Origin: Polaromonas sp.
GTDB taxonomy: Bacteria > Pseudomonadota > Gammaproteobacteria > Burkholderiales > Burkholderiaceae_C
DNA: 64,000 nucleotides
Direction: 5' to 3'
NCBI GenBank assembly: GCA_030655515.1
Contig: JAURVI010000026.1
Coordinates: 1 to 64,000, forward strand
The position numbers were made by a program, and so were the translations under genes. The notes beneath the pieces were generated by a model. The model made no database searches. It was not told the origin of the DNA and saw only the letters and a list, made by a program, of their open reading frames with translations. This document shows positions 1 through 64,000 of the stretch, one piece after another. Every line of letters begins with the position of its first letter. The first letter of the stretch is position 1.

Positions 1-140
1 CCGGGCCGATATCTTTGACTATATTGAGCGGTTCTACAACCCCAGGCGTCGGCATTCGACGCTCAATGGATTGAGCCCGGTAGAGTTTGAAAAACGCTAC
101 GCGAGCTTAACTGTGTGTCCGTGATATTGGGGGAATCCCA
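1..140 (+). mobile_element. Right end of an IS3-family insertion sequence
   Basis: The transposase stop is followed by GATATTGGGGGAATCCCA ending at 140. This matches the layout of IS3 right ends, where the terminal repeat overlaps the end of orfB and finishes in CA. The matching left end should begin TGGGATTCCCCCAAT and would lie outside the window, so the repeat and any 3-4 bp target duplication (perhaps ACC at 141-143) cannot be confirmed here. Confidence 0.65.
2..124 (+). CDS. IS3-family transposase (OrfB), C-terminal fragment
   Basis: The first reading frame runs in from outside the window and ends at TGA 122-124. Its 40 residues contain FYNPRRRHSTLNGLSPVEFE, the usual C-terminal signature of the DDE integrase-type OrfB transposase of IS3 elements, which cuts and joins the element ends. 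Only the last part of the protein is visible, so the catalytic DDE residues and the rest of the element lie to the left. The neighbouring terminal repeat supports a real IS end. Confidence 0.85.
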   Translation, partial: RADIFDYIERFYNPRRRHSTLNGLSPVEFEKRYASLTVCP

Positions 141-242
141 ACCTCACGGGCATTCGACAAGCCGAAGTCGGGGCGGATTGCGGTGAAGGTCATCAATCAC
201 CTGGGGGATGAGGTGATGAAGGTGTTTAAGGTTGCGAGTTAA
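141..242 (+). pseudogene. C-terminal remnant of a DNA methyltransferase-like protein
   Basis: Directly after the IS end, one frame stays open to TAA 240-242 and reads ...SGRIAVKVINHLGDEVMKVF. From memory this resembles the extreme C-terminus of site-specific adenine DNA methyltransferases (type III Mod-like) found in restriction-modification loci. There is no start codon and the rest of the gene is missing, so the simplest reading is a gene split by the IS3 insertion. The family assignment rests on a short motif and should be treated as likely rather than certain. Confidence 0.5.
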
Positions 243-277
243 AGTGGGCGCGACTTACCAGGGAAGAAGAGAAGAAA

Positions 278-2440
278 ATGAACAAAAAGTCGGACCGATT
301 TTCGGTATTGAAAAGTTATCCAGATATCGCTCCATTCGTTGAACAAGTAGTGTCTTCGGCGGATCAGAATAAGAACGCATTGGGATTCTTCGCCGCGAGT
401 GTCTTCCAGGAGTTTGCACGAAGTGAGCAACTATATGTCGTCGCGGAGACGAGCAGTGAGGAAGCGATATATGCAGGCCACTTGATGTTCAAGTGCAATC
501 GCGGTAAGGCGAGCGTACTTCAAATGTTTATTGCCCCATCCTTTAGAAGATGCGGCGCAGCAAAAATACTGCTTGATGGTTTGAAATCTCATTTGACCGA
601 CCACGGCCTAATTTCCATCTCTGCACGCGTCGCAGAGGACTTAATAGATGCCAATGCATTTTGGGAAAAGCAAAACTTTTATGTGCAGCGTGTCGCACAG
701 GGCGGCACCGCTCGTAAGCGCACGATCTTGGTTCGCTGCCACGAACTTGCATCTCCACAATTGTTCGCATCGAGTGGGCTTTCATCCACAAATCCTTTGG
801 GTCTTGATGTCACGGCCAACCCAGATATCCCATTGTTTCTGTTGGACCTGAATGTCCTGTTTGATCTCGGACCGCGACGTCTCCGCAACGAAGAGGCCAT
901 TGATCTGTTTCGGGCAGAGCGAATGGGGCTATGCCGTTTCGCCATCAGCTCCGAGCTGGGCGCGGAGTTGCATCGAACGGCTACACCAGGCCGGACAGAT
1001 CCGATGCAGGCTTACACAAAGATATTTCCAACTTTTTCATTGATGACGACTGATGAGTGGAAACAGTTGCTTCCCGATCTTGCTTCCTTGGTTTTCCCCA
1101 ACAAAGAGGCCACGCAACTCAGTGAGAACGACAAATCAGACCTCCGTCACCTAGCAGCGGCAGTTCAACATCGTTTGGCAGGATTCATTACAAATGACAC
1201 AGCCATTCTCGACGCGGCCACAAAAATTAAAGAACAGTTCAACATACAAGTTATATCCCCTATGGCGTTTGCACAGAGCTATGCAGAAACGACCTCGGGT
1301 GACGCTTACGACACATTGTCATCGCAGACGTTGGAATTGATACCAATAACGGATGCAGACGGGCCTGTAGTCCAAGCATTACTCTCAAGGCTCAATTTGT
1401 CTGGCTCCGCGATCGCCTCAAATTGGGCAGCCGTTGATTCGGGTGATCGCGTATTTGCCCGCTACGGCGTCTGGAGCGGTGTCCGATTGCTGGGCTACCT
1501 GACAAGGCCCTGCTGGACTCCCAGCGACATAGTCGTGGCACATATCGCAATTGACGAATCTACCGCACATTCGCGGGATGCAACCCGTATTTTGCTTACC
1601 AGTTTTTTGGAACAAATGATAACGGTGGGTACCGTTCAAGTCAGAATCGAGTTCCCTCCAAATCAAGTTTACGTGCGCGAAGTGGCTTCGGAGTTGGGAT
1701 TTGGTGGTACATCCACTCAGTCATCCCTCAGCAAGATCATTCTTGGACGTATCGTCACTCGAACAAACTGGGATCAATGCAGAGAAACTCTCACTTCTGC
1801 AAGTCGACTGCGGCTGCCAGATGTGCCTCCCACTTTTCGACACATTAGCCAACAGGTTCAAGTATTAACCCCGGATGGGAATAGGGTTCATGTTTCGCTG
1901 GATTATCTGGAGACGCTTTTAGCACCGGCACTTTTTTGCCTACCAGGGCGCCAAGCGGTGATCACACCAGTGCAACGCGATTTTTCTGAGCATCTCTTAG
2001 GGCATCTACCGCAGAAATCGTTGTTACCGCAATCTAAAGTCGCGCTATATCAAGAGAAACACTATTTGAGTGGCCCACAGACTTTGAAGCGCTTCAAACC
2101 TGGGGCTTTGATTTTGTTTTATGAGTCATTGAAACACAGAGGACTCGGTGCGGTCATTGCCATCGCTCGGGTAAAACAGGTGTATGCAAAGTCGCAGGAG
2201 GCACTCAAAACCTCAGGTCTCGATCCCTCTGTCCTTGACGCAAAAAGCCTCGAAACTATAGGCCAATCCAGTATGAAAACAGTGACAGTTTTTGATAACG
2301 TAATTTGCTTGCCGCACCCCGTTCCGCTTACTACGCTAGAGCGCATAGGTTGTGGCCGCCCCACCGACTTGATAACAACTAATGCCATCACTGATGAGCA
2401 ACTGCAAGCGATTCTTGTCGAAGGGTTGACCTGTGATTGA
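278..2440 (+). CDS. GNAT-PIN-GNAT-PUA-like multidomain protein
   Basis: This 720-residue protein appears to fuse several small-domain families. Residues about 50-155 look like a GNAT acetyltransferase (acetyl-CoA loop around FIAPSFRRCGAAKILL). Residues about 184-335 look like a PIN ribonuclease domain with candidate acidic residues D190, E226 or E230, D288 and D307 (TNDTAIL). Residues about 355-500 look like a second, degenerate GNAT fold. The end, from about 588, resembles a PUA/ASCH-type RNA-binding domain. It overlaps the next gene, also an ASCH protein, by 8 bases, so the two are probably co-translated. Base composition is clearly AT-richer than the core genes further right, suggesting transfer. 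A toxin or defence effector acting on tRNA or other RNA is a plausible but unproven role. The start at 278 follows a GAAGAAGAGAAG purine run. Confidence 0.7.
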   Translation: MNKKSDRFSVLKSYPDIAPFVEQVVSSADQNKNALGFFAASVFQEFARSEQLYVVAETSSEEAIYAGHLMFKCNRGKASVLQMFIAPSFRRCGAAKILLDGLKSHLTDHGLISISARVAEDLIDANAFWEKQNFYVQRVAQGGTARKRTILVRCHELASPQLFASSGLSSTNPLGLDVTANPDIPLFLLDLNVLFDLGPRRLRNEEAIDLFRAERMGLCRFAISSELGAELHRTATPGRTDPMQAYTKIFPTFSLMTTDEWKQLLPDLASLVFPNKEATQLSENDKSDLRHLAAAVQHRLAGFITNDTAILDAATKIKEQFNIQVISPMAFAQSYAETTSGDAYDTLSSQTLELIPITDADGPVVQALLSRLNLSGSAIASNWAAVDSGDRVFARYGVWSGVRLLGYLTRPCWTPSDIVVAHIAIDESTAHSRDATRILLTSFLEQMITVGTVQVRIEFPPNQVYVREVASELGFGGTSTQSSLSKIILGRIVTRTNWDQCRETLTSASRLRLPDVPPTFRHISQQVQVLTPDGNRVHVSLDYLETLLAPALFCLPGRQAVITPVQRDFSEHLLGHLPQKSLLPQSKVALYQEKHYLSGPQTLKRFKPGALILFYESLKHRGLGAVIAIARVKQVYAKSQEALKTSGLDPSVLDAKSLETIGQSSMKTVTVFDNVICLPHPVPLTTLERIGCGRPTDLITTNAITDEQLQAILVEGLTCD

Positions 2441-2957
2441 AGGGGAACACATACTCATTTCGTTGGAAAAACGGCACGCGGAGAATATCTTCGCAGGAAA
2501 AAAGCACGTAGAGTTAAGGCGGCGGTCTATGAATGTAGCTATCGGAACCACGGTTTGGATATACGTCAAATTGCCTGTGGGTTCCGTGATGGGCAGGGCT
2601 CGCGTTAGCGCAGTTCATAGCTTGGCACCATCAACCTTGTGGCGGCGCTTCGCTGCTATTTCTGGGTTAACGTATAAGGAATTTTGTGGCTATTTCGAAG
2701 GAGTCTCCAAGGGGTTGGCACTTTCTCTAGAGGATGCAGAGCGACTCCCGCAGTCGATTTCTCTACAAACCCTTAGACAAGTCTCATCTGGATTTCAACC
2801 CCCACAATTTTTCATGCGACTTGGTGTCGGGGGTGACTTACTCAATACTTTGACAGAATCGCAGAAGAACGTCTGTGCAGCGTCAGATGATGCCCGTGAC
2901 ATTCAATACCGGCCGGGTCACGCGAAGTGGGACAACTTCCTGAACAGGATTGTGTGA
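2433..2957 (+). CDS. ASCH-domain protein
   Basis: This 174-residue protein starts at GTG 2433 inside the end of the preceding gene. Its N-terminal half, with ILISLEKRHAENIFAGKKHV followed by a run of arginines and a beta-rich stretch ending near residue 65, fits the ASCH fold (PUA superfamily), which binds RNA or modified nucleotides. The C-terminal half is not recognised. ASCH proteins next to GNAT and PIN domains are reminiscent of toxin-antitoxin or RNA-modification modules. Because the upstream protein also ends in a PUA-like domain, the two may recognise the same substrate or form a complex. The function is inferred only from domains and position. Confidence 0.65.
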   Translation: MIEGEHILISLEKRHAENIFAGKKHVELRRRSMNVAIGTTVWIYVKLPVGSVMGRARVSAVHSLAPSTLWRRFAAISGLTYKEFCGYFEGVSKGLALSLEDAERLPQSISLQTLRQVSSGFQPPQFFMRLGVGGDLLNTLTESQKNVCAASDDARDIQYRPGHAKWDNFLNRIV

Positions 2958-2958
2958 T

Positions 2959-3015
2959 ATGAGCAAGAACCCAGAAAAAGTAACAATAGCCAGCCAGAAC
3001 GGAGTCCCCGAATGA
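2959..3015 (+). CDS. Possible 18-residue leader peptide or gene remnant
   Basis: A short frame starts at ATG 2959, one base after the ASCH stop codon, and ends in TGA 3013-3015, which overlaps the ATG of the OLD-type gene (ATGA at 3012-3015). It would encode the 18-residue peptide MSKNPEKVTIASQNGVPE. It is too short to assign. It could be a translational-coupling leader for the downstream gene, the start of a deleted gene, or chance. The precise spacing on both sides is the only argument for translation. Confidence 0.3.
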   Translation: MSKNPEKVTIASQNGVPE

Positions 3016-4751
3016 TTACCCGATTGACCCTGCGCAACTTCAAGAGCGTTGGTGAACAAGTCTATGACTTCACTCAGTTCGATTTGCTGGTCGGGCGCAA
3101 CAACAGTGGCAAGAGCACCGTGCTTCAGGCGTTGGCTATCTGGCAATTTTGTGTGGATGAGTTTCATCGGTCCAAGCGCAGCGGCTCCAAGGGAATCCAA
3201 GTCGTACTGCCCAACTTCACGGCGTTGCCGGTGCCGGAGTTCAATCTGCTTTGGAAGGACAGAGATATACGCCACTCGCCTAACAAAAAGCAGGAATACA
3301 TCCTGATAGGCATTCATGTGGAATGGCAGCGTGCAAACGGCGAAACCGGAACGTTTGGTGTGGATTTGCGCTATCACTCACCACAAACCATTTACGCCAT
3401 TCCTGGCGGTGGCTGGACGCAGTTTCGCGCCTGTGAACAGAGGGGTGATCTGCCCATAATCGCCTATGTGCCCCCGTTTTCCGGCCTTGAACCGACAGAA
3501 AAAGCGCTGGATGTTTCACCCATCCGCCAGCAGGTTGGCAAAGGTCAACCCGGCAGCGTGCTGCGTAACTTGTTGTTGCGGGTCTGCCCAGCACCACCGC
3601 GCGATCCGAACGGACGCATTGTCAAAGGGTATGAACACCCACCCGCAGACTGGCAAGAGCTGGCCAACATGGTTGAACGCTGGTTTTCGGTCAAGATTAG
3701 CGAGCCGAAATATGACTCAGCCAAAGATGTTTACATCACGGTTGAGTATCGCCAGAACGGCAAGAACTACGACATCATCGCCGGGGGGAGCGGGTTTCAC
3801 CAAACACTGACCTTGCTGGCATTTCTGTATGGCTACAAGGCGACGACTATTTTGCTCGACGAACCAGATGCCCACTTGCACGTCAATCTGCAACGTGAGA
3901 TTCTTGATTTCTTCAAACGCAAGTCACTCGAACTCGGTACGCAATTCCTGATTGCCACGCACGCTGAAGAGTTCGCTCGTGGTGTGGATGCAAGCCAAAT
4001 CATCTCATTGCTAAACCGCAAACCCAAGCGAATCGATTCGACACCAGCCGTACTTCAGGCGATGGCAGACGTGTCCAACGAGGACGTGACGCGATTGCTG
4101 GGCTCTCCCTACATCCTTTATGTGGAAGGCGAGAGTGACGAGCGCATTCTTCGTGCATGGGCCGAGTCGTGTGGAGCGCAGGAGGCGATGGACAAAGTCT
4201 GCTTTAAGACGATGGGTGGTGGCGGAAAGAAAAACATGAAGGAACGGGCTGATCTGCACTATGCCGCTCTGCAGCACATCATTCCCGAGGTATCGAGACT
4301 CATGCTGTTCGACTTTGACGACGCCAACGATGCGTTTCATCCAAAGCCCGGCAACCCGTCGCTTGCCGAGTGGAAGCGCAAGAATATTGAAAATTATCTG
4401 CTCGTATCTGACGCATGGAAGCGGGCTGCACTGCAGCAACTCGGATACGCCGAAGATGAGTTGTTCGCTGAGCCGATTCTGAAATCTATTGACGAGTTTT
4501 TTGCCGGGGAAAACCTGACGCTGCCGCCAGGAAAAACTTGGCGAAATGTCGGTGCGAACGTGTTCAGCGTGGTGGATGGCAAGCGCATTTTGTTTGAAAA
4601 CAACGAGTCTCTCTTCCAGCAGCTTAAAAAGGGAGCTCCCCCTGTGCAACTCATTCGTGAACAGGTGGCGATGAGCATGACGGCTGATGAAATTCACGAG
4701 GATGTTCATCAGTTTATTGGTAAGTTAAAGGCGTTGACCGGCCAACCCTGA
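3012..4751 (+). CDS. OLD-family ATPase with TOPRIM nuclease domain
   Basis: This 579-residue protein has an N-terminal SMC/ABC-like ATPase: Walker A GRNNSGKST at residues 28-36, a signature-like GGSGFHQTLTLL at 258-269, Walker B ILLDEPDAHLH at 280-290 and an H-loop ATHAEE at 315-320. A C-terminal TOPRIM domain follows, with YVEGESDERIL at 370-380 and LFDFDD at 432-437. This is the architecture of overcoming-lysogenization-defect (OLD) nucleases, which act in phage defence alone or with partners (for example Gabija GajA). No UvrD-like GajB helicase follows. It sits within two bases of the small frame after the ASCH gene, so it may form one operon with the GNAT-PIN and ASCH proteins. The length is normal for class 1 OLD proteins. 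Confidence 0.85.
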   Translation: MITRLTLRNFKSVGEQVYDFTQFDLLVGRNNSGKSTVLQALAIWQFCVDEFHRSKRSGSKGIQVVLPNFTALPVPEFNLLWKDRDIRHSPNKKQEYILIGIHVEWQRANGETGTFGVDLRYHSPQTIYAIPGGGWTQFRACEQRGDLPIIAYVPPFSGLEPTEKALDVSPIRQQVGKGQPGSVLRNLLLRVCPAPPRDPNGRIVKGYEHPPADWQELANMVERWFSVKISEPKYDSAKDVYITVEYRQNGKNYDIIAGGSGFHQTLTLLAFLYGYKATTILLDEPDAHLHVNLQREILDFFKRKSLELGTQFLIATHAEEFARGVDASQIISLLNRKPKRIDSTPAVLQAMADVSNEDVTRLLGSPYILYVEGESDERILRAWAESCGAQEAMDKVCFKTMGGGGKKNMKERADLHYAALQHIIPEVSRLMLFDFDDANDAFHPKPGNPSLAEWKRKNIENYLLVSDAWKRAALQQLGYAEDELFAEPILKSIDEFFAGENLTLPPGKTWRNVGANVFSVVDGKRILFENNESLFQQLKKGAPPVQLIREQVAMSMTADEIHEDVHQFIGKLKALTGQP

Positions 4752-4795
4752 TAGATCGCAACCGCATCGCCCACATGCTCACAGCCAACCGACCC

Positions 4796-4981
4796 ATGAC
4801 AGCCCCCCAACAATTCCTGATCTACCAAAGCGAAGACGGCTCCATCATCGAGCCCTTTGTGGCCAGCGTCGGCTTTATCGCCAACGAAGAAGGCCGCGAT
4901 TCCAAGCTGCGCAATCTGGGCATCGAGCCATACCGGGCCGAAAATGGCCGCGTGGCCGCGCTTGACAAGGGGGGCGCGTGA
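4796..4981 (+). pseudogene. Chimeric remnant: RhuM-like start joined to a JetC-like tail
   Basis: The frame from ATG 4796 gives 61 residues. The first part, MTAPQQFLIYQSEDG, resembles the N-terminus of virulence RhuM-family proteins. The rest, from about IIEPFVASVGFI to RNLGIEPYRAENG, resembles the C-terminal tail of the SMC-like Wadjet ATPase JetC. Its TGA overlaps the GTG of jetD, as expected for jetC-jetD coupling. I infer that a deletion fused a rhuM start to the last codons of jetC and removed jetA, jetB and most of jetC. Both assignments are from short matches recalled without a search. Confidence 0.4.
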
Positions 4982-6186
4982 GCTGGACGACCCCTGCAGA
5001 CCTGCGCGCCCAGGTGCAAAAACTCTGGGACCGGGGCCAGTTGCTGACGCCTGCAAGCCAGGGGGGCGCGGCGTTTCCCCTGCGCTTGCGGCTGGCAGGG
5101 CCCACATCGGCGGAGCTGTCAGAGCGCTTTGACGAGGTGCGGGCCTGGATTGTCGATTTGCGCCAGGGCACGCCGCGCCTGCGCATCGTGCAGCGTGAGT
5201 TTCGTCACCGCGTGCTGGGCGTCAACGCCGTGCCCAGTGAAGCCTGGCTCGACACGGCCGGCGACGCGCTGGCCTTGATTGGCAAGCAACAGGAAGCCCG
5301 GCGCTTTGCCGGTCTGCTGCAAGCCACCCAGGCGCAGCACGCGGCACTGCTGCCCTGGCTGGAAAAGCGGCCTTTGGCTGCGTTGGCGCTGGCCGATGCG
5401 TGGCCGCGCCTGCTCAGTGTCGTCTCATGGTTGTGCGCGCACCCGCGACCGGGTATTTACCTGCGCCAGGTCGATATTCCCGGTGTGGACAGCAAGTTCA
5501 TGGAGTCGATGCGCGGCGTGCTGATGGCGCTTCTGGATTTGGCGCTGCCGGTCGATGCCATTGACCGCAGCGCCACCGGCTCTTCCGGTGTCGGCCAGTT
5601 TTGCCGCCGCTACGGCTTTCAGGACAAGCCCCTGCGCATCCGTTTTCGCCTGCTCGATGTCCGGTTGGCGCTGTTGCCCACCGGAGCCGATCAGGACATG
5701 AGCGTGACCCAGGCCGCTTTTGAGCGGCTTGACCTCCCCGTCAGCCGGGTGTTTATCACCGAAAACGAGGTCAACTTTTTGGCTTTTCCACAGATGGCGG
5801 GCAGCATGGTGATCTTCGGTGCGGGTTACGGCTTTGAGGCCCTGGCGGGTGCCCGGTGGCTGCAACAGCGCAGCATTTACTACTGGGGCGACATTGACAC
5901 CCACGGCTTTGCCATTCTTGACCAGCTGCGTGCGCAGCTTCCCCATGCGCAATCGTTTTTAATGAACAGCGAAACCTTGATGGCCCACGCGGCGCACTGG
6001 GGCGAGGAGCCGCAACCGCTGCTGCGTGACCTGGAACGCCTGACTAGCGACGAGCGCGCCGTGTTTGACGCGCTGCGCGACAACCGGCTGCGCCCGCGCT
6101 TGCGGCTGGAGCAGGAGCGCATCGGCTTTGGCTGGGTGCAGCGGGCACTGGCTGAGTTGCGGGTGACAGGGGGTCAGGATGAATAA
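4978..6186 (+). CDS. jetD: Wadjet nuclease subunit JetD (DUF3322/DUF2220), orphan
   Basis: This 402-residue protein fits JetD, the TOPRIM-like endonuclease that cleaves circular plasmid DNA once the JetABC SMC complex has extruded it. The N-terminal half matches the DUF3322 arm domain. The C-terminal half (DUF2220) carries TENEVNFLAF with E262 and E264 and WGDIDTHGF with D305 and D307, fitting an intact metal site. The GTG start overlaps the upstream remnant stop by two bases, and the end overlaps cbiB by 8 bases. JetA, JetB and a full JetC are not present in the window, so plasmid defence by this locus alone is unlikely. The gene itself looks full length, so it may have been kept recently or reused. 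Confidence 0.8.
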   Translation: MSWTTPADLRAQVQKLWDRGQLLTPASQGGAAFPLRLRLAGPTSAELSERFDEVRAWIVDLRQGTPRLRIVQREFRHRVLGVNAVPSEAWLDTAGDALALIGKQQEARRFAGLLQATQAQHAALLPWLEKRPLAALALADAWPRLLSVVSWLCAHPRPGIYLRQVDIPGVDSKFMESMRGVLMALLDLALPVDAIDRSATGSSGVGQFCRRYGFQDKPLRIRFRLLDVRLALLPTGADQDMSVTQAAFERLDLPVSRVFITENEVNFLAFPQMAGSMVIFGAGYGFEALAGARWLQQRSIYYWGDIDTHGFAILDQLRAQLPHAQSFLMNSETLMAHAAHWGEEPQPLLRDLERLTSDERAVFDALRDNRLRPRLRLEQERIGFGWVQRALAELRVTGGQDE

Positions 6187-7162
6187 TGGGGTACCCTTGG
6201 TTTTTGCAGCGGCTGTTCTTGTCGCCTTCGCCATTGACCGTTACTGCGGCGAACCCCCCGTGCGCTGGCACCCCGTGGTGTGGATGGGCAACTACCTGAA
6301 CGGGATGGCCGCGTATGTGGCGCCTGTAGAGGCGCTTGCCGCCTTCAATTCCCGTGATTCAAAGGCTTTCAGCCTGGGCGCCCTGGCGTGGCTTGCAGGG
6401 GCAGCGCTTGTTTTGATGGCGGCCTGCGCTCTGCAATGGGCTTTTTTCCAGCTTCCCGGTGTGCTGGCCGCGCTGCTGATGGGGCTTGCACTCAAGCCCA
6501 TGCTGGCCTGGGCCATGCTGCGCCGCGAGGCGCAGGCGGTCGAAGACGCCTTGTGCGAATCGCTTGCAGCCGGGCGCGAACGCCTGTCGTGGCTGGTCAG
6601 TCGCGACACGTCGCAGCTTTCTGCCGGCGAAGTGCGCGAAAGCGCCATCGAGTCGCTCGCCGAAAATCTCAACGACTCGGTGGTGGCCCCCATTTTCTGG
6701 TTCATGCTGCTGGGTCTGCCGGGCGCGGCGGTTTACCGCTTTGCCAATACGGCGGACGCCATGTGGGGCTACCGGGGTGTGCGCCGTGGCGTGAACTGGG
6801 CGTGGGCGGGCAAGTGGGCGGCGTGGGCGGATGATGCGCTGTCGTGGCTGCCCGCGCGGCTCACGGCGCTGCTGCTGGCCGTGGCCGCGGGAGGACTCCA
6901 TTTGAAAGCCCTGAGGCTGGAGGCCCGCAAGACGCCCTCGCCCAACAGCGGCTGGCCCATGGCGGCCATGGCGCTGGCACTGGGGGTCAGCCTGCGCAAG
7001 CCGGGTGTTTACACGCTCAACCCTGCCGGCAGGCCGCCCGAGGCGCCAGACACACTCAAAGCCCAACAATATGCATCGAAAGTGGTCAAGTCGCTGGTGT
7101 GGATTGCCTCCATGGCTTTGTTTTTAACAGCGCTGGCGTTGTCTGCGGGCCTGCGTTCATGA
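6179..7162 (+). CDS. cbiB: Adenosylcobinamide-phosphate synthase CbiB (CobD)
   Basis: This 327-residue inner-membrane protein attaches the aminopropanol (phosphate) arm to adenosylcobyric acid during cobalamin synthesis. The N-terminus has the family pattern AIDRYCGEPPVRWHPVVWMG. Several hydrophobic segments and the conserved ESLAENLNDSVVAPIFW and YRFANTADAMWGY motifs are visible. It starts within the end of jetD (ATGAATAA overlap), and its TGA overlaps the next ATG, so it is translated as the first gene of a cbiB-cobC-cobQ operon. No cobalamin riboswitch is apparent upstream, where the defence remnants end. Length is normal. Confidence 0.93.
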   Translation: MNNGVPLVFAAAVLVAFAIDRYCGEPPVRWHPVVWMGNYLNGMAAYVAPVEALAAFNSRDSKAFSLGALAWLAGAALVLMAACALQWAFFQLPGVLAALLMGLALKPMLAWAMLRREAQAVEDALCESLAAGRERLSWLVSRDTSQLSAGEVRESAIESLAENLNDSVVAPIFWFMLLGLPGAAVYRFANTADAMWGYRGVRRGVNWAWAGKWAAWADDALSWLPARLTALLLAVAAGGLHLKALRLEARKTPSPNSGWPMAAMALALGVSLRKPGVYTLNPAGRPPEAPDTLKAQQYASKVVKSLVWIASMALFLTALALSAGLRS

Positions 7163-8178
7163 GTCAATATCCATCTGCCATGGCGCGCATCCACGGCGGC
7201 CCCGACCACCACGGCGTGCCGCTGCATGATTTTTCGACCAACAGCAACGCCTGCGGACCGTGCCCTTTCGCGCTGGCCGCCGTGCGGCAGGCCGATGCCA
7301 GCCAGTACCCCGACGCCAGCTACACCGCCTTGCGAGCGCGGCTGGCGGACTTTCATGGGGTGCCCGTATCGCGCGTGCTGCTGGCGGGCAGTGCCAGCGA
7401 ATTCATTTTCCGCATCACGGCGCTGGCCGCGCAGCAGGGCGGGCGATCCGTCTGGCTGCCGCCGCACAGCTACGGCGACTACGCACAAGCGGCGCGCGCG
7501 CACCGGCTGGCGGTGGTGGCCCAGGCCGATGACGCGCCACTGCGCTGGGCCTGTGATCCCTCCAGTCCGCTGGGCGCCGCGCATGCCGGCCTGGGTGATC
7601 TGGCCGATGGGGGCGCCGCCCTCAGCGTACTGGACCGGGCTTACGAGCCCTTGCGGCTGGATGGCGCGCTGGCGCTGACCGGCGCGCAACTGCAAACCTT
7701 CTGGCAGCTCTGGACGCCGAACAAGGCGCTGGGTTTGACCGGTGTGCGCGCCGCCTATGTCATTGCGCCGCCGGGTTCAGAAGATGCAGTGATGCAACTG
7801 GAGACGCTGGCTGCCTCATGGCCGGTGGGCGCGCATGGCGTGGCCATGCTGCAGGCCTGGGCCACATCCGATGTACAGGCCTGGCTGGCACAAAGCCTCC
7901 ATACCCTGCGCGAATGGAAAGCACGGCAACTGGCTTTGTGCGAAGCCCTGGGCTGGACCTGCCTGCCCAGTGATGCGAATTTTTTCTGTGCCCGGCCCGC
8001 ATGGCCGCAGGCCGCGACTTTGCCGCAAGCGCTGACACGGTTGCGCGCGCACGGCATCAAGCTGCGCGACACCGCCTCCTTCGGCTTGCCCGGCCATGTG
8101 CGTGTCAGCGTGCAGCCGCCGCAGGCGCAAGACGCCCTGCACAATGCATGGCAACACATCGTCAAGGCAAGTTCATGA
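7159..8178 (+). CDS. cobC: L-threonine-O-3-phosphate decarboxylase (CobC/CobD-type aminotransferase fold)
   Basis: This 339-residue class I/II aminotransferase-like PLP enzyme makes (R)-1-aminopropan-2-ol phosphate, the side arm used by CbiB. The PLP lysine lies in LWTPNKALGLTGVRAAY, and the C-terminal SFGLPGHVRVSV motif is typical of this family and of histidinol-phosphate aminotransferases. The ATG at 7159 overlaps the cbiB stop (ATGA). The same arrangement occurs with cobQ at its end, showing tight coupling. Naming differs between organisms (CobC in Pseudomonas, CobD in Salmonella). A histidinol-phosphate aminotransferase is unlikely given the cobalamin context. Confidence 0.88.
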   Translation: MSQYPSAMARIHGGPDHHGVPLHDFSTNSNACGPCPFALAAVRQADASQYPDASYTALRARLADFHGVPVSRVLLAGSASEFIFRITALAAQQGGRSVWLPPHSYGDYAQAARAHRLAVVAQADDAPLRWACDPSSPLGAAHAGLGDLADGGAALSVLDRAYEPLRLDGALALTGAQLQTFWQLWTPNKALGLTGVRAAYVIAPPGSEDAVMQLETLAASWPVGAHGVAMLQAWATSDVQAWLAQSLHTLREWKARQLALCEALGWTCLPSDANFFCARPAWPQAATLPQALTRLRAHGIKLRDTASFGLPGHVRVSVQPPQAQDALHNAWQHIVKASS

Positions 8179-9731
8179 GCGCAAAAAGCGTGATGGTTTT
8201 GGGCACCACCAGCGGCGCCGGCAAAAGCTGGCTGACCACCGCGCTGTGCCGCTACTACGCGCGCCAGGGCCTGAAGGTCGCGCCCTTCAAGGCGCAGAAC
8301 ATGAGCAACAACGCAAGAGTGGTGGCGACATCCGTTGATGCAGCAGGTGGTTTCGCCGCCGGGCCGTCCCAAGGCGAAATGCGGCCCCCTCGGGGGGCAG
8401 GGAGTCACACGCAGTGGGCGACCGTGGGGGCAGAAATAGGCAGCGCCCAGTATTTCCAGGCGCTGGCCGCGCGTGCGGTGCCCGAGGTGCGCATGAACCC
8501 GCTGCTGCTCAAGCCCGAAAAAGACACGCAAAGCCAGGTCATCCTTCTGGGGCAGGTCAACGCTGCACTGTCCCGCATGGAATGGCGCGGGCGCAGCGCC
8601 TCGGTCTGGCCGGTGATCGCGCAGGCGCTGGACGAGCTGATCGAAGAAAACGACGTGGTGGTGATCGAAGGCGCGGGTTCCCCGGCCGAGATCAACCTGA
8701 AAGCCAGCGACATCGTCAACATGCGTGTTGCCCGGCATGCGAACGCGGCATGCCTGCTGGTCACCGACATCGATCACGGCGGTGCCTTTGCCCACCTGTA
8801 CGGCACCTGGATGATGCTCGACGAGGGCGAACGCCAACTGATCAAGGGCTTTGTTCTCAACAAGTTCCGCGGCGACGCGAAGCTTCTGGCGCCCGGCCCG
8901 CGGATGCTGCAGGACCTGACCGGGGTGTCCACGGTCGCCACCTTGCCGATGTGGTGGCAGCACGGCCTGCCTGAAGAAGATGGCGTTTTTGACATGACCC
9001 CCACGCTCGGCGGTGCGGTGGCCCGAACCGTGGCCGTGGTGGCTTATCCGCGCATCAGCAACCTCGACGAATTCCAGACGCTCAAAAACGTGCCCGGTGT
9101 CCACCTGAAGTGGGTGCGCAGCCCGGCCGAGCTGGCCGGCCTGGCAGCGGCCGACTGGATCATCCTGCCCGGCTCCAAACACACCAGCGGCGACCTGGCC
9201 TGGCTGCGCACGCAGGGGCTGGACCGGGCCGTTGCCGTGCATGCAGGGCGGGGCGGTGCGGTGCTGGGCATCTGCGGCGGCCTGCAGATGCTCGGTGAAG
9301 CGCTGATCGACCCGCACGGCATCGACGGCAACGGGCCGGGCCTGGGGCTGCTGCCGGTGGTTACGCTGTTCGAAGCCGACAAAACCGTGCAGCACCGGCA
9401 GGCCAGCTTTTCTTCTGTGACCGGTGCGTGGGCCGCGCTGTCGGGTGTGGTCGTGCAGGGTTATGAAATCCATCATGGGCAGACCGCCCCCCACACGGCC
9501 ATGGCCGCGGCCGGCGATGTGGCACGTGCCGTCATGCCTGACGGCCTGGCCTGGCAAAACAGCGGCGGCAATGTGCTGGGCGTGTACTTGCATGGCTTGT
9601 TTGAAGACCCTGCGGTGTTGCTGGCCCTGTTCGGTGCCAGCACACCGACGCTCGATTCAGTGTTTGACGGCCTGGCCAATTACATTGGAAAGCATTTTGA
9701 ACCGGGTGTGCTGGACGCGCTGATTGCATAG
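8175..9731 (+). CDS. cobQ: Cobyric acid synthase CobQ with in-frame repeat insertion
   Basis: This 518-residue glutamine-dependent amidotransferase amidates adenosylcobyrinic a,c-diamide. The N-terminal ATPase half has the P-loop-like GTTSGAGKSW at residues 10-19 and PFKAQNMSNNARV. The C-terminal triad-type glutaminase has the nucleophile in GICGGLQMLG and a histidine in GYEIHHG. Residues 52-84 (8328-8426) interrupt the usual link between NNARVV and GEIGSAQ with 33 extra residues. The underlying DNA is a reverse-oriented copy of the C-rich family repeat found before rlmN and der. The insertion is exactly 99 bases, so the frame is kept. Whether the enzyme tolerates the extra loop is unknown, but the rest of the protein is intact. 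Confidence 0.9.
   Translation: MSAKSVMVLGTTSGAGKSWLTTALCRYYARQGLKVAPFKAQNMSNNARVVATSVDAAGGFAAGPSQGEMRPPRGAGSHTQWATVGAEIGSAQYFQALAARAVPEVRMNPLLLKPEKDTQSQVILLGQVNAALSRMEWRGRSASVWPVIAQALDELIEENDVVVIEGAGSPAEINLKASDIVNMRVARHANAACLLVTDIDHGGAFAHLYGTWMMLDEGERQLIKGFVLNKFRGDAKLLAPGPRMLQDLTGVSTVATLPMWWQHGLPEEDGVFDMTPTLGGAVARTVAVVAYPRISNLDEFQTLKNVPGVHLKWVRSPAELAGLAAADWIILPGSKHTSGDLAWLRTQGLDRAVAVHAGRGGAVLGICGGLQMLGEALIDPHGIDGNGPGLGLLPVVTLFEADKTVQHRQASFSSVTGAWAALSGVVVQGYEIHHGQTAPHTAMAAAGDVARAVMPDGLAWQNSGGNVLGVYLHGLFEDPAVLLALFGASTPTLDSVFDGLANYIGKHFEPGVLDALIA
8328..8426 (-). repeat. C-rich family repeat inserted in frame inside cobQ
   Basis: Read on the minus strand, this stretch follows the same order as the intergenic repeats at 34755-35034: CCCCCAC near its start, a core GCCCCCCGAGGGGGCCGCAT, then a TTGGGACGGCCCGGCGG block. 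Match limits are approximate (8328-8432). It adds 33 codons to cobQ without a stop or frameshift, a behaviour like that of Rickettsia palindromic elements. Confidence 0.75.
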
Positions 9732-9771
9732 CAAGTCTGTCATCCATAATTATGAAAAACCGGAGATACGC

Positions 9772-11700
9772 ATGACCCCCTCCCAGAAAGAAAGCTACCA
9801 GGCTTTTTACCAGCGCTCGATAGCCCAGCCCGATGCCTTCTGGACCGAGCAGGCCCAACTGATTGACTGGCACAAACCGTTTGACCGTGTCTGCAACGAC
9901 GACAAACCGCCTTTCGTGCATTGGTTTGAAGGCGGGCAGACCAACCTTTGCCACAACGCCGTGGACCGGCACCTGAAAGATCGCGCAAGCCAAGCCGCGC
10001 TGATTTATGTATCGACCGAAACAGGGGTTGAGAAGACCTACAGCTTTGCCGAGCTGCATGGTGAGGTGCAGCGCATGGCGGCCAGCCTGCAGGCGCTCGG
10101 TGTGCAAAAGGGCGACCGCGTATTGATCTACATGCCCATGATGGCCGAGGCGGCGTTTGCGATGCTGGCCTGCGCCCGCCTGGGCGCGATTCACTGCGTG
10201 GTGTTCGGCGGTTTTGCCAGCGGTTCACTGGCGCTGCGCATTGAAGACGCGACGCCCAAGGTCATTGTCAGCGCCGATGCCGGCTCGCGCGGCGGCAAGA
10301 TCGTGCCTTACAAGCCACTGCTTGACGAAGCAATTCGCCTGTCCAGCCACAAGCCCGAGGCGGTGCTGCTGGCCGACCGCCAGCTCTCGCCCATGACCCT
10401 GGTCGCGGGGCGGGATCAGTTGTGGGCTGACCTGCGCACCCGGCACATGGACGCCAAAGTCGCGTGTGAATGGCTGGATTCAACCGACATCAGCTACACC
10501 ATCTACACCAGCGGCACCACCGGCAAACCCAAGGGCGTGCAGCGCGACACCGGCGGATATGCGGTGGCGCTGGCGGCCAGCATGAAGCACATCTTCGATG
10601 GCCGCGCCGGTGAAACCTATTTTTCGACCAGCGACATTGGCTGGGTCGTGGGCCACAGCTACATCGTCTACGGTCCGCTGATTGCCGGCATGGCGACACT
10701 GATGTATGAAGGCCTGCCGACGCAGGGTCTGGACAAGCAGCCCGATGGCGGCATCTGGTGGCGCCTGGTCGAAAAATACAAGGTGACGGCGATGTTCAGC
10801 GCGCCGACGGCGGTGCGGGTGCTGAAAAAACAGGACCCGGCATTGCTGAAAAAATACGACCTGTCCAGCCTGCGCGCATTGTTTCTCGCGGGCGAACCGC
10901 TGGACGAGCCGACCGCGCGCTGGATCAGCGAGGGCCTCAATGTGCCCATCATCGACAACTACTGGCAGACCGAAAGCGGCTGGCCGATTCTGACGATTGC
11001 CAACGGCGTCGAGAAAAAACCGAGCAAGTTCGGCAGCCCGGGCATTCCGATGTACGGCTACCGCGTCAAGCTGCTGCACGAGGCTACCGGCGAAGAGCTG
11101 ACCGAGCCGAATCAAAAAGGCGTGGTCGTACTCGTTGGTCCGACGCCGCCCGGCTTCATGCAAACCGTGTGGAAAGACGATGCGCGCTTCGTCAACACCT
11201 ACTGGAAGAGTGTGCCCGGCAAGATGGTCTACAGCACCTTCGACTGGGGCATTCGGGACGAAGACGGTTATTACTTCATCCTGGGCCGCACCGACGACGT
11301 GATCAACGTCGCCGGGCACCGCCTGGGCACCCGAGAGATTGAAGAAAGCATTTCAGGCCATGCGGGTGTGGCTGAAGTAGCGGTGGTCGGCGTGGCCGAT
11401 GCGCTGAAGGGGCAGGTCGCCATGGCCTTTGTCGTGCCCAAGGACGGCAGCGTGTTGCAGGACAGCGCCGGCGCGCTCAAGCTCGAAGGCGAGATCATGA
11501 AGCGGGTCGATCAGCACCTGGGCGCACTGGCCAGGCCGTCCCGGGTGCGTTTTGTGTCGATGTTGCCCAAAACCCGCAGCGGCAAACTGCTGCGACGCGC
11601 CATCCAGGCGGTCTGTGAAGGGCGCGATGCGGGCGACCTGACCACGATGGACGATCCGGCGGCCTTGCAGCAGATCAAGGACTTGGTGGGCGCCACCTGA
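9772..11700 (+). CDS. prpE: Propionyl-CoA synthetase PrpE
   Basis: This 642-residue cytoplasmic AMP-forming acyl-CoA synthetase activates propionate to propionyl-CoA. The adenylation core motif YTSGTTGKPKGVQRD, the DNYWQTESGWP motif and the hinge/C-terminal segment FILGRTDDVINVAGHRLGTR are present. The C-terminal catalytic lysine lies in MLPKTRSGKLLRR. The sequence is closer to PrpE than to Acs (VQRDTGGYAVAL, FDWGIRDEDGYY). The ATG at 9772 has a GGAGA element upstream and was preferred over an upstream TTG. It follows cobQ by 40 bases. Cobalamin-dependent propionyl-CoA catabolism (methylmalonyl-CoA mutase) could link the two, but no mutase is in the window. Confidence 0.93.
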   Translation: MTPSQKESYQAFYQRSIAQPDAFWTEQAQLIDWHKPFDRVCNDDKPPFVHWFEGGQTNLCHNAVDRHLKDRASQAALIYVSTETGVEKTYSFAELHGEVQRMAASLQALGVQKGDRVLIYMPMMAEAAFAMLACARLGAIHCVVFGGFASGSLALRIEDATPKVIVSADAGSRGGKIVPYKPLLDEAIRLSSHKPEAVLLADRQLSPMTLVAGRDQLWADLRTRHMDAKVACEWLDSTDISYTIYTSGTTGKPKGVQRDTGGYAVALAASMKHIFDGRAGETYFSTSDIGWVVGHSYIVYGPLIAGMATLMYEGLPTQGLDKQPDGGIWWRLVEKYKVTAMFSAPTAVRVLKKQDPALLKKYDLSSLRALFLAGEPLDEPTARWISEGLNVPIIDNYWQTESGWPILTIANGVEKKPSKFGSPGIPMYGYRVKLLHEATGEELTEPNQKGVVVLVGPTPPGFMQTVWKDDARFVNTYWKSVPGKMVYSTFDWGIRDEDGYYFILGRTDDVINVAGHRLGTREIEESISGHAGVAEVAVVGVADALKGQVAMAFVVPKDGSVLQDSAGALKLEGEIMKRVDQHLGALARPSRVRFVSMLPKTRSGKLLRRAIQAVCEGRDAGDLTTMDDPAALQQIKDLVGAT

Positions 11701-11774
11701 CGCGCCTGCGGGGCCGCGCACTTCGAGTTTTCCAACGGTAAGGGTATGTCCCGGTAGTTTTTTCAGGTTGGTCG

Positions 11775-11808
11775 CGTTCAAATATCAGCCATTGCTTATA
11801 TTTGAACG
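11775..11808. promoter_or_regulatory. Perfect inverted repeat, likely operator for the ArsR-type regulator
   Basis: CGTTCAAATAT at 11775-11785 and ATATTTGAACG at 11798-11808 form a perfect 11-bp inverted repeat with a 12-bp spacer. It ends 10 bases before the regulator's start codon. ArsR-family repressors bind such AT-rich dyads over their own promoters, so autoregulation and control of the downstream sox genes is a direct inference. Confidence 0.7.
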
Positions 11809-11818
11809 TCCACCTTCC

Positions 11819-12238
11819 ATGAACGACATGATTCAAGCCGGGGCCCAGTCAGCGCAGGGACGGGTCTTTGAGCTGGCGGCCGAACTGTTCGCGGTGCTGG
11901 CCACGCCGATGCGCCTGCGTGTGCTGAGCGCTTTGTGCGAGCGCGAGAAGTCGGTCAACGAACTGCTGGCCGAGATCGACACGACCCAACCCAATCTGTC
12001 CCAGCACCTGGCGGTCTTGTACCGCTGCGGGGTACTGGCCAAGCGCAAGGAAGGCACCCAGGTGATTTACCGGGTTCAGAGCGAAAAAGCGGTGGCCTTG
12101 TGCCGCAGTGTGTGTACCCAGATCGCCATTGAACTCGACGAGCCGGAAGGGGTGCCTGCCGCAGAAAGCCTGTTGCCGGCCCCACCATTGCGGCGCCAGC
12201 AGATGACCTCTAAAACTCAGAAGGATTCCACATGCTGA
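11819..12238 (+). CDS. soxR: ArsR-family repressor of the sox genes (SoxR-type)
   Basis: This 139-residue winged-helix regulator has the ArsR pattern VLATPMRLRVLSALCEREKS followed by a recognition helix around TTQPNLSQHLAVL and a wing KRKEGTQVIYRV. Cysteines occur at RVLSALCE, LYRCGVL and the CRSVC motif, so thiol-based sensing of sulfane or sulfite is possible, as in SoxR/BigR-type repressors. It overlaps soxC by 7 bases and is preceded by a perfect operator-like dyad, so it probably controls the sox operon and itself. It is unrelated to the superoxide sensor SoxR of the MerR family. The start ATG 11819 was chosen over an upstream in-frame codon that lies in the operator. Confidence 0.8.
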   Translation: MNDMIQAGAQSAQGRVFELAAELFAVLATPMRLRVLSALCEREKSVNELLAEIDTTQPNLSQHLAVLYRCGVLAKRKEGTQVIYRVQSEKAVALCRSVCTQIAIELDEPEGVPAAESLLPAPPLRRQQMTSKTQKDSTC

Positions 12239-13554
12239 GCCGGTTCATCCAGCGGGCGCCTGAAAACTTCCTCAGCCGGGACCAGATGCAGGCTGTCAGG
12301 GCCGGGCGCCGCGGCTTTTTAGCCGGCGCGGTGGCCGCGGCGGCCGGTGCGATGGCGGCAGACCGGGCCGACGCACAGGGCGACCCCAACATCCTGAACC
12401 TGCCCCCGCACAGCAAGGCGCTGGGCCAGCCGGTGGCGGCGCGCGGCTACGGCCTGCCCAGCGAGTGGGAAAAAAACCTGCAGCGGCGTGAAAGCCCGGG
12501 TCTGACGCGTGTCAGCCAGTCCAGTGTGAGTTTTTGCCCGCTGCAGGGCCTGTTCGGCATCATCACGCCGAGCGGCCTGCATTTTGAGCGGCACCACCAG
12601 GGCTGGTGGGACCTGGACCCGTCGAAACACCGCCTGATGCTCAACGGCTCGGACGATGCGATGCTCAAGCGCCCCATGGTGCTGAGCATGGACGAGTTGA
12701 TGCGCTTGCCTCCAGTCAGCCGCATGCATTTCATCGAGTGCGGCGCCAACACCGGCATGGAGTGGGGCAACGTCGCGGTGCCCACGGTCCAGTACACCCA
12801 CGGCATGCTCAGTTGCAGCGAGTTCACCGGCGTGCCGCTGCGCACGCTGCTGGAACTGTGTGGCGCCGACTTCAAACGCGGCAAATTTGTGCTGGCCGAG
12901 GGTGCCGACGGCTCCGGCATGACGCGCACGATTCCCATGAGCATGGTGATGGACGGCCAGGTGCTGGTGGCCTATGGCCAAAATGGCGAGATGCTGCGCC
13001 CTGAAAATGGCTACCCGTTGCGCCTGATCGTGCCGGGGGTGCAGGGCGTCAGTTGGGTCAAATACCTGCGCCGGATCGAGCTCGGCGACATGCCCTACGC
13101 GACCAAGGACGAGAGCATTCACTACATGGATCTGATGCCCGACGGCCTGCACCGGCAGTACACCAGCATCCAGGAGGTCAAGAGCGTCATCACCTCGCCC
13201 AGTGGTGGGCAGGTGCTGCTCGACAAGGGTTTTCACACCGTGACCGGCCTGGCCTGGAGCGGGCGCGGCAAGATCAAAAGGGTCGATGTGTCGGTCGATG
13301 GCGGCAGGAACTGGAAGGCGGCGCGGCTCGAAGGCCCGGTGTTGTCCAAATGCCTGACGCGTTTCAACAGCGACTTTGTCTGGGACGGCAAGCCGGCCTT
13401 TTTCCAGAGCCGCGCGGTCGATGAAACCGGGCACGTCCAGCCGACTTATGGCGAGCTGCGCAAGGTGCGGGCCTCGCGCAGCATCTATCACAACAACGCC
13501 ATTCAGTCCTGGGCACTGGAAGAAAACGGCGAGGTCAAAAATGTCCAGCTCTAG
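12232..13554 (+). CDS. soxC: Sulfane dehydrogenase molybdenum subunit SoxC
   Basis: This 440-residue periplasmic molybdopterin protein, with cytochrome SoxD, oxidises the sulfane sulfur held on SoxY and yields extra electrons from thiosulfate. A Tat signal is visible (RAGRRGFLAGA, about residues 23-33, then an alanine-rich segment ending ADAQ). The molybdenum-ligand cysteine is C170 in HFIECGANTG. A C-terminal Mo-co dimerisation domain follows, with VDVSVDGGRNW. Length matches SoxC. The ATG overlaps the soxR stop and the end overlaps soxD by 14 bases. Having SoxCD implies complete oxidation of thiosulfate to sulfate without sulfur globules. Confidence 0.95.
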   Translation: MLSRFIQRAPENFLSRDQMQAVRAGRRGFLAGAVAAAAGAMAADRADAQGDPNILNLPPHSKALGQPVAARGYGLPSEWEKNLQRRESPGLTRVSQSSVSFCPLQGLFGIITPSGLHFERHHQGWWDLDPSKHRLMLNGSDDAMLKRPMVLSMDELMRLPPVSRMHFIECGANTGMEWGNVAVPTVQYTHGMLSCSEFTGVPLRTLLELCGADFKRGKFVLAEGADGSGMTRTIPMSMVMDGQVLVAYGQNGEMLRPENGYPLRLIVPGVQGVSWVKYLRRIELGDMPYATKDESIHYMDLMPDGLHRQYTSIQEVKSVITSPSGGQVLLDKGFHTVTGLAWSGRGKIKRVDVSVDGGRNWKAARLEGPVLSKCLTRFNSDFVWDGKPAFFQSRAVDETGHVQPTYGELRKVRASRSIYHNNAIQSWALEENGEVKNVQL

Positions 13555-14620
13555 TGCCCTGCGTACCGGCTGGGCCGTCGCCTTGGTGTGCGCGGCTTGG
13601 GGGGTGTCCACCGTCCACGCTTCAGACAAATTTCCGGGCATAGGCCGTACAGCCACGCCGGCTGAGGTCAAGGCTTGGGACATCGATGTACGGCCCGACT
13701 TCAAGGGCCTGCCCAGGGGCCGGGGGTCGGTGCGCCAGGGTGAGGTTCTGTGGGAGGCGAAATGTGCCTCCTGCCACGGCAGCTTTGGCGAATCGTCCGA
13801 GATATTCACGCCGATTGCCGGCGGCACCACGGCCGAAGACATCAGGACCGGGCGGGTGAGCAGCCTGATGCCGGGCGCCAACCAGCCGCAGCGCACGGCA
13901 CTGATGAAAATGGCGACGCTGTCCACGCTGTGGGACTACATCAGCCGCGCCATGCCGTGGAACGCGCCCAAATCGCTCAGCGCCGACGAGGTTTATGCGG
14001 TGACCGCCTACATCCTGAATCTGGGCAGCATTGTTCCTGCGGAGTTCACCTTGTCCGATGCCAACATCCGCGAGGTGCAGGAACGCCTGCCCAACCGCAA
14101 TGGGACGACGACGGCCCACGCCATGTGGCCAGGCGCCGAGCTGGGCGGCAAGCCCCGGCCCGACGTACAGGGCTCGACCTGTATGCGTGATTGCAAGACG
14201 GACGTTGCCATCAAAAGCTTTTTGCCGGATTACGCACGCAACGCCCATGGTCAACTGGCCGACCAGTCGCGCCCGCTGGGCGCCAGCCGCGGTGCCGATA
14301 CCCGCCGGCCGGCCCCTGAAAAAATGGCAAATTCGAGTCCGGAGCAGGGTGCCGGGGCGGCCAACGCTACCGTCATGCCGGTGTTGCAAAAGAACGCCTG
14401 TCTGGCTTGCCATGGCATGGATAGCAAGCGGATCGGTCCGTCTTTCAAGGATGTTGCGAACAAATATAAAGACCACGCCGACGCAGTGAATTACCTAACG
14501 GGCAAAATCAAGGGCGGTGGACAGGGTATATGGGGCAGCATGTCCATGCCGCCGCAGGCCTTGAGTGATGCCGACGCGGCGCAACTGGCCCAATGGCTGG
14601 CGCGGGATTTTTCGCCCTAG
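13541..14620 (+). CDS. soxD: Diheme cytochrome c SoxD
   Basis: This 359-residue secreted cytochrome is the electron-accepting partner of SoxC. After a signal peptide (ALRTGWAVALVCAAWGVSTVHA) there is a first heme site CASCH at 75-79 and a second CLACH at 287-291. The second is followed by GPSFKDVANKY and the likely axial methionine in SMSMPP. This two-domain form matches SoxD of Paracoccus and other betaproteobacteria. The start at 13541 lies inside the end of soxC and gives a normal signal peptide, while upstream in-frame starts would not. Confidence 0.95.
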   Translation: MSSSSALRTGWAVALVCAAWGVSTVHASDKFPGIGRTATPAEVKAWDIDVRPDFKGLPRGRGSVRQGEVLWEAKCASCHGSFGESSEIFTPIAGGTTAEDIRTGRVSSLMPGANQPQRTALMKMATLSTLWDYISRAMPWNAPKSLSADEVYAVTAYILNLGSIVPAEFTLSDANIREVQERLPNRNGTTTAHAMWPGAELGGKPRPDVQGSTCMRDCKTDVAIKSFLPDYARNAHGQLADQSRPLGASRGADTRRPAPEKMANSSPEQGAGAANATVMPVLQKNACLACHGMDSKRIGPSFKDVANKYKDHADAVNYLTGKIKGGGQGIWGSMSMPPQALSDADAAQLAQWLARDFSP

Positions 14621-14757
14621 CGAATTGGTGTGCAGCCGGGGCCGCATCGCGCGGTACCTGCAAGCTGGGAGAAATACCCTGTTGCCAATTCGAGTTTTTG
14701 TGTTCAATCGAATTCAAGTTTTAATAAGCTGAAGTTATATCCAAAGGAGTTCAGACC

Positions 14758-15225
14758 ATGGAACGTCGTCACTTTTTAGCCACCAGTTCAGGGGCCACCG
14801 CGCTGGTACTGGCGGCTTCCGCCGGACTGGTTCCCGCCCACGCGCAAAATGCGCCGGGTTGGAACAAGGCCGCTTTTGACAGCAAGACGCTGGCCGAGGT
14901 TGCCAAGGCCCTGGGCGCGACCAGCGCGCCGGTGGAAAGCAAAGACCTGATTCTGCAGGCGCCGGAAATCGCCGAAAACGGCAGCGTGGTGCGTGTCGGT
15001 GCCGAGAGCAACATTGCCGGCACCACGCAACTGGCTTTGGTGGTCGAGAAAAATCCCAGCGCACTGGCGGCGTTGTTTGATATTCCTGCGGGCACCGATC
15101 CGAATGTGTCGACCAACCTGAAGATGGGCCAGTCTTCGAACGTGTACGCGCTGGTCAAAGCCGGCGACAAATTTTTCTACGCGGTCAAGGAAGTCAAGGT
15201 TACCCTGGGCGGCTGCGGCGGTTGA
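14758..15225 (+). CDS. soxY: Sulfur carrier protein SoxY
   Basis: This 155-residue periplasmic carrier holds the growing sulfur chain as a persulfide on its C-terminal cysteine. The defining GGCGG motif ends the protein. A Tat signal (MERRHFLATSSG, then a hydrophobic stretch ending AHAQ) implies export of the folded SoxYZ pair. An AAAGGAG ribosome-binding site precedes the ATG. It lies 137 bases after soxD, an AT-richer gap that may hold its own promoter, and 68 bases before soxZ. Confidence 0.96.
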   Translation: MERRHFLATSSGATALVLAASAGLVPAHAQNAPGWNKAAFDSKTLAEVAKALGATSAPVESKDLILQAPEIAENGSVVRVGAESNIAGTTQLALVVEKNPSALAALFDIPAGTDPNVSTNLKMGQSSNVYALVKAGDKFFYAVKEVKVTLGGCGG

Positions 15226-15293
15226 TTCGGCGGATGCGCCCCCTCTTGTGGATCGCGTGTCCAGCGTTAAAAGAAGATTGAAAGGAAACAAAC

Positions 15294-15605
15294 ATGTCAG
15301 ATCCGATGCGAATCCGGGCGCAAGCCCAAGGCGACAAAACCACGGTGCGTGTGCTGGTCAGCCACGAGATGGAAAGCGGCCAGCGCAAAGACGCAGCCGG
15401 CAAAACCGTGCCGGCCTGGTTTATCCAGAACATCAGCGCCACCCATCATGGTAAGGTGGTCATGAATGCCCAGTGGGGCCCGGCGGTGTCGAAAAACCCG
15501 TTTCTTCAGTTCAGCTTCAGGGGCGGCAAGGCCGGCGACAAGGTGGCGGTGAGCTGGGTTGACAACAAGGGCGACAAGCGCACCGATGAAGCGGTGATTT
15601 CCTGA
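15294..15605 (+). CDS. soxZ: Sulfur carrier partner SoxZ
   Basis: This 103-residue beta-sandwich protein forms the heterodimer that supports the sulfur-bearing arm of SoxY. It lacks a signal peptide, as usual, since it is exported by hitch-hiking on the Tat signal of SoxY. The sequence MSDPMRIRAQAQGDKTTVRV and the GPAVSKNPFLQFSF region are typical. A GAAAGGA ribosome-binding site lies before the ATG. It is followed after 13 bases by a 114-bp inverted-repeat element that separates it from soxA. Confidence 0.96.
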   Translation: MSDPMRIRAQAQGDKTTVRVLVSHEMESGQRKDAAGKTVPAWFIQNISATHHGKVVMNAQWGPAVSKNPFLQFSFRGGKAGDKVAVSWVDNKGDKRTDEAVIS

Positions 15606-15618
15606 GTGTTGCTAAGCC

Positions 15619-15732
15619 CAATACTGTTCGCCTGACCGTTCGGGCTGAGTTTGTCGAAGCCTGTTTGCACTGTGACGACCCTTCGACAGGCTCAGGGCGA
15701 ACGGGGTTGTAGCGCTTAAATGAACAGCATTG
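15619..15732. mobile_element. 114-bp MITE-like element, copy 1 (between soxZ and soxA)
   Basis: The element begins CAATACTGTTC and ends GAACAGCATTG, an 11-bp terminal inverted repeat with one mismatch. It contains a long internal hairpin (CCGTTCGGGCTGAG...CTCAGGGCGAACGG). The flanks TTGCTAAGCC (15609-15618) and TTGCCAAGCC (15733-15742) form a 10-bp target duplication with one difference. It matches copy 2 (17249-17362) on the opposite strand at all but 6 of 114 positions by direct comparison. There is no coding capacity. Confidence 0.85.
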
Positions 15733-15763
15733 TTGCCAAGCCGATAATTACGAGGAGTACACG

Positions 15764-16561
15764 ATGAGATGGAATCTGTTGGGGTTGGCCGCACTGGGCC
15801 TGCTGCCCTTGTCGGCGGTGGCTCAAAAGAGCACCGCCGAGGGCATTGCCGAGTACCGGGCCATGCTGGCTGACGGTAACCCGGCCGAGTTGTATGAGGC
15901 CAAAGGCGAAGCGCTCTGGAAGCAGGCCCGTGGCCCTAAAAACGCCAGCCTGGCCCAGTGCGATCTGGGTAAAGGCACGGGTGTCGTCAAGGGCGCTTTT
16001 GTCGAGTTGCCGCGTTATTTCGCTGACACCGGACGTGTGCAGGACCTCGAGTCGCGCCTGCTGACCTGCATGGAAACATGGCAGGGTTTCAGCGCCGATG
16101 CGATTGCAAAAACACCGTTTGGCCGGGACGAGCAAAAGACCCTGGAGTCGCTGGTGGCCTGGATTTCCGGCGAGTCGCGCGGCATGAAGTTCAACCTGCC
16201 GCAGTCGCATCCCCAGGAGAAACTGATGTACGCCGTCGGCAAGCAGGTGTTCTACCAGCGCGGCGGCCCCTATGATTTTTCGTGCGCGTCCTGCCATGGC
16301 GAAGACAACAAGCGGGTTCGCCTGCAAGACCTGCCCAATCTGACCAAAAATCCCGGCGCCGGCGACGGTTTTGGCGCCTGGCCGGCCTACCGGGTCTCCA
16401 GCGGCGATCTCTGGGGCATGCAGCGGCGCCTGAACGACTGCTACCGCCAGCAGCGTTTTCCGTTTCCCGGTTATGCCTCGGACGCCACCATTGCGCTGGG
16501 TGTGTTCATGGGCGTGAATGGCAAGGGCGGTGTTTCCACGGCACCGGCCCTCAAGCGTTGA
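15764..16561 (+). CDS. soxA: Cytochrome subunit SoxA (single c-type heme)
   Basis: This 265-residue exported protein is the catalytic subunit of SoxAX, which joins thiosulfate to the SoxY cysteine. A Sec signal ends near SAVAQ. The only CxxCH is CASCH at 174-178, and the active-site cysteine that becomes a persulfide is C226 in RRLNDCYRQQ. The N-terminal domain keeps two cysteines (C66 and C102, probably a disulfide) but no heme motif, so this is the monoheme SoxA type. It is coupled to soxX, which starts 22 bases later. Confidence 0.95.
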   Translation: MRWNLLGLAALGLLPLSAVAQKSTAEGIAEYRAMLADGNPAELYEAKGEALWKQARGPKNASLAQCDLGKGTGVVKGAFVELPRYFADTGRVQDLESRLLTCMETWQGFSADAIAKTPFGRDEQKTLESLVAWISGESRGMKFNLPQSHPQEKLMYAVGKQVFYQRGGPYDFSCASCHGEDNKRVRLQDLPNLTKNPGAGDGFGAWPAYRVSSGDLWGMQRRLNDCYRQQRFPFPGYASDATIALGVFMGVNGKGGVSTAPALKR

Positions 16562-16583
16562 AACGAGAACAGGAAGCATTGAC

Positions 16584-17228
16584 ATGAAAAAAACCTACAA
16601 GCAAGCCGGTTTGCTGGCGCTGAGTGTGCTGCTCGCCGGTTGCGTCACAGGTCCTTCACCGCAAGACGTGACTGAAGCCACCCAGAAAGTGCTGAAGTCC
16701 TCGTTCCGCGATCAGGGCATCGCAAAAACCGCTTGGCTGCAACAGGACGCGTCCAACCAGGCCTGTTCGCAAGCGCAGGGTGCGCCGCTGGACGAGAAAC
16801 TGGCCCAATCCATCGAGCAGGCCAATCTGCAAACCGTGAAAATGCCTTCCGACGGCAAATTCATCGGCGACTGGCGCGAGGGTGAAAAAATTGCGCAAAA
16901 TGGCCGCGGCATGACCTGGAGCGATCCGCCCGGTTCGGCCAATGGTGGCAGTTGCTACAACTGCCACCAGATCAGCAAAGAAGAGCTGTCCTTCGGCTCC
17001 ATCGGCCCCAGCCTGTACCACTATGGCAAGTTGCGCGGCGTCGCCGACCCTGCGGACGCGGCCAGCAAACCCATCGTCGATTACACCTGGCGCAAGCTCT
17101 GGAATGCCAAGGCCTACAACGCCTGCTCCGGCATGCCGCGTTTCGGCCATGCCGGCATCCTCAATGAAACTCAGTTGCGCCATGTGATGGCGCTCCTGCT
17201 CGACCCGAGTTCACCGGTCAATAAATGA
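16584..17228 (+). CDS. soxX: Cytochrome c SoxX, predicted lipoprotein
   Basis: This 214-residue monoheme cytochrome accepts electrons from SoxA. The heme site is CYNCH at 124-128, followed by GSIGPSLYHYGKLRG and a Met-containing GMPRFGHAG segment. The N-terminus LLALSVLLAGC ends in a canonical lipobox with C20, so membrane anchoring of SoxAX is predicted, whereas many SoxX proteins are soluble. The segment between lipobox and heme (about 100 residues) makes it longer than the smallest SoxX forms. A GGAAGC element precedes the ATG. Confidence 0.94.
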   Translation: MKKTYKQAGLLALSVLLAGCVTGPSPQDVTEATQKVLKSSFRDQGIAKTAWLQQDASNQACSQAQGAPLDEKLAQSIEQANLQTVKMPSDGKFIGDWREGEKIAQNGRGMTWSDPPGSANGGSCYNCHQISKEELSFGSIGPSLYHYGKLRGVADPADAASKPIVDYTWRKLWNAKAYNACSGMPRFGHAGILNETQLRHVMALLLDPSSPVNK

Positions 17229-17248
17229 ATTGACACGGCGTTTAGTAG

Positions 17249-17362
17249 CAATGCTGTTCATTGAAGCGCCTCAACCCCGTTCGCCCTGAGCCTGTCGAAG
17301 GGTCGTCACAGTGCAAACAGGCTTCGACAAGCTCAGCCCGAACGGTTAAGCGAACAGTATTG
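17249..17362. mobile_element. 114-bp MITE-like element, copy 2 (between soxX and soxB)
   Basis: This is the inverted counterpart of the copy at 15619-15732. It is bordered by a perfect 10-bp direct repeat, CGTTTAGTAG at 17239-17248 and again at 17363-17372. That is the mark of a transposition event and also fixes the element ends. The ends are CAATGCTGTTC and GAACAGTATTG. The internal hairpin could also act as a transcription terminator after soxX. Confidence 0.9.
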
Positions 17363-17436
17363 CGTTTAGTAGTCATTTCGGCTTGCCGCCCTTGTCCAAC
17401 AGGCGCGGGCGGCTGTCAAATTTGTAGTCTTTCACC

Positions 17437-19152
17437 ATGAATCTGTCTCGCCGCGAGTTTTCCAGTGTGATGGCGGCCGCGCTGGCCGCCGGTTTTCCGA
17501 TGCGGAACGAGGCCCATGCGGCGCAGGCGGCCAGCCTGTACAACGTGCCGCGCTCGGGCAATGTGCATTTGCTGCACATGACCGACTGCCATGCCCAGTT
17601 GATGCCGATTCATTTCCGCGAGCCTTCGGTCAACCTGGGGCTGGGCGCCATGCAGGGCCGGCTGCCGCATCTGGTGGGCGAGCATTTGCTCAAGGCCGCG
17701 CATCTGAAGGCGGGCACGCCTGAGGCCCACGCTTTCACCTACCTGAACTTCGAGCGTGCCGCGCGCCAGTATGGCAAGGTCGGTGGTTTTGCGCATCTGG
17801 CCACGCTGGTCAAACAGCTCAAGGCCGGGCGCCCGGGCGCGCTGCTGCTCGACGGCGGCGACACCTGGCAGGGCAGCGCCACCGCGCTGTGGACCCAGGG
17901 GCAGGACATGGTCGATGCGGCGAAGCTGCTTGGCGTCGATGTGATGACCGGCCACTGGGACTTTACTTATGGCGAAGAACGCATCAAGACCATCGTCGAG
18001 AAGGACTTTGCCGGCAAGATCGACTTCCTCGCCCAGAACGTCAAGACCAGCGATTTCGGCGACCCGGTGTTCAAACCCTATGTGATCAAGGAAATGAACG
18101 GCGTGGCTGTCGCCATCATCGGCCAGGCTTTTCCCTACACGCCGATTGCCAACCCGGCCTGGCAAACGCCGAACTGGACGTTCGGCATCCGCGAAAGCGA
18201 GATGCAGGAAACCGTCAACGAGGCCAGAGCCAAAGGCGCGCAGGCCGTGGTCCTGCTCAGCCACAACGGTATGGACGTGGACCTGAAAATGGCCTCGCGC
18301 GTCACGGGGATAGACGCCATTCTGGGTGGCCACACCCACGATGGCGTCCCGGTGCCTGTCATCGTCAAAAACCCCGGCGGCCAGACCGTCGTGACCAATG
18401 CCGGCAGCAACGGCAAGTTTCTGGGTGTGCTCGACCTGGACGTGAAGGACAAAAAGGTGGCGGGATTCAACTACCGCTTGCTGCCGGTATTTTCAAACCT
18501 GTTGCCGGCTGACACGGCGATGAGCGCGCTGATTGCCAAGGTTCGCGCTCCCTACGCGGCCAAATTGGCGGAAAAACTGGCGGTGACGGAAGGCACGCTG
18601 TACCGCCGCGGCAATTTCAACGGCACCTTTGACCAGGTGATTCTCGATGCGCTGATGGCCGTGCGCGGTGCCGACATCGCATTTTCTCCCGGTTTCCGCT
18701 GGGGCACCTCGCTGCTGCCGGGCCAGGCCATTACACGGGAGCACGTGATGGACCAGACCGCCATCACCTACCCATGGACGACTCTGACGGACATGCGCGG
18801 CGAGATGATCAAGACCATTCTGGAAGATGTCGCGGACAACCTGTTCAACCCCGATCCGTATTACCAGCAGGGCGGCGACATGGTGCGGGTCGGCGGCCTG
18901 AGCTACCGCTGCGAGCCGGGCGCAAAAATGGGTGCCCGCATCCAGGACATGCGTTTGAAAGGCCAATTGGTGGAAGCCGACAAAAGCTACAAGGTGGCCG
19001 GCTGGGCGCCGGTGCTTGAGGCCAGCAAAAATGCCGGCCCGCCAGTCTGGGAGGTCGTCGAGACTTATCTGTCGGCGAAAAAAGTCATCAAGCCGCCCAA
19101 GCTCAATGTGCCGGCGCTGGTCGGCATGGCCGGAAACCCCGGTCTGGCCTGA
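17437..19152 (+). CDS. soxB: Thiosulfohydrolase SoxB
   Basis: This 571-residue periplasmic dimanganese hydrolase releases sulfate from the S-sulfonated SoxY cysteine. A Tat signal is present (MNLSRREFSSVMAAALAAGF). Metal-binding motifs of the 5'-nucleotidase-like fold are visible: HMTDCHAQ with D50 and H52, LLDGGDTWQGS, a GHWDFTYG block, LLSHNGMDVDL and GGHTHDGVP. Length fits the family. It is separated from soxX by the second MITE-like copy, so its expression may be partly independent of soxAX. It is the last sox gene in the window. Confidence 0.96.
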   Translation: MNLSRREFSSVMAAALAAGFPMRNEAHAAQAASLYNVPRSGNVHLLHMTDCHAQLMPIHFREPSVNLGLGAMQGRLPHLVGEHLLKAAHLKAGTPEAHAFTYLNFERAARQYGKVGGFAHLATLVKQLKAGRPGALLLDGGDTWQGSATALWTQGQDMVDAAKLLGVDVMTGHWDFTYGEERIKTIVEKDFAGKIDFLAQNVKTSDFGDPVFKPYVIKEMNGVAVAIIGQAFPYTPIANPAWQTPNWTFGIRESEMQETVNEARAKGAQAVVLLSHNGMDVDLKMASRVTGIDAILGGHTHDGVPVPVIVKNPGGQTVVTNAGSNGKFLGVLDLDVKDKKVAGFNYRLLPVFSNLLPADTAMSALIAKVRAPYAAKLAEKLAVTEGTLYRRGNFNGTFDQVILDALMAVRGADIAFSPGFRWGTSLLPGQAITREHVMDQTAITYPWTTLTDMRGEMIKTILEDVADNLFNPDPYYQQGGDMVRVGGLSYRCEPGAKMGARIQDMRLKGQLVEADKSYKVAGWAPVLEASKNAGPPVWEVVETYLSAKKVIKPPKLNVPALVGMAGNPGLA

Positions 19153-19382
19153 ATCCAGGCAGGCCGGTGAAAACCGTCCGGATTTTGACGGCCGCATGAC
19201 GAAAATGCAGCCCGGTTCGCGCAGCCGGTTCGCTGTATGCTTTCCTTCGTTTTTGATTCAGTGGCACAATGGGACTTGTTTCTGAAGGCCCTTCCTTGCC
19301 ACAGTCGCATCCGCTAACCGGTCCAGCCGTGCTCGCGGAAGGTTAATCAACCAGCCATAACATGTCGTTGTGGCCAGCTAAT

Positions 19383-19399
19383 GTTTCCCTCAGGGAAAC
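19383..19399 (+). promoter_or_regulatory. Hairpin abutting the odhA ribosome-binding site
   Basis: GTTTCCC (19383-19389), loop TCA and GGGAAAC (19393-19399) form a perfect 7-bp stem. The GGAGG ribosome-binding site follows directly at 19400-19404, ten bases before the odhA ATG. Such a stem could position or modulate ribosome access. It lacks a U-tract, so it is not a terminator. Confidence 0.5.
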
Positions 19400-19414
19400 G
19401 GAGGTCAGCGAATA

Positions 19415-22297
19415 ATGAGTTCCAGCTCGCAGGCAGCGCCGTCGTCTGTCTATTCTGCCTACCAAGGCAACACCTACCTCTTCGGCGGCAATGCGCCTTA
19501 TATCGAGGAGATGTACGAAAACTACCTCGCCAACCCCGGCAGCGTGCCGGACACCTGGCGCGAGTACTTCGACGCGTTGCAGAATGTGGCCGCCGTGGAC
19601 GGCAGCCATGCCAGGGACGTGCCGCACCTGCCGGTGGTCAACGCCTTTGCCGAACGCGCCAAGCAGGGCGGCACCCGGGTCGTCGTGGCCAGCCGGGACG
19701 CCGAAATGGGCCGCAAGCGCACGGCCGTGCAGCAGTTGATTGCCGCCTACCGCAACGTCGGTGCCCGCTGGGCCGACCTGGACCCCCTCAAACGCGCCGA
19801 GCGCGACCCTATTCCCGAGCTGGACCCGCATTTCTACGGGTTCACCGATGCCGACCAGGAAACCGTGTTCGACACCGGCAACACCTTCTTCGGCAAAGAC
19901 ACCATGAGCCTGCGCGAGCTGCTCAATGCGCTGCGCGAGACCTACTGCGGCACCATCGGCGCCGAGTACATGTACATGACCGACCAGAACCAGAAGCGCT
20001 GGTGGCAGCAAAAACTCGAAAGCATTCGCAGCAAGCCCAATTTCACGCCGGAGAAAAAGCGCCACATTCTCGACCGCCTGACGGCAGCCGAGGGCCTGGA
20101 GCGTTTTCTCCATACCAAATATGTGGGGCAAAAACGCTTCTCGCTCGAAGGTGGCGAAAGTTTCATCGCCAGCATGGACGAGCTGATCCAGGGCGGCGGC
20201 GGCATCGGCGTGAAGGAAATCGTGATCGGCATGGCGCACCGCGGCCGTTTGAATGTGCTGGTCAATTCGCTGGGCAAGGTGCCCGCCGACCTGTTTGCCG
20301 AGTTTGAACACACCGCCCCGGAAGACCTTCCCAGCGGTGACGTCAAGTACCACCAGGGTTTCAGCTCCGACGTGACCACCCCCGGCGGGCCGGTCCACCT
20401 GAGCCTGGCGTTTAACCCCTCGCACCTGGAAATCGTCGACCCGGTCGTCGAAGGCTCGGTGCGTGCCCGCATGGATCGCCGCGCCGACCCGAAAGGCTTG
20501 CAGGTGCTGCCGGTGCTGGTTCACGGCGATGCGGCGTTTGCCGGGCAGGGTGTTGTGATGGAAACACTGGCGCTGGCCGAGACCCGTGGTTACTCCACCG
20601 GCGGCACCGTGCATATTGTCATCAACAACCAGATCGGTTTTACCACCAGCGATCCGCGCGACAGCCGCTCCACGCTGTATTGCACCGATGTCGTCAAGAT
20701 GATCGAGGCGCCGGTGCTGCACGTCAACGGCGACGACCCGGAAGCGGTGGTGCTGGCGACCCAGTTGGCGCTCGAATTCCGCATGGCGTTTCAAAAAGAC
20801 GTGGTGGTCGACATCATCTGCTTTCGCAAGCTGGGTCACAATGAGCAGGACACGCCGGCACTGACGCAGCCGCTGATGTACAAGAAGATTGCGCAGCACC
20901 CCGGCACGCGCCGCCTGTACGCCGACAAGCTGTCGGCCCAGGGCATGGGCGAGACGCTGGGCGACGACATGGTCAAGGCCACACGCGCCGCGCTGGACGC
21001 CGGCAAGAGCACTTTTGATCCGGTGATCACCAACTTCAAGAGCAAGTATGCGGTGGACTGGAGTCCTTACCTCGGCAAGAAATGGACTGACGCCGGCGAC
21101 ACCGCCATTCCGATGGCCGAGTGGAAGCGCCTGGCTGAAAAAGTCAGCACCATACCGCCCACGGTGACGGCACACCAGTTGGTCAAGAAAGTCTACGACG
21201 ACCGTGCTGCCATGGGCCGCGGCGACATCCCCGTCGATTGGGGCATGGGCGAACACATGGCGTTCGCCTCGCTGGTGGCCAGCGGCTACCCGGTCCGCTT
21301 GTCCGGCGAAGACTGCGGGCGAGGCACATTCACGCACCGCCATGCGGTGATTCACGACCAGAGCCGCGAAAAATGGGATACCGGCATCTATGTGCCGCTG
21401 CAAAACGTGGCCGAGAACCAGGCGCCGTTTGTCGTCATCGACTCCATCCTGTCCGAAGAAGCCGTGCTGGCGTTTGAGTACGGTTATGCCTCCAACGACC
21501 CCAACACGCTGGTGATCTGGGAAGCCCAGTTCGGCGATTTTGTCAATGGCGCGCAGGTCGTGATTGACCAGTTCATTGCCTCGGGTGAAGTCAAGTGGGG
21601 CCGGGTCAATGGCATCACGCTGATGCTGCCGCACGGCTACGAGGGCCAGGGGCCGGAGCACAGCTCGGCGCGCCTGGAGCGCTTCATGCAGTTGTCTGCC
21701 GACACCAACATGCAGGTGGTGCAGCCGACGACGGCCAGCCAGATATTCCATGTGCTGCGCCGCCAGATGGTGCGCAACCTGCGCAAGCCGCTGGTCATCA
21801 TGACGCCCAAGTCCTTGCTGCGCAACAAGGACGCCACCTCGCCACTGAGCGAGTTCACCAAAGGCAGCTTCCAGACGGTGATTCCGGACAGCGGGGCGCT
21901 CAAGGCCGACAAGGTCAAACGTGTGATCGCCTGTTCCGGCAAGGTCTACTATGACCTGGCGAAAAAGCGGGAAGAAAAAGGAGCGGACGACGTCGCCATC
22001 CTGCGCATTGAGCAGCTCTACCCGTTCCCGCACAAGGCCTTTGCGGCCGAGCTGAAAAAGTACCCGAACGCCACCGACATCGTGTGGTGCCAGGACGAAC
22101 CCCAAAACCAGGGCGCCTGGTTCTTTGTGCAGCACTACATTCACGAAAACATGGCAGAAGGCCAGAAGCTGGGCTACTCGGGCCGTGCGGCGTCGGCGTC
22201 GCCGGCCGTGGGGTATTCGCACCTGCACCAGGAACAGCAAAAAGCGCTGGTGGACGGCGCGTTCGGCAAGCTCAAGGGCTTTGTCCTGAACAAATAA
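19415..22297 (+). CDS. odhA: 2-oxoglutarate dehydrogenase E1 component
   Basis: This 960-residue thiamine-diphosphate enzyme (SucA/OdhA) decarboxylates 2-oxoglutarate in the TCA cycle and passes the succinyl group to the E2 lipoyl domain. The N-terminal YLFGGNAPYIEEMYENYLANPGS segment binds E2. The ThDP region shows VIGMAHRGRLNVLVN and GDVKYHQGF. The pyrimidine domain includes GEDCGRGTFTHRHAV and the C-terminus WCQDEPQNQGAW. Length is standard. It heads an odhA-odhB-lpdA operon, with 64 bases to odhB. The 262-base upstream gap contains the presumed promoter. Confidence 0.97.
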   Translation: MSSSSQAAPSSVYSAYQGNTYLFGGNAPYIEEMYENYLANPGSVPDTWREYFDALQNVAAVDGSHARDVPHLPVVNAFAERAKQGGTRVVVASRDAEMGRKRTAVQQLIAAYRNVGARWADLDPLKRAERDPIPELDPHFYGFTDADQETVFDTGNTFFGKDTMSLRELLNALRETYCGTIGAEYMYMTDQNQKRWWQQKLESIRSKPNFTPEKKRHILDRLTAAEGLERFLHTKYVGQKRFSLEGGESFIASMDELIQGGGGIGVKEIVIGMAHRGRLNVLVNSLGKVPADLFAEFEHTAPEDLPSGDVKYHQGFSSDVTTPGGPVHLSLAFNPSHLEIVDPVVEGSVRARMDRRADPKGLQVLPVLVHGDAAFAGQGVVMETLALAETRGYSTGGTVHIVINNQIGFTTSDPRDSRSTLYCTDVVKMIEAPVLHVNGDDPEAVVLATQLALEFRMAFQKDVVVDIICFRKLGHNEQDTPALTQPLMYKKIAQHPGTRRLYADKLSAQGMGETLGDDMVKATRAALDAGKSTFDPVITNFKSKYAVDWSPYLGKKWTDAGDTAIPMAEWKRLAEKVSTIPPTVTAHQLVKKVYDDRAAMGRGDIPVDWGMGEHMAFASLVASGYPVRLSGEDCGRGTFTHRHAVIHDQSREKWDTGIYVPLQNVAENQAPFVVIDSILSEEAVLAFEYGYASNDPNTLVIWEAQFGDFVNGAQVVIDQFIASGEVKWGRVNGITLMLPHGYEGQGPEHSSARLERFMQLSADTNMQVVQPTTASQIFHVLRRQMVRNLRKPLVIMTPKSLLRNKDATSPLSEFTKGSFQTVIPDSGALKADKVKRVIACSGKVYYDLAKKREEKGADDVAILRIEQLYPFPHKAFAAELKKYPNATDIVWCQDEPQNQGAWFFVQHYIHENMAEGQKLGYSGRAASASPAVGYSHLHQEQQKALVDGAFGKLKGFVLNK

Positions 22298-22361
22298 GAA
22301 AAGAAGGAAGGCCACGCCCCTTCGTGTGCCTAGCTAGAACTCACATACCGAAAGAATTCAA

Positions 22362-23621
22362 ATGGCTACCGTAGAAGTCAAAGTCCCCCAGTTGTCCGAA
22401 TCTGTCGCCGAAGCCACCCTGCTGCAATGGAAAAAAAAGGTGGGCGATTTCGTGGCAATGGACGAAATCCTGATTGAGATCGAGACCGACAAAGTTGTTC
22501 TGGAAGTGCCCGCGCCTGCGGCCGGCGTGCTGGCCGAAATCATGGTTGCCGGTGGCGGCACCGTCACCGCAGAACAGCTCATCGCAAAAATCGATACCGA
22601 GGGCAAGGCCGTTGCCGCTGCGGCCGCAGCGGCGGCACCCGCGACAGCATCGGCAACTGCCGCTCCAGCCGCCGGTGGCGCCATGGCCGGTGTGGCGATG
22701 CCCGCCGCCGCCAAGCTGATGGCGGACAGCAAGCTGGCTTCCGGCTCTGTTGCAGGGACTGGCAAAGACGGGCGCGTGACCAAGGGCGATGTGCTCGGCG
22801 CCGTCGCGGCAGGCTCCGCATCGGCTCCTAAATCAGTCGCTGTCGGCGCAATACCAACGGGTGCGCCGACCACTTTCTTGCCTCAGGTGGCAGCGCCTGC
22901 CAAGGCCGGCGACCTGGGCGAGCGCCCCGAGCAGCGCGTGCCCATGAGCCGCCTGCGCGCGCGTATTGCCGAGCGTCTGCTGCAATCGCAAGCGACCAAC
23001 GCCATCCTGACCACTTTCAATGAAGTCAACATGGCGCCGGTGATGGAAATGCGCAAACGCTTCCAGGAAAAGTTTGAAAAAGAGCATGGCGTGAAGATCG
23101 GCTTCATGAGCTTTTTCGTCAAGGCCGCCGTGCATGCGCTGAAAAAATACCCGGTGCTCAACGCCTCGGTGGACGGCAACGACATTGTTTACCACGGCTA
23201 CTTCGACATCGGCATCGCCGTCGGTTCGCCGCGCGGCCTGGTGGTGCCCATCCTGCGCAATGCCGACCAGATGAGCTTTGCCGACATCGAAAAGAAAATT
23301 GCCGAGTACGGCGCCAAGGCACGCGACGGCAAGCTCGGCATCGAAGAGATGACCGGCGGAACGTTCTCGATCTCCAACGGCGGGGTGTTCGGCTCCATGC
23401 TGTCCACCCCCATCATCAATCCGCCGCAGTCCGCCATCCTGGGCGTTCATGCGACCAAGGACCGCGCGGTGGTCGAAAACGGCCAGATCGTGGTGCGTCC
23501 GATGAACTACCTCGCGATGAGCTACGACCACCGCATCGTCGACGGACGCGAAGCCGTGCTCGGCCTGGTTGCGATGAAGGAAGCGCTGGAAGATCCGGCC
23601 CGTCTGCTGTTTGACATTTGA
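22362..23621 (+). CDS. odhB: Dihydrolipoyl succinyltransferase E2
   Basis: This 419-residue protein forms the core of the 2-oxoglutarate dehydrogenase complex. It has one lipoyl domain (residues 1-77) with the lipoylated lysine in EIETDKVVLEVPAP, an alanine-rich linker, and an E3-binding domain around AAKLMADSKLASGSVAGTGK. The catalytic acyltransferase domain ends with SYDHRIVDGREAVLGL, which contains the active-site histidine. The E2 type is SucB rather than AceF because of the context and the single lipoyl domain. Confidence 0.97.
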   Translation: MATVEVKVPQLSESVAEATLLQWKKKVGDFVAMDEILIEIETDKVVLEVPAPAAGVLAEIMVAGGGTVTAEQLIAKIDTEGKAVAAAAAAAAPATASATAAPAAGGAMAGVAMPAAAKLMADSKLASGSVAGTGKDGRVTKGDVLGAVAAGSASAPKSVAVGAIPTGAPTTFLPQVAAPAKAGDLGERPEQRVPMSRLRARIAERLLQSQATNAILTTFNEVNMAPVMEMRKRFQEKFEKEHGVKIGFMSFFVKAAVHALKKYPVLNASVDGNDIVYHGYFDIGIAVGSPRGLVVPILRNADQMSFADIEKKIAEYGAKARDGKLGIEEMTGGTFSISNGGVFGSMLSTPIINPPQSAILGVHATKDRAVVENGQIVVRPMNYLAMSYDHRIVDGREAVLGLVAMKEALEDPARLLFDI

Positions 23622-23636
23622 TTAACTAACCTTGCG

Positions 23637-23667
23637 GGACAGACCACGGCAAAGCCGTGCGCTGTCC
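23637..23667 (+). promoter_or_regulatory. Stem-loop between odhB and lpdA
   Basis: GGACAG (23637-23642) pairs with CTGTCC (23662-23667), and inside it CACGGC pairs with GCCGTG around an AAA loop, with a 2x2 internal loop between. No U-run follows, so it may stabilise or process the mRNA, or weaken read-through into lpdA, rather than terminate. Confidence 0.45.
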
Positions 23668-23683
23668 TCAACTGACTGGCATC

Positions 23684-25111
23684 ATGAATAAACAATTTGA
23701 CGTCATCGTCATCGGCGGCGGTCCCGGCGGCTACATTGCCGCCATCCGCGCCGCCCAATTGGGCTTTAACGTGGCCTGTATCGACGAGTGGAAAAATGCC
23801 AAGGGCGGTCCGGCCTTGGGCGGCACCTGCACCAACACGGGCTGCATTCCGTCCAAGGCCTTGCTGCAGTCGTCGGAGTATTACGAACATGCGGGCAAGC
23901 ATTTTTCGGCGCATGGCATCGAGGTCAAGGGCCTGAGTCTGGATGTCGCGAAGATGCTGGGCCGCAAGGATACCGTCGTCAAACAGAACAACGACGGCAT
24001 TGTCTACCTGTTCAAGAAGAACAAGGTCACTTTTTTCCACGGCCGCGGTTCTTTTGTGGCGGTCAAAGACGGCGGCTACGACATCCAGGTGGCCGGCGCT
24101 GCCGAAGAAACGATCTCCGGAAAACACGTCATTGTGGCCACCGGTTCCAGTGCGCGGGCCTTGCCCGGCGCGCCGTTTGACGAGGAAAACATCCTCTCCA
24201 ACGATGGCGCGCTGCGCATGGGCGCGGTGCCCCAAAAGCTGGGCCTGATCGGCTCCGGCGTGATCGGCCTGGAAATGGGCTCGGTCTGGCGGCGTCTGGG
24301 GGCCGAGGTGACCATTCTCGAAGGCCTGCCGGCGTTTCTGGGTGCCGTGGACCAACAGATCGCCAAGGAAGCCTACAAGGCTTTTGTCAAGCAGGGCCTG
24401 AAGATCGAGCTTGGCGTCAAGGTCGGCGAGATCACTTTCGGCAAGAAGGGTGTGTCCGTCGCGTATGCCGATGCCAAGGGGCAGGCCCAGACACTGAGCG
24501 TCGACAAGCTGATTGTTTCGATTGGCCGGGTCGCCAACACCATCGGTCTTGCGCCTGAAGCGGTGGGACTGAAGCTCGACGAGCGTGGCGCCGTCGTGGT
24601 GGATGACGAATGCAAGACCAACTTGCCCAATGTATGGGCCGTTGGCGATGTGGTGCGCGGGCCGATGCTGGCGCACAAAGCCGAAGAAGAAGGCGTGGCG
24701 GTTGCTGAACGCATCGCCGGCCAGCACGGGCATGTCGACTTCAACACCATTCCCTGGGTGATCTACACCAACCCCGAGATTGCCTGGGTCGGGCAGACCG
24801 AGGAGCAACTGAAAGCGGCTGGACGTGCCTACAGGGCCGGCACCTTTCCGTTCATGGCCAACGGCCGCGCGCGCGCGCTGGGCGATACCACCGGCATGGT
24901 GAAGATGTTGGCTGATGCGGGCACCGATGAAATTCTGGGCGTCCACATCGTCGGTCCCTTCGCCAGCGAACTGATCGCCGAATGTGTGGTGGCGATGGCG
25001 TTCCGGGCCAGCGCGGAAGACATCGCAAGAATCTGCCACGCCCATCCTTCGCTCAGTGAAGCCACCAAAGAGGCGGCTTTGGCCGTTGACAAGCGAACTC
25101 TGAATTTCTGA
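23684..25111 (+). CDS. lpdA: Dihydrolipoyl dehydrogenase E3
   Basis: This 475-residue flavoprotein reoxidises dihydrolipoamide with NAD+ for the 2-oxoglutarate dehydrogenase complex. The FAD-binding [17 protein letters not shown] is at the N-terminus. The redox-active disulfide is in [16 protein letters not shown], an NAD-binding [13 protein letters not shown] follows, and the C-terminal HAHPSLSEA carries the catalytic histidine. The ATG at 23684 was preferred because it gives the normal N-terminus just before the FAD motif. It is 62 bases after odhB. Confidence 0.96.
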
Positions 25112-25120
25112 AGTTCCGGC

Positions 25121-26218
25121 ATGTCTGTGCATTCAGAGTACGTGTCTGAGCTGAGGGCGCGGGGCCATACCAGCGACCCGGCCCAGTTGCGTGCGGTCGA
25201 TGCGCTGGAGCGCTGTGCCACCGAGTGGGCCGCATTCAAGGAAAAACGTTCCAATCCGTTGAAAAAACTCATTAACCGGCCCGACGTACCGCGCGGTGTC
25301 TACATGCATGGCGGGGTGGGGCGCGGCAAAAGCTTTTTGATGGACTGCTTCTACAGCGCGGTTCCGCTGCAGCGCAAGACCCGGCTGCATTTTCACGAGT
25401 TCATGCGCGAAGTCCATCGTGAACTGCGTGACCTGCAGGGCATGGCCAATCCGCTTGACGAACTCGGCAAACGGATCGCCAGGCGTTACCGGTTGATCTG
25501 TTTTGACGAGTTTCATGTGGCCGATATCACCGACGCCATGATCCTGCATCGGCTGCTGGCGGCGTTGTTCGACAACGGCGTGGGTTTTGTGACGACCTCC
25601 AATTTTCATCCGGACGATCTGTACCCGAATGGCCTGCACCGCGACCGCATTTTTCCGGCAATCGCCCTGCTCAAAGCGAATCTGGAAGTGTTAAGTGTCG
25701 ACAACGGCATCGACTACCGCCGGCGCACGCTCGAGCAGGTCAGGCTCTACCATACGCCGCTGGGGCCGCAGGCAGACGCGGAGATGGAGGAAACTTTTGA
25801 GCGACTGGCGGAGTCCCACGACGAGTTGCCGGTTTTGCAGATTGAGTCACGGAAAATCCATGCCAGACGCAAAGCCGGTGGGTTGGTCTGGTTCGATTTC
25901 AAAACGCTGTGTGGCGGGCCGCGTTCGCAAAATGACTACCTCGAGATAGCGAGCCAGTTTCATACGGTGCTGCTCAGTGATGTGCCTCATATGCCGGTGC
26001 GCATGGCCTCCGAAGCGCGGCGCTTCACCTGGCTGGTCGATGTGCTGTACGACCGGCGCGTCAAGCTCATCATGTCGGCGCAAGTGAGTCCGGAGGCGTT
26101 GTATGTCGAGGGTCCTCTGGCGCATGAGTTCCCCCGGACGGTTTCCAGGCTCAATGAAATGCAGTCGGCAGAGTTTCTGGCGCTGGAGCGCAGGAATGTG
26201 GATACGACACTGACATGA
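25121..26218 (+). CDS. zapE: Cell division ATPase ZapE (AFG1-like)
   Basis: This 365-residue AAA+ family protein modulates the FtsZ ring in gammaproteobacteria and resembles mitochondrial AFG1. The Walker A is GGVGRGKSFLMD and the Walker B ICFDEFHVADI. A sensor-like TTSNFHPDDLYPNGLHRDRF-type region follows (here TSNFHPDDLYPNGLHRDRI), and near the C-terminus is FTWLVDVLYDRRVKL. The start is nine bases after lpdA, so it may be transcribed with the odh operon. The last codon and stop overlap the start of the next gene (ATGA). Confidence 0.93.
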   Translation: MSVHSEYVSELRARGHTSDPAQLRAVDALERCATEWAAFKEKRSNPLKKLINRPDVPRGVYMHGGVGRGKSFLMDCFYSAVPLQRKTRLHFHEFMREVHRELRDLQGMANPLDELGKRIARRYRLICFDEFHVADITDAMILHRLLAALFDNGVGFVTTSNFHPDDLYPNGLHRDRIFPAIALLKANLEVLSVDNGIDYRRRTLEQVRLYHTPLGPQADAEMEETFERLAESHDELPVLQIESRKIHARRKAGGLVWFDFKTLCGGPRSQNDYLEIASQFHTVLLSDVPHMPVRMASEARRFTWLVDVLYDRRVKLIMSAQVSPEALYVEGPLAHEFPRTVSRLNEMQSAEFLALERRNVDTTLT

Positions 26219-26889
26219 AAAAGTTACTTTTTTTACTATTTATTTCATTCATCAGTTGCACGGCAGGCGGGCAGTCCAGGGAGGATATCGCCTCGGCTGC
26301 TGTCGACCGGGAGAGAGAACGCATCAATGCGGAGCGCGTCAGGCTTGAGGCGGGCTTTGACGCGGAAGAAACCGCCTGTCACAAAAAGTTCTTTGTCAAT
26401 CACTGCCTCAACGCGATCAAGTCCAGGCGGCATCAAGCGATGGCGCAGTTGCGGCAGCAAGAGGTCGCGCTCAATGACGCGCAGCGCAAGCAAAAAGCCG
26501 CTGAACAGATTCGCAAGACAGAAGAAAAATCATCGCTCGACGTGCAGCAGCAGGCGGCCGAACGCCGCGCCAAATCGCTGGAAGAACAAAAGGCGCGCGA
26601 AGAACGGTCACGTAAAAAAACCGACGACCGCATCCATCTCGAGCAAGACGCAACCCTTAACGCTGCCGATGCGGCCAACAAGATGAAAGGGTCGCAGGAA
26701 AAGGCTCAGGAGCGTTTGGACAAGCAGGCCGCCATTGCCCAGGAAGTTCAAAAATACAACGAAAAGCAGCAAGAGGTGATGCAGAGAAAGGCCGACCGCG
26801 AGAAAAAGCAGCGCGAGCAGACCAAGCCCGCCGCCAAGTCCTTGCCGACGCCCGACAGGCTGCCAGTCAATCCAGGGCTTCGACCTTGA
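26215..26889 (+). CDS. Exported coiled-coil protein of unknown function
   Basis: This 224-residue protein begins with a hydrophobic segment (KKLLFLLFISFISC) that could be a signal peptide or a weak lipobox with C15. After that it is almost entirely charged and Gln/Lys/Glu/Arg-rich, consistent with a long coiled coil from about residue 25 to 200. Two cysteines in EETACHKKFFVNHCLNAIKSRRH may form a disulfide. The tail is proline-rich. Its start overlaps the zapE stop. I do not recognise a family beyond similar Burkholderiales hypothetical proteins. A periplasmic envelope role is a guess from the export signal. Confidence 0.7.
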   Translation: MKKLLFLLFISFISCTAGGQSREDIASAAVDRERERINAERVRLEAGFDAEETACHKKFFVNHCLNAIKSRRHQAMAQLRQQEVALNDAQRKQKAAEQIRKTEEKSSLDVQQQAAERRAKSLEEQKAREERSRKKTDDRIHLEQDATLNAADAANKMKGSQEKAQERLDKQAAIAQEVQKYNEKQQEVMQRKADREKKQREQTKPAAKSLPTPDRLPVNPGLRP

Positions 26890-27625
26890 CGATGACCAGC
26901 GACAGATTGTCACCGGCGCCATGGGCCCGCGACCTGGCCTTCTGGATCAAAAACTCGGTGGCCTCGCGCGGCGTGAGCATGGACAGCGCGGAGCCCATTT
27001 CACTCGGACTGAAATAGTGCCAGATGCCGTCGCTGCAGGCGATCAATGCATCGTTAGGTTGAAGCTGAGGTATGTAGTGCTGGCTGACAGGCGGCACCTC
27101 GTCGGTGCCCAGGCAGCCCATCAGGATATTGGACTGCGGGTGAACGTTGGCTTCTTCCTCGGTGATCTCGCCTTTGTCGACCAGCGTCTGGACATACGAG
27201 TGGTCCATGGTCCGCTTGACCAGTTTGGCGCCGTGAAAATGGTAAATGCGTGAATCTCCGGCATGCACCCAGTGGCAGTCGCCGCCAGGGTTGATCAAGA
27301 ACGCGGCCAGCGTGCTGTGCGGTTCCTGCTCGGCGGAAATGGCCGTGAGCTTGATGACGGTGTGCGCTTCTTCGACCAGTTGCTTGAGCACGGCGACAAC
27401 ATCGTCAGTGTCGGGCGAATAACGTTCAAACAGTTGCTTGGCGGTCATCATGACCTGGTCGGAAGCCTTGCGCCCGCCGCTTCTGCCGCCCATGCCATCG
27501 GCCACGATGCCGAGCATGCAGCCGGGGATGCGGGGATGGCTGAGCAGGGCCACCTGATCCTGCTGGTAGTCGCGGTCTCCTTTGTGGAGACCGGTTGACG
27601 CTGTGATTCGATAACCTTTGGACAT
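26867..27625 (-). CDS. PP2C-type serine/threonine protein phosphatase
   Basis: This 252-residue metal-dependent phosphatase has the PP2C motifs GDRDYQQDQ, GIVADGMGGRSGG, STLAAFLI, WVHAGDSRIYHF and the terminal HGAGDNLSLVIV with the metal-binding aspartate. Such enzymes reverse Ser/Thr phosphorylation in signalling, and a partner kinase is not in the window. It is convergent with the coiled-coil gene, and their coding ends overlap by 23 bases. No transmembrane segment is apparent, so it is probably cytoplasmic. Confidence 0.92.
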   Translation of the reverse strand: MSKGYRITASTGLHKGDRDYQQDQVALLSHPRIPGCMLGIVADGMGGRSGGRKASDQVMMTAKQLFERYSPDTDDVVAVLKQLVEEAHTVIKLTAISAEQEPHSTLAAFLINPGGDCHWVHAGDSRIYHFHGAKLVKRTMDHSYVQTLVDKGEITEEEANVHPQSNILMGCLGTDEVPPVSQHYIPQLQPNDALIACSDGIWHYFSPSEMGSALSMLTPREATEFLIQKARSRAHGAGDNLSLVIVKVEALD

Positions 27626-27713
27626 CTTGAAGTGGGTCGAGTCGCGTGGACTCGATTTATATCGGTAATCGACGTATTATCAGACGAAGAAGCAGCCCGC
27701 GCGGATAAATACT

Positions 27714-27917
27714 TTGGACTTAAATTTGCACTCCCTGGAGCGTCGCCTGATCGAGCTCAGAATCGAACATGCGGATATCAATGCACGGGTGGACATTGCG
27801 TCGCATGCCGACCCGCTTGACGAGTTGATGCTCAGACGCCTGAAGAATCGCGGTTTGTACCTGCGCGACCAGATCGCCCGGCTCGAATTGTCCCTGGACC
27901 CGCCCGAACCCGCCTGA
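27714..27917 (+). CDS. Small YdcH-like (DUF465) protein
   Basis: This 67-residue charged helical-hairpin protein has LHSLERRLIELRIEHADINA and MLRRLKNRGLYLRDQI, the pattern of DUF465/YdcH proteins of unknown function. No upstream ATG fits, so TTG 27714 is the likely start. The next in-frame ATG would remove most of the domain. It ends one base into the ATG of the following helicase gene, suggesting coupling. Confidence 0.75.
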   Translation: MDLNLHSLERRLIELRIEHADINARVDIASHADPLDELMLRRLKNRGLYLRDQIARLELSLDPPEPA

Positions 27918-29914
27918 TGAATCTGGAGTCTCAAGTTCTGGAGGCGTTTGCCTCTGAAGGCGTCCTGTCGCGCGCAACCGATCATTTTGTTCCCCGCAGT
28001 GGGCAGACCGAGATGGCGCTGGCCGTGGCGCGCGCCATTGAAGGCGCTTACCCGCTGGTGGTGGAGGCCGGCACCGGGATCGGAAAAACCTTTTCCTACC
28101 TGGTGCCGGCGCTGCTGAGCGGTGAGCGTGTCTTGCTGTCCACGGCCACCAAAGCGCTGCAGGATCAGTTGTTCGGGCGGGACCTGCCGGCCCTGGTCAA
28201 GGCTTTAGGCGTGCCGGTCAGCACCGCGCTGCTCAAAGGGCGTGGCAGTTACCTTTGCCTGCACCGGATGGAGATGGCCCGCCACGATGCCGCTTTTCCG
28301 GAGCGCAGCTCGCTTCGTGCATTGGCGAAGGTGGAGGAGTGGGCGCGCGTGACCCGCACCGGTGACCTGGCGGAACTCCCTGGCCTGGATGAGCGGTCGC
28401 CGGTCATCCCCTGGGTGACTTCCACCCGGGAAAACTGTCTCGGCGCCCCATGCCCCCGGTTTCGCGCCTGCCATGTCAACCACGCGCGCCGGGAAGCTTT
28501 GGCGGCGGACGTGGTGGTCATCAATCATCACCTGTTTTTTGCCGATCTGGCGGTCCGCGAATCCGGTGTGGCCGAGCTGCTGCCGACGGTGCGGATCGCC
28601 ATCTTTGACGAGGCGCACCAGCTCAATGAAACCGGCGTGCAGTTTCTGGGAAAAAACCTGTCAACGGGGCAACTGCTTGATTTTTCGCGCGACATGCTGG
28701 GCGCCGGCTTGCAGTTGGCGCGCGGCCTGCTGGACTGGCAGGCGCTGGCGGGCAAGACTGAACATGCTGCCCGCGAGCTGCGCCTGCGCGTGGGAAAAGC
28801 CTACCCGGGCAGCAAGCTGCGCTGGACTGAACCTGCGCCGGAAGGCCTGGATTCCGATGCCTGGGCCACCGCGCTGGCGGCAGTTTGCACGTCCCTGGCC
28901 CAGGCGTGTGAAGCGCTCGGTACGGCCGGTGAAATTGCGCCCGATTTCGTGCGTCTGCATGAACGCGCCGTTGAACTGGCGGAACGTACCCAGGCTTTCA
29001 CCCGTCCCCCCGAGCCGGGCGGTGTTCGTTGGCTGGACATTGGCGCGCAGTTGCGGCTGGTGGAGTCCCCGATGGACATTGCCAAAACCATTCAGGCCAA
29101 AGTGTTTGCGGATGACAAGGCCGTTGCCAAGTCATGGGTTTTCACGTCGGCCACATTGGGCGATGACGAGCCACTGAGCTGGTTCACCCAACCCTGTGGC
29201 CTGACCGAAGCCGCGGTGTTGCGGGTGGGCAGCCCGTTCGACTATGCGCGCCAGGCGGCCTTTTACCTGCCGCGCGATTTTCCGAAACCGGGCGACCCCA
29301 GGCATACGGCTGCCGTGGCTGCGTCAGCGGCTGATTGGGCGCGCCGGCTGGGCGGCCGCACGATGGTGCTGACCACAACGTTGCGTGCCTTGCGCGCCAT
29401 CGGCGAGGCGCTGCAGGCGGTTTTTGAAAACTCGACCGAGATCGAGGTTCTGGTGCAGGGCGCGATGCCGAAACGGGTCCTGATTGAACGTTTTCGCCAG
29501 GGTGACGCGCAGGGGGGGCGCGGCTGCGTTCTGGTGGCATCCGCTTCGTTCTGGGAGGGTATTGATGTGCCGGGCGATGCGCTGCAACTGGTGATCATCG
29601 ACAAGCTGCCTTTTCCGCCGCCGAACGATCCCATGGTGGAGGCCAGGTCGCGGCTTCTGGAGTCGGAGGGCAAAAGCGCGTTCAACGACTATTTCCTGCC
29701 GGAAGCGGCGGTGGCCCTGAAGCAGGGCGCGGGACGGCTGATACGCCGTGAGACGGATCAGGGCGTGCTGGTTGTTTGCGACACCCGGCTGGCGTCTATG
29801 GGCTACGGCAAACGCCTGCTGCGCGCGCTGCCGGCGATGCAGCGTCTGGTGTCAGAGGAGGCGCTGCACGACAGGCTGGACCGGCTTACCAGAACTTGTA
29901 CCAAGGCTCATTGA
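27917..29914 (+). CDS. yoaA: ATP-dependent DNA helicase of the YoaA/DinG (XPD) family
   Basis: This 665-residue superfamily 2 helicase unwinds DNA 5' to 3' and helps resolve blocked or damaged structures. Walker A is VVEAGTGIGKT, the DEAH box reads IFDEAHQ, and helicase motif VI is in LKQGAGRLIRRETDQG. Four candidate iron-sulfur cysteines occur (YLCLH, ENCLGAPCPRFRACH). YoaA-like features include ALLKGRGSYLCLHRMEM; the length is between YoaA and DinG. The 3' end overlaps bamD on the other strand by 29 bases. Confidence 0.85.
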   Translation: MNLESQVLEAFASEGVLSRATDHFVPRSGQTEMALAVARAIEGAYPLVVEAGTGIGKTFSYLVPALLSGERVLLSTATKALQDQLFGRDLPALVKALGVPVSTALLKGRGSYLCLHRMEMARHDAAFPERSSLRALAKVEEWARVTRTGDLAELPGLDERSPVIPWVTSTRENCLGAPCPRFRACHVNHARREALAADVVVINHHLFFADLAVRESGVAELLPTVRIAIFDEAHQLNETGVQFLGKNLSTGQLLDFSRDMLGAGLQLARGLLDWQALAGKTEHAARELRLRVGKAYPGSKLRWTEPAPEGLDSDAWATALAAVCTSLAQACEALGTAGEIAPDFVRLHERAVELAERTQAFTRPPEPGGVRWLDIGAQLRLVESPMDIAKTIQAKVFADDKAVAKSWVFTSATLGDDEPLSWFTQPCGLTEAAVLRVGSPFDYARQAAFYLPRDFPKPGDPRHTAAVAASAADWARRLGGRTMVLTTTLRALRAIGEALQAVFENSTEIEVLVQGAMPKRVLIERFRQGDAQGGRGCVLVASASFWEGIDVPGDALQLVIIDKLPFPPPNDPMVEARSRLLESEGKSAFNDYFLPEAAVALKQGAGRLIRRETDQGVLVVCDTRLASMGYGKRLLRALPAMQRLVSEEALHDRLDRLTRTCTKAH

Positions 29915-30707
29915 CCGACCGGAAGCCCTTGGAGAGGTACTCGCTCTGGGGATAGGTTTGTTCCATCACGCGCTTGGCATCGTCGCGCAACTGGGTCATG
30001 CCCAGAGCCTCGTAAGACTTGTACAAGATGAAGATCGCATCTTCCAGAACCGGCACGTCACGGTAGTCGGCAATCGCGGTCTGCGCACGGTTGATGGCTG
30101 AAATGTAGGCGCCGCGGGTGTAGTAATAGCGGGCCACATGCACTTCATGCTGGGCCAGCGAATTGACGATGTAGATCATGCGCGAACGGGCGTCGACCGA
30201 GTATTTGGATTCGGGAAAACGGTTGACCAGTTCCTTGAAGGTCTCGAACGATTCCTTGGCGGCTTTCTGGTCGCGTTCGGACAGATCCTGCCTGTACAGA
30301 AAGCTGAACAGGCCCAGGTTTTCGTTGAAGTTGACCAGACCTTTGAGGTACAGGGCGTAATCGATCGCAGGGCTGGCCGGGTGCAGCTTGATGAAGCGGT
30401 CCAGCGTTGCCAGAGCCTGAGGCTGTTCACCGCCCTTGAACTGCGCGTAAGCTTTTTCAAGCTGGGCTTGTTGCGCCAGCGGTGTGCCGGCAGCGCGGCC
30501 TTCGAGCTTTTCAAACAAGGGAATGGCCTTGTCGTAGGCGCCGGAATTCGCTTCGTCTTTGGCTTCCGCGTAAATCTTGTTCGGGCTCCACGTCGCCGTC
30601 GGGTCTTTCACGGCGGTGGAGCAGGCCGAGAGGACGAATGCACAGACGACCATGACCGCGGCAAAAGGGCGTGTCTCTGGAACAACCGATAATTTGATGG
30701 AAAACAT
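29886..30707 (-). CDS. bamD: Outer-membrane assembly lipoprotein BamD (ComL)
   Basis: This 273-residue lipoprotein of the BAM complex folds beta-barrel proteins into the outer membrane together with BamA. The signal ends in FVLSACS, a lipobox. TPR-like helices follow, with YAQFKGGEQPQALATLDRFI, LKGLVNF and RYYYTRGAYISAINRAQ, which are typical of BamD. It is divergent from rluD with only 17 bases between the start codons, a conserved arrangement in proteobacteria, so the two promoters must overlap within the coding regions. Confidence 0.95.
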   Translation of the reverse strand: MFSIKLSVVPETRPFAAVMVVCAFVLSACSTAVKDPTATWSPNKIYAEAKDEANSGAYDKAIPLFEKLEGRAAGTPLAQQAQLEKAYAQFKGGEQPQALATLDRFIKLHPASPAIDYALYLKGLVNFNENLGLFSFLYRQDLSERDQKAAKESFETFKELVNRFPESKYSVDARSRMIYIVNSLAQHEVHVARYYYTRGAYISAINRAQTAIADYRDVPVLEDAIFILYKSYEALGMTQLRDDAKRVMEQTYPQSEYLSKGFRSVNEPWYKFW

Positions 30708-30724
30708 CGCAATTGATCCTATTG

Positions 30725-31759
30725 ATGACTGATTCTGTACAAAGCCGATTGATTATATCGAGCGCCACCGCGGCGGACAGTCTGCCGGACGATCTCCTGG
30801 GCGAGTGGGAGGCGGGCGCCGACTTTGAATTGCGCCAGGTGGTGGTTCCGGCAAGCAGCCATGGTCTTCGTCTCGACCGCGCGCTGGCTGGCATTGTGCC
30901 CGAGTTCTCCCGCAGTTATCTGCAGCAGTTGATTGAGGCCGCCGCCGTGCAGCTCAACGGCGCGACAGTCACCAAGGTATCGGCCAAGGTGAAGGCGGGT
31001 GACGAGCTCAGGATCGAGTTGAAACCCACCCCGCAAAGCCAGGCCTTCAAGCCCGAAGCGATGGCGCTGGAGATTGTTTTTGAGGATGCGCATCTTCTGG
31101 TCATCAACAAGCCGGCCGGCCTGGTGGTGCATCCGGCGCCGGGCAACTGGAGCGGCACGCTGCTCAACGGTTTGCTGGCGCGCGATTCGCAGGCCGGCCT
31201 GCTGCCGCGCGCCGGCATTGTGCATCGGCTGGACAAGGACACCAGCGGTTTGATGGTCGTGGCGCGCAGGCGGCCGGTCATGGACCTGCTGGTCGGCATG
31301 ATCGCACGCAGAGCCGTCAGCCGCGAATACCTGGCGCTCGCGCATGGCGCGTGGGTGGGGCCGGCCTCGCGGCAGGTCGACTCGCCGATAGGGCGCGATC
31401 CACGCAACCGTTTGCGCATGGCGGTGGTTGACCTGGACAAAAACGCCGGCAAAACTGCCTCGACCGGCATCTTCCTGCTGCACGGCCAAGCGCAACACTG
31501 CCTGGTGCGGTGCAAACTGGAGACAGGCCGAACCCACCAGATACGCGTCCACATGGCCTCGATTGGCCACCCGCTGGTGTCCGATGAAGTCTATGGCGGA
31601 CGGCCCGCCGGCGGTCTCAAGCGGCAGGCGCTGCACGCATGCCGACTGGCTTTTACCCACCCGGTGACCCATGAAGCGCTGGCGTTCGAGGCACCGCTGC
31701 CCGCCGATCTGGTGGCGGCCCTGGACAGCTTGGGGCTGATATACAATCAAACCCAGTAG
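30725..31759 (+). CDS. rluD: 23S rRNA pseudouridine synthase RluD
   Basis: This 344-residue enzyme makes pseudouridines in helix 69 of 23S rRNA. An S4-like RNA-binding domain lies at about residues 45-110. The catalytic RLDKDTSGLMVVAR motif holds the active aspartate, and RTHQIRVHMASIGHPLVSDEVYG-type motifs follow (RTHQIRVHM visible). The ATG at 30725 is taken instead of an upstream in-frame ATT/near-cognate codon. A short N-terminal extension before the S4 domain is common in Burkholderiales. Confidence 0.94.
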   Translation: MTDSVQSRLIISSATAADSLPDDLLGEWEAGADFELRQVVVPASSHGLRLDRALAGIVPEFSRSYLQQLIEAAAVQLNGATVTKVSAKVKAGDELRIELKPTPQSQAFKPEAMALEIVFEDAHLLVINKPAGLVVHPAPGNWSGTLLNGLLARDSQAGLLPRAGIVHRLDKDTSGLMVVARRRPVMDLLVGMIARRAVSREYLALAHGAWVGPASRQVDSPIGRDPRNRLRMAVVDLDKNAGKTASTGIFLLHGQAQHCLVRCKLETGRTHQIRVHMASIGHPLVSDEVYGGRPAGGLKRQALHACRLAFTHPVTHEALAFEAPLPADLVAALDSLGLIYNQTQ

Positions 31760-31818
31760 TTTTCTGCTACCTGCGGCATGGCGCCCCCTGATGAAGTGGT
31801 TGCGCATGACTGTGAACT

Positions 31819-31838
31819 GCGCCGCCAGGCGCCTTTTT
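31819..31838 (+). terminator. Rho-independent terminator-like hairpin after rluD
   Basis: GCGCC and GGCGC form a short GC stem around a GCCA loop, followed by CTTTTT. It lies in the 104-base gap between rluD and scpB and fits a weak intrinsic terminator. Confidence 0.5.
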
Positions 31839-31863
31839 CTCGAATTATTTCGGAACCAAGACC

Positions 31864-32538
31864 ATGACTACGACGGATGCCAAGTGCGTCCTCGAAACGG
31901 CACTTATTTGCGCTCAGCAGCCGCTGCCTTTGCGTGAGATGGGTGTTTTGTTCAACGGGGCGCTGACGGCCGACACCCTCAAGCTCTTGCTCGAGGAACT
32001 GCAAAACGACTGGTCCGGGCGCGGGGCGGAGCTGGTGCATGTGGCGACCGGCTGGCGTTTTCAGAGCCGGCCGCAGATGCGCGAGTACCTTGATCGCCTG
32101 CATCCCGAAAAGCCGCCCCGCTATACCCGTGCCACGCTGGAAACCCTGGCCATCATTGCCTACCGTCAACCGGTGACCCGTGGTGACATGGAAGATATCC
32201 GGGGCGTGACCATCAACAGCATGATTCTCAAACAGTTGGAAGACCGCGGCTGGGTGGAGGTCATCGGTCACCGCGAAACCGTCGGGCGGCCCGGTCTGTA
32301 CGCGACGACCCGGCAGTTTCTCGATGACTTGGGGCTGGAGTCGCTCGATCAGTTGCCGGCCATGGACAGCGCGGCGGGGCAGGCGTCCATGCTGGCGCAG
32401 ATCGAGTTTGGCCTGGCGGCGCCGGTGGCCAGTGATGAGGGGGTTCCGGGTGCGGTGGGGCTGGCCGCCGATCTGGAGGCTCAATTGCCTGGTGCAGACG
32501 CTCGCCATCCGGCGGATTCCGAAAGCTTGCAGGACTAG
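31864..32538 (+). CDS. scpB: Segregation and condensation protein ScpB
   Basis: This 224-residue kleisin-associated protein joins ScpA and SMC in chromosome condensation. Two winged-helix domains are visible: [21 protein letters not shown] at the N-terminus and the highly conserved [25 protein letters not shown] segment with [10 protein letters not shown] variable acidic tail follows from about residue 165. ScpA is not adjacent here. It is followed by a structured 84-base gap and rluB, an order seen in other Burkholderiales. Confidence 0.93.
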
Positions 32539-32540
32539 GG

Positions 32541-32582
32541 CCTGATCACAATGAAACGCTCTCTCGTTTCATCGTGAACAGG
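32541..32582 (+). promoter_or_regulatory. Long hairpin between scpB and rluB
   Basis: An 8-bp perfect stem ATGAAACG/CGTTTCAT around CTCTCT extends, after one mismatch, to CAC/GTG and, after a 2x2 internal loop, to CCTG/CAGG. No U-tract follows. It may be a REP-like repeat or an mRNA processing or attenuation element. Confidence 0.5.
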
Positions 32583-32622
32583 ACACTAGCATCCGCCGAT
32601 CCACACGCCTGAACGTATACGC

Positions 32623-34212
32623 ATGAATCAACACGACAATCCGGCTTCGGCCGCTCCGCTTCCCCAGGTTGAAGAGTCAAAAGCGGTGCTGGCCCTTGAT
32701 TCACAAGCGCAGGAAGCCATCAATTTGATCGTTGATGATGCGCCGGCCGCAGGCGCGGCCAGTGCCACCGGCAGGCCCGCGCCCCAGGCGCAAGCCGAGC
32801 CGACGCTGGCCAATCGCTTCGAAGATGTGGTGACCGGCAAGTTCGATGCCGACGAAGAGGACGTCGCCCTGGCGCCGCCCAGGCGCGTGTTGTCGCCCCA
32901 GCCGGAAACCCCGAAATTGCACAAGGTGCTGGCGCAGGCGGGCCTGGGTTCGCGGCTGGAAATGGAACAACTGATTCTGGAGGGGCGGATTTCCGTCAAT
33001 GCCGAGCCCGCCCACATTGGCCAGCGCATCCAGTTCGGCGATACCGTCAAGGTCAACGGCAAGCCGATCCGGGTGCGCATCGATCCGCCGCCGCCTCGCG
33101 TGATCGCCTACCACAAGCCTGCCGGCGAAGTGGTGACGCATGACGATCCGCAAAACCGGCCCACGGTGTTTCGCCGCCTGCCCAAACTGTTTCAGGGCAA
33201 ATGGCAATCGGTCGGACGGCTGGATCTGAACACCGAGGGTTTGCTGCTGCTGACCAGCTCCGGCGAGCTGGCCAACAAGCTGATGCATCCGCGTTTTGGC
33301 CTGGAACGCGAGTACGCGGTGCGGGTGCTGGGCGCGCTGAACAATGAGGAAAAGAAGCGACTGCTTGACGGCGTACACCTCGACGATGGCGTGGCTCACT
33401 TCAGCACGATTGAAGCCGGCGGGGGCGAGGGCGCCAACTGCTGGTACCGGGTGACGATTTCCGAGGGGCGCAATCGCGAAGTGCGCCGGATGTTTGAAGC
33501 GGTCGGCCACGCTGTCAGTCGCCTGATCCGCATTCGCTACGGCGCGGTGGTGCTGCCGCGTGGGCTCAAGCGCGGTGCCTTTGTCGAGCTTGACGAGCGC
33601 GATATCTGGGCCTTGACCAGCGCTGTCGGTCGCTCCGAAGCCCGGTCCGACCCACGGGGGGCGAAAAACCCTTCCGAATCCGGCAATGCGGCTGGCGGCG
33701 AGGGCCGCCAGGGGCGCGGTCCGCGCAGAAACGACAGGCCGCGCGGCGGGCGGGGACGGACGGATGCCAGTTCCGAGCGGACGCCCAACCAGCAAGCCAT
33801 GCCGGATCAGAGCGATGGCGCCGAGCAGGAGCCGAACGAATTTCAGCCGCCGATGCAACACACCGATGCGCCGCGCGACGGCAACCGGCGTCGCGGCGGC
33901 AAGGGCCGCGGGCCGGGGGGCGGCAATGCCGGAGCTCGCTCCGGGTCCAGGAATTTCGGTGGAAACTCCGGAGTCTCGGGACAAAATCGCCGAGATGACC
34001 GCGGTGACAGGAATGACAAGGGGGCTGGTGGAGCGCAGCCTGACCCGATGAAAACGTCTTTCGGCTACATCGGCGCAGACACCTTTACCCGGCAGCGACA
34101 AGCGCAGGGCCAAGGCCAACGGCGCGGCGGCGGCAACGGCGGGGGCGGTACGGGCCAGCGGCGTGGTGGCGGCGGTTCTGGAGGTGGCGGCAACCGGGGT
34201 GGCAATCGTTGA
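32623..34212 (+). CDS. rluB: 23S rRNA pseudouridine synthase RluB with long disordered tail
   Basis: This 529-residue protein modifies uridine 2605 of 23S rRNA. An N-terminal alanine/acidic extension (about 100 residues) precedes an S4 domain around [21 protein letters not shown]. The RsuA/RluB catalytic motif is [19 protein letters not shown]. After about residue 340 the sequence becomes very rich in Gly, Arg, Asn and Gln up to the end ([18 protein letters not shown]). Such RNA-binding-like tails are common in Burkholderiales RluB. It is much longer than the roughly 290-residue E. coli enzyme. Confidence 0.92.
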
Positions 34213-34322
34213 TGCCGCGTCTCGTCCCCCGTTTTTTCTGAACAGGGTCATCGGCCGCGAGCTAAAATCAAAGGCTTTATTCGATTTGAATAAAGCAAGA
34301 AAATCAAGGTTAAGGAAATCTC

Positions 34323-34748
34323 ATGGCGATCGAACGCACCCTCTCCATCATCAAACCCGATGCCGTGGCAAAAAATGTTATCGGTAAAATCTACGCACGC
34401 TTCGAGGCTGCCGGCCTGAAAGTGGTTGCTGCCAGGCTGGCGCACCTCTCGCGCGGTGAAGCCGAAGCTTTTTATGCGGTTCACAAAGACCGTCCTTTTT
34501 TCAAGGACCTGGTTGACTTCATGATTTCCGGCCCGGTGATGATTTCCGCACTGGAAGGCGAAAACGCAATTTTGAAACACCGCGATTTGATGGGCGCCAC
34601 GGATCCGAAGAAAGCCGCCGCCGGCACCATCCGCGCCGATTTTGCCGAAAGCATTGATGCCAATGCCGTGCATGGCTCCGACGCCGCCGAAACTGCCCAG
34701 GTGGAGATCAGCTTTTTCTTTGCGGGCATGAACATCTATTCGCGCTAG
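34323..34748 (+). CDS. ndk: Nucleoside-diphosphate kinase
   Basis: This 141-residue enzyme transfers the gamma phosphate between nucleotides through a phosphohistidine. The start [20 protein letters not shown] is canonical, and the active-site histidine is in [13 protein letters not shown]. The length matches the family exactly. A TAAGGAAAT ribosome-binding site precedes the ATG. It is followed by a three-copy repeat array before rlmN. Confidence 0.97.
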
Positions 34749-34754
34749 GAATAT

Positions 34755-35034
34755 GGCCCCCACGCTTGTCGCTTCGCGTACTGCGCTGCCCCCCGAGGGG
34801 GCGCATTTTTCCTTGGGGCGGCCCGGCGGAAAAACTTCGACCCCCACGCTTGTCGCTTCGCGTACTGCGCTGCCCCCCGAGGGGGCTGTGCTTGCTTGGG
34901 GCGGCCCTGCGCGGCGCACTTCGGCCCCCACGCTTGTCGCTTCGCGTGCCTTCGGCGGTGCGCTGCCCCTTTCATCACGAAGGGGGGCTGATTTTCCCAG
35001 GGGCGGCCCGGCACTGCGCCGGCGCGGATATCCC
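34755..35034 (+). repeat. Three tandem copies of the C-rich family repeat before rlmN
   Basis: Units begin CCCCCACGCTTGTCGCTTCG at about 34757, 34841 and 34925 and are 84-110 bases long. Units 1 and 2 share the palindrome GCCCCCCGAGGGGGC and a TTGGGGCGGCCC block. Unit 3 has a variant core CCCCTTTCATCACGAAGGGG. The array ends about six bases before the rlmN ATG and fills the whole gap after ndk. Similar units occur at 42522-42728 and, inverted, inside cobQ. Confidence 0.9.
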
Positions 35035-35039
35035 ATGCG

Positions 35040-36185
35040 ATGACGGCCAACCTGCTTGATTACGATCTGGAAGGTCTGGCCGCCTTTTGCGGGCAGCTCG
35101 GAGAAAAACGCTTCCGGGCCACCCAGCTTTTCCGCTGGATCCACCAGAAGGGCGCGACTGATTTCGACCAGATGACCGATCTGGCCAAGTCCCTGCGCGA
35201 AAAACTCGCCGGTGCGGCCCATATCCAGGGCCTCAAGCCGGTATCTCGGCACGATTCGGACGACGGCACCATCAAGTGGCTGTTCGACGTCGGTGCCGGC
35301 AATGTCATTGAAACCGTCTTCATCCCCGAGGCCGACCGCGGAACGCTTTGCATTTCGTCGCAGGCCGGCTGCGCGGTCGGCTGCCGTTTTTGCTCCACCG
35401 GACACCAGGGCTTCAGCCGCAACCTGACGACGGCCGAGATCATCGGCCAGCTCTGGTTTGCCGAACACTTCCTGCGCGGGCTCCTTGGCAAAACCGAGCG
35501 CGTCATCTCCAACGTGGTGATGATGGGCATGGGCGAGCCCCTGCAAAATTATTCCCAGTTGCTGCCCGCCTTGCGCGTGATGCTCGACGACCATGCGTAT
35601 GGCCTGTCGCGCCGGCGCGTGACCGTCTCGACCTCCGGCGTGGTTCCCATGATGGATCGTCTGGCGCAGGACTGTCCGGTGGCGCTGGCCGTGTCGCTGC
35701 ATGCGCCGGAGGACGAACTGCGCGGCAACCTGGTGCCGCTGAACAAGAAATACCCGATTGCGGAACTGCTGCAAGCCTGTAGCCGATACCAAACCGCAGC
35801 CCCCCGGGATTTCATGACTCTCGAATACTGCATGCTTGACGGGGTGAACGACCAGCCCGAACATGCGCGGCTGCTGGTGTCCCTGATGCGCCAGCATTCG
35901 GCGCAAGGTCTTTCCTGCAAGTTCAACCTGATCCCCTTCAACCCGTTTCCGGCCTCCGGCCTGAAACGATCCGACATGCCGCAGGTGATGGCGTTTGCGA
36001 AAATCCTGATGGAGGCCGGCATTGTGACGACGGTCCGGAAGACCCGGGGTGACGACATCGACGCGGCTTGCGGCCAGTTGGCGGGCGATGTGCAGGACCG
36101 CACCGGTGTGCAGCGGCGTATCGCGACACAGCGGCAAGGTATGCTCAAGGGTATCCAGATAGTCTCCAGAGAGGTCGGTGTATGA
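35040..36185 (+). CDS. rlmN: Dual-specificity RNA methyltransferase RlmN
   Basis: This 381-residue radical-SAM enzyme methylates C2 of adenine 2503 in 23S rRNA and adenine 37 in some tRNAs. The iron-sulfur motif is [11 protein letters not shown], preceded by the RlmN-type start ([20 protein letters not shown]) and followed by [13 protein letters not shown] and the C-terminal [18 protein letters not shown], which contains the catalytic cysteine. The start is at the edge of the repeat array and has no strong ribosome-binding site. The stop overlaps the pilF ATG. Confidence 0.96.
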
Positions 36186-36991
36186 AGCTTGTCCGCAATG
36201 CCCTATGGCTTTCTGCCTGCTGGGCGGCCGTGCTGCTCGCCGGCTGTGCCGGCAATCCTGGCGCCTCGGCTGTCGGGAGCACACACGCGGAGGTCATGAC
36301 GGAGTCGGATGAACCCGACAGCCGCAAGCGCGCGCGTATCCGTCTTGAACTTGCGGCCAATTACTTCCAGCAGGGGCAGACCAACGTGGCGCTGGACGAG
36401 CTCAAGCAGGCGCTGGTTGCCGACCCGACCTATCCCGACGCCTACAACCTGCGCGGCCTGGTTTACATGCGCCTGAACGACAACGTGCTGGCTGAAGACA
36501 GCTTTCGCCGTGCGATGGCGCTCAATCCGCGGGAGGGCGACGTGCTGCACAACTACGGCTGGCTCTTGTGCCAGCAGACCCGCTACAGTGAATCTGCGGC
36601 CATGTTTGCGCGCGCCATGGCCAGCCCGACCTACGGCGGGCATGCCAAAACGCTGATGACACAGGGTCTTTGCCAGGTGCGCGCAGGGCAGCTCGTTGAA
36701 GGCGAACGCAGCCTGTTGAGCTCTTACGAGCTGGATGCGGGCAACCCGGTCACTGGCTACAACCTGGCCAATGTGCTTTTTCAGCGCGGCGACCTCACGC
36801 GCGCGCAGTTTTACATTCGCCGTTTGAACAACAGCGACCTGGCCAACGCTGAAACCCTGTGGCTGGGCATCAAGGTCGAGCGCAGCCTGGGCAACCGCGA
36901 AGCGATGATGCAGTTGGCGGGACAACTGAAAAAACGCTTTGGCCAGTCGCGTGAGGCGGCCGCTTATGACAAGGGGGCCTTCAATGAGTGA
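36182..36991 (+). CDS. pilF: Type IV pilus assembly lipoprotein PilF/PilW
   Basis: This 269-residue TPR lipoprotein helps the PilQ secretin assemble in the outer membrane. The signal ends in VLLAGCAG, a lipobox with C22. Tandem TPR units start at [20 protein letters not shown] and [20 protein letters not shown] and continue through the protein. It is coupled at both ends: ATGA with rlmN, and an 8-base overlap with the rodZ-like gene. The start at 36182 was chosen for its signal peptide. Confidence 0.92.
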
Positions 36992-38006
36992 ATTCGCTGG
37001 TCAGTTGTCAGGCGACCTCGCCATGACGCAAGATGAATCTTTGCAGGACGAGCCGGGCGTCAGCGCCGGGACTTTGCTTCGGCAAGCCCGCGAGGCGGCC
37101 GGCCTGCACATTGTCGCCCTGGCGGTAGCGCTGAAGGTACCGGTGAAAAAGCTGGAGGCGCTGGAAGCCGACAGGCTTGATTCGCTGCCCGATGCGGTAT
37201 TTGTCCGTGCGCTGGCGGCCAGCGTGTGCCGCACACTCAAAATAGATGCGGCCCAGGTGCTGGCGCTTTTGCCGCAAACCGGCAAGCCGCGTCTCGATTA
37301 CCAGAAAACCGGCATCAATACCCCTTTCCGTTCTCCCGGCGACGGGCCAGGCCCGTCGTCATGGGCGCAGATTTCCCGGCCCGCCATTCTGGCCGGCCTG
37401 CTGTTGCTGCTTGGTGCTTTGGTCTTGATCTTTTTGCCGACTGTCCCGCAGCAGGGCGCTGTGGTGGTTCAGCCGGTGTCGGCGCCTTCGTCCGCTGTTT
37501 CCTTGGCGGCCGAGCCCCAGGTGGCCCAAGCGACCCCGCCGGCCCAGTCCGACGTTGTCATGGCCAGCACAAAGCCCCTCATTGCGGGCAGCGCACTTGA
37601 ATCGCCGACCCCTGCGGCCACACTGGCAGCGGCACCGGTGTCGGTGCCCGGTCAGCTTGCCCAACCGGCGTTGGCCTGGCCGGGCGCTACCCTCGGCGCG
37701 GCCAGTCCGAACTTGCCCACCGCCGGCCCGGCGGCATCGGTTCCGGCAGCGCTGGCTCAGCCGGCCCCGACCGGAATTATGGTTTTCAAGGCCATCGGCG
37801 AATCCTGGGTTGAAGTCACCGACGCCAAAGGCATTGTCGTTTTACGCCGCATCCTGACGCCCGGGGAAGTGGTTGGCGCGTCGGGCGCCTTGCCGCTGGC
37901 CGCCGTGGTCGGACGGGTCGATGCAACGCAGGTCCAGGTGCGGGGCCGGGCTTTTGACTTGAACGCCGTGAGCAAAGACAACGTCGCACGGTTTGAGGTG
38001 AAATAG
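36984..38006 (+). CDS. rodZ: RodZ-like membrane HTH protein
   Basis: This 340-residue protein has a cytoplasmic helix-turn-helix ([20 protein letters not shown], about residues 29-48), which in RodZ contacts MreB. A single membrane span ([19 protein letters not shown]) lies near residue 135. A long Ala/Pro linker and a C-terminal DUF4115 domain ([22 protein letters not shown]) complete the usual RodZ plan. The position between pilF and ispG is conserved in many proteobacteria. An alternative start at ATG 37023 would shorten it slightly. Confidence 0.88.
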
Positions 38007-39274
38007 TGGCTTCATGCTTTCCGGTTGAGTCGGCCGCGCCGAAGGCGCGCGCGTCCTCCCAGGCCCGCGTGGTCTGGGGTTCGCGCGTGGTGACGGTCGG
38101 CGGCGATGCGCCGGTGCGCGTGCAGTCCATGACCAACACCGACACGGTGGACGCCATTGGCACCGCGATCCAGGTCAAGGAGCTGGCGCTGGCCGGCTCA
38201 GAGATGGTGCGCATCACCGTCAACACGCCGGAAGCGGCCCAGGCGGTGCCCCATGTGCGCGAGCAGTTGGATCGCATGGGTGTCGATGTGCCGCTGATTG
38301 GCGACTTCCACTACAACGGCCACCGTCTGCTGACCGACTACCCGGCCTGCGCCGAGGCCTTGTCCAAATACCGCATCAACCCCGGCAATGTGGGCAAGGG
38401 GGACAAACACGACAGGCAGTTTGGCCAGATGATCGAGGCCGCCATCCGCTGGAACAAGCCGGTGCGTATCGGCGTCAACTGGGGCAGCCTGGACCAGGAA
38501 CTGCTGGCCGGTTTGATGGACGAGAACAGCCGCCGTGCCCAGCCGTGGGATGCCAGGCAGGTGATGTACGAGGCGCTGATCAGCTCGGCCATCGGTTCCG
38601 CCGTGCTGGCCGAAAAAATGGGCATGGACAGGAGCCAGATCATCCTGTCCTGCAAGGTCAGTGGTGTCCAGGACTTGATCTCGGTCTACCGGGAGCTGTC
38701 CAGACGCTCCCGCTATGCGCTGCACCTGGGCCTGACCGAAGCGGGCATGGGCACCAAGGGGACGGTGGCGTCCAGTGTCGCTTTGGCGGTGCTGCTGCAG
38801 GAGGGCATTGGCGACACCATTCGTGTTTCGCTGACGCCGCAGCCCGGTGAAGCGCGCACCCAGGAGGTGCTGATTGCATCCGAAATTCTGCAGGCACTGG
38901 GCCTGCGCAGTTTTGTGCCCAGCGTCACCGCCTGCCCCGGCTGCGGCCGCACGACCAGCACGACCTTCCAGGAGCTGACCAAGGAGATTGACGACTTCCT
39001 GCGGGCCCAGATGCCGGTCTGGCGCGAGCAATACCCCGGCGTTGAAAAACTCAAGGTCGCGGTGATGGGTTGCATCGTCAACGGCCCGGGCGAGAGCAAA
39101 CATGCCGACATCGGCATCAGCTTGCCGGGCTCCGGCGAGGCGCCGGCAGCGCCGGTGTACATCGACGGCGAAAAAAGTGTGACCTTGCGCGGCGATCAGA
39201 TCGCGCAGGAGTTCCGGGCCATTGTCGAAAACTACATTGAAAAGCGCTTTGGCACGCAAGCCCAAGTCGCTTAA
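38006..39274 (+). CDS. ispG: 4-hydroxy-3-methylbut-2-en-1-yl diphosphate synthase IspG
   Basis: This 422-residue [4Fe-4S] enzyme converts MEcPP to HMBPP in the MEP isoprenoid pathway. The N-terminal TIM-barrel has [20 protein letters not shown]. The cluster ligands are in [18 protein letters not shown] and [13 protein letters not shown]. The GTG start overlaps the last base of the rodZ stop. The length is that of the longer proteobacterial IspG form. Confidence 0.96.
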
Positions 39275-39283
39275 CCTACTTCC

Positions 39284-40594
39284 ATGGCTGACAAATTAAC
39301 TGCCGTCAAAGGCATGAACGACATATTGCCGCCCGCCTCAGCCGAGTGGGAATGGCTGGAGGACAAGGTTCGCCTGCTGATGGCGCGCTATGCCTACCGC
39401 AACATCCGCACGCCCATCGTCGAGCCGACGGCGCTGTTTGTGCGCGGCCTGGGCGAGGTCACCGACATCGTTGAAAAAGAGATGTATTCTTTCGAGGACA
39501 GGCTCAACGGCGAGGCGCTGACCTTGCGGCCCGAAAACACGGCCGGCGTGGTCAGGGCGGTGGCCGAGCACAACCTGTTGTACGAGGGAGGCAAGCGCCT
39601 GTATTACATGGGGCCGATGTTCCGGCATGAACGGCCGCAGCGCGGCCGTTATCGGCAGTTTCACCAGATCGGCGCCGAAGCGCTGGGCTTCGCGGGTGCC
39701 GAGGTCGATGCCGAGCTGATTTTGCTGGCCGACGCTTTATGGAAAGAGCTGGGCCTGAAGGATGTGCGGCTGGAGCTCAACAGCCTGGGCCAGCCTGACG
39801 AACGCAATCAGCACCGTGCGGCGCTGATTGCCTATTTTGAACAAAACGCCGATGTGCTCGATGAAGAGGCCAAACGCCGGCTGCACAGCAATCCGCTGCG
39901 CATTCTGGATACCAAAACCCCGACCATGCAGGCGCTGGTGGAGTCCGCCCCCCAGTTGATCGATTTTCTGGGCGAGGCATCGCTGGCTCACTTCAACACG
40001 GTCAAGGCCATTCTCCAGGCCAATGGCGTCGCTTACCGCATCAACCCCCGGCTGGTGCGTGGCATGGACTACTACAACCTCACGGTGTTCGAGTTCATCA
40101 CCGGCAGCCTGGGTGCGCAGGGCACGATTTGCGGCGGCGGCCGCTTTGACTACCTGATCGAGCAGATCGGCGGCAAGGCCGCACCCGCCGTCGGCTGGGC
40201 GCTGGGCGTCGAGCGCGTGCTCGAACTGATCAGGGCGCAGGGGCAAGCCGTGGCCCTGCCGGCGCCCGACGCTTATGCCGTGATTCCCGACGCGTCGGCC
40301 TTGCCGGTGGTTTTGAAGACCCTGCAGGCGCTGCGCGCCCTTGGCGTCAGCGTGCAGATGCATGCGGCCTCCGGGGCCGGGACTGAAGGCATGGGCAGCA
40401 TGAAATCGCAGTTTAAAAAAGCCGATGGCAGCGGCGCGCATTTTGCGCTGATTTTCGGCCAGGCCGAGCTGGCGCAGGGCCGTGTGGCGGTCAAGGCCTT
40501 GCGCGGTGAAAAGGGCGATGCCGCGCAGGCCCAGACGTTGCGGCCGCTGGACGACATTCCATCGTGGGCGCAGGGTCTGCGCGCCGGCGGCTGA
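39284..40594 (+). CDS. hisS: Histidyl-tRNA synthetase
   Basis: This 436-residue class II synthetase charges tRNA-His. Motif 2 is [20 protein letters not shown], the HisA-type motif [13 protein letters not shown] is present, and motif 3 is in [16 protein letters not shown]. The N-terminus [17 protein letters not shown] is typical. It sits nine bases after ispG in the conserved ispG-hisS-yfgM-bamB-der run. It should not be confused with the hisZ paralogue at 48285, which lacks synthetase activity. Confidence 0.97.
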
Positions 40595-40646
40595 CGGCGG
40601 CACCCTACAATCAACACCATTCATTGGGCAGAACAAGCAGAGCTTT

Positions 40647-41357
40647 ATGGCAAAACATCTCGATTTGGAAGAACAGGAGCAGCTTGCCGAGCTGAAACAC
40701 TTCTGGAAGCAATACGGCGACCTGGTGACCTGGGCGCTGATTGCCGTTTTTGGCGCTGTCGCCGCCTGGAACGGCTACCAGTACTGGCAGCGCAACCAGG
40801 CGGCGCAGGCCGCCGTCATGTACGACGAGGTCGAGCGCGCCGCGCTGTCCGGTGAGCTCAGCCGGCTGGACCGGGTGCTGGCGGACATGAAGGAGCGTTT
40901 TGGCGGCACCGCGTTTGCCCAGCAAGCCGGCTTGCTCGCGGCCAAGACTTATTACGACAAAGGCCGTGTCGATGCGGCCAAGGCCGCCCTGAGCTGGGTC
41001 GCCGGTAAAAGCGCCGACGAAGGCTACCAGGCCATCGCCAGGTTGCGCCTGGCCGGTGTGCTGCTCGAAGCCAAGGCTTATGACGAGGCGCTGCAACTGC
41101 TGGCCGGTACCTTTCCCACCGACTTTGCGGCTTTGGCGGCGGATCGCCGCGGCGATATTCTGGCCCTGCAAGGCAAGAACAATGAAGCCAGGGCTGAATA
41201 CCAAAAAGCCTACAAAGGCATGGACGAGCGCACCGAATACCGGCGCCTGGTCGAGGTCAAACTCAATGCGCTCGGGGTGAACCCGGTGATGGCATTGCCC
41301 AGCCCCGCAGTTGCCGCTGCAATTTCTCCCGCGTCCGCCACGGAGGTCAAGCCGTGA
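40647..41357 (+). CDS. yfgM: YfgM-like TPR membrane protein
   Basis: This 236-residue inner-membrane protein has a short cytoplasmic start (MAKHLDLEEQEQLAELKHFWK), one membrane span (TWALIAVFGAVAAWNGYQYW) and periplasmic TPR-like repeats. In E. coli YfgM binds the PpiD chaperone at the Sec translocon, and its place before bamB is conserved. The true start is the ATG at 40647, which gives the standard N-terminus. Its stop overlaps the bamB GTG. Confidence 0.9.
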   Translation: MAKHLDLEEQEQLAELKHFWKQYGDLVTWALIAVFGAVAAWNGYQYWQRNQAAQAAVMYDEVERAALSGELSRLDRVLADMKERFGGTAFAQQAGLLAAKTYYDKGRVDAAKAALSWVAGKSADEGYQAIARLRLAGVLLEAKAYDEALQLLAGTFPTDFAALAADRRGDILALQGKNNEARAEYQKAYKGMDERTEYRRLVEVKLNALGVNPVMALPSPAVAAAISPASATEVKP

Positions 41358-42517
41358 TTCTCAAGTTTTTCAGCTCTTTCAGGCCTTTGGCCCTTTCCGT
41401 CAAAGCGCCAAGCGCCATTATTTTGATGGCAATCTTGTCGGGTTGCTCGCTCTTCGGCAGCTCTGCCAAAAAGCCCCAGCCGGAGGAGCTGCAGCCGGTG
41501 GTTGCGCTGGTGCCGGCCAGGCAGGTCTGGAGTTCACGCATCGGTGAGGTGACTTTCCCGCTCGAAGTCGACATCTCGGGCGACACCCTCGTGGTCGCCA
41601 GCAGCGACGGCGCTGTCGCCGCGCTCGATGCGCGTACCGGCCGCGACCTCTGGCGCACCAGCGTTGGCGCGCCGATTGCCGCCGGTGTCGGCAGCGATGG
41701 CAAGGTGGCCGCCGTGGTCACACGTGCCAACGAAGTGGTGGCTTTGGCCGACGGGCGCGAAATCTGGCGCCAAAAACTCGCGGCCCAGGTTTTTACTTCG
41801 CCTTTTGTCGCCGGCGGCCGTGTTTTCGTGCTCGCGGCCGACCGTTCGGTCAATGCGTATGACGGCCAGACCGGGCGCAAGCTCTGGTCCCAGCAACGCC
41901 CCAGCGAGCCGCTGGTGCTGCGGCAGTCGGGTGTCATGCTGGCGGTCGGCGACACGCTGGTGGTGGGACTGGCCGGCCGCCTGACTGGGCTGAACCCGCT
42001 CAACGGCAGCATCCGCTGGGAGGCGCCGATTGCTTCGCCGCGCGGCATCAATGATGTGGAGCGTCTGGTGGATCTGGTCGGGCGCGTCAGCCGCCTCGGC
42101 AATACGGTGTGTGCCAGGGCCTTCCAGGCCAGTGTCGGCTGCGTGGATGCCCAGCGCGGCGCCCTGCTCTGGACCAAGCCCGCCAATGGCGCGCAGGGGC
42201 TCGATGGCGACGACCGTTTGGTGTTCGGTACCGAAGCCGACGGCAGGGTGCTGGCCTGGCGCCGCGCCGATGGCGAAAATGCCTGGAGCACGGATCGCCT
42301 GCGCTACCGCAGCCTGACCTCGCCGCTGGCGGTGGGCCGCTTGATCGCCATTGGGGACTCGGCCGGCTTTGTCCATCTGCTGTCGCGCGAAGACGGCTCC
42401 CTGTTGAACCGGCTTGCCACCGACGGATCGCCGCTGGCCGCCGCCCCGGTGCTGGCCGCCAACACCCTGATCGCGGTGACGCGTTCTGGCGCCGTCTTCG
42501 GCTTTGCGCCTGAATGA
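41354..42517 (+). CDS. bamB: Outer-membrane assembly lipoprotein BamB
   Basis: This 387-residue lipoprotein is an eight-bladed beta-propeller that supports BamA in outer-membrane protein insertion. The signal ends LMAILSGCS, with C33 after a rather long n-region, so a start slightly downstream is possible. PQQ-like repeats such as VVASSDGAVAALDARTGRDLW and VFVLAADRSVNAYDGQTGRKLW-type units recur. The GTG start overlaps the yfgM stop. It is followed by another C-rich repeat array. Confidence 0.93.
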   Translation: MILKFFSSFRPLALSVKAPSAIILMAILSGCSLFGSSAKKPQPEELQPVVALVPARQVWSSRIGEVTFPLEVDISGDTLVVASSDGAVAALDARTGRDLWRTSVGAPIAAGVGSDGKVAAVVTRANEVVALADGREIWRQKLAAQVFTSPFVAGGRVFVLAADRSVNAYDGQTGRKLWSQQRPSEPLVLRQSGVMLAVGDTLVVGLAGRLTGLNPLNGSIRWEAPIASPRGINDVERLVDLVGRVSRLGNTVCARAFQASVGCVDAQRGALLWTKPANGAQGLDGDDRLVFGTEADGRVLAWRRADGENAWSTDRLRYRSLTSPLAVGRLIAIGDSAGFVHLLSREDGSLLNRLATDGSPLAAAPVLAANTLIAVTRSGAVFGFAPE

Positions 42518-42521
42518 TGTT

Positions 42522-42728
42522 TGCCCCCACGCTTTTCACTTCGTGTAATGCGCTGCCCCCCGAGGGGGCGCTGCGCCTGCGGCCCGGCAGAGCCGGTTCC
42601 GCGGCCCCGGTGGGTAAAGAGGGAACTTCCCCGCTTGCATCGCGTAGTTCGCTGCTTCCCGCGGGGGGTAATTTTCCTTGGGGCGGCCCGGCGGGAAATT
42701 GCCTGCCCCCCACGCTTGCCACTTCGTG
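42522..42728 (+). repeat. C-rich family repeat array between bamB and der
   Basis: Two degenerate units (from about 42524 and about 42630) and a truncated third beginning CCCCCCACGCTT at about 42706 fill the gap. Cores such as GCCCCCCGAGGGGGCGC and TTGGGGCGGCCCGGCGGG match the array before rlmN. The last partial unit ends in ...CACTTCGTG, and this GTG is the der start codon. Confidence 0.85.
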
Positions 42729-44069
42729 AAACCAGTTATTGCCCTGGTCGGTCGCCCCAATGTGGGTAAATCGACCATTTTCAACCGCCTGACCAAGTCG
42801 CGCGACGCGATTGTGGCCGACTATGCCGGCCTGACGCGGGATCGCCACTACGGCAATGGCCGGCTCGGTGCGCAGGAGTTCATCGTCATCGACACCGGCG
42901 GCTTTGAGCCGAAGGCCGTCGATGGCATCTACAAGGAAATGGCCAAGCAGACCCGGCAGGCCGTGGCCGAGGCCGACGTCGTTGTTTTTGTCGTCGATGC
43001 GCGCGCCGGCGTCAATGCCCAGGACCACGAGATCGCCAAATACCTGCGCAAACTCGGCAAGCCGACGGTGCTGACCGCCAACAAGGCCGAAGGCATGACC
43101 GAGGGGGTGCAGCTTTCCGAGTTTTTCGAGCTCGGCCTGGGCGAGGTGCTGCCGGTTTCCGCCTCGCACGGGCAGGGCATGCGCACACTGGTCGAGCAGG
43201 CGCTGGCCCCCTTGAACCTGCCGGACCCCGATGAGGATGAGCCGCCTGGCGACCCGTCGGTGATCAAGCTGGCGGTGGCGGGGCGCCCCAATGTGGGCAA
43301 ATCGACGCTGATCAACACCTGGCTGGGGGAAGAGCGGCTGGTGGCGTTTGACCAGCCCGGCACCACGCGCGATGCGATTTCCGTGCCTTTCGAGCGTGCC
43401 GGCCAGAAGTTCGAGCTGATCGACACCGCCGGTTTGCGCCGCAAGGGCAAGGTGTTCGAGGCGATTGAAAAGTTTTCGGTGGTCAAGACCCTGCAGGCGA
43501 TCGAAAGCGCCAACGTGGTGCTGTTGCTGCTGGACGCGACCCAGGGCGTGACCGACCAGGACGCCCACATTGCCGGCTACATCCTGGAAAGCGGGCGCGC
43601 GGTGGTGCTGGCCGTCAACAAGTGGGACGCGGTCGATGCCTACCAGAAGGAACTGCTGGAACGCTCCATCGAGACGCGCCTGTCTTTCCTGAAGTTCGCC
43701 ACCATCCACAATATTTCCGCCATCAAGCGCCAGGGTCTGGGCCCGGTCTGGAAATCCATCGTCCAGGCCCATGCATCGGCCAACCGCAAGATGTCCACGC
43801 CGGTGCTGACCCGGCTTCTGCTGGAGGCGGTGCAGTTCCAGAGTCCGCAGCGAGCCGGCATGTTCCGCCCCAAGCTGCGTTATGCGCACCAGGGCGGCAT
43901 GAACCCGCCCATCATCATTGTTCATGGCAATTCGCTGGAACACGTCACGGATGCCTACAAGCGTTTTCTGGAAGGGCGGTTCCGCAAGGAGTTCGACCTG
44001 GTCGGCACGCCATTGCGCATACAGATGAAATCGTCGAACAACCCTTACGCGGACAAAGATTCAGCCTGA
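42726..44069 (+). CDS. der: Ribosome assembly GTPase Der (EngA)
   Basis: This 447-residue protein has two tandem G domains needed for 50S maturation. The first has [18 protein letters not shown] and the NKAE motif. The second has [23 protein letters not shown] and VNKWDAV. A KH-like C-terminal domain ends near [11 protein letters not shown]. The standard N-terminus [12 protein letters not shown] places the start at GTG 42726, which lies within the repeat array and has no visible Shine-Dalgarno sequence, so initiation may be unusual or weak. Confidence 0.95.
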
Positions 44070-44138
44070 ACTTTTGATTCATGGCCGATGGGCTGTGGTA
44101 TGGTGATGCTCTATCAACTTTTGAACACGGAAAATATC

Positions 44139-44390
44139 GTGAGCAATAACAAAGGTCAGCTCTTGCAAGACCCCTTTCTCAATACGTTGCGCCGTGAACA
44201 TGTTCCGGTATCGATTTACCTCGTCAACGGCATCAAGCTTCAGGGTCAGATCGAATCTTTCGATCAGTACGTCGTCCTGTTGCGCAACACTGTGACCCAG
44301 ATGGTCTACAAACACGCGATTTCGACCATTGTTCCCGGTCGTGCCGTCAATTTCGCCGCCTCAGAATCCCAAGAAAGCTCCGCCAACTGA
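44139..44390 (+). CDS. hfq: RNA chaperone Hfq
   Basis: This 83-residue Sm-like hexameric protein pairs small RNAs with mRNAs. The start [20 protein letters not shown], the Sm1 segment [20 protein letters not shown] and the Sm2 KHAISTIVP are canonical. The GTG at 44139 gives the exact family N-terminus, and an ATG further upstream does not. Its stop codon is embedded in a CTGA that may start hflX. Confidence 0.97.
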
Positions 44391-45568
44391 GTTCGCAGGA
44401 CTTTTCCCCGGCAACGCCTCCCCGTGTCATCCTGGTCGGGGTTGATCTGGGACTCCCCAATTTTGATGCCGACCTGGAAGAACTGGGATTGCTCGCCCAG
44501 ACGGCGGGCATGCAGCCGGTTGCGCGTGTCGTCTGCAAGCGCAAGGCGCCGGACGCGGCGCTGTTCATAGGCAGCGGCAAGGCCGACGAGATCAAGCTGC
44601 TGGCGCTGGAGACCGGCGCCAGCGAAATCCTGTTCGACCAGTCCCTGAGCCCGGCCCAGCAGCGCAACCTGGAGCGCGTGCTGGGTTTGCCGGTCAATGA
44701 CCGCACCTTGCTGATTCTTGAAATTTTTGCCCAGCGCGCCCGCAGTCACGAGGGCAAGCTGCAGGTCGAGCTGGCGCGCCTGCAATACCTGTCGACCCGC
44801 CTGGTCAGGCGCTGGTCGCACCTGGAGCGCCAGACCGGCGGTGCCGGCCTTCGCGGCGGTCCGGGTGAAAAGCAGATCGAGCTGGACAAGCGCATGATCG
44901 GCGAGTCCATCAAGCGCACCAAAGAGCGCCTGACGAAGGTCAAAAAGCAGCGCCAGACCCAGCGCCGCCAGCGCGAACGGCGCAACTCCTTCACGATCTC
45001 GCTGGTCGGCTACACCAATGCCGGAAAATCGACGCTGTTCAATGCCCTCGTCAAGGCGCGCGCCTATGCCGCCGACAAGTTGTTTGCGACGCTGGACACG
45101 ACCACGCGGCAACTGTACCTGGGCGATGCCGCCCGTTCGGTGTCGCTGTCGGACACCGTCGGCTTCATCCGCGACCTGCCGCACGGCCTGATTGATGCGT
45201 TTGCCGCCACGCTGCAAGAGGCGGCCGATGCCGATTTGCTGCTGCATGTGGTCGATGGCGCGAACCCCGACCATCTGGCGCAGATTGAGCAGGTTCAGCG
45301 TGTCTTGGCCGAGATCGGCGCGGCGGACGTGCCGCAAATTCTGGTGTTCAACAAGCTCGATGCGCTTGAAAAGTTACGCTGGCCTCTGCTGCTAAGTGAC
45401 AGTTTTGAAATCAAGGACGCCTTTTCCGACACGGGTACCCGTGTCGAACGGGTGTTTGTCAGCGCGCAAACCGGCGAGGGCTTGCCGCTGCTGCGCCAGT
45501 TGCTGGCCCGGCACGCGTCACAATCGCCAGTTGAAGATAGCCCCCAGATAAGTGAGGCTGTGGCCTGA
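44387..45568 (+). CDS. hflX: Ribosome-associated GTPase HflX (probable CTG start)
   Basis: This 393-residue GTPase splits or rescues ribosomes under stress. The N-terminal domain begins [21 protein letters not shown] glycine-rich [17 protein letters not shown] linker, the G1 motif [26 protein letters not shown] and NKLDAL follow. No ATG, GTG or TTG precedes the conserved N-terminus; the only candidate is CTG 44387, overlapping the hfq stop as CTGA. A later TTG at 44489 would delete the conserved first strand. Confidence 0.93.
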
Positions 45569-45611
45569 TTGGGCACAATGTCGGAGTTATGAAAAAAATG
45601 AGCTTGATGCC

Positions 45612-47057
45612 ATGAACCTGAACCCTGCTTTAAAGACGCTGACAACCCTGCCGGGACGGCTGAGGCAGCGCGCCCGAGGAATGTTCAATCTGAACGATCC
45701 CCGCTGGGGCCGCGACGACGATAAAGCGTCGTCCCCCGACGAATCCAAGCCGGCGGCCGGACGCGACGAGGAATCTCCTGGCAAATCGCCGCCGCCGAAC
45801 CGCTCGCAGGGTCAAGGCAAGGGTCCCAATCAGGGTCCGCCTGATCTGGACGAGTTGTGGCGTGACTTCAACCGCAAGCTCGGCGGTCTGTTCGGGGGGG
45901 GCAAAAAACCAGGTCAGCGTCCACCCGGCAACAGGGGTTTTGGTGGCGGGGGTGGCAATGGCGGGCCGGGCGGCTTCCAGCCCGACATGAAAAGTGCCGG
46001 CATCGGCGTCGGCCTGATTGCCGGTGTGGTGGTACTGATCTGGCTGGGCACGGGTTTTTTCATCGTGCAAGAGGGCCAGCAGGCGGTGATTACCCAGTTC
46101 GGAAAATACAAGTCGACCGTGGGGGCCGGTTTCAACTGGCGCTTGCCGTACCCGGTGCAGCGCCACGAAATGGTGGTGGTCACGCAGATACGGTCCGTGG
46201 ACGTTGGCCGGGACACCGTGATCAAGGCGACCGGCCTGCGCGAGTCGGCGATGCTGACCGAAGATGAAAATATCGTCGAAATCAAGTTCGCCGTGCAGTA
46301 CCGGCTCAATAATGCCCGTGCCTATCTTTTTGAAAGCAAGGACCCGGCGGGCGCGGTGGTGCAGGTCGCGGAAACTGCGGTGCGCGAAGTGGTCGGCAAG
46401 ATGAAAATGGACTCGGCCCTGGCTGAAGAGCGTGACCAGATCGGGCCGCGCGTGCGCGTGCTGATGCAGACCATTCTGGACCGCTACAAGGTCGGCGTGG
46501 AAGTGGTCGGCATCAACCTGCAGCAAAGCGGGGTGCGTCCGCCCGAGCAGGTGCAGGCCTCGTTTGACGACGTGCTCAAGGCCGGGCAGGAGCGCGAGCG
46601 CGCCAAGAACGAAGCCCAGGCCTACGCCAATGACGTGATTCCGCGCGCTGTCGGCTCCGCATCGCGCCTGAAGGAAGAGTCCGATGCCTACAAAGCCCGC
46701 ATCGTGGCCCAGTCTCAGGGCGATGCGCAACGCTTCAAATCGGTACTGGGTGAATACCAGAAGGCGCCGCAGGTCACCCGTGACCGCATGTACGTCGATA
46801 CCATGCAGCAGGTCTACAGCAATGTCACCAAGGTCATGGTCGAGTCGCGCCAGGGGTCGAACCTGCTGTATCTGCCGCTGGACAAGATCATGCAGCAGTC
46901 GGGGGCTTCCGCTGGCGAGCCGGCCCTGCTGCCGGGAACCGGCACTGCTGCTGGCTCGCCCGTGCTCCCCAATGTGCCGGCCAGTGTGCCGGCCAACAGC
47001 GCCGCTGATACACGTACACGTGATGCGTCCCGCACGCGCGACCGTGACACCCGTTAA
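45612..47057 (+). CDS. hflK: FtsH protease modulator HflK
   Basis: This 481-residue SPFH-family inner-membrane protein forms, with HflC, a large complex that encloses the FtsH protease. A glycine/asparagine-rich cytoplasmic N-terminus precedes a membrane span (IGVGLIAGVVVLIWLGTGFF, about residues 135-154). The band-7 domain follows, with VQEGQQAVITQFGKYKST. The MFNLNDPRWG sequence typical of the family starts 23 residues in, so initiation at 45681 is also possible. The end is rich in Pro, Ala and Arg. Confidence 0.94.
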   Translation: MNLNPALKTLTTLPGRLRQRARGMFNLNDPRWGRDDDKASSPDESKPAAGRDEESPGKSPPPNRSQGQGKGPNQGPPDLDELWRDFNRKLGGLFGGGKKPGQRPPGNRGFGGGGGNGGPGGFQPDMKSAGIGVGLIAGVVVLIWLGTGFFIVQEGQQAVITQFGKYKSTVGAGFNWRLPYPVQRHEMVVVTQIRSVDVGRDTVIKATGLRESAMLTEDENIVEIKFAVQYRLNNARAYLFESKDPAGAVVQVAETAVREVVGKMKMDSALAEERDQIGPRVRVLMQTILDRYKVGVEVVGINLQQSGVRPPEQVQASFDDVLKAGQERERAKNEAQAYANDVIPRAVGSASRLKEESDAYKARIVAQSQGDAQRFKSVLGEYQKAPQVTRDRMYVDTMQQVYSNVTKVMVESRQGSNLLYLPLDKIMQQSGASAGEPALLPGTGTAAGSPVLPNVPASVPANSAADTRTRDASRTRDRDTR

Positions 47058-47068
47058 GGAAGACAAAC

Positions 47069-47968
47069 GTGAACAGAGTCGGATTTATTGCTTCGTCGCT
47101 GCTGGTCGTGCTTGCGCTGGCCAGTTCCATGCTGTTTGTCGTCGATCAGCGCCAGTTCGGCGTCGTCTACGCGCTGGGGCAAATCAAGGAAGTCATCATC
47201 GAGCCCGGCCTGAACTTCAAGCTGCCGCCGCCATTTCAGAATGTCTCTTACATCGACAAGCGTCTGCTAACCCTGGACAGCACCGATGCCGAGCCCATGC
47301 TGACGCTGGAAAAGCAGCGTGTCGTGATCGACTGGTATGTGCGTTGGCGAATCACCGAGCCGTCTGAATACATCCGCAATGTCGGGCTCGACGAGCGGGC
47401 CGGCGCCAACCAGCTCAACCGCGTGGTGCGCAACGCCTTCCAGGAGGAAGTCAACAAACGCACCGTCAAGGATTTGCTGTCTCTCAAGCGCGAAGCGCTG
47501 ATGGCCGACGTGAAAAAAGAGGTGCTGCAAGTCGTGCGCGGCGCCAAGCCTTGGGGCGTTGATGTGGTCGATGTGCGTATCACACGGGTGGACTATGTCG
47601 AGGCCATCACCGAGTCGGTTTACCGCCGCATGGAAGCCGAACGCAAGCGTGTCGCCAACGAACTGCGCTCCACCGGAGCCGCCGAAGGCGAAAAAATCCG
47701 CGCCGATGCGGACCGCCAGCGCGAGGTCACGATTGCCAACGCCTACCGCGATGCGCAAAAAATCAAGGGCGAGGGCGATGCCGAGGCGGCCCGCATCTAC
47801 GCCGAGGCCTTTGGCCGCGACCCGCAGTTCGCCCAGTTCTACCGCAGCCTGGAGGCCTACAAGGCCAGCTTCAACAAGAAGAGCGATGTGATGGTGCTCG
47901 ACCCGTCCTCGGATTTTTTCAAAACCATGCGCGGCGCTGGCGCAGGCGCTGCCCCGGCCAAAAAGTAG
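47069..47968 (+). CDS. hflC: FtsH protease modulator HflC
   Basis: This 299-residue SPFH partner of HflK has a membrane anchor (IASSLLVVLALASSMLFVV) followed by VDQRQFGVVYALGQIKEVI and the band-7 core. The C-terminal YRSLEAYKASFNKKSDVMVL is characteristic. The GTG start is 11 bases after hflK with an AAGGAAG ribosome-binding site. It lies directly before the DUF2065 gene, an arrangement usual for beta- and gammaproteobacteria. Confidence 0.96.
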   Translation: MNRVGFIASSLLVVLALASSMLFVVDQRQFGVVYALGQIKEVIIEPGLNFKLPPPFQNVSYIDKRLLTLDSTDAEPMLTLEKQRVVIDWYVRWRITEPSEYIRNVGLDERAGANQLNRVVRNAFQEEVNKRTVKDLLSLKREALMADVKKEVLQVVRGAKPWGVDVVDVRITRVDYVEAITESVYRRMEAERKRVANELRSTGAAEGEKIRADADRQREVTIANAYRDAQKIKGEGDAEAARIYAEAFGRDPQFAQFYRSLEAYKASFNKKSDVMVLDPSSDFFKTMRGAGAGAAPAKK

Positions 47969-47975
47969 TTGCTCC

Positions 47976-48167
47976 TTGGATGGCAGCACGCTCTGGCTGG
48001 CGCTCGCCGTTGTGCTGGTGATCGAAGGGCTGCTGCCATTTTTTTCGCCTGCCGGCTGGCGCAGCCTGTTTGAGCAAGTCCTCAAAATGAGCAACGGCCA
48101 GATACGTTTTTTCGGCCTGTGCAGCATGGCTGCCGGCCTGGTCTGGATGGCCCTTCTGCTTGGATGA
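47976..48167 (+). CDS. Small DUF2065 inner-membrane protein
   Basis: This 63-residue protein has two hydrophobic helices (LWLALAVVLVIEGLLPFF and FFGLCSMAAGLVWMALLLG) separated by a short loop, matching DUF2065 (YjeT-like) proteins found after hflC. TTG 47976 is the only start that keeps the first helix, and it lies 7 bases after the hflC stop. The function is unknown. The position suggests a link to the HflKC-FtsH complex. Confidence 0.85.
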   Translation: MDGSTLWLALAVVLVIEGLLPFFSPAGWRSLFEQVLKMSNGQIRFFGLCSMAAGLVWMALLLG

Positions 48168-48284
48168 GCATCGGTCAGGGTTGGCGCCTGTATTTGCGCC
48201 CGCCTGTCGCATCCGGCGCCAAACCGGCCAGAAACGGCGTCCAGGCCCGGTAAAATCCTGCTTTTAACAGCTCACGATAAATAC

Positions 48285-49499
48285 ATGCCCGCTTGGTCGT
48301 CATCATGGCAATTGCCGGATCAAATTGCCGATGTCCTGCCTTCCGAGGCGCGTCACATCGAAGAACTGCGCCGTTTGTTTCTCGACACGGCCCGCAGTTA
48401 CGGCTACGAGCTGGTCATGCCACCGCTGCTGGAGCACCTGGAGTCTTTGCTCACCGGCACCGGCGAGGCGCTCGATCTGCAAACTTTCAAGCTGGTGGAC
48501 CAGCTCTCGGGTCGCACCCTCGGTCTGCGCGCCGACACCACGCCGCAGGTGGCCCGCATCGACGCGCACCTGCTCAATCGCCAGGGCGTTGCCCGCTTGT
48601 GTTACTGCGGCCCGGTGCTGCACACCCGTGCCGACCGGCCACACGCCACGCGCGAGCCCTTGCAGTTCGGTGCGGAAATTTATGGCCATGCCGGCCTGGA
48701 GGCCGACCTGGAGGCTCAGTTGCTGGCGCTGGAGGGCTTGAGCAGCGCCGGTGTCACGCAGTTGTCGGTGGACATGGCCGATGTGCGCATCGTGGGCAGC
48801 CTGCTGGCCGGCGCCCGCGTCAGCACGTCCATGCTGGCCCGGATTCACGCCGCATTGGCCAGCAAGGATGCCAGCGAACTCGCCAGCCTGACGGCCAGCC
48901 TCAATGGCGAGCTGCCTGCCGCGGCGCGCCAGGGCCTGCTGGCGCTGTTGCAGTTTTACGGTGACGAGAAGGTGCTGGGGGAGGCTGAAAAAGCCTTCAA
49001 GGCCTTGCCCGCGGCGCTCAAGGCGCTACAGCATTTGAAGTGGCTGGCAACCCATGTTGGCAAACTGGCGGCCGGGGTCACAATCGGTTTTGACCTGGCC
49101 GACCTGCGCGGTTATGCCTATTACAGCGGCACCCGTTTCGCCATTTACGGTCATGGTCAGCGCGCTGGCGCTCAAGGCGCCGAACTGGTGCGCGGTGGGC
49201 GTTACGACGAAGTCGGCGCGGTGTTCGGTCGTAATCGACCGGCCGCCGGTTTCAGCCTCGACTTGAAGGAACTGGTCAGCGTGCTGCTGCCGACATCTTT
49301 GAGGGCCGCCATCCGTGCGCCCTGGGGTGAAGATGCCGGCTTGCGCGCCGCCATTGCCAGGCTGCGCACCAGCGGCGAGACCGTGGTCTGCGTGTTGCCC
49401 GGCCATGAACACGAAGTCGATGAGTTTGACTGTGACCGTGAGCTGGTCAGCGTGGCTGACCAGTGGCAGGTTCAGGCTTTACGCAAAACGACGGTCTGA
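48285..49499 (+). CDS. hisZ: ATP phosphoribosyltransferase regulatory subunit HisZ
   Basis: This 404-residue histidyl-tRNA-synthetase paralogue activates the short form of HisG in histidine synthesis. Class II core features persist ([15 protein letters not shown], the [17 protein letters not shown] motif, RGGRYDEVG), but the anticodon-binding domain and several charging residues of HisS are missing. This matches HisZ. The position before purA is conserved in Burkholderiales. HisG is not in the window. Confidence 0.92.
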
Positions 49500-50897
<1,398 letters not shown>

Positions 50898-50930
50898 CCA
50901 GGTTCACACGGTTTACCAGGAGCCCCGCAC

Positions 50931-51455
50931 ATGTTGACCGAAGACGGCAAACACCTCTACGTCAGTTATGACGAGTACCACAACCTGATCGAGAAACTTG
51001 CGATCAAGGTCCACCAGTCCGGCTGGCAGTTCGACACCATCCTGTGCCTGGCGCGTGGTGGCATGCGGCCCGGCGACATCCTGTCGCGCATCTTCGACAA
51101 GCCGCTGGCCATCATGTCGACCAGCTCTTACCGTGCGGACGCCGGCATGACCCAGGGCAACCTGGATATCGCCCGCTACATCACCACCCCCAAGGGCGAG
51201 ATCGCCGGCAAGGTACTGCTGGTGGACGACCTGGCCGATTCGGGCCACACGCTCAACGCGGTCATCAACCAGCTGCGCAACAACTACAAACCCATCACCG
51301 AGCTGCGCAGCGCGGTGATCTGGACCAAAGGCGTGTCGACCTTCCAGGCCGACTACTCGGTCGAGTTGCTGCCGACCAACCCGTGGATCCACCAGCCGTT
51401 TGAAGGCTACGACGCGCTCAGCCCCGAGCAGTTGATGGACAAGTGGAAGATCTGA
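50931..51455 (+). CDS. Purine-type phosphoribosyltransferase
   Basis: This 174-residue type I phosphoribosyltransferase probably salvages hypoxanthine, guanine or xanthine. The PRPP-binding loop reads VLLVDDLADSGHTLNAVI, and an upstream ILCLARGGMRPGDILSRIF supplies the second PRPP contact. It follows purA closely, supporting a purine role. Exact base specificity cannot be told from sequence alone. An ACCAGGAG ribosome-binding site precedes the ATG. An intrinsic terminator follows. Confidence 0.85.
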   Translation: MLTEDGKHLYVSYDEYHNLIEKLAIKVHQSGWQFDTILCLARGGMRPGDILSRIFDKPLAIMSTSSYRADAGMTQGNLDIARYITTPKGEIAGKVLLVDDLADSGHTLNAVINQLRNNYKPITELRSAVIWTKGVSTFQADYSVELLPTNPWIHQPFEGYDALSPEQLMDKWKI

Positions 51456-51482
51456 GGCAGCAGCGCTTGCACCCTTGAACAG

Positions 51483-51508
51483 CGGCTCCTTCGGGAGCCG
51501 TTTGTTTT
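51483..51508 (+). terminator. Intrinsic terminator after the phosphoribosyltransferase gene
   Basis: CGGCTCC (51483-51489) and GGAGCCG (51494-51500) form a perfect 7-bp stem with a stable TTCG tetraloop, followed by TTTGTTTT. It probably ends the hisZ-purA transcript. Confidence 0.9.
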
Positions 51509-51597
51509 GGGCCTTCCTCTTCGTCTTCCTCATCGCACCCTCCGCTGGAGTGGCGCAGCCGGGCCGGCCGAATCGGCGTCTTCGTTAACATCGGCCC

Positions 51598-52782
51598 ATG
51601 AGCGACACGTCCACCTCCCTGATCCACCACCCCTACACGCCACCGGCAGGTTTCGAATCGATCCCGCCCGGCGTGTACAAAGCCTCCACCATCGTTTTCC
51701 CCAGCGTCGCCGCGCTGCGCAGCCGCGACTGGAAGCACAAGACCGGCTACACCTACGGCCTGCACGGCACGCCCACCACATTCACGCTGGAAGAACGCAT
51801 CGCCACACTCGAAGGCGGGCGTTTCTGCACGCTGGTGCCCAGTGGCCTGGCGGCAGTGGTGCTGGTCGGTATGGCACTGTTGAAGGCCGGTGACGAGGTG
51901 TTGATTCCGGACAACGCTTACGGCCCCAACAAATCCTTTGCACAGGGAGAACTGGCGGGGTGGGGCATCACCCACCAGTTCTACAACCCGATGGACCCGG
52001 CCGACCTCGCGGCAAAACTGACGTCCCGCACCCGGTTGGTCTGGTTGGAGGCACCCGGGTCGATCACGCTCGAATTTCCCGATCTTCCCGCGCTGGTTTC
52101 GGTCGTCAAGGCACACGCAGATGCACATCCGCTGGGCATTGTCACGGCGCTCGACCACACCTGGGGCGCCGGCATCGCCTTCAAGGCCTTCGATCTGGGC
52201 GTCGATATTTCCGCCCACGCGCTGACCAAGTACCCGAGTGGCGGCGCCGACGTGCTGATGGGGTCGGTGGTCACCCGGGACGAGGCGCTGCACCAGTTGC
52301 TCCACTTCTGCCACATGCGGATCGGCTTCGGCGTGGCGGGCAACGACGTGGAATTGGTGCTGCGCGGTCTCAACACCATCGCTTTGCGTTATGCCGCGCA
52401 GGACGCCGCCACCCGTGCGCTGGCCCGCTGGATGCAAACGCAACCGCAGGTCGCAGCGGTGCTGCATCCGGCGCTGGAAGGCACGCCCGGTCACGCCACC
52501 TGGAAGCGTGACTGCACGGCTGCCGCCTGTCTTTTCAGCGTGGTGTTCAAGGCCGGTCACGACCAGGCGCAAATCGACGGCTTCTGCGACCGCCTCCAAC
52601 TCTTCAAACTCGGCTACAGCTGGGCCGGTCCGATGAGCCTGTGCGCGCCCTACGACATCCCGGCTATCCGGACAACGCCGTGGCCGCATGCGGGTGGTCT
52701 GGTCCGGTTCTCGGTGGGCCTGGAAGCCGTGGATGACCTGAAAGAAGACCTCGCCCGCTCGCTGGCAGCGATGCAGCGGTGA
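51598..52782 (+). CDS. metC: Cystathionine beta-lyase-like PLP enzyme
   Basis: This 394-residue enzyme of the Cys/Met metabolism family cleaves cystathionine to homocysteine or acts on a related thioether. The family features TYGLHGTPTTFTLEERIATLEGG and LDHTWGAGIAFKAFDLGVDI are visible. The PLP lysine is in SAHALTKYPSGGADVLMGSV. This active-site form is more like MetC than MetB or MetZ, and the C-terminus GGLVRFSVGLEAVDDLKEDL fits. It stands alone between two terminators. Confidence 0.88.
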   Translation: MSDTSTSLIHHPYTPPAGFESIPPGVYKASTIVFPSVAALRSRDWKHKTGYTYGLHGTPTTFTLEERIATLEGGRFCTLVPSGLAAVVLVGMALLKAGDEVLIPDNAYGPNKSFAQGELAGWGITHQFYNPMDPADLAAKLTSRTRLVWLEAPGSITLEFPDLPALVSVVKAHADAHPLGIVTALDHTWGAGIAFKAFDLGVDISAHALTKYPSGGADVLMGSVVTRDEALHQLLHFCHMRIGFGVAGNDVELVLRGLNTIALRYAAQDAATRALARWMQTQPQVAAVLHPALEGTPGHATWKRDCTAAACLFSVVFKAGHDQAQIDGFCDRLQLFKLGYSWAGPMSLCAPYDIPAIRTTPWPHAGGLVRFSVGLEAVDDLKEDLARSLAAMQR

Positions 52783-52821
52783 TGCAGTACAGTAAGGGCT
52801 GAACATTCACGAAAGCACGCT

Positions 52822-53007
52822 GTGGCAACTCCCAATTACTCGTACGAAAAGCGCCAGAAAGAGCTCGCCAAAAAGCGTAAGAAAGAAGAAAAACTCAAAC
52901 GCAAGGCCGAAGGCAAACCGGATGACGCCGGCGATGAGGTCGACAACGACGGCCAGCCCGCCAATCCTGATGAAGCCGGCGCACCGCCAGCCGAGCCGGG
53001 CCTGTAA
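52822..53007 (+). CDS. Small lysine-rich hypothetical protein
   Basis: This 61-residue protein starts at GTG 52822. The first half is almost all Lys, Glu and Arg (SYEKRQKELAKKRKKEEKLK) and the second half is acidic and proline-rich, so it is probably disordered or forms a single charged helix. Similar short proteins are widespread in Burkholderiales, but I know no function. A strong terminator begins about 70 bases downstream. Confidence 0.7.
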   Translation: MATPNYSYEKRQKELAKKRKKEEKLKRKAEGKPDDAGDEVDNDGQPANPDEAGAPPAEPGL

Positions 53008-53075
53008 TAGCCTGACAAGCCTTAACAACGGCTCACCAACCGGTAACAGCTAACTCTTTCACTGTCCAGACGGTC

Positions 53076-53116
53076 AAAACCCCTGACGCAGGCAGCTGCG
53101 CAGGGGTTTTTTGTTT
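53076..53116. terminator. Strong, probably bidirectional terminator
   Basis: AAAACCCCTG (53076-53085) pairs perfectly with CAGGGGTTTT (53101-53110), with a further GCAG/CTGC stem in the loop and TTTTTT after it. The A-run on the left makes it usable for tesA on the opposite strand too. Confidence 0.9.
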
Positions 53117-53148
53117 GGCGCGTGTGCCCGGCGCAGCCCGGGCCCGGA

Positions 53149-53905
53149 TCAGCGCAGCAGCTTGTTCAGGTCAGGCCAGACATTGGCCAGCATGGTGGCC
53201 TGCGACTGCTGGTTGGGATGGATGCGGTCGGCCTGGAAGCGCGACTCGGCATCGTCGACATCGGCGATCCCCTTCAGGAAAAACGGCACCACGGCCACCT
53301 TCTCGGCTTGCGCAACCTTGCTGAAAAGGCCGGCGAAAGTCTTGCCATAGGTACCGCCGTAGTTGGGCGGCACCTGCATGCCGAGCAACAGGACTTTTGC
53401 GCCAGCTTTTTTGGAGGCCTGGGTCATGGCCAGCAGGTTCTTCTCGGTCATGTCCAGCGGCAGGCCGCGCAAGGCGTCGTTGCCACCCAGCTCGATGACC
53501 ACGATCGTGGGTTTGTGCTGCGCCAGCAGGCCGGCCAGCCGTGACCGACCGCCCGATGTCGTGTCACCGCTGATGCTGGCGTTGATGACTTTCACCGGCC
53601 TCTTTTCGGCCGCCAGCTTTTTCTCCAGCAGCGGCACCCAGCCGGTGCCGCGCCGCAGGCCGTACTCGGCACTCAGTGAATCGCCGACGATGAGCACGGT
53701 GTCGGACAAGGCCGCTGCCGTGGGCTTGGCAGCGGGCGCAGCCTGCGCCTGCGCGGGCGAGGGCAACACCGTCAGGGCAGCCGCCAGCACCAGCGCAAAC
53801 GCCCCGGCAACAAGCCCCGCAGGGCCAAAAGCCTTTAGCCGCAAAGGGCGGGCAAGCTTGTTAAAGTCGCGCAGGTTGGGTTTCCAGTTTGCTGATAAGG
53901 ATGAC

Positions 53906-53907
<2 letters not shown>
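53149..53907 (-). CDS. tesA: SGNH-type esterase TesA (arylesterase/thioesterase I)
   Basis: This 252-residue periplasmic hydrolase of the GDSL family has a long N-terminal region with a hydrophobic signal segment (LVAGAFALVLAAALTVLPSPAQA). The catalytic motifs follow: block I IVGDSLSAEYGL with the serine, GGND in block III, and DRIHPN with the Asp/His pair. E. coli tesA is likewise divergent from an ABC ATPase gene. The start codon CAT/ATG at 53905-53907 overlaps the start of the ABC gene on the other strand by two bases. Confidence 0.9.
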
Positions 53908-54637
<730 letters not shown>

Positions 54638-54661
54638 GTCGCTGCGCCCGACGGCAGAGCT

Positions 54662-55762
54662 TCAGGCCGCGATCGGCATCCGGCTTTTGTCCGCATAGGC
54701 GCTGCCGAAGCGGTTGGCGAGGAAATCGTCCAGCGCGATGTCTTCCTGCCGCACAAAACCGCGGGTTGGCAAACGCCCCGACGCCAGCAGGTCGAGCACC
54801 GTGCAGATGCCGGCGGACGTCGTCACCTGGATCGCGCTGCGCATCACCCCGCCGGACACCTGGCTGTAGACCTTGTGTGCATAGGTTTCCTGCATCAGCC
54901 GGCCGTTCTTCAGGCCGCTCACGGTGACAAACACGATGACGACGTCCTGCAAGGTCGCGGGCAGCGCGTTTTCAAGAATGTCTTTCAGGATGCCCCGGCG
55001 GTCGCGCAGGCGGAGGTCATTGAGCAGGGCCTTCATGATGGCGGCGTGACCGGGGTAGCGGATGGTCTTGTAGTTGAGCGTGGTGACCTGGCCCAGCAAG
55101 GTCTCGCAAAGCGTTCCCAGCCCGCCCGACGTGTTGAAGGCTTCGTAGGTCACGCCGTCCAGCGAAAACTCTTCGTGCTCGGCCAGCGGCGGAACCTGGC
55201 ACAACACGCCTTCGGCAATCGCCTCGCAGGGCTCGCAGTATTCATTGATGACGCCGTCGGTGCTCCAGGTCAGGTTGTAGTTCAGCGCATTCGACGGGTA
55301 CTGGGGCAGGGCGCCAACCCGCATGCGCACACTGTGCAGGCTGTCGAAACGGCGGCACAGATCGGCGGCCACGATGGAAATGAAACCGGGGGCCAGGCCG
55401 CATTGCGGAATCAGCGCGCTGCGGGCCCTGGCGGCCAGCTCCTTCACGCGGCGGGTGCTGGCGACGTCTTCAGTCAGGTCCAGATAATGCACGCCGGCAT
55501 CGACCGCGCATTCCGCGATGCGCGTGGTGAGGTGGTAAGGCGCCGCGCTCAGCACCGCGAAATGCCCCGCGAGCGCCACGTCTAGTGCGATGCGGTTCTG
55601 GATATCCAGCGCCTGCAGGGCCACGCCCGGCCCGGCCTGCGCCTGGGCCAACGCAGCCGGGGAAGCGTCGATCAGCGTGACCGCGTAGTCGCCGGATCCG
55701 GCCAGCTGGGAGGCGATGGTCGAGCCAATCTTGCCGGCGCCAACAACAGCTACTTTTTTCAT
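54662..55762 (-). CDS. Saccharopine dehydrogenase-like oxidoreductase
   Basis: This 366-residue NAD(P)-dependent enzyme begins with a Rossmann fold, KKVAVVGAGKIGSTIASQLA. The rest follows the saccharopine/lysine dehydrogenase pattern (HYLDLTEDVASTRRVKELA, IPQCGLAPGFISIVAADL). It may be a lysine-6-dehydrogenase-type or related amino-acid catabolic enzyme; substrate cannot be fixed from sequence. The ATG at 55762 has an AAGGAG site. It is divergent from an Lrp-type regulator, which probably controls it. Confidence 0.8.
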   Translation of the reverse strand: MKKVAVVGAGKIGSTIASQLAGSGDYAVTLIDASPAALAQAQAGPGVALQALDIQNRIALDVALAGHFAVLSAAPYHLTTRIAECAVDAGVHYLDLTEDVASTRRVKELAARARSALIPQCGLAPGFISIVAADLCRRFDSLHSVRMRVGALPQYPSNALNYNLTWSTDGVINEYCEPCEAIAEGVLCQVPPLAEHEEFSLDGVTYEAFNTSGGLGTLCETLLGQVTTLNYKTIRYPGHAAIMKALLNDLRLRDRRGILKDILENALPATLQDVVIVFVTVSGLKNGRLMQETYAHKVYSQVSGGVMRSAIQVTTSAGICTVLDLLASGRLPTRGFVRQEDIALDDFLANRFGSAYADKSRMPIAA

Positions 55763-55918
55763 GGAAAGCTCCTTGAATGTCTGAATCACGGTGACGGAAT
55801 CACCTGTACCTGGACGCATTGTTGCGCCATGATGTTCAATATGACGTGGATGTTTAGTAACATTGCGTACTTCAATAATCATTTTGACGGCTTGACAAGG
55901 CTGTTCGAGGATTGCTTT

Positions 55919-56359
55919 GTGACCACCCCGGCTTTGGACAGCATCGACCAGCAAATCCTCAATGAACTGCGTGAAGACGCCCGCAGCCCGGTCGCCTTGC
56001 TGGCGCGCAAGGTCCAGCTGTCGCGCACGGCGGTGCAGGCGCGTATAGAGCGCCTGGAGCGCGACGAGGTGATCACCGGCTATGTCGCGCAGATCGGCGA
56101 TGCCTACGAAAAATCACTGGTTCAGGCACATGTGCTGTTGACGGTGGCGCCCAAACAAACCGCGCCGGTTGAAGCCGCGCTGCGCGGCGTGCCGGAACTG
56201 CGCAGCCTGCTGTCCGTCAGCGGCAATTTCGATCTGATCGCCATCGTCCAGGCCGAATCGATTGGCCGGCTGGATGCCGTGATTGACGCCATCGGCATGC
56301 TGGACGGCGTCGAGCGCACGCACACCTCGGTGGTCCTGTCGACCCGCATCCAGCGATGA
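55919..56359 (+). CDS. Lrp/AsnC-family transcriptional regulator
   Basis: This 146-residue regulator has the winged helix-turn-helix start LDSIDQQILNELREDARSPV with recognition helix SRTAVQARIERLERDEVITG. A C-terminal RAM domain (LLSVSGNFDLIAIVQAES) binds amino-acid effectors. The GTG at 55919 follows a CGAGG element and gives the standard length, so upstream ATG codons were rejected. The 156-base gap to the divergent dehydrogenase is AT-rich for this genome and is the likely operator region. Confidence 0.88.
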   Translation: MTTPALDSIDQQILNELREDARSPVALLARKVQLSRTAVQARIERLERDEVITGYVAQIGDAYEKSLVQAHVLLTVAPKQTAPVEAALRGVPELRSLLSVSGNFDLIAIVQAESIGRLDAVIDAIGMLDGVERTHTSVVLSTRIQR

Positions 56360-56573
56360 CAGCTGCCGTGGCTTCCCACGGATGAGGTGAGGCTGCCACC
56401 GTCGTTTGGCGGAGGCCGGCAACTGCATCGCCGGCAGGGTTTTCGTCAGGTCAGCGGCCATGCGCCCGTGCTATGGTGATAGCTGCCCTGGCCCTCCACG
56501 CCCGGCAGGCAGGCCCCGCGTCTGACCAGCTTCGCCTTGCACCCGATGGCCGCCAGCGCTCGATGGGAGACCT

Positions 56574-58622
<2,049 letters not shown>

Positions 58623-58675
58623 GACGTCGGCCGCGCCGCTTCGCGTTCATCGGCTCGCGTCAGGAACCAGACCGT

Positions 58676-59052
58676 TCAGATCGGCCCCAGCGCCTCGATC
58701 TCTTTCCATTCAGCGTCCTCGTACAAGCGCGAGCGCGTGAGGAAACGCAGCCCGGTCGGACGCTCCAGCGAGAACATGCCGCCATTGCCCGGCACCGCGT
58801 CGATGATCAGGTGGGTGTGCTCCCAGTAGGTGAACTGGGCGCGGCTCATGAAAAACGGCACGCCGGCGATCTCGCCCAGCCTGACGTCGCCGTCGCCGAG
58901 CAGCAGTTCCCCGGCCTGCAGGCACATCGGCGCGCTGCCGTCGCAGCACCCGCCCGACTGGTGAAACATCAGCGCGCCGTATTCCGACTGCAGTTGCGCG
59001 AGCAGCGCTTCTGCAGCCGGGGTTGCCGACACCCGGCTCACCCCGGGGCCCA

Positions 59053-59053
<1 letters not shown>
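58676..59053 (-). CDS. DUF779 protein
   Basis: This 125-residue protein matches DUF779, small proteins encoded next to aldehyde dehydrogenases. Characteristic pieces are ALMFHQSGGCCDGSAPMCL, YWEHTHLIIDAVPGNGGMFSL and GLRFLTRSRLY. The cysteines and histidine could bind a metal. The ATG overlaps the dehydrogenase stop (ATGA), so the two are co-translated and probably act together in aldehyde metabolism. The biochemical role is not known to me. Confidence 0.9.
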
Positions 59054-60573
<1,520 letters not shown>

Positions 60574-60640
60574 GTCTTGTCTCCTGATGGTTGAACGGGT
60601 GCCGGGCGCAGCGTGCTGCGTTCCGGTCACATCGGTCAGC

Positions 60641-60655
60641 GCAATGCGCGTGCCA
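60641..60655 (-). promoter_or_regulatory. Sigma-54 (-24/-12) promoter of the aldehyde dehydrogenase operon
   Basis: On the minus strand the sequence TGGCACGCGCATTGC matches the sigma-54 consensus TGGCACG-N4-TTGC at every fixed position. It ends 68 bases before the dehydrogenase ATG, leaving a leader of about 55 bases from the expected start site. Confidence 0.85.
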
Positions 60656-60805
60656 CGGCTGCGCTAGCGTCGGGCTGCGATGTTGAACAAGCTGGATGGG
60701 AGCCGGAATCCAGCAGGCATGCGGGTTTCGCGCGGATCAGCCGGCGCGGGGTCGGTGTGTTGCTGGCTGCGCTGTAACGCGCCACGGTGTGCCAGGGATG
60801 TACCG

Positions 60806-60835
60806 TGGAACAGTCAGGTGTTCCTTTGTGGAACA
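60806..60835. promoter_or_regulatory. Upstream activator boxes (TGGAACA repeats)
   Basis: TGGAACA occurs at 60806-60812 and 60829-60835, and its inverse TGTTCC at 60819-60824 lies between, giving two overlapping inverted pairs. The cluster is about 150 bases upstream of the -24/-12 promoter, the usual distance for an enhancer bound by an AcoR-type activator. Confidence 0.6.
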
Positions 60836-60933
60836 GGGGTTGCACCCGGCGTCACGCGAAAGCGCGAACCCATCGCTGACCCAAGAAATGTGAAGCCCGC
60901 ATGAACGCCACGGCCCGTTGCCGTCCCGCGTGC

Positions 60934-60987
60934 GTGGGCGTGGGCGTGGGCATGGGCATGGGCATGGGCATGGGCGTGGGCGTGGCC
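60934..60987. repeat. Hexanucleotide tandem repeat (GTGGGC/ATGGGC)n
   Basis: Nine consecutive six-base units alternate between GTGGGC and ATGGGC, the last ending GTGGCC. It is non-coding and lies between the two minus-strand genes, in the region upstream of the aldehyde dehydrogenase and downstream of the transferase. Confidence 0.85.
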
Positions 60988-61050
60988 GGAACAGCTTCCA
61001 TCTCACTGCCGATGGCGATCCCGCATGCGGCTCACCCCTTAATACCCGCC

Positions 61051-61773
61051 TCAGGCCGCCCGCGCGTCCGGATCGATCCAGGGCGCGTGTTTGTGCATCA
61101 CGCTTTCATAAAGCGCGCTACCCTCGAACGCCGCCAGCCACGCCTGCAGTTGCGGCCACGGTTGGGCGGCGAACCAGTCGGGATCGGTGTGCGCAAACTG
61201 GCGCACGAAGGGCAGGATGGCCATGTCGGCCAGGCTTGCCGACGGGCCGAGCAGGAAGACATTTTTAACGAGCATGGCCTGCAACTGCATCAAGTGCCGC
61301 GCACCCTGTGACCGGTGCAGGGTGGCGAACGCGTCGGCATCCATGCCGGCATCCATTTCTTCCGCATAACGGTTCGGGTATTTGTAGCGGTCCAGGTGTT
61401 GCTTGAAGTCACCGTCGTTGTGCGCGATCAATGCCTGCATCCGGTCAAGCCCGCCCGGGGCTTTCAGCCACTGCATCGGATCGTTCTGCTGCAAGGCCCA
61501 GAGCATCACGTCCAGACTTTCGTCGATGACGGCGCCATCCGGCAACACCAGCACCGGCACGGTGGCTTTGGGCGATGCCGCGATCAGCGCCGGGGGCTTG
61601 TTGCGCAGCACGATTTCGCGCCATTCAACGGCGATGCCGCTCACGGCAATCGCCAGGCGCGCACGCATGGCGTAAGGGCAGCGCCGAAAGGAGTAAAGGA
61701 TTGGCAGGCCCGTGGCCGGGGGAGTCGCAGAGGATGCGCTGTGTTCTACCTTCACAGGCGCCGGTGTGCTCAC
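61051..61773 (-). CDS. Glutathione S-transferase family protein
   Basis: This 240-residue protein has a thioredoxin-like N-terminal domain with [20 protein letters not shown] and the glutathione-contacting [18 protein letters not shown]. An all-helical C-terminal domain follows. The CPYA motif suggests a cysteine-type (omega/beta-like) transferase that may do deglutathionylation. The first 20 or so residues before the domain look disordered. The GTG start overlaps the trhO stop (GTGA), so it is the distal gene of that pair. Confidence 0.85.
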
Positions 61774-62717
61774 GAGGTCCCCGGCTGCCGTACGCCGATG
61801 TGGGCCTCGTCGCGAGCGGCCGCCAGTTCGACCTGGCGCTGCCGTTCACGGTAGCCCTCTTTCTGTTCTTCGGTGGTGCGGCCATGGCAATGCGCGCAGC
61901 TGACGCCGAGTTCATACAACGGCGATTTCCGGTCGTCCTCGCCGAGCGGGTCGCGGCAGGAGCGGCACAGCGTGAAGTTGCCCGGCTTGAGGCCATGGCC
62001 GACTGAGACCCGTTCGTCAAACACAAAACATTCACCGTTCCAGGTGCTCGCCTCGGGCGCGACGGTTTCGAGGTATTTGAGGATGCCGCCCTCGAGGTGG
62101 TAGACCTCGTCGAAGCCGCGGTCGCGCATCAGCGCGGTGGATTTTTCGCAGCGGATGCCGCCGGTGCAGAACATCGCCACACGCGGCTTTTTGCCGTTTT
62201 TCTCCGCCAGCAGGCCGCCGTCGGCCATTTCACGGTCGACCCAGCCGGGGAGTTCTGAAAAGCTTGCGGTGGCAGGGTTCACCGCGCCGTCGAAAGTGCC
62301 GATGGCCACTTCATAGTCGTTGCGTGTGTCCACCAGCACCACGTCCGGATCGGCCAGCAAGGCGTTCCAGTCGGCGGGCTTGACGTATTCGCCGGCCATC
62401 CTGGTCGGGCTGACACCCGGCACGCCTAGCGTGACGATCTCGCGCTTGAGCCGCACCTTCATCCGGTAAAAGGGCAGGCTGTCGGCCCAGGCCTCCTTGT
62501 GCTCCAGCGCCGCCAGTCGCGCGTCGCTGCGCAACCAGGCCAGCACCGCGCGCACGCCGGCTTCCGGACCGGCGATGGTGCCGTTGATGCCTTCTTCCGC
62601 CAGCAGGAGTGTGCCCTTCACGCCGCTGGCCTCGCAGTGCGCCAGCAAGGGCGCCTGCAGGTCCCGGTAGTCGGGCAGAGCGACGAATTTGTAAAGCGCG
62701 GCGGTCAGGAAGGGCAT
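61770..62717 (-). CDS. trhO: tRNA uridine-34 hydroxylase TrhO (rhodanese domain)
   Basis: This protein of about 315 residues makes 5-hydroxyuridine at the tRNA wobble base. The N-terminal domain has [20 protein letters not shown] and [14 protein letters not shown]. The rhodanese domain carries the catalytic cysteine in [17 protein letters not shown]. The C-terminal zinc-like region has CRSCRDPL and [11 protein letters not shown] 62717 gives the usual family N-terminus ([11 protein letters not shown]). A start at 62756 would add 13 residues and cannot be excluded. It is coupled to the downstream transferase gene. Confidence 0.9.
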
Positions 62718-62963
62718 GGGTGCGGAGGTCGGCTGGAGAACCGGCCAGTTTGGCATCGGTTCACACAGCGGTTCTTGTGCTGTATCAGGAATGTCCGGTT
62801 CGATGGGCGCGCGCCTCGGGGATGCTGGTCACGCCTCTCGTCCGGCCTGCCATTTTAATGAGGCGATGGGCCTGCCGGCTTGCGGCCGGGAATGCCCTGA
62901 AACACGTGCTTGCCATCCAACGCTGCGGATCGGTAGACCCCACCGGTGAGGTCGGTTGGTCGG

Positions 62964-63530
62964 TCAGGTTTTGGTGCCGGTGCTGGTGCTGGTGCTGGTG
63001 CTGGTGCTGGTGCTGGTGCTGGTGCTGGTGCTGGTGCTGGTGCTGGTGCTGGTGCTGGTGCTGGTGGGGGGTTTCTCCAGCATGTTGACGATCACCCGCC
63101 AGTGCGCAGCGTCAACTGGCGTGATCGACAGCCGGTTGCCCTTGCGCAACACGACGAGGCCGTCGAGCGCCGGGTTGGCCCGCAGTTCGGGCAGGGTCAG
63201 GTTGCGGGTCTTCTGCGTCACCTGCACATCCACCAGCAGCCAGCGCGGTTCTTCAGGCCTGGACTTCGCATCCACATACGGCGACTTCGGATCGAACTGG
63301 GTCGGGTCCGGGTAGGCGGTGGACGCCACCCGGGCGATGCCGACGATCCCGGGCTCGGCACAACTGGAGTGGTAGAACAGCACGCCGTCACCGACCGCCA
63401 TGTCGTCCCGCATGAAGTTGCGGGCCTGGTAGTTGCGCACGCCCACCCACGGCATCGTGGCGTCGGGCGCGGCCAGTGCGTCGTCGACCGAGCAGTCGGC
63501 CGGTTCGGATTTCATGAGCCAGTACTTCAC
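62964..63530 (-). CDS. EVE-domain protein with Thr-Ser repeat tail
   Basis: This 188-residue protein consists of an EVE domain (PUA-like, recognising modified bases), with YWLMKSEPADCSVDDA, GVRNYQARNFMRDDM and VLFYHSSCAEPGIVGIARV. The GTG at 63530 has a GGAG site and gives the standard N-terminus. After the usual end (IVNMLEKPP) the frame continues through a (CTGGTG)n microsatellite read as alternating Thr and Ser for about 30 residues. The tail is therefore repeat-derived and its length is likely to vary between strains. Confidence 0.88.
   Translation of the reverse strand: MKYWLMKSEPADCSVDDALAAPDATMPWVGVRNYQARNFMRDDMAVGDGVLFYHSSCAEPGIVGIARVASTAYPDPTQFDPKSPYVDAKSRPEEPRWLLVDVQVTQKTRNLTLPELRANPALDGLVVLRKGNRLSITPVDAAHWRVIVNMLEKPPTSTSTSTSTSTSTSTSTSTSTSTSTSTSTGTKT
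62983..63066. repeat. Microsatellite of 14 perfect CTGGTG units
   Basis: Fourteen identical hexamers occupy 62983-63066, preceded by two degenerate units (TTGGTG, CCGGTG). The units encode Thr-Ser pairs at the C-terminus of the EVE protein. Because the unit is six bases, slippage changes length by two residues without shifting frame. Confidence 0.95.
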
Positions 63531-63573
63531 GTCGTTCTCCGTGTGGGCCAAGTTTCTACCGGCGGTGCAGCTT

Positions 63574-64000
63574 TTATGTGGCCGATGTGAAAGCGTCGCG
63601 CTGCTGCCGCAGCCGGTCGCCCTCGATGTATTGCGCCAGCAGTTCGATGTCGCGATCCAGAACGCCGAGCTGCCGGAAAAAAGGCTGCCAGCCGGCAACC
63701 GCCTGGCTGACCTCGCGGACGACGGCACGCGCTGCATCCGGTTTCAGCCCGAACTGCCGGGCCTGCGACAGCGCATTGTCCAGCGTCGATTCTGTGCCCT
63801 GATCGCCAACCTCCATCGCCTGGTAACCCAGGCCCTGTGCGCTGGGCACCACATCGAAAGCAGGGGACAGCACGTAATAACCATCCGGTTGCCGCAGCAA
63901 GGCGTGGTTTTTCTCGTGGTCGTCCGTGTTGTCCATCAGGATGTTGAACACCATGCGCCTGAAGAGTTGCGCCTGCTCGGCCTGGATCCGGTCAGCGGGC
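63574..64000 (-). CDS. hipA: HipA-like serine/threonine kinase, C-terminal part
   Basis: The visible 141 residues run in from beyond the right edge and end at TAA 63574. LFRRMVFNILMDNTDDHEKNH is the catalytic-loop signature of HipA-type toxin kinases, with the catalytic aspartate in the DDH segment, followed by LSPAFDVVP, the equivalent of the metal-binding DFD-type loop. The remainder is the helical C-lobe. The N-terminal part and any hipB antitoxin gene lie outside the window, so completeness and activity cannot be judged. Confidence 0.85.
   Translation of the reverse strand, partial: PADRIQAEQAQLFRRMVFNILMDNTDDHEKNHALLRQPDGYYVLSPAFDVVPSAQGLGYQAMEVGDQGTESTLDNALSQARQFGLKPDAARAVVREVSQAVAGWQPFFRQLGVLDRDIELLAQYIEGDRLRQQRDAFTSAT

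Follow-up and report, generated by a model that had tools for sequence, protein, structure and literature searches.

A conserved GNAT-PIN-GNAT-EVE and ASCH gene pair stacked on a neighbouring OLD-like nuclease gene in Polaromonas sp.

Three genes lie packed on the forward strand near the left end of the 64,000-nucleotide stretch of Polaromonas sp. DNA analysed here (hereafter the window), and the question is whether they constitute a single defence system. The comparison with relatives does not support this: ORF1, ORF2 and ORF3 look like a stack of separate modules, composed of a conserved gene pair and a neighbouring nuclease gene. The reading frames occur in the order ORF1 (278-2440, 720 aa), ORF2 (2433-2957, 174 aa) and ORF3 (3012-4751, 579 aa). 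ORF2 starts with GTG and overlaps ORF1 by 8 bases, while the 54-base gap between ORF2 and ORF3 (2958-3011) contains an 18-codon frame (2959-3015) that ends in a TGA overlapping the start codon, ATG, of ORF3. The coordinates thus agree with the tight spacing and coupled mini-frame reported in the first-pass annotation, as does the AT-rich, foreign composition with its remark that the region is AT-richer than the core: the G+C content is 49.7% in ORF1 and ORF2 and 53.0% in ORF3 versus 63.0% for positions 6187-64000, in which 0 of 112 segments of 2162 bases were as low as ORF1. A promoter scan returned matches no more numerous than in shuffled sequence. Terminator-like sites numbered 11, compared with 6.2 on average in shuffles.

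ORF1 and ORF2 are a conserved pair, and the first pass was right about their close coupling. Among 58 relatives, 53 have an ASCH gene directly 3' of ORF1; four loci end inside ORF1 and one (L044) is a broken copy, with no ASCH part within the 268 bases remaining behind the broken ORF1. In one locus (L067), ASCH is fused to the ORF1-type effector. The distribution of the pair is scattered, since it was found in 7 of 399 genomes of the family, the present one included. Eleven Burkholderia and Paraburkholderia loci share a chromosomal spot beside LysR-like and permease-like genes, and the neighbours of the relatives are mostly ordinary. Homologues also occur in Herbaspirillum (L030) and Undibacterium (L029). 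Among 139 of 141 flanking genes (at most two on each side, taken with a rough G+C-based gene picker from loci L021-L076, leaving out 14 near-duplicate or similar loci as well as L014 and L077, and dropping two picks that were an ORF1 fragment and an antisense of the ASCH gene), no PADLOC family matched more than two at E 1e-10, as judged by the best 25 of 92 families and without a background control. These immediate neighbours do not support defence islands as a rule for the pair. The first-pass annotation had held that its reading would suffer if the pair were common without the OLD gene and outside defence islands, or if catalytic residues varied among homologues; the pair is indeed widespread without OLD and mostly without recognised defence neighbours, whereas the PIN residues are conserved in 44 of 44 aligned proteins.

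That annotation knew of no described system with this set of domains. However, a (PIN)-GNAT-EVE protein with an ASCH partner is described in the text of Bell, Wolf and Koonin (2020; PMC7641849), who refer to Iyer et al. 2013, and is represented in PADLOC as PDC-M11. ORF1 has the same order of PIN, GNAT and EVE, is homologous end to end and has an adjacent ASCH gene, but it adds an N-terminal GNAT, and its internal GNAT lacks the GxKxGE loop. According to the same text, an AAA_17 gene is frequent near the module without being obligatory. With eight queries and flanks of up to ca. 7 kb, no AAA_17 gene was found in the window or at any of the 58 fused loci, versus 10 of 12 canonical loci, where most matches come from the loci that supplied the queries, and three loci are near copies. 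ORF2 matches PDC-M11B (E 8e-25), and ORF1 matches PDC-M11A weakly (E 8e-10) over its EVE part (residues 561-716); the longest M11A profile seen has 501 positions, ca. 220 fewer than ORF1 has residues, and the best matched stretch of ORF1 leaves out the GNAT part of the profile. ORF1-ORF2 is a divergent relative of this predicted module. The acidic PIN residues, the C-terminal EVE/PUA-like domain and the adjacent ASCH gene are all present, the intact internal GNAT loop and AAA_17 are not, and we file the pair as a variant rather than a plain member because the GNAT between PIN and EVE has no intact loop. Judged by the text of PMC7641849 without its figures, the variant with a second, N-terminal GNAT may be new. 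Literature searches returned neither experimental work on any (PIN)-GNAT-EVE and ASCH member nor the name "PDC-M11", and the pair is not described in the parts consulted of PMC10853773 and PMC12839542.

The domain reading of the first pass (GNAT, PIN, GNAT and PUA, followed by ASCH and an OLD-type protein) holds up. In ORF1, with limits that are our own, based on a predicted model and alignment, it comprises GNAT1 (ca. residues 5-160), PIN (ca. 184-335), a degenerate GNAT2 (ca. 345-510) and an EVE/PUA-like domain (ca. 535-718). GNAT1 matches PF00583 at residues 46-134 (E 6e-7). No PIN domain was detected by Pfam in ORF1 of the window; PF13470 matches three relatives (L009, E 3.6e-5; L067, 1.8e-4; L073, 2.6e-6), the last alone passing the cut-off, and the ORF1 region aligns with the PIN of the canonical module. 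Its acidic residues D190, E230, D288 and D307 (nucleotides 845-1198) occupy positions that are catalytic in other PIN domains; the first three are D, E and D in 44 of 44 aligned proteins and the fourth is D or E (37 and 7). For GNAT2, the fold was found by a fold search of that part alone and by profile comparison. Its acyl-CoA loop occurs in relaxed form in 2 of 44 aligned proteins and in strict form in one, versus 8 of 8 canonical proteins. In GNAT1, the strict loop is found in only 26 of 44, and a Trp takes the place of the functional Tyr of RimI-type enzymes in 37 of 44. For the C-terminal domain, Pfam EVE gives only E 0.25. A structure search with the whole ORF1 model lists structures of ZmASCH, an ASCH protein of Zymomonas mobilis (5guq_C, TMt 0.81), with the matched region not shown. 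Among the rows listed for the whole model, those from VIA-align are all taken up by GNAT1. The 44 aligned proteins form one clade carrying the second, N-terminal GNAT.

ORF2 matches PDB 5guq (E 8e-19), whereas Pfam ASCH gives E 0.0025, under the cut-off, and the extra C-terminal tail (ca. residues 143-174) has no convincing match. Two activities known from ASCH proteins were considered and not adopted. In the first case, YqfB takes the acetyl group off N4-acetylcytidine; its Lys21 and Arg26 are kept in ORF2 as K24 and R29, but its nucleophile Thr24 is replaced by E27, with Glu at this position in 41 of 41 aligned ORF2-type proteins, and a YqfB-type amidohydrolase is therefore dismissed. The second case relates to ZmASCH (PDB 5guq), which among relatives of known structure is the nearest to ORF2 (profile E 5e-38) and for which PMC5615036 reports a weak RNase activity tied to Tyr47, Lys53 and Ser128. 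Tyr47 corresponds to Y44 and is kept in 41 of 41, but Lys53 is Lys in 2 of 41 (Gly in 30) and Ser128 is Ser in 2 of 41 (Phe in 34). Because these two of the three residues are mostly replaced, the activity cannot be assumed for ORF2, for which other enzyme activities are possible.

The reading that we prefer, with a probability of about 0.5, is that ORF1-ORF2 is a two-gene variant module in which ORF1 would be an RNA-cutting, toxin-like effector serving either defence against phages, through an arrest of growth, or addiction. We infer the RNA cleavage, its target, the direction of inhibition between ORF1 and ORF2 and the defence role along the following lines. An N-terminal GNAT would have been fused to the effector, a single fusion being sufficient to explain the tree; the older, internal GNAT2, having lost its acyl-CoA loop, would have become a scaffold, and the AAA_17 partner is missing. 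The PIN domain would cleave RNA, with tRNA as a first guess, while the EVE domain and the ASCH partner might recognise damaged RNA or a modified base and either guide the cutting or hold it back. The N-terminal GNAT, binding acetyl-CoA, could acetylate the same RNA or an aminoacyl-tRNA, or act as a sensor. More tentatively, in such a defence or toxin system the fused GNAT may have taken over the acetyl-CoA function from the decayed copy and made AAA_17 unneeded, leaving a self-contained RNase controlled by acetyl-CoA and two readers of modified bases. The ordinary neighbours, the chromosomal spot shared by eleven loci, the broken L044 copy with no ASCH part in its last 268 bases, the loop and Tyr changes of GNAT1, the residue losses of ORF2 and the weak M11A match are points against the preferred reading.

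The strongest competitor, although on the unlikely side, is that the pair is a plain toxin-antitoxin or addiction module in which ORF1 would be a PIN or GNAT toxin and ORF2 its antitoxin, with no dedicated anti-phage role. A small gene overlapping a larger toxin-like gene, the scattered distribution and the mostly ordinary neighbours fit such a module, and the text of PMC7641849 classes this kind under toxin-antitoxin systems. The ASCH-effector fusion in L067 fits a subunit better than an antitoxin, however, and the architecture of ORF1 is complex for a VapC-type toxin. Furthermore, one copy (L075) sits as cargo between primase and tail genes of a prophage, which we take to be P2-like. To our knowledge, typical antitoxins are not PUA-like domains of the ORF2 kind.

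Less probable again is a modification or quality-control function rather than a toxin, in which the pair would modify or repair RNA or DNA bases, with acetylation read by EVE and ASCH and faulty RNA removed by PIN. Base acetylation was proposed for this kind by Iyer et al., as related in the text of PMC7641849, GNAT1 has most of its acyl-CoA loop and YqfB provides an ASCH protein acting on an acetylated base; yet the invariant Glu at the YqfB nucleophile position speaks against it, and the patchy distribution is unlike that of a housekeeping function. That a prophage-carried pair acts against host restriction or the counter-defence of other phages is very improbable: the L075 prophage and the 3 of 58 loci from IMG/VR point that way, but a search of 50,697 phage records gave none, the relatives stem mostly from contigs of bacterial genomes, and a type III methyltransferase precedes the pair in the window as well as in L021 and L034. 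A single-protein scan of viral contigs also found nothing.

ORF3 (3012-4751) looks like a separate OLD-like nuclease gene that is found in defence operons of different kinds. It encodes an AAA ATPase (AAA_15, E 2e-20) with what we take to be TOPRIM motifs (VEGESDE at 371 and DFDD at 434), which align in L098 and L099 and partly in L101 and L102; Pfam TOPRIM gave no match. PADLOC matches to the OLD family are all partial (NsnB, E 5e-26; AriA, 7e-20; Old, 2e-14; GajA, 5e-14; PtuA, 7e-14). Unlike in PARIS or Gabija, no AriB, GajB or other partner is found beside ORF3, the neighbours being ORF2 on one side and, on the other, a jetC remnant and then jetD. Among the three relatives closest to ORF3, one follows a type III methyltransferase and another is flanked by jetC and jetD; plasmids searched with ORF3 at E 1e-20 gave no match. 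The 54-base leader (2958-3011, forward strand) is shared with relatives of ORF3 in both L098 and L100. In L100 the mini-frame stays in frame, with 10 of 18 residues identical, and in L098 a stop breaks it; it is therefore part of the ORF3 leader and not a strictly kept peptide.

On the left, just before ORF1, a type III DNA methyltransferase gene is represented by ca. 100 bases of its 3' end (141-242, forward strand), of which 141-233 corresponds to positions 953-983 of 983 of MTase_III PDLC03632; its DNA is 89% identical to L098 8966-8875, and its product is 90% identical in amino acids to the methyltransferases that precede ORF1 in L021 and L034. Because this end lies just before ORF1, ORF1-ORF2 look inserted between the methyltransferase and ORF3. 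On the right, a jetC 3' remnant (4844-4981, with 4844-4969 showing 76% amino acid identity to L100 JetC 1010-1051) and a full-length jetD (4978-6186; PADLOC JetD1, E 3e-150; Pfam JetD_C and DUF3322) follow on the same strand. The remnant is the sole JetC match in the genome (84.8% complete), and with JetC present as its last residues only, Wadjet is incomplete. The Wadjet flank proposed earlier thus stands, with jetD intact, while the IS element on the other side is reduced to what is presumably a transposase C-terminus (2-124). A single defence system made up of all three genes, as first proposed, is hardly tenable. In its favour are the tight spacing, common strand and shared AT-rich composition, and PMC12839542 reports OLD-type ATPases paired with PIN RNases that serve BREX settings as auxiliary effectors. 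Against it, ORF3 is found at none of the 58 homologous loci (within flanks of at most 7 kb), other defence operons contain two of its three close relatives, relatives elsewhere carry the same leader, and ORF3 has its own TOPRIM motifs and a third-position G+C of 0.617 versus 0.498 in ORF1.

These data indicate that what looks like a tidy defence operon in a single genome can consist of separate modules stacked together, a point that bears on predictions made by guilt by association. The (PIN)-GNAT-EVE and ASCH modules are predicted from genomes. The present clade simplifies their test, with two genes and no AAA_17 ATPase in sight, and it offers a natural contrast within one protein between a GNAT in which the loop mostly survives and another in which it has been lost.

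The three same-strand genes reported in the first-pass annotation, ORF1 (278-2440, +, 720 aa), ORF2 (2433-2957, +, 174 aa, GTG start) and ORF3 (3012-4751, +, 579 aa), are all present in the window, with an 8-base overlap between the first two and a 54-base gap before the third that holds an 18-codon frame (2959-3015). The AT-rich composition was likewise confirmed, with a G+C content of 49.7% for ORF1 and ORF2 and of 53.0% for ORF3 vs 63.0% for positions 6187-64000, in which none of 112 windows of approximately ORF1 length is as low as ORF1. This apparent single operon is composed of a gene pair of a known kind, in what may be a new variant, and of a separate, putative nuclease gene.

The genome collection yielded 54 loci with relatives of ORF1, and 3 more came from viral contigs; relatives also occur in 7 of 399 same-family genomes (own genome counted) and in a single record among 72,556 for plasmids, while none was found in phage records. 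These 54 and 3 loci, together with L014, form a working set of 58, five same-family loci that duplicated others having been removed. An ORF2 homologue was detected at 52 of the 58 by tblastn and by eye at L059. Four of the five loci lacking it (L051, L052, L066 and L068) have ORF1 broken off near a contig end, and in L044 a stop lies within ORF1, with no ASCH part in the remaining 268 bases. The two genes overlap in 46 of 48 loci in which both frames are open (start codons were chosen by hand), and in L067 (3549-6128) they are naturally fused into a single 859-aa protein. Their distances are correlated across 39 loci (r 0.93, a figure that includes shared species history). A second, divergent ASCH gene occurs directly behind the pair, on the opposite strand, in L035 (10041-9670) and L076 (5180-4806).

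Initially no described system was recognized for this domain set, but PIN, GNAT, EVE and ASCH are combined in the (PIN)-GNAT-EVE modules described by Bell, Wolf and Koonin (PMC7641849), who cite Iyer et al. 2013 for this kind. According to these authors, an ASCH gene is nearly always and an AAA_17 ATPase often associated, toxin-antitoxin or defence roles are predicted, and none of the modules had been experimentally characterised. Among open-licence papers, "PIN-GNAT-EVE" and the combination of ASCH, toxin-antitoxin and PIN were found in PMC7641849 alone, no mention of the corresponding PADLOC phage defence candidate, PDC-M11, was found, and ASCH with phage defence and acetyltransferase gave nothing from 2021 on. 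The portions consulted of PMC10853773 and PMC12839542 do not describe such a pair; in the latter, pairs of an OLD-type ATPase and a PIN RNase are reported from BREX settings.

Fused proteins carrying the additional N-terminal GNAT1 (44, from 43 of the 58 loci and the window, after leaving out 15 fragments, frameshifts, fusions, near-duplicates or rows with unclear starts) were aligned with 8 canonical proteins. The two groups align end to end across PIN, GNAT and EVE (probability 99.2, E 1.9e-19) and fall on opposite sides of one branch (SH-aLRT 99, in a quick tree whose long branches may mislead); a single fusion event is therefore enough. The PIN acidic set is intact in 44/44 fused proteins, so that the loss of catalytic residues considered as counter-evidence in the earlier reading was not found for this domain. 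In canonical proteins the GNAT loop is intact (GxKxGE in 8/8), whereas the internal GNAT2 of the fused clade retains it in only 1/44 (strict) or 2/44 (relaxed) and is the least conserved part of these proteins (0.257 vs 0.415-0.438). Moreover, using 8 queries, an AAA_17 gene was found near 10/12 canonical loci (most matches being the queries' own loci) but near 0/58 fused ones. The GNAT1 loop is present in 42/44 (relaxed) or 26/44 (strict). Trp replaces the usual Tyr in 37/44, which counts against a simple takeover by GNAT1 and because of which this domain may be an acetyl-CoA binder but not an ordinary acetyltransferase.

The closest solved relative of ORF2, ZmASCH (profile E 5e-38), is reported to cleave single-stranded RNA weakly, with Tyr47, Lys53 and Ser128 important for this activity (PMC5615036); of these residues, the ORF2 family retains the Tyr only. 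The position of Thr24, used by the ac4C hydrolase YqfB (PMC6972931), is a Glu in 41/41 ORF2 homologues. ORF2 is probably a binder rather than an enzyme.

Among 139 neighbour genes, no PADLOC family had more than 2 matches at E 1e-10 (best 25 of 92 families), and the commonest Pfam families, LysR regulators and another GNAT family, reached 4/139 each. The same LysR-like and permease-like genes lie downstream in 11 of 13 Burkholderia-type loci compared (exceptions, L044 and L057). In these 11 (L022-L028, L033, L047, L053 and L055; Burkholderia, Paraburkholderia), the pair occupies one fixed chromosomal spot beside the two genes, unlike a mobile defence island. In L075 (6773-9359) the pair is carried by a P2-like prophage, where it lies between the primase (replication) and the tail genes. 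The neighbourhood check went against the initial proposal, with the pair widespread without ORF3 and no general defence-island signal among immediate neighbours, but the conserved PIN residues did not. Because frequent PADLOC families are lacking and the Burkholderia spot is fixed, we infer a possible defence function for the pair from its kind, the restriction-modification and prophage cases and its patchy spread rather than from a general island signal.

That the three genes form one system is not supported by the ORF3 data: a homologue was found at 0/58 ORF1 loci (flanks searched of at most about 7 kb, many shorter), and its relatives, present in 20/399 family genomes at E 1e-20 (own genome counted), occur in other settings. 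Three are 68-73% identical to ORF3. One lies 54 bases downstream of a type III methyltransferase (L098, 7056-8870); another, with an internal stop, is flanked by an almost complete jetC and by a jetD truncated at the edge of the contig (L100, 211-5551); neither neighbour of the L099 relative is an obvious defence gene. A remoter relative (L102) has a methyltransferase on one side and, on the other, a gene whose type III restriction matches are weak. The ORF3 leader (with ORF3, window 2958-4751) is common to L098 and L100, not clearly to L099.

Window positions 141-232 match the end of the methyltransferase in L098 with 89% identity; elsewhere in the window's genome (84.8% complete), the methyltransferase profile matches only methyltransferases of 27-32% identity. 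Thus, this end and the ORF3 leader adjoin each other in L098 but have ORF1 and ORF2 between them in the window. The pair is found directly behind the same type III methyltransferase in L034 and, with one gene between, in L021. What we take to be a Fic-like or ORF6N-like gene lies between the restriction gene and the methyltransferase (L034, 971-2062; L021, 2675-3235). Downstream of ORF3, the window contains a jetC remnant followed by jetD. Pieces of several defence-related modules are thus stacked at this locus, in an order of assembly that we infer, and the ORF3-type OLD-like gene appears to enter defence operons immediately after a stop codon.
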